From a virus: a stretch of DNA of 25,447 nt. Of this stretch, positions 1-25,447 are shown piece by piece (the stretch's first letter is position 1; every line of letters begins with the position of its first letter). A program made the translations under genes and the position numbers. The DNA is taken from the IMG/VR virus record IMGVR_UViG_3300017951_000113, positions 1 to 25,447 of that record; one strand, given 5' to 3'. The notes under the pieces were generated by a model that saw nothing but the letters and a program-made list of their open reading frames with translations, did no database searches and was not told the origin of the DNA.

Positions 1-1148
1 AACGCTACGCCTTGTGATGCCCCGTTCTTGTAAAACTCAATGTCTTGAGTTTCAAGGTCCAACGCGACACCGATAATGTCGCCAACTCCATAACTGTCGC
101 CGTAGGACGTGTAGGAGCCACTGCCTACTTTTTCGCCTTGGTATGACGAGTAGACCAAGCACTTGGTGTTGTCGCCAAGCACCATATCATCGTTGCCAAA
201 GCCAATGCCGATGGAATACGAACCACCGCTGGTGGAATACAACTCCGCCTCCCAGTACCACTTGCCGGAGGTAACCCCAAACGTTCCAAATGTTGTTGAG
301 TTTGAGTCACCAGTTCCGCGGCTGTGCTCAAGTACGCCGTTTTCGGTGTCACCTGTCCCGTTATTAAGCGGGTTTATCGTGCAGTAGTTCGTCGTCGGCG
401 TGTCGCTAAACACGTCCGTACCAGGGCCGGAGGTGGTGAAGCCATAAGGCGTGGAGTTATTGCCGTTGCCGCTGTGATCGTGACCGATGCCGTTGGTGGC
501 AGAGGGGTCAAAGGTGTGATAAAAGCCGTTGGAGCCGTAATTTAGACCAGTTACTTCAATCGGTCGCCAAACCCCATTATCGTCATACTCACCAAAATCA
601 GTGGGGTCATAAGCGGTTCCGTCGGTCATGTGCATTTCCGCCATGTAACCATCAAATTCATACGAAGCCGGAGTGTAGTCTCCGTACCTACCGATATATA
701 CCGTCTGATTGCTAAAAGTAAAAACCCCCCTAGGCTGGGCGTCTCTGGTCTGCACAAGCTCGTTGTTTACATAAACGTAGATGTCGCTATAGCCGGGCGA
801 AGAGGCGGAGTAGTCCTCAGCTTTTACGACTATGTGATACCAGGCGCTTGGATCTCTTAAATAAACACCAGTCCCAACACCGTAGCTGTTAAACAGCGTG
901 CGCAATTCGTTAGAAGCGGTTAAATGAAGTCCACTATTCGTGCCTCTGCTTAGCCAAATGTACTGCTCGCTGGATATTTTCGAAACTTTAAGCCAGCAAC
1001 TCCACGTCCAGCTTCGTTGAGATGACCAACCACTGTGAACGGTAAGTGTAGTGTCGTCAGCAGGATTAAACCGCAAGCTCTGCTCAAGCTGATAAGGCTC
1101 CGCTTCAGCCGCAGCAAGCAGAAGATTGGCGCTTCCAGGAATGCCCAT
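1..1148 (-). CDS. LamG- and SPRY-domain adhesin/fibre (3' end outside window)
   Basis: This open frame has no stop inside the window, so at least 382 residues are present and the C-terminus is missing. The N-terminus (MGIPGSANLLLAAAEAEPYQ then LEQSLRFNPADDTTLTVHSG) leads into a LamG/concanavalin-like domain, about residues 20-195 (SWTWSCWLKVSKISSEQYIW, WYHIVVKAED, SDIYVYVNNELVQTRDAQPR, EFDGYMAEMHMTDGTAYDPT). Residues about 285-382 are a SPRY-like domain (GKWYWEAELYSTSGGSYSIG, YQGEKVGSGSY, GDIIGVALDLETQDIEFYKN). Both folds bind sugars or proteins, so a receptor-binding or decoration role is likely. The ATG at 1148 lies two codons after the previous gene's TGA, in the same frame, without a clear Shine-Dalgarno. 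Confidence 0.82.
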   Translation of the reverse strand, partial: MGIPGSANLLLAAAEAEPYQLEQSLRFNPADDTTLTVHSGWSSQRSWTWSCWLKVSKISSEQYIWLSRGTNSGLHLTASNELRTLFNSYGVGTGVYLRDPSAWYHIVVKAEDYSASSPGYSDIYVYVNNELVQTRDAQPRGVFTFSNQTVYIGRYGDYTPASYEFDGYMAEMHMTDGTAYDPTDFGEYDDNGVWRPIEVTGLNYGSNGFYHTFDPSATNGIGHDHSGNGNNSTPYGFTTSGPGTDVFSDTPTTNYCTINPLNNGTGDTENGVLEHSRGTGDSNSTTFGTFGVTSGKWYWEAELYSTSGGSYSIGIGFGNDDMVLGDNTKCLVYSSYQGEKVGSGSYTSYGDSYGVGDIIGVALDLETQDIEFYKNGASQGVA

Positions 1149-1151
1149 TGA

Positions 1152-2819
1152 TCAGCTGAAGTTGGAGAGCAGTTGTGCGTGAATGCTAGTCGTAGATCTC
1201 ACGACATACACCAGCAAATCAACGCTTGAGGCGGTCGTCGTGAGCGTGGGTGCGCTGCCAGAAGGGAAATCCCAGTAACTGCCGAAGCTTGCAGTGCGGC
1301 TGCCGGTTCCATCCTGCACTAGGAAGATCGCACCAGACTGACCGGCAGTCAAGTTGCTTGGGTTGGCCAGCGTAATGTTGTGGCCAAGCGTCAAAGTGAA
1401 GTTATTTGATGCTGCAAAATCAGGCGTTACCGTGGTTGCACTGGTCAGCGTTGTAATGCTGCCGCGTTGTGCCTTGGTGTAAGTCTGAGCTACCGCAAGA
1501 CCAGCCAAAGTGGTCGTTGCATCAGGCAACGTTGCGGTTCGGTCAGCAGTTGGATCGGTGACAGCCAACGTGGTTTCAAACCCGTCAGCAGTTGCACCCT
1601 CAAAAACAAGCGACCCGGCGGTGCCAATCTCCAACGCACCAGTGACGGTTCCGCCAGACTTTGGCAGCGCAGCTGCAGCTAAATCATTGACTGTTTTAAC
1701 CGAATTTGGTGTTGCAGCCGTGGTAGTGCTAGTGCTGCTAACGCTGTCTGTTAACTGAACTGCGCCGGCATTACTTGTAGAAGCTGCTTGAATTTTGCTG
1801 CCTGCAATAGCGGCTGAGGCGTTGACTTCTGCATTAGTGATGCTGAGGTCAAGCTTGCTTTGAGCGATGGCTGCAGATGCGTCAACCTCTGCATTGGTAA
1901 TGCTTAGATCGAGCTTGCTTTGAGCGATGGCTGCACTGGCATTGACTTCAGCGTTTGTGATGTCAAGTGCCAGCTTGCTCTGCGCGATGGCCGCACTGGC
2001 ATTGACTTCAGCGTTTGTGATGCTGAGATTTAATTTGCTCTGAGCTATTGCAGCGCTAGCATTTACGTCGTCATTGACGATTGTGCCGCTGGGAATGTTG
2101 GCGCTGCTGATTTGAACTGCAGATCCAAGCGCAGTGGCACTTAAAACATCTGTGCCATTAATTTTGTAAGTCTTGCCACTAGCAAGGTCAACGTTTTCGC
2201 TGCTAGTCCAGCTATCAGTGCTGTTAACCCAGTTAAGTGTCTTGTCGGTAGCGCCCTTCAGGGTCAAACCGCCACCGTCTGCAGTGGTATCGGTGGGCGT
2301 GCCAACGACACCAAGCTCGATGTTCTTGTCCTCGACAACCAGCGTGGTGGTGTCGATCGTGGTGGTCGTGCCGTTGACCGTCAGGTTGCCGGTGATGACA
2401 ACGTTGTTGTCGAAAGTGGCGACGCCGGTGACATCAAGCGTGCCAGGAACATCAATATCGCTGGTCCACTCGGTGCCGTTGCCAACAGCATTGGTTTGAA
2501 GCAGTTGGCGTGCGGTGCCCTCGGTGATGTCGCCAGGAGCGGTCTCGCCAGTTTGGATGCTGATCCAGCTGCTGCCGTCGTAAAAAAACAGGCTGTTGTC
2601 GTCGCTATCTAACCACCAAGCGCCCTTGCTTGGACTTGATGGTGCGGTCGATGCAATAACGACGCCGCCCAAGCGCCAGATGTTGCCGGCGCTGTCCTCG
2701 CACTGGAGAAATGGGCCGGAAGAGTGATAGTTAAGTGCAAGCTCGCCAACTGCAAGCTGCGATGCGGTGGCCTCCTTGTCCTGAACAGAGCTGTTCTTGA
2801 GTACGAGCTGTACGGACAT
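1152..2819 (-). CDS. Tail fibre with 20-residue tandem repeats
   Basis: A 555-residue trimeric-type fibre protein. The N-terminus (MSVQLVLKNSSVQDKEATAS, QLAVGELALNYH, then APSSPSKGAWWLDSDDNSLF) is the common start of cyanophage fibres, probably attaching to the virion. Residues about 125-165 carry VVITGNLTVNGTTTTIDTTT and LVVEDKNIELG, also a cyanophage hallmark. Residues about 245-345 are tandem 20-residue repeats of the type VNASAAIAQSKLDLSITNAE. The C-terminal 110 residues (AQRGSITTLTSATTVTPDFA, TLGHNITLANPSN, YWDFPSGSAPTLTTTASSVD, LLVYVVRSTTSIHAQLL) form a known phage-fibre head-like module. It is separated from the previous fibre by a 51-base gap, and its TGA is two codons before the next ATG in the same frame. 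Confidence 0.88.
   Translation of the reverse strand: MSVQLVLKNSSVQDKEATASQLAVGELALNYHSSGPFLQCEDSAGNIWRLGGVVIASTAPSSPSKGAWWLDSDDNSLFFYDGSSWISIQTGETAPGDITEGTARQLLQTNAVGNGTEWTSDIDVPGTLDVTGVATFDNNVVITGNLTVNGTTTTIDTTTLVVEDKNIELGVVGTPTDTTADGGGLTLKGATDKTLNWVNSTDSWTSSENVDLASGKTYKINGTDVLSATALGSAVQISSANIPSGTIVNDDVNASAAIAQSKLNLSITNAEVNASAAIAQSKLALDITNAEVNASAAIAQSKLDLSITNAEVDASAAIAQSKLDLSITNAEVNASAAIAGSKIQAASTSNAGAVQLTDSVSSTSTTTAATPNSVKTVNDLAAAALPKSGGTVTGALEIGTAGSLVFEGATADGFETTLAVTDPTADRTATLPDATTTLAGLAVAQTYTKAQRGSITTLTSATTVTPDFAASNNFTLTLGHNITLANPSNLTAGQSGAIFLVQDGTGSRTASFGSYWDFPSGSAPTLTTTASSVDLLVYVVRSTTSIHAQLLSNFS
1801..2080 (-). repeat. 60-bp tandem repeats in the fibre gene
   Basis: Between 1801 and 2080 the gene repeats with an exact 60-base period: four full units (starting at 1801, 1861, 1921 and 1981) and a partial fifth from 2041. 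Units 1921-1980 and 1981-2040 share identical 27-base stretches (1935-1961 and 1995-2021). Each unit encodes 20 residues (V[N/D]ASAAIAQSKL..ITNAE). The earlier and later units diverge more at the DNA level than in protein. Confidence 0.93.
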
Positions 2820-2870
2820 GGCTATTCAGCCGCAGGACACCCCTATTCAGAGGTGCCCTGAGTCTAGCGA
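2820..2870. other. Short gap with a weak hairpin between two fibre genes
   Basis: This 51-base gap lies between the fibre stop at 2871 and the next fibre start at 2819. On the minus strand it holds a stem of about eight pairs with a 6-base loop (GGCACCTC/GGGGTGTC, with two G-U pairs), about 2838-2860. There is no T-run after it, so it is not a standard intrinsic terminator. Its function is unknown. Confidence 0.4.
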
Positions 2871-5800
2871 TCAGTACTTAATCACAGCAAGCAATGCGAC
2901 GTTCGTTGGGCGGGTCTCTGCATCACCACCGGTGATCGTGACGGTGTGATTGTGACTGCCTGCGCTGTTCATGGTGGGAGTCTCGTCGCCGATACCGCTT
3001 CCACTGAATGCAGTCGAGATGCCGCTACTGGTGCGACCTGCGTCACCGCCGGTAATCGTGTGAGCGTGACTGCCTGCAGTATTGGTCGAGCCAGTGAACG
3101 CGCTCGTCGGCATGGCCGTTGCGTCGTCTTGGTCTGAACCACGAACACGGCTTGAATCAAGCGCCGATGTGTCTCCATCAGCGTTCGCACCGGAGTTCCA
3201 GCTACGAATGAACTGACCGCGCAAATCAGGCAGAACACCGGCGCCGCCGTAGGTCGTGCCAAGGGCGGTGAACAGACCAGAGAAATCTGCGGTGACGCCT
3301 TGGACCGTGCCAGTGCCGTTCGGAACTGTGTCGCCGTTAGCGATCAGCCAACCAGCCGGGGCAGTTGCACCAGCGACGTGAATCACCGTGCCAGTGGGAA
3401 CCAGCTGGTTAGTGATCGAGTTGACGATGGTGGTCTGTAGATCGGTCAGTGCGCTGGACAGACCGAACGGTGAGACAGCCAGCGAGTTGGAGGCCAGTGC
3501 TTGGGTCTCGGTTTGAGTCGCCAGCTCAACAATGCCTTGAACCGTTTCGCTGGATTCGGGCAGCTCGGGAAGAACGCCGCCAAAACCGCCGTCCCACGTC
3601 GGGTTGCCGCTAAACGTGCCGTTGAGTGCAAGCTCAGTGTTGACCGTCAGATTGTTGACGCTGAGCGAGTCGTAGAAGGTCGGGAACTCGATCTCGTCAG
3701 TGGGCTGCTCCGAGCCAAGCGAATCGAAGCTGGAAGATTCACCAGTGCTCAGGTCTTGGATGCCTTGGGGCGTGACCAAAAAGCCCTCTTCGTTGAAGCC
3801 GCTGCCGTAAACGCGGCCAGCGTCTTGGTTGGTGAAGTAGTAAGTGAACTTGTTGGTGGTGCCCAGATCGCGCTGGTACTCCGGCATCGCCTTGGAGTAG
3901 TTGAGGTAACCAGCCCACTCGTAGGCGTGGCCGAACAGACGAATGTTCGACGGACGGCGGAACTCAATTGACCAGTTGGCCCAAGCGTTGGCGGCACCGC
4001 TTGGGTTGGCGATGCTGTCTAGTGCGCTGCTGGGGTTGCGGTCCCGGTTTGCCGTGGTCTTGGGCAGAAGGATCGTGTGAGCGTCAGCGGCACTAAAGCC
4101 AATGCTGGTCAAGAACGAATGGACGCCCTTGTAGTCAGTGGCGGAGCGATACTGAGCCCGAACGCGGGCATCATTTGCCCAGACAGTGCTGAAGTTGTAG
4201 CCAAGGGTGGTGGAATCAACCGTGCCAGCAGTGTCGTTGTCGAAAACGATGGTTGGCTGGGTGTTTTTGAAGTAGTCCTCAGCGTTGTAAGCCTCCTCCA
4301 TGTGGACGAAGGATTCAGCCCACTTGGAAACGTCGAACGCTGCATCGCTGTTCTCAAGGATGCAGGTGTAGTGCTTGTTGTTGTTGCGGACAGTGTCTCC
4401 GGCTCGGTAGTAGGTGTCTGCAACCCAAGTGTTGGAGGGATTGAGGCGACGTAGCTCAATTAGTGCGTTGTTACCGGCAGAGTCAGTAACTGCAGCCGAT
4501 GTGCCAACACCAATAGAAGCGGTGGTGGGGATCAGACTGTCGATATGGCCTGCGGACGTATTGGTCTGCAGGATGTAATCGCGCAGCGGAGTCCGGGCGG
4601 TTGCGTTGCTGTTGGCGCCCAAAAGGCCGAAGCGACGCTCGGAGCTGGTACGAGTGTCCTGAATGCGGCGGATGTAGACGTTTGCGCCGGCAAGATCTGG
4701 GTAATCAATCCCGGTGTCTTGGTTGTTGCTGTCAAGAACGTTGTCACCAGGAGCAGTGCCGTCTTCGTTCTCGAAGGCCGCCTTAACGACAATCTGAGTG
4801 GGGCTAGCCGAGGCCCAAGCCGTTGCAGCTAGCTGTGCGCGGTAGTCGGCAGAGCGGCTGTTCTCGATCCAAATGTAGGAATCCTCAGTGAAGCTGTAGT
4901 CGTCGCGCTCCAGCTTGCGAGGGATTTCAGAGTTGTAGGTGCCAGCTTCAAGCGCCTCCTCAAGAACAATCGTCGTTGCGTTGTTTGCAGTGCCGCTGGC
5001 GACGGTGCCAATGCGGATCTTTTTGACGTTGCCTGTCTTCTCCGTTAGGTCGGTGGCAACCCGCAGGCGATTAACGGTCCAGTTGGAGTCTGCGCTAAAG
5101 GCTTCGCTGCGGAATCCCTCAGCCAAAGCGGCACAACCACCGAAGTTGGAGTTGCTGTTAGTGACGGTCAGTTCGCCGCCGCTCTCCACCCAGTGGTGGA
5201 TGCCTTGGCCAATGGCGAAAACGCTGACCTCTTGGATAACAGCGTTGTTGACTGCACGAACGTGGAACGAACGCCGTGCAGGGTCCATCCGAACGTTGTC
5301 GGGGTCCTGCGCGATGTAGTCGGCATAGTCGTCGACTGCAGTCCAGCTTCCGCTGTCGTATTTCTCCCAGTTGTCAGGGTCTTTCTGCAGGGAGACGCCC
5401 GTGAACTGGGCGACCACCATCGACTTGAAGCCTTGAGCGGCGGAGCCGTCGGCAAAGATGCCGCAAAGGCCGTAGATCGAACGGATCGAGCAGTTGTAGA
5501 TGTAAGGGCTAGAGCTGCTGACCGTGTCGACAGCGGTTGATGCAGTCGCAGGGCGAGGACCAGTGATTTGGTACTCAACCTCACGGCTGTCGGTGTTGGC
5601 CTGGCTCAGGCCGCCCAGGGTTCCAAGCTTGGAGTAAACCTTGGCGTACAGCGCGTCGAGCTGGGTCTCGCTGGTGAATTGGAAGCAATCCAGCAGGTGG
5701 TGGCTAGTTGTAGTGCCAACCTTGTCGAGGAAGGTGTAGCCGAAGTAGTAGCCGCCGCCAGTGACACGGAAGATCGTGCCACGGTTGCTGTAATCGGCCG

Positions 5801-6425
5801 CCTCGTCAGTAGGTGATGGAACGTAGTCAGGGCGGATGTGCGTCTTGCGGAGATCCAGGCTGATCAAAGACGCGCCACGCGGAATGATCAGGCCGCCGGC
5901 AGTGTTGTCGTTGTACTGCTGGAGCTGAGCCGAGGTCGGAGTAAACCCATCGCTCCAGTCATCAGGAGTGGTAGTGCCCAGGCCGTTGTAGACGGTGTGA
6001 ACGCCGGGAGCCAGCACGATCGAGACCAGATCGTCGCCAGCAGCGGGATCTAGAAAACTGCGACTTGTGATAATTGCCGCTTCAATAACGGCACGGTTAA
6101 TCGTTTTGAACGGGCGAGCTTCGGTATAGCCACACTCAAGGCGCTGCAAGCTAATTCGGCGCAGCTTTTGGCTCTGGGTTCCGTCGTCAGTGCTGGAATA
6201 ATCGCCAGAAACAAAAGTATCAGTACCGATCTGCGGGTTTACATAAAGAACGTATTGCGCACTCAGCGGGTCATTAACAACAGTCGAGCCACTTGTGATT
6301 TCCGCATTGCCGCCTAGCTGCCTGACCGCATCGGTCAATGCGTCCATTTGAGCCCGAAAGCCCGATTGCGGGACATCAATGTGTCCTGAGGAGCCGGTCT
6401 GGCCGGCACGAGTGATTTTGGTCAC
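2871..6425 (-). CDS. Large tail fibre with C-terminal collar domain
   Basis: An 1184-residue fibre. The N-terminus (1-50) has a helical attachment-like segment (HIDVPQSGFRAQMDALTDAV). Residues about 55-460 contain the segment familiar from cyanomyovirus structural proteins (YVLYVNPQIGTDTF, ARPFKTINRAVIEAAIITSR, GGLIIPRGASLISLDLRKTH, IRPDYVP, PYIYNCSIRSIYGLCGIFAD), with a beta-helix-like tail. The C-terminus (about 1005-1184) is a phage tail collar domain: PTGTVIHVAGATAPAGWLIA, LPDLRGQFIRSW, and two HxH metal-type motifs (SHAHTI, SHNHTV), closing ETRPTNVALLAVIKY. It probably contacts the cell surface. The start is GTG at 6425, overlapping the upstream TGA. Its central part (about 500-900) is long and unassigned. 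Confidence 0.9.
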   Translation of the reverse strand: MTKITRAGQTGSSGHIDVPQSGFRAQMDALTDAVRQLGGNAEITSGSTVVNDPLSAQYVLYVNPQIGTDTFVSGDYSSTDDGTQSQKLRRISLQRLECGYTEARPFKTINRAVIEAAIITSRSFLDPAAGDDLVSIVLAPGVHTVYNGLGTTTPDDWSDGFTPTSAQLQQYNDNTAGGLIIPRGASLISLDLRKTHIRPDYVPSPTDEAADYSNRGTIFRVTGGGYYFGYTFLDKVGTTTSHHLLDCFQFTSETQLDALYAKVYSKLGTLGGLSQANTDSREVEYQITGPRPATASTAVDTVSSSSPYIYNCSIRSIYGLCGIFADGSAAQGFKSMVVAQFTGVSLQKDPDNWEKYDSGSWTAVDDYADYIAQDPDNVRMDPARRSFHVRAVNNAVIQEVSVFAIGQGIHHWVESGGELTVTNSNSNFGGCAALAEGFRSEAFSADSNWTVNRLRVATDLTEKTGNVKKIRIGTVASGTANNATTIVLEEALEAGTYNSEIPRKLERDDYSFTEDSYIWIENSRSADYRAQLAATAWASASPTQIVVKAAFENEDGTAPGDNVLDSNNQDTGIDYPDLAGANVYIRRIQDTRTSSERRFGLLGANSNATARTPLRDYILQTNTSAGHIDSLIPTTASIGVGTSAAVTDSAGNNALIELRRLNPSNTWVADTYYRAGDTVRNNNKHYTCILENSDAAFDVSKWAESFVHMEEAYNAEDYFKNTQPTIVFDNDTAGTVDSTTLGYNFSTVWANDARVRAQYRSATDYKGVHSFLTSIGFSAADAHTILLPKTTANRDRNPSSALDSIANPSGAANAWANWSIEFRRPSNIRLFGHAYEWAGYLNYSKAMPEYQRDLGTTNKFTYYFTNQDAGRVYGSGFNEEGFLVTPQGIQDLSTGESSSFDSLGSEQPTDEIEFPTFYDSLSVNNLTVNTELALNGTFSGNPTWDGGFGGVLPELPESSETVQGIVELATQTETQALASNSLAVSPFGLSSALTDLQTTIVNSITNQLVPTGTVIHVAGATAPAGWLIANGDTVPNGTGTVQGVTADFSGLFTALGTTYGGAGVLPDLRGQFIRSWNSGANADGDTSALDSSRVRGSDQDDATAMPTSAFTGSTNTAGSHAHTITGGDAGRTSSGISTAFSGSGIGDETPTMNSAGSHNHTVTITGGDAETRPTNVALLAVIKY

Positions 6426-7570
6426 AGGATCACAGTGTCAGTTGCTTCTAGCAGTTTAATCTCGCCCGTAGTAACGAAGTTCGCCGTGCCGGCAATGATG
6501 TCTGCCGGGCGCACGTTAACTGCGCTGTTCGTAACCAGCAATTCACTGGAGTAATACAAATCCCCAGGGATCTGGTTGCCCGATCCTTGGACGCCACCTC
6601 CACGGTTGACCAAGTAAAAGCGGGCAGAAGCCTTGCAGCCGCGCTCTGTCATCAGCAGCAGCTTCATCAGGGTTGTGCCGCTGTCGTGATCTTCGGCGTA
6701 GGACTCGCGATCAATCAAGAATTCAGCCGAACCACCACCCGTCACAAGCGATTTGACGGCCTCGCCAAACTTCTCGCTAAGAGAGGTCGTGTCAACGCTT
6801 GGAGCGGACAGCTCAAGCGACCAGTTTGCGACCTCGCAGATCAGCTGCCAGTAAGGAGCGGTCTGGCCTGCCAGGGTGCTACGAGGCAAGACGTTGGCGT
6901 TCTCGTACTCGTCGGAATCAAATGCAGGAGATTCGTAGTCGGGAGCATCGTCACAAATCGACGCCAAGCTAGAGATGTCTTGGACATCGCCGAACGAGTA
7001 GTCCTCGATGCCAACGACACAGCGCCAAAAAGCGTTGTTGTAATTGGCGCTGCCGAATGGTGCGAGGCCGATTACGCCAAACAAGTTGTCAAACAAGCTG
7101 ACTCGGTCGTCAGGGCTTCCCTCAAGAGCGTCAGCTCTGGAGTTGTAAAAGCTGATGGAACCCAGCTCGTCTAGATGAATAAAGTAAGTGCCATCGCCGC
7201 AGTCCACCAAGGTCTCGCTATTGGATACATCGCCCACTCGGGAGTAAAACTGTGAATCGTCGCCAGCTTCACCCGTTGGGTACTCCTCGCCAGAGGACTT
7301 ATAGAAATCGTCGTCGAGGCCGCTGACCTGCGTGCGGTTGGGGCCTTGAAAGTACTTGCTGGAGTAGTACATCCCGTAGCCATCGGGATTCGGCGGGAAA
7401 TTGCCCCCGCCAGTCGGCAAGCAAGATGTCGTGACTTTGTCCCCAGTCCAATATCCAGAGCAGTTGGTCAGCAGCGAGTTGTCGTTGGTGACAGCCGAAG
7501 AGCTAATGACGCACGCATCAGGTGCTTCGCGCTTCAGGTAAAGCCTTCCACCGATGCCAAGAACGGCCAT
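6422..7570 (-). CDS. Cys-containing tail protein with tube-like C-terminus
   Basis: A 382-residue protein of unknown function. The N-terminal 240 residues are acidic, Gly/Tyr/Ser-rich, and hold seven of... six of its eight cysteines (C20, C37, C50, C124, C184, C206), unusual for a cytoplasmically assembled phage protein; they might bind metal or form disulfides in the virion. C245 and C312 lie further on. Residues 247-373 (VANWSLELSAPSVDTTSLSE, GSAEFLID, LMKLLLMTERG, LYYSSELLVTNSAVNVRPAD, GTANFVTTGEI) follow the same strand pattern as the neighbouring tube-like protein. The start is ATG at 7570 behind GGAGAG, overlapping the upstream stop. The next gene begins on its stop. A baseplate-like or fibre-anchoring role is possible from context. 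Confidence 0.65.
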   Translation of the reverse strand: MAVLGIGGRLYLKREAPDACVISSSAVTNDNSLLTNCSGYWTGDKVTTSCLPTGGGNFPPNPDGYGMYYSSKYFQGPNRTQVSGLDDDFYKSSGEEYPTGEAGDDSQFYSRVGDVSNSETLVDCGDGTYFIHLDELGSISFYNSRADALEGSPDDRVSLFDNLFGVIGLAPFGSANYNNAFWRCVVGIEDYSFGDVQDISSLASICDDAPDYESPAFDSDEYENANVLPRSTLAGQTAPYWQLICEVANWSLELSAPSVDTTSLSEKFGEAVKSLVTGGGSAEFLIDRESYAEDHDSGTTLMKLLLMTERGCKASARFYLVNRGGGVQGSGNQIPGDLYYSSELLVTNSAVNVRPADIIAGTANFVTTGEIKLLEATDTVIL

Positions 7571-7962
7571 TAGAACTCTCCAACAGGCTTGCCAGAAATT
7601 TGGAAGCTGACACTTACCGCTTGAACTGCTCCAACGCTGATGCTGGGGCTAACGCTGGTGACAAAGCCGGTGCAAGCAAATGACTTGTTGTCGAGCCGGT
7701 TAAATACAAAGTTGACCTGCTCAACCTCTTCGCTGTTATTGAAGATTGAGTTCAGAAAAACAGTGGCTTGGTAATTTGCGGGATCGTATAAAACAGTGGC
7801 GCTACCTGTAGTGCCTCGCAGGCCGCCGATGTAAGTCCGATCGTACGAACCGATTGCGGTGTCCTCAAGGGCGTCCTTGGTGACTGTGATGCTCCAGTCA
7901 CGGACTTTGCCCACGACTGAGCCTTGATATTTCAGTTGGCCATCAGCTCCGGTTAATACCAT
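7570..7962 (-). CDS. Tail-tube-like protein downstream of the tail tip
   Basis: A 130-residue protein whose pattern resembles the tail tube fold: VRDWSITVTKDALEDTAIGS (20-39), GLRGTTGSATVLYD (47-60), ATVFLNSIFNN (66-76), VNFVFNRLDNKSFACTGFVT, and a last strand pair SISVGAVQAVSVSFQISG. The order matches small tube proteins that form rings in siphovirus tails or distal tail parts. It is not the main tube, which is at 15506-16444, so a ring at the tail tip or a fibre-attachment ring is more likely. The ATG at 7962 lies one base after the previous stop; the stop shares a base with the next ATG (TAATG). Confidence 0.65.
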   Translation of the reverse strand: MVLTGADGQLKYQGSVVGKVRDWSITVTKDALEDTAIGSYDRTYIGGLRGTTGSATVLYDPANYQATVFLNSIFNNSEEVEQVNFVFNRLDNKSFACTGFVTSVSPSISVGAVQAVSVSFQISGKPVGEF

Positions 7963-7963
7963 T

Positions 7964-8344
7964 TCAGGCGTCCAAAGTGGCTACGAGTCGTACTTTCACC
8001 CTAGACCGTCCAGGAAAAATCGACTCAACTGAGGGCATCTCCGCCCAGCGCCAGTTTAAGTAGGTCGGCACTTGATCCTTGAGGTTCTGTGCGACACCGC
8101 TAAAAACCTCAGAGGGAAGGGTCAGCGTGTACGCCCCTCCCTTGGAACTGTGCCAACTCGCCAGTAACGACGCCGTATCTGAGTCCCCGGTCACAAAGTC
8201 AAGCTGCAGCTCTGCGTCAAACGCTTTGCTGCCATACAGCCGCGTCACGCTCGCACCGCTAACGGCATTGAACTTCTTGGTGGGGTAGGTGCCTGGCGTG
8301 AAAGTCCGCTTGGTTGGCGAAAGCGCAGGAAAAGAGACGCTCAT
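7964..8344 (-). CDS. Accessory tail protein, possibly gpM-like
   Basis: A 126-residue, strand-rich protein immediately after the tail-tip hub. It begins FPALSPTKRTFTPGTYPTKK, then VSGASVTRLYGSKAFDAELQ, LASWHSSKGGAYTLTLPSEV, and finishes SVESIFPGRSRVKVRLVATL. Length and layout (a FxP start, a strand with an inward turn, a hydrophobic helix, a last VxVxL strand) recall small tail proteins such as gpM, and I have seen this kind of protein in phages of cyanobacteria, but the assignment is from memory. It overlaps the hub stop as ATGA and is followed after one base by the next gene. Likely a tail-tip component. Confidence 0.62.
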   Translation of the reverse strand: MSVSFPALSPTKRTFTPGTYPTKKFNAVSGASVTRLYGSKAFDAELQLDFVTGDSDTASLLASWHSSKGGAYTLTLPSEVFSGVAQNLKDQVPTYLNWRWAEMPSVESIFPGRSRVKVRLVATLDA

Positions 8345-11300
8345 ATCGTGCCCTGGATAACCCAGTTGTCGGACTCATACCAGCCCTTGGTCAACAGACT
8401 AAATCCAGTGGAGTCAGTCGGGAAATAAGTGGCTTCAACCTCAATGTTGCCGTCTTGGTCGAATGTGATCGACTGGGTCTTGTAGGTCTGAGCGTCGGTC
8501 GTGCTGTTTTTGATGCAGAAGACCCCATTGGACTTGGAAGTCTTGCCCCCAGCGATCTGAAGCTGAATCTGTTCAATGTCCGTAGTTGTGCCATCCCAGA
8601 ACAGCGCGGTATAGGTGCCGTCAGCCAACTCGGGCCAAGAAGTCACGGTGCCGTCGTCAGCGATTGCGCCATTTGCGGGCTGGTTGTAAGTGACGGTTTC
8701 AATGCCCAGCTTGAACACACTGCCAATATCCAGCGAGGCTTCCGATGGCGTGGTGACGAACCTAATTGAGTGGGTGGCGTACCGCCGTCTCCGAAGCTCC
8801 CACTTAGCGCGATCAATCGCGTGATCTTGACTTGTGCAGTAGTCACTAATGTCGATCTCCTCTAGCGGCGCGTTTTCATCAACACCCGTTTCTCGCACCG
8901 TTACCTCTCGGAGCACCGGGAACAAGCCACGGGCCTCAATGTTGGAGGACTCTTTTTCTTGGCGCCATTTGACCGAAACCCTGATGGGTACGCGGTCTTG
9001 AACATCGGCGTAAGCGAACTCAAGAGAGTCCTCAAGGATGTTCCCAGCAGTAAACAGACCAGAAATCGTTTCAGGGCCACCAAAGGTCGCTACTGGCTGC
9101 AGGGCAAACTTGCCATTGCGGACCACCAAATCGAGCAAGTAATCGTTGGCAACCTTGGCGCCCCAGCTGCGGATGTTGATTCGCTCTGAGATTGCACCGT
9201 CAAAGAAATACCGGCGACGATAAGTCCAAGCAGATGCCTCGTTAAAGCTGTTGAGGTCAACCTGCTCTGCATTGAGGACTTTTCCAACGCCGTAGCGCTC
9301 ATTGGTCATCAAGTCGTACAAGACATCAGGGAAGTCGCTGGTTGCGCCAACCCCCTCGTTGACGTAAACGCTGAACTGCTGAAGTTGGCTGATCTCCGTG
9401 CTGCTACGGATGTTCACTCCGACGATCGCCATGTCGTCGTAATTAGGCGTGGAAGGATTTTCTGCAATTGTGTTGACATAAACGACCTGATGCTCAGGCT
9501 GGCTAGCGGTAGAAGTGATTTCGCTGTAGAAGAACGCTTCCGAGCATCGCGCCCAAGCGTCTGCATAGAAGTACTCGTCGTCAAACGCAATGCCGAGGTC
9601 CACATAGTCGGGGGTCGTCAGTGCGGCGACATTGAAGGACTCTGTACTACGAGAAACTTGAGAGCCGGTAAATCTCAGGGTCAAATCACCTGCAACCACA
9701 GACTGAGCAGTGCCCTTGTAGTCAAGGACATTTACATATGAGTTGTCCGTAAAAGCGCCCCTGGCTTCAAATGCGCTTATTGGGGTAAGGCGAATGTCCC
9801 ACCTGTTACTTTCGGTGTACTCAAAGCGCAGGTAGTTGTAAACAGCTGCGCCTGTCGCACTGCGGATAGCAAACAACTCATCAACCTCGGTATAGGGGCC
9901 CTCTGAGCCAGCAGCTCGATACCCCACACGGAAAAAGCTGTAGCGATTGTCAGGGCTGCTGTATGTGCCGCTTTGAAAGATGATTGCCTCAATGTTGTTG
10001 GCGTTCTGGCCGTTGTAGTCAAAGCAGGCTTCGTTATCGCAACGGGTGTAGCTGTGGGCGTCGCGGAAGTTAGCCAGGCCACTGATTTGCAACTGCACGT
10101 TGCTGCGCAAGCCCACCTCAACAATCTTTGCCTCTCGATCTGTTGCAAATACAGCCTCTGCAAATTTCAGAATGTGGCCGCGCTGCGATGCGTTGTATCC
10201 ACCGTCAGCCTCGATGTCGGCTTGGGTGTACTCAAAGATGTATCCAGGGCGGATGACCTGAAACTCAGCTGAAATCTGTTGAGGAGTGCCAATGCCGCTG
10301 TTGTCGGAGTCAGAGATGAATGTCGCCTCTGTCCGTGAAGTGCAAATAGCAACACAAGTGCCGACCTTGTAAATCTGGCCAATAGTCAGGCCTTCGTCGT
10401 AATTCCGCTGGCGACCTGCAACTGCCTGAGCAACGTCACCGCAACTCTCCTCACCATCTGCGCCGTTTGGGTTGACTTGAGTGAACAGTCGATCTTGATC
10501 TGAACTGGTGAAAAGCGTGTAAGTAAAGGTGTCGCCAGCAGCGACAGTACGCAGCTGCGTTGTGTTCCCAACAATCCCGGATCGACCGGAAAACAGCACC
10601 GCTTGCTTGCTGCGCTGAGCCTGAGCCTGCCAGTCGTTAGGGCAACGGACATTGTTGTTGTCGTCAGGCTGCAGTTGGACAGCAGGCCTGAAGACAGGGT
10701 TTAGCTTGAAACCAAAGTTGTTGCCTATAAATCCGTGGACACCAAAAACGTTTTGATTAGAGGGCGTGCTTGTGAAGCAAAAGTCGGGCTGAAAAAAGTT
10801 ATCGGTGGAGCGGACTTGGAATACATCAGCGCCGCCATCATTCTCGGCATTGCCAACATCATTTGCCGCCAGCTGACCAGCGATGCGATCAGTGCTTCTT
10901 AGCCGGCCACCGTCGCCGCTGTAATAAACAGCGATGCGCCCATGATTTGAACCTGCAAGGTCGTAATTGGTTAACAGGTTGTTGCCAACAGCAAATTGCT
11001 GTGAGTCGATTGAGTTGATATTGCCTTCGCTGATCAAGAAAATGGCGCGGAGCAGTTGGCCGCCACCAACGCTGTAAATCTGACTCCAAAGCAGATTGGT
11101 GTTTACGCGAACGCCGCCGTAGCTAACGCCATCGATGACTTGACGCTTGCCATAAACAACTGGAATGACACTGCCCAGCTCGACGACGTTCTGAACTGAG
11201 TCGAATCCAGATTTCGGCGTATACCGTGCGCCATTGACAATGTTCTGGCCTTGAATCGTATTGTTTGAGATCTGCGGCTGCTGCGGTGCCCTTGGCTTGG

Positions 11301-11526
11301 GCATCAACAGATATGCGGCATAGCTAAGGGCGATGCCAATAACTATGTTCAGCAGCAATAGATCAAGGCCAATATTGACAATCGTTCCTGGCTGGATCTT
11401 GCTGAAACGCTTTATCTCGCGAACAAACTGCCGATACTCGCTTTCGCTCAGACCGGTGATCTCCATGATCTCCCGGTCCTGAGGAAGCAGGACAATATGC
11501 TCAGGGCCCTTAGGAGAAAGAGTCAT
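8341..11526 (-). CDS. Tail-tip hub / host specificity protein (gpJ-like)
   Basis: A 1061-residue protein that should form the central hub of the tail tip and contact the receptor. The first 45 residues are charged. Residues about 49-75 are a strong hydrophobic segment (IVNIGLDLLLLNIVIGIALS...), followed by Pro-rich KPRAPQQPQIS, as in lambda gpI and similar tail-tip proteins. Then come GSVIPVVYGKRQV and SVGGGQLLRAIFLIS, typical gpJ-type openings. Residues about 690-800 contain the conserved hub section with DVLYDLMTNERYGVG, and VTTPSEASLDIGSVFKLGIE with following strands marks the C-terminal hub domain. The middle (about 330-640) is a long region I cannot assign. The neighbouring lambda K (NlpC/P60) and separate I genes are missing. 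Start forms ATGA with the upstream gene. Confidence 0.88.
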   Translation of the reverse strand: MTLSPKGPEHIVLLPQDREIMEITGLSESEYRQFVREIKRFSKIQPGTIVNIGLDLLLLNIVIGIALSYAAYLLMPKPRAPQQPQISNNTIQGQNIVNGARYTPKSGFDSVQNVVELGSVIPVVYGKRQVIDGVSYGGVRVNTNLLWSQIYSVGGGQLLRAIFLISEGNINSIDSQQFAVGNNLLTNYDLAGSNHGRIAVYYSGDGGRLRSTDRIAGQLAANDVGNAENDGGADVFQVRSTDNFFQPDFCFTSTPSNQNVFGVHGFIGNNFGFKLNPVFRPAVQLQPDDNNNVRCPNDWQAQAQRSKQAVLFSGRSGIVGNTTQLRTVAAGDTFTYTLFTSSDQDRLFTQVNPNGADGEESCGDVAQAVAGRQRNYDEGLTIGQIYKVGTCVAICTSRTEATFISDSDNSGIGTPQQISAEFQVIRPGYIFEYTQADIEADGGYNASQRGHILKFAEAVFATDREAKIVEVGLRSNVQLQISGLANFRDAHSYTRCDNEACFDYNGQNANNIEAIIFQSGTYSSPDNRYSFFRVGYRAAGSEGPYTEVDELFAIRSATGAAVYNYLRFEYTESNRWDIRLTPISAFEARGAFTDNSYVNVLDYKGTAQSVVAGDLTLRFTGSQVSRSTESFNVAALTTPDYVDLGIAFDDEYFYADAWARCSEAFFYSEITSTASQPEHQVVYVNTIAENPSTPNYDDMAIVGVNIRSSTEISQLQQFSVYVNEGVGATSDFPDVLYDLMTNERYGVGKVLNAEQVDLNSFNEASAWTYRRRYFFDGAISERINIRSWGAKVANDYLLDLVVRNGKFALQPVATFGGPETISGLFTAGNILEDSLEFAYADVQDRVPIRVSVKWRQEKESSNIEARGLFPVLREVTVRETGVDENAPLEEIDISDYCTSQDHAIDRAKWELRRRRYATHSIRFVTTPSEASLDIGSVFKLGIETVTYNQPANGAIADDGTVTSWPELADGTYTALFWDGTTTDIEQIQLQIAGGKTSKSNGVFCIKNSTTDAQTYKTQSITFDQDGNIEVEATYFPTDSTGFSLLTKGWYESDNWVIQGTI

Positions 11527-11993
11527 TGCAGTGATATTTCTCCAGTAGTGGGCAGGGCCCCGACTAGTTGCTGAGTCAATGAGCGACGCGGGGCGTGCTC
11601 ACGGACTGCATCCAAGGGACTGCCCAATCGTACCGACAGTCTTGAGCTGTCATGGTCTAATCCGGTCACTGCGTAAAGCTCCTCGCTATATGTCTCACCT
11701 TCAGTAAGGGTGTCAGGATCCAGCCAAACCGTGCGCAGCTTGATCAGCCAGCGATCAAGGACAGCTTGGTTGTAGACAGCAAGGCTCAGTTCGTTCAAGG
11801 CAACAAGAAGGCTGGCGCTAATATTTCCGCCCTCAAGGTCCAACGTGCTGCCGCTGAAGCCAAAGCCAGAATATGTATACGTCAGTGAGTCATAAGTCCT
11901 GGTGTCGCCTTTGAAGAAGTTTTGGAAGCGATAACCCGTGTCACTTCCATTCGCATTGAGAAGGCGGATATAAGTTCCAATCGCAACTGTCAT
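11523..11993 (-). CDS. Minor tail protein (gpM/gpL region)
   Basis: A 156-residue protein between tape measure and tail-tip hub, so probably part of the tail tip. It begins MTVAIGTYIRLLNANGSDTG, continues with a strand-rich domain (YTYSGFGFSGSTLDLEGGNI), then a helix (SASLLVALNELSLAVYNQAV) and WLIKLRTVWLDPDTL, and ends SPLDAVREHAPRRSLTQQLV. The central part resembles domains of phage minor tail proteins (gpL or DUF1833-like), but I cannot choose the family with certainty. Four-Cys clusters of lambda gpL are absent. Coupled to neighbours by TGATG upstream and ATGA downstream. Confidence 0.72.
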   Translation of the reverse strand: MTVAIGTYIRLLNANGSDTGYRFQNFFKGDTRTYDSLTYTYSGFGFSGSTLDLEGGNISASLLVALNELSLAVYNQAVLDRWLIKLRTVWLDPDTLTEGETYSEELYAVTGLDHDSSRLSVRLGSPLDAVREHAPRRSLTQQLVGALPTTGEISLQ

Positions 11994-14752
11994 CAGCGAA
12001 TACCAATGGAGGAGCGGGTCGAGGGCCTGTTGCGCATATCGGCGAAGACTTGAGCTCGCGCTTGCTTGGCGCTAGTTGCAGTGGCCTGAGCGACTTGATC
12101 CATCGTCGCGTATTCAACGTTGTTGATCACCTGAGTCTGAATCAACATCGAGCCGCCGGCACCAGTCAAAACAGCTTGGCGTTCGCGCTCTTGGCTGCGC
12201 TCTCGGACGTAGCTGGTGGCCATCGCCAAAGCATCAGAGTTCTCTTCAAACGCTGCTTCAGAGCTGCGATTGGCAGCACCCTTGGCCATCGCCGCATTTG
12301 CGTCGGCGAAGTATGCCGAGACTCCGAGGCGACCGTCGCTGCCACGCTTGAGGGGAAGGATCCCTTCCGGGCCAGCCTCACCCATAAGACCAAAGCGACC
12401 GCTGCCGCCCTCGGCATAGGTGAACATGGTCGGCTTGTTGACCACGCCACCCATGGCGTAGCGCTTGACTCCTTTGTCTAAGGCAGCACCTTGGGCCGCC
12501 ACCATGACACCCGGCTGAACGAGCGGATCAGGCGCCGGGGCGTCTACCGTGTCGCCCCCACCAAGGCTCGGACCACCCAGCGCCTTGATCGCGGCTTGGA
12601 TCGTGGCGATCACGATCATCTGAGTAATGACCTTCGCGGCGTACTCAACGAAGTACTGACCCAAGTCCTTGAGGAACGAGGCCATCGCCTGCTTGGCGCT
12701 TTGCGCTCCCGTCACAACATTGGTGAAGGCTTTGCCGATGCCCTCGCCAAATGCGTTTGCAGCACCCTTGAGCTGATTGAAGGGCTTGGTCAGCTCGTCC
12801 AAGCCATCCTTCAACTTGGCGACCTCGGTCTCAGCGCTTTGCAGAAAAGTGGGTTGCTTTTCTTGCTTAAAAAGCGCGAGGGCTTCTTCACGCTGCCCGG
12901 CAAATTCTGCGCCGGGGTAAGCCTTTTCAAGGCGCTCTCTTTCGCGATTGATTAACGCCTCGTTGTATTCATCTTTGCTTATAAGGCCAAGGCTGTACTT
13001 TCTATCCTCAAGCTCCTTGTTGAAGCTGGCCTGTAATTTTTGCTGCTTCTCAAGCTGCTTTTCGAGCTCTTTTGTTTCTTTCTCTCGGAGATTAAATATC
13101 GTCTTCCTAAAAGCTGCCAATGCCGCCTGCAGCTTCTCTTCCCTGTCAGTTGCCGGCAAAAGATTGTTATCAAGAATCTTTTGCCTTGCAATCATGTAGT
13201 TGAGAGTTGCAAGCTCATGCGCCCCAACCTTGCCCGTGCGCTCAGCAAGCAAGGTTTGCAGGTCAACTAGCTTTTGAGAGGCAGGAAGGCGCTTTGAGGA
13301 GCCTCCAGGAGAAGTGGGCTCAGCTTTTGGTAATCCACTTGGCTTTTCTTTTTGACCTGTCGCAATCGCATTTTCAATTTTTTGCAGCGTGTAGTACTCG
13401 TCAGTCGCCTTGTCCAGGCGCTCTCTAAACATTTTGATTTGCGAGTCTACATATGTCGTGTCAGCTCCGCGCTTAACGAGCTCTTCTCTCCGCTTGTCGA
13501 ATGCAGTAAGCCTTTCTACTGTTACGCCAATATTTCGGGTCAGCCGCTCCATTTGCCCAGCCTTTGTGAGGCCGAAGAAATTTATGAAGGCCTGTGCGGC
13601 GCCATTGATTGCATTGGCAATATCAGCAAAGGTCGATTGAAAGGCAGCGCCAATCGGTGCAAGCAAGCCTCCGACAGTATCAGACAGATTGGACAGCGCA
13701 GTTTTCAGCCTGTCGCCGGCTGCCATTGGACTGTCGGCCAACACCTTGGCTGACACTCCATACTCCGTAAACAGCTTTTCTGCAAAAGTCTGAAAATCTT
13801 GCAGGCTTACTTTGCCCTTTTCAAGTGCTTTGTCCAGCTCCGCCGGAGTCATTCCCAGTGACTCGGCAAACAGCGTGAATGCACCCGGAAGTCTTTCGCC
13901 GATCTGCTGTCGCAGCTCCTCAGCAGACACCTTGCCCTTGCTAAAGACCTGAGATGTAGCGATCAGGGCTGATTCAAGATCCTGCAGGCTTCCGCCGGTG
14001 CCCCTAATGCCAGATGCGACGCCAATAAAGGCTTTCTCCGCATCTTGTACATTGCCGCCGGCTCCAATAACAGAGGCAGAAAGCTTTGTGAATTGACGAG
14101 TAAGAACATCTTGCGGTATAGCAAGGTCTTTACTTGTTCTGGCGATAAATTGGAGAGCTCGCTGATATTCATCAGCGTTTTTTGTTACCAATTGCAGCGC
14201 TAATCGCTGCTTTGCTAAATCGGCTGAATACTCGGCCAAGCCGCCAAGCTGCTGACGGAACATTCCAACTTGAGCACCAATTGCGGCACCTACTGCTGCC
14301 CCGGGAGCGCCACCAAGCGCCAAGCCAGCTGCTCCGCCAATTGCGCCTTCTGGTCCACCAAAGACTCCGCCAGCAGCAATAGCACCAGCGCCTTTTGCTA
14401 AGCCGGCGAGCCTGCCGCCACCACCAGGCCTTTTGCCCTCCGCCTTGCTAAGAGCAGCGGAATAGCGATCAATATCTTTGGTAAGAGTCTTGAACTGACT
14501 GCTTCCAATAACTGCTTGCTCGCGCAAAGCCTTCATGCCTTGCACTTGACCCCTCAGGGTCTCAATATTTTTTACGCCAACAGTGTCTAGTTTGCGAATC
14601 TCTTTGGCAACCTGATCAATGCCTTGTGAAGTGGCCGACACCGCAGTGCGGCCTAAACCCGCAAGCTGTCTTTGGAGCTTCTGGATGACGGCAGTACCGC
14701 CAGCGTCGTCAACCTTGAGTACTAGCTTGAGATCACCAATCTGCTCAGCCAT
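11993..14752 (-). CDS. Tail tape measure protein
   Basis: A 919-residue protein, the largest of the tail core, that sets tail length. At about 1.5 angstrom per residue, a rule known for this class, it would suggest a tail near 140 nm. The N-terminus (1-110) is helical. A Gly/Ala-rich hydrophobic stretch covers 111-165 (GGRLAGLAKGAGAIAAGGVF and on). Residues 175-335 match the tape-measure core domain (QLVTKNADEYQRALQFIA, GKVSAEELRQQIGERLPGAF, KVSLQDFQTFAEKLFTEYG). A second hydrophobic part lies around 358-395. Residues about 520-640 are charged and likely coiled coil. The C-terminal third has PFNQLKGAANAFGEGIGKAF and a Gly-rich segment with GGSGRFGLMGEAGPEGILPL, typical of lambda-type tape measures. 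Confidence 0.95.
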   Translation of the reverse strand: MAEQIGDLKLVLKVDDAGGTAVIQKLQRQLAGLGRTAVSATSQGIDQVAKEIRKLDTVGVKNIETLRGQVQGMKALREQAVIGSSQFKTLTKDIDRYSAALSKAEGKRPGGGGRLAGLAKGAGAIAAGGVFGGPEGAIGGAAGLALGGAPGAAVGAAIGAQVGMFRQQLGGLAEYSADLAKQRLALQLVTKNADEYQRALQFIARTSKDLAIPQDVLTRQFTKLSASVIGAGGNVQDAEKAFIGVASGIRGTGGSLQDLESALIATSQVFSKGKVSAEELRQQIGERLPGAFTLFAESLGMTPAELDKALEKGKVSLQDFQTFAEKLFTEYGVSAKVLADSPMAAGDRLKTALSNLSDTVGGLLAPIGAAFQSTFADIANAINGAAQAFINFFGLTKAGQMERLTRNIGVTVERLTAFDKRREELVKRGADTTYVDSQIKMFRERLDKATDEYYTLQKIENAIATGQKEKPSGLPKAEPTSPGGSSKRLPASQKLVDLQTLLAERTGKVGAHELATLNYMIARQKILDNNLLPATDREEKLQAALAAFRKTIFNLREKETKELEKQLEKQQKLQASFNKELEDRKYSLGLISKDEYNEALINRERERLEKAYPGAEFAGQREEALALFKQEKQPTFLQSAETEVAKLKDGLDELTKPFNQLKGAANAFGEGIGKAFTNVVTGAQSAKQAMASFLKDLGQYFVEYAAKVITQMIVIATIQAAIKALGGPSLGGGDTVDAPAPDPLVQPGVMVAAQGAALDKGVKRYAMGGVVNKPTMFTYAEGGSGRFGLMGEAGPEGILPLKRGSDGRLGVSAYFADANAAMAKGAANRSSEAAFEENSDALAMATSYVRERSQERERQAVLTGAGGSMLIQTQVINNVEYATMDQVAQATATSAKQARAQVFADMRNRPSTRSSIGIR

Positions 14753-15421
14753 CGGAGCTTTTCCTCAGTTCGGTCAAGGCCGTCGCCTCCATGACCTGAA
14801 GACGCTCAAGCACATCAGTACGATCCTCCACATTGTAGAGGTCAAACAAGCCCCCGGAACAAAGCAAGACTTCGTACTTCAGCCCGACCAAGCCGCTCAT
14901 TGAGACCGTCCACTGCGTTTGCATGCGCAGAAACATCTCAACGGCAGGCCAGTTTTCTTCCCAAACCTCAAAGTGCTCTGGCTGCTTGGGCTTGGGCTTG
15001 GCTATTTTTATTCCGAAGGCAGCTGCGTCTTCTTGGCTCTTATCTTCTATGACTTCTCCACCAGAAGCCCAGTAGATCGCAGCTTCTTTTAGTTTTTTGC
15101 TTCTGCCTCTGCGTAAGTCGCGGTGTAGGCGCTCAGTACGGCGCGGGTCCAGTCGGCCTCATCAGCAAACTCTTTCAGCGCATCTTTCGAGAACGCAAGC
15201 GCAGTCCCGTCCTCATCTTCAATACCCTCCCAGCCAACGAGGACTTTGCTGATGAACTCATAGCCGCCAGTTTCAGCGATCTTCTCCAGTTCAGACATTT
15301 TCACTCGCTTGAACACTGCGGTGAAAGTCGACTCTTCAAACTTGCCAGTCTTGTCGCTACTGGGCTCAGTCACGGTGACAGGCCACTTGAAGGTTTTGAC
15401 CTTTTTGCGGACAAATGCCAT
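14745..15421 (-). CDS. Tail assembly chaperone, frameshifted long form (gpGT-like)
   Basis: Predicted product of about 225 residues: the first 110 residues of the gpG-like protein, then a shift to the -1 frame at 15092 and 115 further residues ending at 14745. The T part begins LKEAAIYWASGG, passes a Pro/Lys linker (IAKPKPKPKQPE), then HFEVWEENWPAVEMFLRMQT, SMSGLVGLKYEVLL and DLYNVEDRTDVLERLQ. The piece around WEENWPAVEMFL...QW resembles the small tail proteins found between chaperone and tape measure in related phages. The T frame has no good start of its own: the first ATG lies at 14936, after 52 codons of conserved-looking protein. In lambda, GT made this way binds tape measure and tail tube subunits. 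Its stop overlaps the tape measure start by 8 bases. Confidence 0.85.
15089..15421 (-). CDS. Tail assembly chaperone, short form (gpG-like)
   Basis: A 110-residue protein in the lambda G slot. In this family the short chaperone coats the tape measure protein and helps nucleate tail tube assembly; it is not in the finished virion. The sequence opens MAFVRKKVKTFKWPVTVTEP, with strands TFTAVFKRVKMSELEKIAE and a helical end (KEFADEADWTRAVLSAYTAT) before AEAEAKN. It is acidic and lacks catalytic motifs, as expected. Its last codons GCA AAA AAC TAA include the slippery heptamer A_AAA_AAC, so a fraction of ribosomes should continue into the -1 frame. No clear Shine-Dalgarno precedes the ATG at 15421. 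The terminator 33 bases upstream would reduce its transcription. Confidence 0.85.
   Translation of the reverse strand: MAFVRKKVKTFKWPVTVTEPSSDKTGKFEESTFTAVFKRVKMSELEKIAETGGYEFISKVLVGWEGIEDEDGTALAFSKDALKEFADEADWTRAVLSAYTATYAEAEAKN
15092..15098 (-). promoter_or_regulatory. Programmed -1 ribosomal frameshift site (A_AAA_AAC)
   Basis: On the minus strand the heptamer AAAAAAC is phased as X_XXY_YYZ in the gpG-like frame and sits one codon before its stop. Four bases after it begins a possible hairpin, AGAAGC (15087-15082) pairing with GCTTCT (15068-15063), and AGAGG (15110-15106) lies 7 bases before it, which could act as a stimulatory internal Shine-Dalgarno. The -1 frame then stays open for 115 codons. 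These parts match bacterial -1 frameshift signals. Confidence 0.85.
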
Positions 15422-15453
15422 AAAGAGTGCGCATGAGCGCGTTCAGCTTACAC

Positions 15454-15480
15454 AAAAAAAGGGAGCCCGAAAAGGCTCCC
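15454..15480 (-). terminator. Intrinsic terminator after the tail tube gene
   Basis: On the minus strand this reads GGGAGCC, TTTTCG loop, GGCTCCC, followed directly by seven T. It starts 26 bases after the tail tube stop and lies 33 bases before the tail chaperone start. It is a textbook Rho-independent terminator inside the late gene cluster. Confidence 0.92.
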
Positions 15481-15505
15481 CCCCTGTCATCCCTCGATTT
15501 GCACC

Positions 15506-16444
15506 TTAGGTGTAGATCAGATCGAAGTCAGCATTGGCGGCCGAATCAGGGACGCATGTATAGGGAATGTTCAGCATTGCGATGCCATCAGAGTCGCCGT
15601 AAGAGACATCTCCGATGTCCACCTTGCTGGAGGTGAACTGAACAATGTTGCCCGCAACGTTGCCGTGAGTGAACTGGAGGTTGCCCAGCGCAGCGTCGTC
15701 GTCAACAGCAGCAGCGAAGAAGTCCTTCGTTGCCATCGTGACTGCTTCAATAGTCACGCTTCCGGTCACCGCCCGATCGGTGATCAAAACTTCCTTGCTG
15801 CCTCCGATGAGCTCTCTGTAGGTAAGCGCATTGCCCAAGTCCATCGAGAAGCTTTGAAGCGCACCCGCGTAGGACAACAGCTGGAAACTGCTGGTGTTGC
15901 CATTCTTGAAGATTAGGGGATCATCTTGATTGGCGTAAGTCGGAGTCAGCAGCGCGCTGTCGTCAGGGGCGTTGTAAATGCCAGTGAAGGAGAAATCAAG
16001 CGTGGGGATTTCGCCAACATTGGCCGTGATTGCCACATTCCCTCGGCAGCCAGTCACCTTGTGACGGACGCCATCAATCATGTAGTGGATGGTGACCGAA
16101 GAGAAGCTGGAGCTAACAGGGTCGTAGGTGACGCTGGTATTTGCAGAGATAGTCTCGGCCAGGCCGCAAGCCTTCAGTGCTTTGCCGTACTGAGGTGCAG
16201 TGCCGGCAGTGCCAGAACCAGCGAGCTCAACGCTAAAGGTGCATTCAACTCGGGTGTTGGCAAGCAGTTGCTGAGATGCGCCCAAGTAAGGGCGAATCAC
16301 ATCTCGGCTGACAGCGTCACTGCTTTGAGGAGTGATGTCCAGGTTTGTTACTAGAACGGCGTCGGCCCCGTCCGGGGTTGGATCCGTTCCGTACGTCGAC
16401 TCCGTCTCGATGACGATCAGTCGTTTGCGGAGTAGCAATGCCAT
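15506..16444 (-). CDS. Major tail tube protein (gpV-like)
   Basis: The protein that stacks as hexamers to form the tail tube; 312 residues. The N-terminus RLIVIETESTYGTDPTPDGA is a familiar tail tube opening. Further signals are DVIRPYLG (48-55), a central tube domain with repeated strands (FSVELAGSG, VTIHYMIDGVRHKVTGCRGN), then DFSFTGIY and SFSMDLGNALTYRELIGG. The C-terminal part (KVDIGDVSYGDSDGIAMLNI) fits the last strands of the fold. It lies between the tail completion protein and the tail chaperones, as in lambda. Start: ATG at 16444 behind AGGA. A strong intrinsic terminator follows, as expected for a gene needing high relative expression. Confidence 0.88.
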   Translation of the reverse strand: MALLLRKRLIVIETESTYGTDPTPDGADAVLVTNLDITPQSSDAVSRDVIRPYLGASQQLLANTRVECTFSVELAGSGTAGTAPQYGKALKACGLAETISANTSVTYDPVSSSFSSVTIHYMIDGVRHKVTGCRGNVAITANVGEIPTLDFSFTGIYNAPDDSALLTPTYANQDDPLIFKNGNTSSFQLLSYAGALQSFSMDLGNALTYRELIGGSKEVLITDRAVTGSVTIEAVTMATKDFFAAAVDDDAALGNLQFTHGNVAGNIVQFTSSKVDIGDVSYGDSDGIAMLNIPYTCVPDSAANADFDLIYT

Positions 16445-16556
16445 CGGATGGTTCCTGTGATGGTTGGGGTGGTTGCGTCCGCTGGATCAGAGTGCGTACG
16501 CCTGTTTCAGGATCGAGGAGGTAAGTTCCACCCTGACCACTGTGTTCATCAATCAT
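16317..16556 (-). CDS. Possible small protein before the tail tube
   Basis: A 79-codon frame filling the otherwise empty interval before the tail tube gene. The first 37 residues (MIDEHSGQGGTYLLDPETGV, then RTLIQRTQPPQPSQEP) look like genuine protein and resemble short phage proteins of the type 'GGTY..DP.TG...LV..T'. The last 40 residues overlap the tail tube gene in another frame and are basic and low in complexity, as expected of a shadow frame. There is no good Shine-Dalgarno upstream of the ATG at 16556. The frame contains the AGGA element used by the tail tube gene, so it might act as a leader whose translation couples to that gene. The call is tentative. Confidence 0.4.
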   Translation of the reverse strand: MIDEHSGQGGTYLLDPETGVRTLIQRTQPPQPSQEPSDGIATPQTTDRHRDGVDVRNGSNPGRGRRRSSNKPGHHSSKQ

Positions 16557-16599
16557 GGTAATTCGGGAGGCTGCTTAGGTTCACGCTAGCCCTAACTCG

Positions 16600-17025
16600 C
16601 TATTGAGTTAAATCGCCCACCTGAGTGCGATAGCGAATCTCGAATTCATTACTAATTACCCCCAGAGTTTCGTCGGCTTCGACGATGTCAAACTCCGTGC
16701 GACTTGGCTGCACGTCAATGGCGTAGCCGCCAAGGGTTAGATCGTTCATGATCTTGCTGTGCAGCGACTCGATGGTGTCATCAGCCGCTTGATCTGGGAT
16801 CGCGGCACGCTCGATCACCACGATCCGCACGCGAAGAGTCCAGTCCAGCGTGGGCAAGCTGGTGTTTTGTTCCGCTATGTCACTGATCGGTTCAATGACA
16901 ATCGCAGGAGACTCGCCACGACTGAGAGGCTCGGCCCTGCTGCGGTAAATCCGCGTGCCAACCCCGCTTGTATTCGCCAAGGCGGTCTTGATGGCCGCCA
17001 TGATGTTTTCGCGCTTAGTAGTCAT
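16600..17025 (-). CDS. Tail completion / tail terminator protein (gpU position)
   Basis: A 141-residue protein, likely the ring that caps the head-proximal end of the tail tube. It sits immediately upstream of the tail tube gene, as lambda U does. It begins MTTKRENIMAAIKTALANTS, then has RIYRSRAEPLSRGESPAIVI, LDWTLRVRIVVIERA and EFEIRYRTQVGDL, an alpha-beta layout of helix then strands seen in tail terminators and in minor tail proteins of this kind. I chose ATG at 17025 because it forms ATGA with the upstream stop; the longer reading adds six residues that overlap the previous gene. It is followed by a 155-base interval that holds one possible small gene. Confidence 0.75.
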   Translation of the reverse strand: MTTKRENIMAAIKTALANTSGVGTRIYRSRAEPLSRGESPAIVIEPISDIAEQNTSLPTLDWTLRVRIVVIERAAIPDQAADDTIESLHSKIMNDLTLGGYAIDVQPSRTEFDIVEADETLGVISNEFEIRYRTQVGDLTQ

Positions 17026-17351
17026 GAGTCGCAAGCCATCCAAATGTTGACACTTTCATCAGCACCAATAGAGGTGCATCGTGTTCTTACATAGCGAACA
17101 ATTCGAGGCTCGTAGTGATGGGCGTAAGAGCCTGTCGACTCGTGAGTTTTCTCTCCATCAAGAGAAAACCAGTTAGTGCCATCAAGGCTGCCCTCGTCGA
17201 TCGTCCTGACATTGCTGCCGACGATCGTGTGCGCAAAGGTGAATTTCGAGCCAGAGACCTCAACCGAGTCAGTGCTGGCGGTCGAGGTCAAGGTGCCAAG
17301 CTCGACAATATTGTCTCTTCGACTGGCCCAAGCACCATAAATTTCAGGCAT
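17022..17351 (-). CDS. Small beta-rich virion protein of unknown role
   Basis: A 109-residue protein between the gpFII-like connector and the tail completion protein, the place of lambda Z, but with no visible similarity to gpZ (about 190 residues). Residues 35-100 show the pattern FTFAHTIVGSNVRTIDEGSL, DGTNWFSL, RIVRYVRTRCTSI, which suggests a beta-sandwich similar in style to the head-cluster protein at 17681-18058 (both have an 'S.DG/N..W/F' strand and a late 'RYVR/RYAR' strand). No signal peptide or membrane segment. Coupled by ATGA overlaps to both neighbours. A structural role at the neck is likely from context only. Confidence 0.7.
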   Translation of the reverse strand: MPEIYGAWASRRDNIVELGTLTSTASTDSVEVSGSKFTFAHTIVGSNVRTIDEGSLDGTNWFSLDGEKTHESTGSYAHHYEPRIVRYVRTRCTSIGADESVNIWMACDS

Positions 17352-17641
17352 CAGTCCTTGGTCAGCATGATCCTCTTCAGCTTACCGTCGTCAATCAACA
17401 TGACCTCTCGCACGGTGTAATCAACACCAGCAACAGTCAATGTGTCCCCGTGGGAGACAGAGCTGAAAACAGAGGCAATCACAGTGACCCTGTAGTCAGT
17501 CGTCAGGACAAGGCCGTCAGCAATAATCTCGTCCGGCTGGTCCAGATAGCCAACACCACTTGCGCTGCTATGGACAACAGTCTCGGTAAAGCCAGGGGTG
17601 TCAAAGAAGGCCGTCAGGTCTTCAGTAAATGAGAGCGCCAT
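17351..17641 (-). CDS. Head-tail connector (gpFII-like)
   Basis: A 96-residue protein resembling the lambda gpFII family, which joins the finished head to the tail. Evidence is the N-terminal SFTEDLTAFFDTPGFTET, and the C-terminal hairpin HGDTLTVAGVDYTVREVMLI followed by DDGKLKRIML, which is the family's characteristic strand pair. I chose the ATG at 17641 (MALSFTEDL); a longer reading would need a TTG start inside the terminator stem. The start lies only three bases after the T-run of that terminator, so both transcription and ribosome access may be limited here. The stop overlaps the next start as ATGA. Confidence 0.85.
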   Translation of the reverse strand: MALSFTEDLTAFFDTPGFTETVVHSSASGVGYLDQPDEIIADGLVLTTDYRVTVIASVFSSVSHGDTLTVAGVDYTVREVMLIDDGKLKRIMLTKD

Positions 17642-17644
17642 ATG

Positions 17645-17668
17645 AAAAAGCCCCCGCAAAGCGGGGGC
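17645..17668 (-). terminator. Intrinsic terminator after the capsid gene cluster
   Basis: On the minus strand this reads GCCCCCGC, a TTT loop, GCGGGGGC, then TTTTT: an 8-base perfect GC stem followed by a T-run. It lies 13 bases after the stop of the head-cluster gene and ends three bases before the next start codon. The G-rich right arm would also be the only Shine-Dalgarno-like element for the next gene. Confidence 0.85.
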
Positions 17669-17680
17669 GGCAAATCAAAA

Positions 17681-18058
17681 TCAGGCGTACTTCTTGCGTG
17701 CTAGGCCAGTCACGCTCACAGCACCTGTGCCAGTGCCACCAGCAACAGTGATGACAACACGCGCATAGCGCTTGATCTCATCGGTGTTGACCACAAGGCT
17801 CTCAACGAGAGCGGTGTTTGCGGTGGTGGTGGTGAAGGCAGCATCAGTGACATCAGCAAAGGTGCTGTTGTCAGAAGAATCCTGCACCTTCACGGCATAG
17901 GTGATGCCAGAGCCGCCGGCTTCAGCATCAAGAATCAGGGTCATGTCGCCTTCGTAGTCCTGAAGGTCGATGCCAGTTTCGTTGCCAGTTGCAGCGACAA
18001 CGTCGTTAGGTGCAAAAGAAAGCACCGTCAGAGTCCGGCGAGTATTGCCGATACCCAT
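17681..18058 (-). CDS. Head-cluster structural protein, possible capsid decoration
   Basis: A protein of 125 residues, rich in Thr, Val, Asp and Gly and predicted by eye to be all beta. It carries AVKVQDSSDNSTFADVTDAA, then DEIKRYARVVITVAG and the ending SVTGLARKKYA. This pattern of a short repeat of strands with 'DSSDNSTF...RYARV' is common in small virion proteins encoded next to major capsid genes, and a decoration role is plausible but not shown. I chose ATG at 18058, which shares a base with the upstream TGA (TGATG) and follows GGAGG by 8 bases. A GTG at 18061 would add one Met. An intrinsic terminator begins 13 bases after its stop. Confidence 0.75.
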   Translation of the reverse strand: MGIGNTRRTLTVLSFAPNDVVAATGNETGIDLQDYEGDMTLILDAEAGGSGITYAVKVQDSSDNSTFADVTDAAFTTTTANTALVESLVVNTDEIKRYARVVITVAGGTGTGAVSVTGLARKKYA

Positions 18059-18288
18059 CACTTAGTCCTCCGTCGAGTGGTTTTAGGCTTTTCCGCCGCC
18101 TCCTCAGAAGGCTCTTCTTTGGGTGCAGCTTTAGCAGCGGCCTTGGGGGCAGCGGCTTCCTCTTTGAACTCAACAGCTTTGCCAAGTCCTAGGAGAGTCA
18201 CTGCATCAGTGTCACTGATTTCGAGAATGGAGCCCGCCTTGACGGGCTCCCCGGAAATCATCACTGACCTCAGAATTTGAACCTTCAT
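18058..18288 (-). CDS. Small head-associated protein, Ala/Lys/Glu-rich tail
   Basis: A 76-residue protein directly after the capsid gene, in the slot of lambda D/FI. Residues 1-42 (MKVQILRSVMISGEPVKAGS then LEISDTDAVTLLGLGKAVEF) form a compact beta-rich domain of a type common in phage head clusters. Residues 43-76 are a low-complexity Ala/Lys/Glu/Pro tail ending in TTRRRTK, which may contact DNA or the capsid interior. No enzymatic motif is visible. It starts 30 bases after the capsid stop, and its TGA stop shares one base with the ATG of the next gene. Its early coding region contains a perfect 8-base inverted repeat (18229-18250). The exact role is unknown. Confidence 0.75.
   Translation of the reverse strand: MKVQILRSVMISGEPVKAGSILEISDTDAVTLLGLGKAVEFKEEAAAPKAAAKAAPKEEPSEEAAEKPKTTRRRTK
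18229..18250 (-). other. Perfect 8-bp inverted repeat within a head gene
   Basis: Within the 76-residue head gene the minus strand reads GGAGCCCG, a 6-base loop (TCAAGG), and CGGGCTCC. There is no T-run, and the repeat lies 38-60 bases after the start codon. It could form an RNA hairpin in the coding region; a functional role is unproven. Confidence 0.55.
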
Positions 18289-18318
18289 GAGTCAGAAGCG
18301 ATTTGACGATTACCTGTA

Positions 18319-20832
18319 TCAGGTGCCGTAGCAGAATGCGCCGGGCTGCTTGACAGCGAAGTCAACATCTTGCAGAGCAATGATGCGGACGGTGCCAGCA
18401 GTTGCACCTGCGTAAGGATCAACGGTCAGATCCAAGCCGGACCACATCGCCATGATCAGCTGCGAGAAGTCACCGAACAGAGCGTCGTTGTTGGCGAGCT
18501 GGTTCGACACGGTCACGGGGTAACCGTTGATTTCGTCGTTCTCGTAGACGAACTGGGCGGTGCCGCTTGCCTTCTCGGTGCTCTTCAGAGCGCCACGGGC
18601 GGAAGCGTTGATGATGTAGCGCAGGGCGCCTGCATCAGCGTTGGCGACGGCAACGTCGGTTTCCATCGCGATGTACTCAGCAAAGGTGCCGAAGCTGGTC
18701 AGAGTTTCGGTGCCGATGCCGGTGGTGTTGATGATGCCCAGAGGCTGGTTAGAGGAACCAGAGCCGTTCAGGCCAACACGGTCAAGCTCAAGAGCCAGGA
18801 CTTGAGCCAGGTCGTCGCGGACCATTTGCTCAACGTCGATGCTGGACTGCAGCAGGAGCTTTCTGGAGTAGTCAACAAAAGCACCACAAGTTTTGGGGCT
18901 GAGATTGACCTGCTCGATGGTCTGCTGGGACTCGGTGGGAGAAGACCCCTCCCCAACCCAATAAGCCGTTGCAGAAGACCCCTGCTTCGGAATTGAGATG
19001 TTGCCGTTGATTCCGCTCAGGGTGGTCATGCCGGCCTGGGCCAGAGCAAGACGGTTGCGGAGCAGATCGATGAAGCTGCCAGACAGCAGAACGTCGTCGA
19101 CGAGGTTGCCACCAGCGGTAGCAGTGCCGACGTTCAGGTCACGACGCAGCACCTCGTTGGGGACCACGATGCCGTTGGAAGAACGCTCGTACTGCTTGGC
19201 AGCGGCGTTGCCGACTTCGATCTCAAACTCAGCTTCCCGGCGAGCGGATTGATCGCCAGGGTTGGCCAGGAAGTTCAGAGCGCGAACAAAGCTGAAGCGC
19301 TTGACTTCCTTCTGAGACAGGCCGATGTCGTTAGAGGTGACATCGGTAGAGCGAATAGGCTGTTCCACTTGGGAGGTTCCGATTTTTTCGAGGAAAGCAG
19401 CACGGGCCTCATCGAGGGAGCTGTCTCCGTCGATCAGCTGACGTGCCAGGTCTGCCATCGAGTGCTGAGCACCCAAGGCGGTGATGGCGGCAACACGGTC
19501 TTTCTCAGCCTTTTTGGCCTCCGACCGGATCACCTCCAGGTTTGGAGTTTGTTCTTCCATCGCAGGAGCGGGGGTAGATGATGCGGTCAGAACCGCTGAA
19601 CGAGTTTCCTGCTCTTCAACAGGATCTTCGTTGTTAATAGTAGTGGCTTCAGGTTGAGAAGATTCAGGCATAGACGGCTCTTTTGAAAGAAGTGATCGGC
19701 CGATCCCAATTGTTGGGTCAGCTGGGATCGAAACCAAGCTCAATTCGTGAGGTGTCCAGCTAGTTGCAAGGACTCCTTCTTCGCGCTGCTCCACGTCATT
19801 GATGGAATAGCCAAACGAAATACCGCGCAAGATGCCGTCTTTCACGTCATCTAAGTACTGCTTGGCGAAATCAGAGCGCGAGAAGCGGATTTTGGCGTAA
19901 GCACGCTTCTTGTCCTCATCCAAGTAGGCCCGCTCAACAACACCCAAGACCTTGTCCGGGTCGTGGTTGAAAAGGAACGGGGCGCCATCGTTGAGGCGCA
20001 TGAAATCAGGAGCACCAGAAGAGTGGCTCAGGACCTCTTCACCGAAATAGCGCTTGACGGGATACTCGGAGCTGAAAGGAAACTCAAAACTCCGCTCGTC
20101 AAGACTGCGGATTTCGGTCGCCTCGGTGCGCTGCATCCGCTCACCAACCACGGCACGCTTCTGCTCGGGCTCTTCGGCGCGAATAGCAGCGATCTTGGTC
20201 AGAGTGCTGAACTTGTGCCCAACCTTCGTATCTGTTGGCTCATCATCTCGATAAAGAGTGATAAGAGCAGCAGGATCATCCTCAGTCCCGGTGATTGTGA
20301 AAGAGGAATCGGGAACATCGATGGTTCCGTCGCGCTCAATCCGATCGATCCGGCCCTCAGCACGGCCACCTGATGAATTCCAAGAGACAAAGTCTCCTGT
20401 CTTGAGAGCGTCAGGCGCCGCTCTTTGCTGTTCCTGCTCCATAGGGCTCAGAAGTTCTTCCTCATTATTGCTAATTAATTGTCTACCCTCTTGAGCTTTT
20501 TTGATCCTCTTGGCTCGCGCATCGGACCAGCTCTTGCCGGCGTCGCCTCCCCAAGCGGCCCATGCCACCCTTCCATTGCTCGGGTAGCCATCCTCTCCAG
20601 GGCTAAATCCCTTGCCCTGCTTGTCGACCGCATGGCGAGCAAACCAAGCCGACATGGTGATCACCGTGTCAGGGCTTAGCTCGTTGCCACTCAGGATCTG
20701 ACTGGCGCGGCGGGCAGCAACCTCAGTGCCGCCGCCCTCGCCATCAGCCTTCCAATCGCGATAACGCTGAGCCTCTGCTCTCATACCCTCGTTGGGCATG
20801 AGGTCGATCTCAACTCCGTTGACGCTTGCCAT
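18319..20832 (-). CDS. TUDOR-domain / prohead protease / major capsid polyprotein
   Basis: One 837-residue open frame with at least four modules. Residues 50-112 hold a motif often seen in phage head proteases (SAWFARHAVDKQ, GRVAWAAWGGDAG). Residues 143-214 match the HVA1/TUDOR-type domain (GDFVSWNSSGGRAEGRID, VGHKFSTLTKI). Residues 232-385 are an HK97-type (S78) prohead protease with likely catalytic His290 (FLFNHD) and Ser339 (RGISFGYSI), and the family ending PHELSLVSIPADP. Residues 430-500 are helical and resemble a scaffolding delta domain. Residues about 555-835 are an HK97-fold major capsid protein (GGNLVDD, YWVGEGSSPTES, QPLGIIN, GDFSQLIMAMWSGLDL). The protease probably cuts itself and the scaffold away during maturation. 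Start: ATG at 20832 behind CGGAG, overlapping the portal gene. Typical families encode protease and capsid separately, although fusions are known. Confidence 0.93.
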   Translation of the reverse strand: MASVNGVEIDLMPNEGMRAEAQRYRDWKADGEGGGTEVAARRASQILSGNELSPDTVITMSAWFARHAVDKQGKGFSPGEDGYPSNGRVAWAAWGGDAGKSWSDARAKRIKKAQEGRQLISNNEEELLSPMEQEQQRAAPDALKTGDFVSWNSSGGRAEGRIDRIERDGTIDVPDSSFTITGTEDDPAALITLYRDDEPTDTKVGHKFSTLTKIAAIRAEEPEQKRAVVGERMQRTEATEIRSLDERSFEFPFSSEYPVKRYFGEEVLSHSSGAPDFMRLNDGAPFLFNHDPDKVLGVVERAYLDEDKKRAYAKIRFSRSDFAKQYLDDVKDGILRGISFGYSINDVEQREEGVLATSWTPHELSLVSIPADPTIGIGRSLLSKEPSMPESSQPEATTINNEDPVEEQETRSAVLTASSTPAPAMEEQTPNLEVIRSEAKKAEKDRVAAITALGAQHSMADLARQLIDGDSSLDEARAAFLEKIGTSQVEQPIRSTDVTSNDIGLSQKEVKRFSFVRALNFLANPGDQSARREAEFEIEVGNAAAKQYERSSNGIVVPNEVLRRDLNVGTATAGGNLVDDVLLSGSFIDLLRNRLALAQAGMTTLSGINGNISIPKQGSSATAYWVGEGSSPTESQQTIEQVNLSPKTCGAFVDYSRKLLLQSSIDVEQMVRDDLAQVLALELDRVGLNGSGSSNQPLGIINTTGIGTETLTSFGTFAEYIAMETDVAVANADAGALRYIINASARGALKSTEKASGTAQFVYENDEINGYPVTVSNQLANNDALFGDFSQLIMAMWSGLDLTVDPYAGATAGTVRIIALQDVDFAVKQPGAFCYGT

Positions 20833-22351
20833 TGCTCCGTTTGCGATTGGGCTGAGGCTCCTCTGATTGAAGCAACTCCAGCTGGACGCCTTCGTCAGTC
20901 AAATCAAGGTCTTTGTCGAGTTTGATTCCGGCTTCAGCTGCAAGCTCTTGCTCGCGAGCAAGCTCGTTGACGTTGTCGTCATAGTCACCACCGGAGTAGG
21001 CGATGATCTGAGCCTTCGTCATGTAGCCGGCCTGCTCCGCCTCGCGGTAAGCCTTGACTTCCTTGAGAGGATCCACCCAGCTCCAGCCACGCGGCATCCA
21101 GCGAGGATTTTCGTACCGCTCAGGACGCAGCTCGTAATCAGGGAAGTTGCAGTAGCCGCTCAGCACCGCAAGCTTCAGCCACTCGCGATAAACCCTCATA
21201 TGAAGGTTGTCGATCAGGTACTTCTGCACCACGCGCCAGTGCTCGCGATCCTCCAGCAGGCTCAAGCGGCTGCTGCTGTAGTTGGTGTCGCTGAAGTCAC
21301 GGCTCAGGGTCTCGTACGAGCAGCCAAATCCAGACGCGAAGCGCCGCACCTTGTTTTTGACAAACATCTCGAACTGCTGGTCCGGCGAGTGGATGTCCGG
21401 GACGGTGATCTGCTCACCGGGTGACAGGTAGCGGAAGGTTCCAGGCTCGAACTCTGCAATCCGCTGGCTGTTCTCAACGTCGTCAGCGATCATCTCGCCT
21501 TCGTTGTTGGTGATGAAGCCCATGATGCTTGCGCCAGCACGGGCGCGGATCACAGCGGCCTCCTCGTAGCCTTGCAGCTGATGGGCATCTGCCATCACGC
21601 TGTGGAACCAAGGCACCCCACGGTTCTGACCCGGACGGTCAGGCATATAGAGGTGAATAACGTCGCTAGCCGGCAAAAAGACGTGCTTGACGTTGGCGCT
21701 GTGATTCCCTGAGAACCAAGTGTCCCCAGGGTGGCGAGTCAAGATCGCGTAGCGAAGCGGACGCCCCCACTCGTTGACCTCGACACCATTGCGCCATTCA
21801 TTGTTTTTGCTCGACGTAGGGCCTTGGTACGACTCATCCAGTAAGTCGCTCTCCAGCATTTGAAGAGCGATCGGCACCTTTGATTCGCCAAATGGGCGCC
21901 TAATGATCCGAAAAAGCGCCTCACCGGCCTCGCACATGGCGCCGGTGGCAAGCCACTCGAAGTCGTGGAAGCTATAGCGACCAGCTACGTCGCAGCTATC
22001 GGCCCTAGTCCAGTAGCCCCACTTTGCCTCAATCTCGCTATTGATCCGGTTGTCCCGCTTGTTGCCGCGCAGCTGGAGGACTTGAGACTGGAGCTTGATG
22101 CCAGTCCCGATCACATTGATCTGAGTCGTTCGCTTGGCTTGGCGAGCGTACGGATTGTTCCGCACCATCTCGCGAGAGCGATCTCGCAAGCGGCGAAGAT
22201 TGGTCCTGATTTCTGAGTCGGCACTGGCCTGCGTCGACAGCCAATCACTGGTTAGGCGTGAAACCATCGCGCCGTTGTACGCGCGTCGAATCACCCGAGG
22301 ATTTGGCTTGCCAAAGCCAAGAAAATCCATGACGCGAGTCCGAATACCCAT
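20810..22351 (-). CDS. Portal protein (lambda gpB family)
   Basis: Forms the dodecameric ring at one capsid vertex through which DNA enters and leaves. Its 513 residues match the lambda gpB family length. Recognisable parts are the basic N-terminus with NNPYARQAKRTTQINVIGTG (65-84), the stem-region motif DRPGQNRGVPW (238-248) typical of this family, RARAGASIMGFI (269-280), and a C-terminal segment WVDPLKEVKAYREAEQAGYM (425-444) seen in portals of this group. The last 30 residues are charged and low in complexity. It starts two bases after the gpW-like gene, behind a GAGG, and its 3' end overlaps the next gene by 23 bases, which suggests translational coupling of portal and capsid genes. Confidence 0.96.
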   Translation of the reverse strand: MGIRTRVMDFLGFGKPNPRVIRRAYNGAMVSRLTSDWLSTQASADSEIRTNLRRLRDRSREMVRNNPYARQAKRTTQINVIGTGIKLQSQVLQLRGNKRDNRINSEIEAKWGYWTRADSCDVAGRYSFHDFEWLATGAMCEAGEALFRIIRRPFGESKVPIALQMLESDLLDESYQGPTSSKNNEWRNGVEVNEWGRPLRYAILTRHPGDTWFSGNHSANVKHVFLPASDVIHLYMPDRPGQNRGVPWFHSVMADAHQLQGYEEAAVIRARAGASIMGFITNNEGEMIADDVENSQRIAEFEPGTFRYLSPGEQITVPDIHSPDQQFEMFVKNKVRRFASGFGCSYETLSRDFSDTNYSSSRLSLLEDREHWRVVQKYLIDNLHMRVYREWLKLAVLSGYCNFPDYELRPERYENPRWMPRGWSWVDPLKEVKAYREAEQAGYMTKAQIIAYSGGDYDDNVNELAREQELAAEAGIKLDKDLDLTDEGVQLELLQSEEPQPNRKRSNGKRQRS

Positions 22352-22353
22352 GA

Positions 22354-22926
22354 TCAGTTGAACCTCACGAACATGTTGCGGGGATTCCCGAGGCCATTAG
22401 CAATCAGCTCGGCCTGTTCTTCGCGCTTGACCTCAGCCTTATACCGAGCCTCAAGCTGAAGAAGATCGGGGAGGTCGTATCTCTTGAGGTTTCTGTTGCC
22501 AATCTTGTATTCCTGAACCGCTCCACCAGCAATCAAGGTCCTGATCGCCGTTTGAATCGCCTCAAGGTCCTTTTTCGCTTGAGTGCGTCCATCAAACTGG
22601 CCCGGATCACCCGTGTAGCTGAGTGATCTTTCGACCTTCAGCTGGCCGTAGCCCAAGGCAAGCGTTTCGCTGCCCTTGGTCGCCAGCGCCTCCCAGTACC
22701 AGTCACCAGCGACAAAATCCGCTGAATCTGAGGCGGAAATCGTGAATTCCCAGCCTGTCTGATACGCAGACCCAGTAGATGTATGTCCGTTTGGCGCTTC
22801 GTTCGTTCTTAGGTAGTACTTGAGGGTCCAGTCACCGCTTGTGACCTCGTTGCCGAAAACATCAGTGGACGGATCATCCCGCCACTTGATCGTGCTTCCG
22901 GCCCGAATCTCGCTTGGGATGTTCAC
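22354..22926 (-). CDS. Head-tail joining protein with gpW-like C-terminus
   Basis: A 190-residue protein in the lambda W slot, between large terminase and portal. Lambda gpW is only 68 residues long. It sits at the portal vertex after DNA packaging and prepares the head for tail attachment. Here the gpW-like part is residues about 118-190: helix (KKDLEAIQTAIRTLIAGGAV), beta hairpin (EYKIGNRNLKRYDL), helix (LPDLLQLEARYKAEVKREE), and an Arg/Phe-rich end (NMFVRFN). The extra N-terminal 110 residues (AGSTIKWRDD, WTLKYYLRT, GDWYWEALATKG) look like a beta-sandwich of unknown role. The start is GTG at 22926, four bases after the terminase stop; MNIPSEIRAG is a plausible N-terminus. The gpW assignment rests on pattern and position, not on an alignment. 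Confidence 0.72.
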   Translation of the reverse strand: MNIPSEIRAGSTIKWRDDPSTDVFGNEVTSGDWTLKYYLRTNEAPNGHTSTGSAYQTGWEFTISASDSADFVAGDWYWEALATKGSETLALGYGQLKVERSLSYTGDPGQFDGRTQAKKDLEAIQTAIRTLIAGGAVQEYKIGNRNLKRYDLPDLLQLEARYKAEVKREEQAELIANGLGNPRNMFVRFN

Positions 22927-22930
22927 GGAA

Positions 22931-24790
22931 CTACCAGCTTTGGACGAAATTACGGCGTTTAGGCCGTTTTTGCTGCTTTGATCCTAGCTGAGGCGCCTGT
23001 TTGGGCTCATTTCGTCGCTCAAACTGATCCCAGATACTTCTGCGGTCATATTTCTGGTACAAACGGTGCAAAGCGGCATACGCATAGACCATTTCGTCTA
23101 GAGCTTCGTTCGCGCTGCCGCTCTTCTTGACCCAGACCCTCTGTGGGTAGCCGTTTTTATAACGAAGGATCTGTCTTTCGGCCGTAAGCTCTTGAAAATA
23201 GGTCGCACCGACTGTTGGGTAAAAATGCAAGTATCCAGGGCCTGGGTCGTTGTGCTTTAGGCGCCCAAAAAGCAAAGATTTGATGGTATCTACGCCAACG
23301 CCAAATAATTGCGTTCCGTTTTTGATCGCACGGCCCCTGCTGTTGACATCAACCTTGGTTGGCTTGCTCAAAGGCGGCTTGCCCTTTTGCCCCATACCCT
23401 TGATCGCGATCACACCCATGGATGCGCGCTCACGCGCGTACTGATACACCTCCTGCGTGTGGTGACCGCCGGAGTCAACACAGCAAACTTCAATGTTTAA
23501 CTGCCTGCCATCTTCTGTCTCGTAAGGCCTCTGAAGTACTTCATCTAGCTGAGCCCAAACTTCTGCCCTTGATGGCGATCCATGCAAGACAATCCGATCG
23601 ACGAGGTACATCTCCTCGTCTCTTGCAACACCCCAAACGGACATACTCAGCCTGTCGTCCTGACAGTCACAACCAGCAGTAAGAAGCAAGACCTCAGCCG
23701 GTGGCATTCCCTGCTTGTATTTCTCATCTGCTGAACGCTGCTGAAGCGACTCGCCGCTCATCTTGCTGGCGTACTCGTCTTCCCAGACCTCTCCGGCAAT
23801 CGTGTTGATCCAAGTCTTTAGCTGCTCAGCGTCGTGCTTCGCATCGATGAATTCTTCTACCAAGTTCGACCACGCAGCGTTTGGCGAGTAGCTGTACGCA
23901 GCCCAAATATGGAAGCCGACGTGCCTGCCATTGCCAGGCGCGGTAGGACGCCACTCGCCACGCTCAACCATCCACCTTTTCTTTGAGTGCGGAATCAGCA
24001 CGCCGCACTTCTCGCATCCATAAGCTGCGGTCGACGGGTCATCGTCGCGCCACTTGATATTTGGCCACTTCAAGTACTGCATGTGCCCGCAGTCAGGACA
24101 TGGCACGAAGTAGCGCATCATGTTCGACTGGTTGTACATCCGCTCAATGCGGCTGAAATCTTTGACCGTCGGCGTAGAGCCCGAGACAATCTTGCGGTTC
24201 CAGTAATACTCAGTCCGTCGAATCCCCAGCTTGATCTGGTCACCCTCAGCACCAGCTGATGCCGGGTAGCCGTCGACCTCATCGAACAAAACGATCCGTC
24301 TGCTGACACGGCGGAAGCCGCGAGGCGAGTTCGCACCGACCAAGCTCAGCGTCCCACCAGGGAACTGCTTTTGCAAAATCGTGTTAGCCCCGTCCTTCGC
24401 CTTTGCCTCACTCACCAAGCCACGAAGACAAGGTGTGTCTCGAAGCATCGGGGCGATTTCTTCCTTGGAGTAGCCCTGGGCGTCTTCGATGGTCGGTTGG
24501 ACCAGCATGATCGGCGCTGGATCCTGGTGGATGTGATACCCGATGACGTGGTTCAGGATCTTGGAGTATCCGACCCTGGCTGACTTCATCACCGTGACCT
24601 GTTCAACATTTGGGTCGGTGATCGCGTCCATGATCCCCTTCTGATATGGAAGGGTTCGCCAACGCCCGCCCTCTGCACTTGACTCAGCGCTGAGAAACGC
24701 ATACTCGTCGGCCCACTCACTAAGGCTCAGCTTTTTCGGCGGCTTGAAGGCTTGCAGCGCCGCACTTTCCAAGACCTCAATTCCAGTCAT
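22931..24790 (-). CDS. Terminase large subunit (GpA family)
   Basis: The ATPase-nuclease motor that cuts concatemeric DNA and pumps it into the prohead; 619 residues, close to lambda gpA. The deviant Walker A, MKSARVGYSK (68-77), is the gpA-type version, and IVLFDEVD (166-173) is Walker B. Four cysteines (C231, C234, C259, C262) form a probable zinc knuckle. The C-terminal nuclease shows the acidic motifs AGCDCQDD (D375), VCCVDSGG (D439) and ANEALDEMVYAYAAL (E562, D565). I chose the ATG at 24790 because it overlaps the upstream TGA as ATGA and follows AGGAGG at good spacing; an upstream in-frame start adds 19 Arg/Gly-rich residues and lacks these signals. The gene order Nu1-A-W-B supports the call. 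Confidence 0.96.
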   Translation of the reverse strand: MTGIEVLESAALQAFKPPKKLSLSEWADEYAFLSAESSAEGGRWRTLPYQKGIMDAITDPNVEQVTVMKSARVGYSKILNHVIGYHIHQDPAPIMLVQPTIEDAQGYSKEEIAPMLRDTPCLRGLVSEAKAKDGANTILQKQFPGGTLSLVGANSPRGFRRVSRRIVLFDEVDGYPASAGAEGDQIKLGIRRTEYYWNRKIVSGSTPTVKDFSRIERMYNQSNMMRYFVPCPDCGHMQYLKWPNIKWRDDDPSTAAYGCEKCGVLIPHSKKRWMVERGEWRPTAPGNGRHVGFHIWAAYSYSPNAAWSNLVEEFIDAKHDAEQLKTWINTIAGEVWEDEYASKMSGESLQQRSADEKYKQGMPPAEVLLLTAGCDCQDDRLSMSVWGVARDEEMYLVDRIVLHGSPSRAEVWAQLDEVLQRPYETEDGRQLNIEVCCVDSGGHHTQEVYQYARERASMGVIAIKGMGQKGKPPLSKPTKVDVNSRGRAIKNGTQLFGVGVDTIKSLLFGRLKHNDPGPGYLHFYPTVGATYFQELTAERQILRYKNGYPQRVWVKKSGSANEALDEMVYAYAALHRLYQKYDRRSIWDQFERRNEPKQAPQLGSKQQKRPKRRNFVQSW

Positions 24791-25332
24791 CGTTCTCCTC
24801 CTGCAGCCAGGTCTTCCAGCGCCTCGTTGATGATGTCCTCCAAACAACTCATGGCGGTTGAATCCAGGTCCGGTATTCGCTGCTTGGCCTTACTGGGAAT
24901 GCCCAAGATTTTTGTCTTCGCCACGTTGACGATCTCGACCCACTTGGCCTGAACTTCAGCCATCGGGACTAAAAGTCCTTCCTTCTGCTTCCTGTCCAGC
25001 TCAAGCAACTCAGCCTTCAGGTGCTCAGTGCGCGCGCGGCTCTCGTCGTAATCAGGGATGTATTCCTGCGTTCGGCTCATACGAGGGCCGCGCGGCTTTT
25101 CTGCAATCTGCTTCGGCTCTGCTTTTTCTGATTGCTTGATGGCTTTGTGCGCGGTAGTCTTTTTGGTTTGCGTTTTTCGGCGGTAGTCCTCAGCGAGTGT
25201 TGCTGCGTCGATGCGCTTTTTCCCGTTCTCGTCGGTGACGAGCTTAATCCGCCCTTGGCGGATGGCCTGGTTAATCGCCGGTGGCGATATGCCGAGAACT
25301 CGTGCTGCCTCGGCCTGAGTAATGAGTGGCAT
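24787..25332 (-). CDS. Terminase small subunit (Nu1-like, HTH DNA-binding)
   Basis: A 181-residue protein that probably recognises the packaging site on phage DNA and recruits the large terminase in the infected cell. Residues about 3-50 (ITQAEAARVLGISPPAINQA onward) look like the winged helix-turn-helix of lambda Nu1 and of excisionases. The middle, about 50-90, is rich in Lys, Gln and Ala and probably a flexible linker. Residues about 100-181 are helical and acidic (AELLELDRKQKEGLLVPMAEV), as in the part of Nu1-type proteins that binds the large subunit. It is first in the gene order, immediately upstream of the large terminase, and its stop overlaps that gene's start as ATGA. The start is the first ATG after a non-coding stretch, with no clear Shine-Dalgarno. 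The position is decisive; sequence similarity alone would leave a generic HTH protein possible. Confidence 0.85.
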   Translation of the reverse strand: MPLITQAEAARVLGISPPAINQAIRQGRIKLVTDENGKKRIDAATLAEDYRRKTQTKKTTAHKAIKQSEKAEPKQIAEKPRGPRMSRTQEYIPDYDESRARTEHLKAELLELDRKQKEGLLVPMAEVQAKWVEIVNVAKTKILGIPSKAKQRIPDLDSTAMSCLEDIINEALEDLAAGGER

Positions 25333-25447
25333 CAGGCGATTAGGGCGAAACGAAGATCTGCACTTTGCGAATGGGCGCGCTGGAAGTTAAGCGGCGTTTC
25401 TTAAGGAGATCATAGATTATTAATTAACTTGCGCGCGCAATGCCTAG
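25333..25447. other. Non-coding stretch upstream of the packaging genes
   Basis: No convincing gene is visible here on either strand. The stretch contains the self-complementary TTAATTAA (25420-25427) and a perfect 12-base palindrome, TTGCGCGCGCAA (25429-25440). It is AT-rich near 25410-25427 in an otherwise balanced sequence. Lambda-type phages carry the cos packaging site just upstream of the small terminase gene, so this is where a cos or pac site or a late promoter would be expected. No element can be assigned from the sequence alone, and the window ends here. Confidence 0.4.

Follow-up and report, generated by a model that had tools for sequence, protein, structure and literature searches.

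In HK97, the protease gp4 and the coat protein gp5 are encoded by two separate genes, while in lambda (C/Nu3) and Mu (I/Z) an in-frame start inside the head-protease gene gives an abundant shorter product. In retroviruses, furthermore, the ratio of Gag to Gag-Pol is set by frameshift or readthrough. The head gene described here lies in the window, namely the whole stretch of 25,447 bases that was analyzed, which is an entire IMG/VR virus record giving neither host nor completeness. Like HK97, it has an S78 protease, a delta domain expected to be cleaved and a coat of similar size, but in a shared frame with a proposed nested start instead of in two genes. The nested product is the scaffold in lambda and Mu, whereas the one proposed here comprises scaffold and coat. 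As for Gag/Gag-Pol, the likeness is an analogy only; a minority long form would similarly bring the protease into the shell through a shared assembly domain, but the retroviral system has no internal start, and the proteins are unrelated.

Closer to the window gene are the fused protease-major head proteins of PHROG 617 (e.g., those of VP882, phiHAP-1, R4C, RcRhea, ep3, and FoX1), which share with it the protease-delta-coat core and an ATG at the junction of protease and delta but are devoid of the N-terminal modules called A, X, and Tudor here; also, most of them have a recognizable Shine-Dalgarno (SD) sequence at the internal start, which the window gene does not. The nearest named relatives are the Synechococcus phages S-CBS1 and S-CBS3, and the virus is hence called a cyanophage. 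In both phages, gp04 (annotated as "major capsid protein") is, as in the window, one fused gene (836 residues) after the portal gene with an N-terminal module A, an S78 protease, delta, and an HK97 coat, and it is 45-47% identical to the window ORF over the whole length; unlike in the window, module X replaces Tudor. From the comparisons given below, we consider it probable that the window gene is a nested head gene, with the full-length protein and a delta-coat protein started at Met425 both produced from one frame.

The window gene is an 837-codon ORF (837 aa) on the minus strand, running from 20832 to 18319, and all its features given below are on the same strand. Based upon Pfam, PHROG, and the ORFs of relatives, it is organized as module A, Tudor, S78 protease, linker, delta, and HK97 coat (18319..20832). 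The ORF overlaps the end of a lambda-type portal gene (20810-22351) and is preceded by a homologue of terminase gpA and followed by connector and tail genes, which together indicate a siphovirus-like head module. In a scan of viral contigs, 188 relatives were picked through similarity searches, and 80 of them were fetched and combined with eight GenBank phages to give 88 ORFs, all of which (88/88) are a single uninterrupted frame. A sequence-only reading of this DNA had raised the concern that a sequencing error might hide a stop between the modules; this is rejected because the frame is likewise open in close relatives from many contigs that were assembled independently.

At the N terminus is module A (residues 10-115, 20488..20805), an unnamed head-associated module recognized from relatives and from its match to a segment of PHROG 2859 (E = 1.5e-25); no Pfam model matched it up to E = 1, and its predicted structure is of low confidence. 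Phages and haloviruses have this module in proteins of several kinds, namely head proteases, portals, and proteins that consist of it alone: it occurs beside S78, S78_2 (XkdF), and DUF2213 domains, within halovirus portals, and by itself in proteins of about 100 aa. Stand-alone copies of about 100-127 aa include S-CBS4 gp019 (L090:3420-3728), PaBG_148 (L091:3426-3758), and a protein of Vibrio phage 150E35-1 (L092:2872-3255); PaBG_148, which consists of module A alone, adjoins replication genes and is annotated as "putative DNA-binding protein." The next module is an Hva1_TUDOR-like SH3-type barrel (residues 138-218, 20179..20421), as supported by Pfam (Hva1_TUDOR, DUF2945, residues 146-192; E = 8.5e-6 and 26.2 bits versus the gathering cut-off of 24.1), by the strands in the window's own model, and by the fold of the homologous modules in a relative, L037, which are predicted as tandem Tudor/Agenet-like barrels (E = 1e-4, with low TM-scores). 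Two Tudor-like modules in tandem were seen in L037, L038, L039, L042-L044, and L053, and the L037 model resembles by fold the Agenet/Tudor tandems found in histone readers of eukaryotes.

The S78 prohead protease follows at residues 233-385 (19678..20136; assigned by Pfam, PHROG, and alignment), with the Peptidase_S78 match at 283-372 (E = 1.3e-10). Its His290 (codon 19963-19965) and Ser339 (codon 19816-19818) lie in conserved family motifs and are aligned in 15/15 diverse members of PHROG 617 as the predicted catalytic residues of the fused protease. Given that the full-length AlphaFold model has a mean pLDDT of only 42, it was used for helices and disorder only; it predicts disorder in the protease-delta linker and helices at residues 432-456, 460-468, and 473-486 of delta, where pLDDT is about 71-83 at residues 441-480 and lower elsewhere. 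The delta/scaffold region spans residues 425 to about 564 (19141..19560; predicted structure and alignment), and the mature HK97-fold coat corresponds to residues from about 565 to 837 (18322..19140), according to Pfam (Phage_capsid at 574-836, E = 4e-46) and the alignments with PDB 8gta and with the family. The closest solved chain, the R4C coat (PDB 8gta), has 268 aa and aligns to 574-832 only, whereas 629 residues are encoded by its gene; as is expected for HK97-type heads, the mature coat thus probably corresponds to the C-terminal part. The cleavage site would be near LRR/DLNVGTATAGG (cut between R and D), at about residue 564. The window gene has the S78 protease followed by an HK97-fold coat in one open frame that characterizes PHROG 617, and this family covers residues 241-837 (E = 6e-159). 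The sequence-only reading thus had the composition of the gene right: the single 837-codon frame (with no mention of the minus strand), the GRVAWAAWGGDAG region, which falls inside module A (about 10-115), a single HVA1/TUDOR-type domain (above the Pfam cut-off at 146-192), the S78 protease with His290 and Ser339 at these very positions, the delta-like helical stretch (helices at 432-486, from a model whose overall confidence is low), and the HK97-fold capsid were all recovered.

That reading also regarded the extra N-terminal modules as unusual, which was not supported, since many marine contigs, as well as CRP-811 and S-CBS1/S-CBS3, share this kind of layout. With A, X, T, P, D, and C denoting module A, module X, Tudor, protease, delta, and coat, the 88 ORFs were categorized as A-T-P-D-C (42, the layout of the window), A-X-T-P-D-C (21), A-T-T-P-D-C (6), A-X-T-T-P-D-C (1), A-X-P-D-C (3), and A-P-D-C (1), the remainder being shorter or truncated ORFs. 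The protease-delta-coat core is constant among the relatives, and the front, made of A, X, and zero to two Tudors, is a shuffled toolkit of accessory modules. Among the sequences compared here, this layout is uncommon in named phages but the norm in the marine clade of the window gene.

We then turn to the junction ATG, which was defined as the first ATG in frame downstream of the protease, irrespective of its SD strength. Over 114 dereplicated fused genes, the mean pairing energy of 10-mers with the anti-SD peaks at -4.5 kcal/mol at 3-6 nt upstream of this ATG and, a few bases farther in the upstream direction, has weakened to about +1, whereas the ATGs in the coat part gave about -1.3 without such a peak. 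The real leaders, furthermore, beat their synonymous shuffles (p = 5e-7), an enrichment that is partly due to the choice of amino acids. Two further scans covered 160 diverse loci, including those in many bacterial genomes. An in-frame ATG is present within 60 codons after the protease in 235 of the 236 testable fused genes; after dereplication (115), ATG was found in 95% of the 45-codon junction windows versus 71% of the control windows, and the best ATG had an SD of -5 or lower in 65% versus 19% (p = 1e-20), where the control windows are only partly independent between related genes. In VP882 (AGAGGTGCAGAA-ATG), R4C (CGGAGGACGCA-ATG), CRP-811 (AAGGAGAACACT-ATG), CRP-821 (AAAGGAGTGATCCC-ATG), and CRP-406 (GGAGGATGTTACT-ATG), the junction ATG ranks top of the 33-62 internal candidates. 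An internal ribosome-binding site hidden at the protease/delta junction is evident across the family from these sequence comparisons, and in the open-licence papers that we searched, a nested start of fused protease-coat genes was not found described.

In the window, the corresponding codon is Met425 (19558..19560), which is proposed as the internal start on the basis of homology to the SD-preceded ATGs; it aligns with the SD-bearing Met residues of CRP-811, CRP-821, and CRP-406 and is kept within three columns in 78/78 window-like genes. While an in-frame start with a ribosome-binding site is found in the family, the window has the conserved ATG with no SD and with synonymous constraint instead. 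Indeed, the SD of Met425 is the weakest among the 30 internal candidates of the window gene, and its use is hence argued from homology and constraint. The homologous junction codon likewise has no SD in S-CBS3, S-CBS1, and S-LBS1. The leader of Met425 is poor in G (0.10 versus 0.26 for the other in-frame ATGs) and accessible (0.53 versus 0.38). For cyanophages, the case of Met425 suggests a start that does without an SD. In the SD-less L117, L141, L147, L173, and S-LBS1 (L083), nearly G-free C/A-rich leaders of the CCCAACCCCC type abut the junction ATG and are a possible alternative initiation signal; L132, L150, L154, L186, L151, and L160 have in common a AACCTGAGGTTC-like palindrome abutting the junction ATG, with GAGG and a small hairpin.

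Other internal starts were less convincing. The sequence-only reading had suggested starts near residues 230 and 500; the proposed internal start lies at Met425 between the protease and delta and at neither of those positions. For Met233, the window has an SD-like leader (-7.7), but there is no conservation in L064, L069, or L072 and no synonymous constraint; a start near residue 500 is unsupported. Met388 has an SD-like leader in some relatives (e.g., L074) and is auxiliary at most because it is kept in only 61/77.

Met425 is embedded in a synonymously constrained element of the coding sequence (mRNA or DNA; codons 391-437, 19522..19662), where the relative pS is 0.21-0.48 with a relative pN of about 0.8-1.05. 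Nowhere else in the gene does synonymous divergence fall so low, with amino-acid divergence being normal here, and none of 5000 permutations reached this minimum; the four-fold sites of codons 397-437 are at 0.24 of the gene mean, again matched by 0/5000 permutations, and the synonymous minimum sits at the same place in comparison with two more distant groups. Folding predicts two hairpins upstream of Met425, hairpin 1 (AACGA..CCUGUU-GAAG-AGCAGG..UCGUU; 19599..19632) and hairpin 2 (GCGGU-UCUG-ACCGC; 19583..19596). In their stems, 98.3% of the cells are paired, and G-U pairs are tolerated, which favors RNA over a DNA palindrome. These hairpins are plausible only, because covariation was not demonstrable (0.076 versus 0.073 in shuffled data, 152/500) and the folding energy of the region is unexceptional within the gene; an Rfam search of the region gave no match. 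A smaller second dip (relative pS, 0.33) is located inside delta at codons 476-490 (19363-19407), where a GGAACAG might conceivably base-pair with the CCTGTT in hairpin 1.

If the head gene is nested as we favor, the ATG at 20830-20832 would give a minor 837-residue protein with the A-Tudor-protease-delta-coat composition, and Met425 (19558-19560) a major delta-coat precursor of 413 residues, equivalent to HK97 gp5. Because delta-coat is common to both, the two products could co-assemble, and the protease and the N-terminal modules would enter the prohead tethered to a minority of the coat subunits. The protease would then cut near residue 564 to leave a coat of about 270 residues, the remainder being destroyed or released; modules A, X, and Tudor, carried on the long form only, would be present in few copies per prohead and freed by the cleavage. 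Such a gene would explain how protease and coat are made in unequal amounts from one gene in a very widespread class of phages, and for the fused family, database entries of 600-1000 residues that are named "major capsid protein" probably represent two products, the abundant one being internally started. It had been argued from the sequence that a fusion makes protease and capsid in equal amounts and would require controlled cutting or internal starts; the latter is supported, whereas equal amounts are not obligatory because of the family-wide internal start. More tentatively, and with doubt outweighing confidence, the nested coat start in cyanophages may be SD-independent and governed by a conserved RNA element in the linker that sets the coat:protease ratio, with rare long subunits positioning the Tudor-like domain and module A at fixed places in the prohead, where these would recruit DNA, portal, or a host factor.

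Alternatively, the gene might encode a true polyprotein, in which all the coat subunits are full length, assemble, and are self-trimmed by their own protease with the internal start unused. S78 proteases normally trim the N termini of coats, as in HK97; the frame is uninterrupted in every fetched relative, and the junction linker, being predicted as disordered, might be cleavable. We nonetheless regard a polyprotein as unlikely, since it accounts neither for an SD peak at the proper distance from the junction ATG throughout the family nor for the synonymous constraint, and since 415 long subunits are implausible to pack. The R4C capsid is T=7 with 415 coat copies, and its paper mentions neither protease nor cleavage (PMC10276861). 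By a rough estimate, in which 110 Da per residue, a volume of 1.21 cubic angstrom per Da, a T=7 prohead, and a cavity of 42-46 nm are assumed, 415 full-length subunits would occupy 62-82% of the prohead interior, and those of a 1003-residue relative, for which packing is the least plausible, 80-105%; an all-long prohead would accordingly be very crowded.

The constrained stretch could, on the other hand, have a function different from initiation. A signal for transcription or RNA processing such as an internal promoter or an RNase site, producing a separate short delta-coat mRNA, would fit the constraint reaching about 100 nt upstream of Met425, which is more than a start site needs, and also the presence of hairpin-like sequences. 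No sigma-70-like promoter was found in the region, however, and relatives in other hosts have an SD there, which makes translation the common denominator; this explanation is improbable in our view, and even if a short transcript were made, the internal start would remain that of the coat. We give still less credence to causes that have nothing to do with coat expression, such as an overlapping gene, programmed frameshifting, or a DNA site for packaging or replication. Constraint by itself is indeed silent on its cause, and the second dip at codons 476-490 might be taken in favor of such a cause, but the examined frames contain stops, none of the alternative frames is open throughout the relatives that were compared, and the constrained site coincides with the homologous internal start.

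Apart from the head gene, two features of the window are worth mentioning. A GC-rich hairpin on the minus strand (17643-17672, GCCCCCGCTTTGCGGGGGC), followed by T's, lies immediately beyond the gene at 17681-18061, overlapping the start of the ORF at 17351-17659; it is likely an intrinsic terminator. Also, a tail-fibre-like ORF at 1152-2819 contains a run of near-identical repeats of the INAEVNASAAIAQSKLDLS type.
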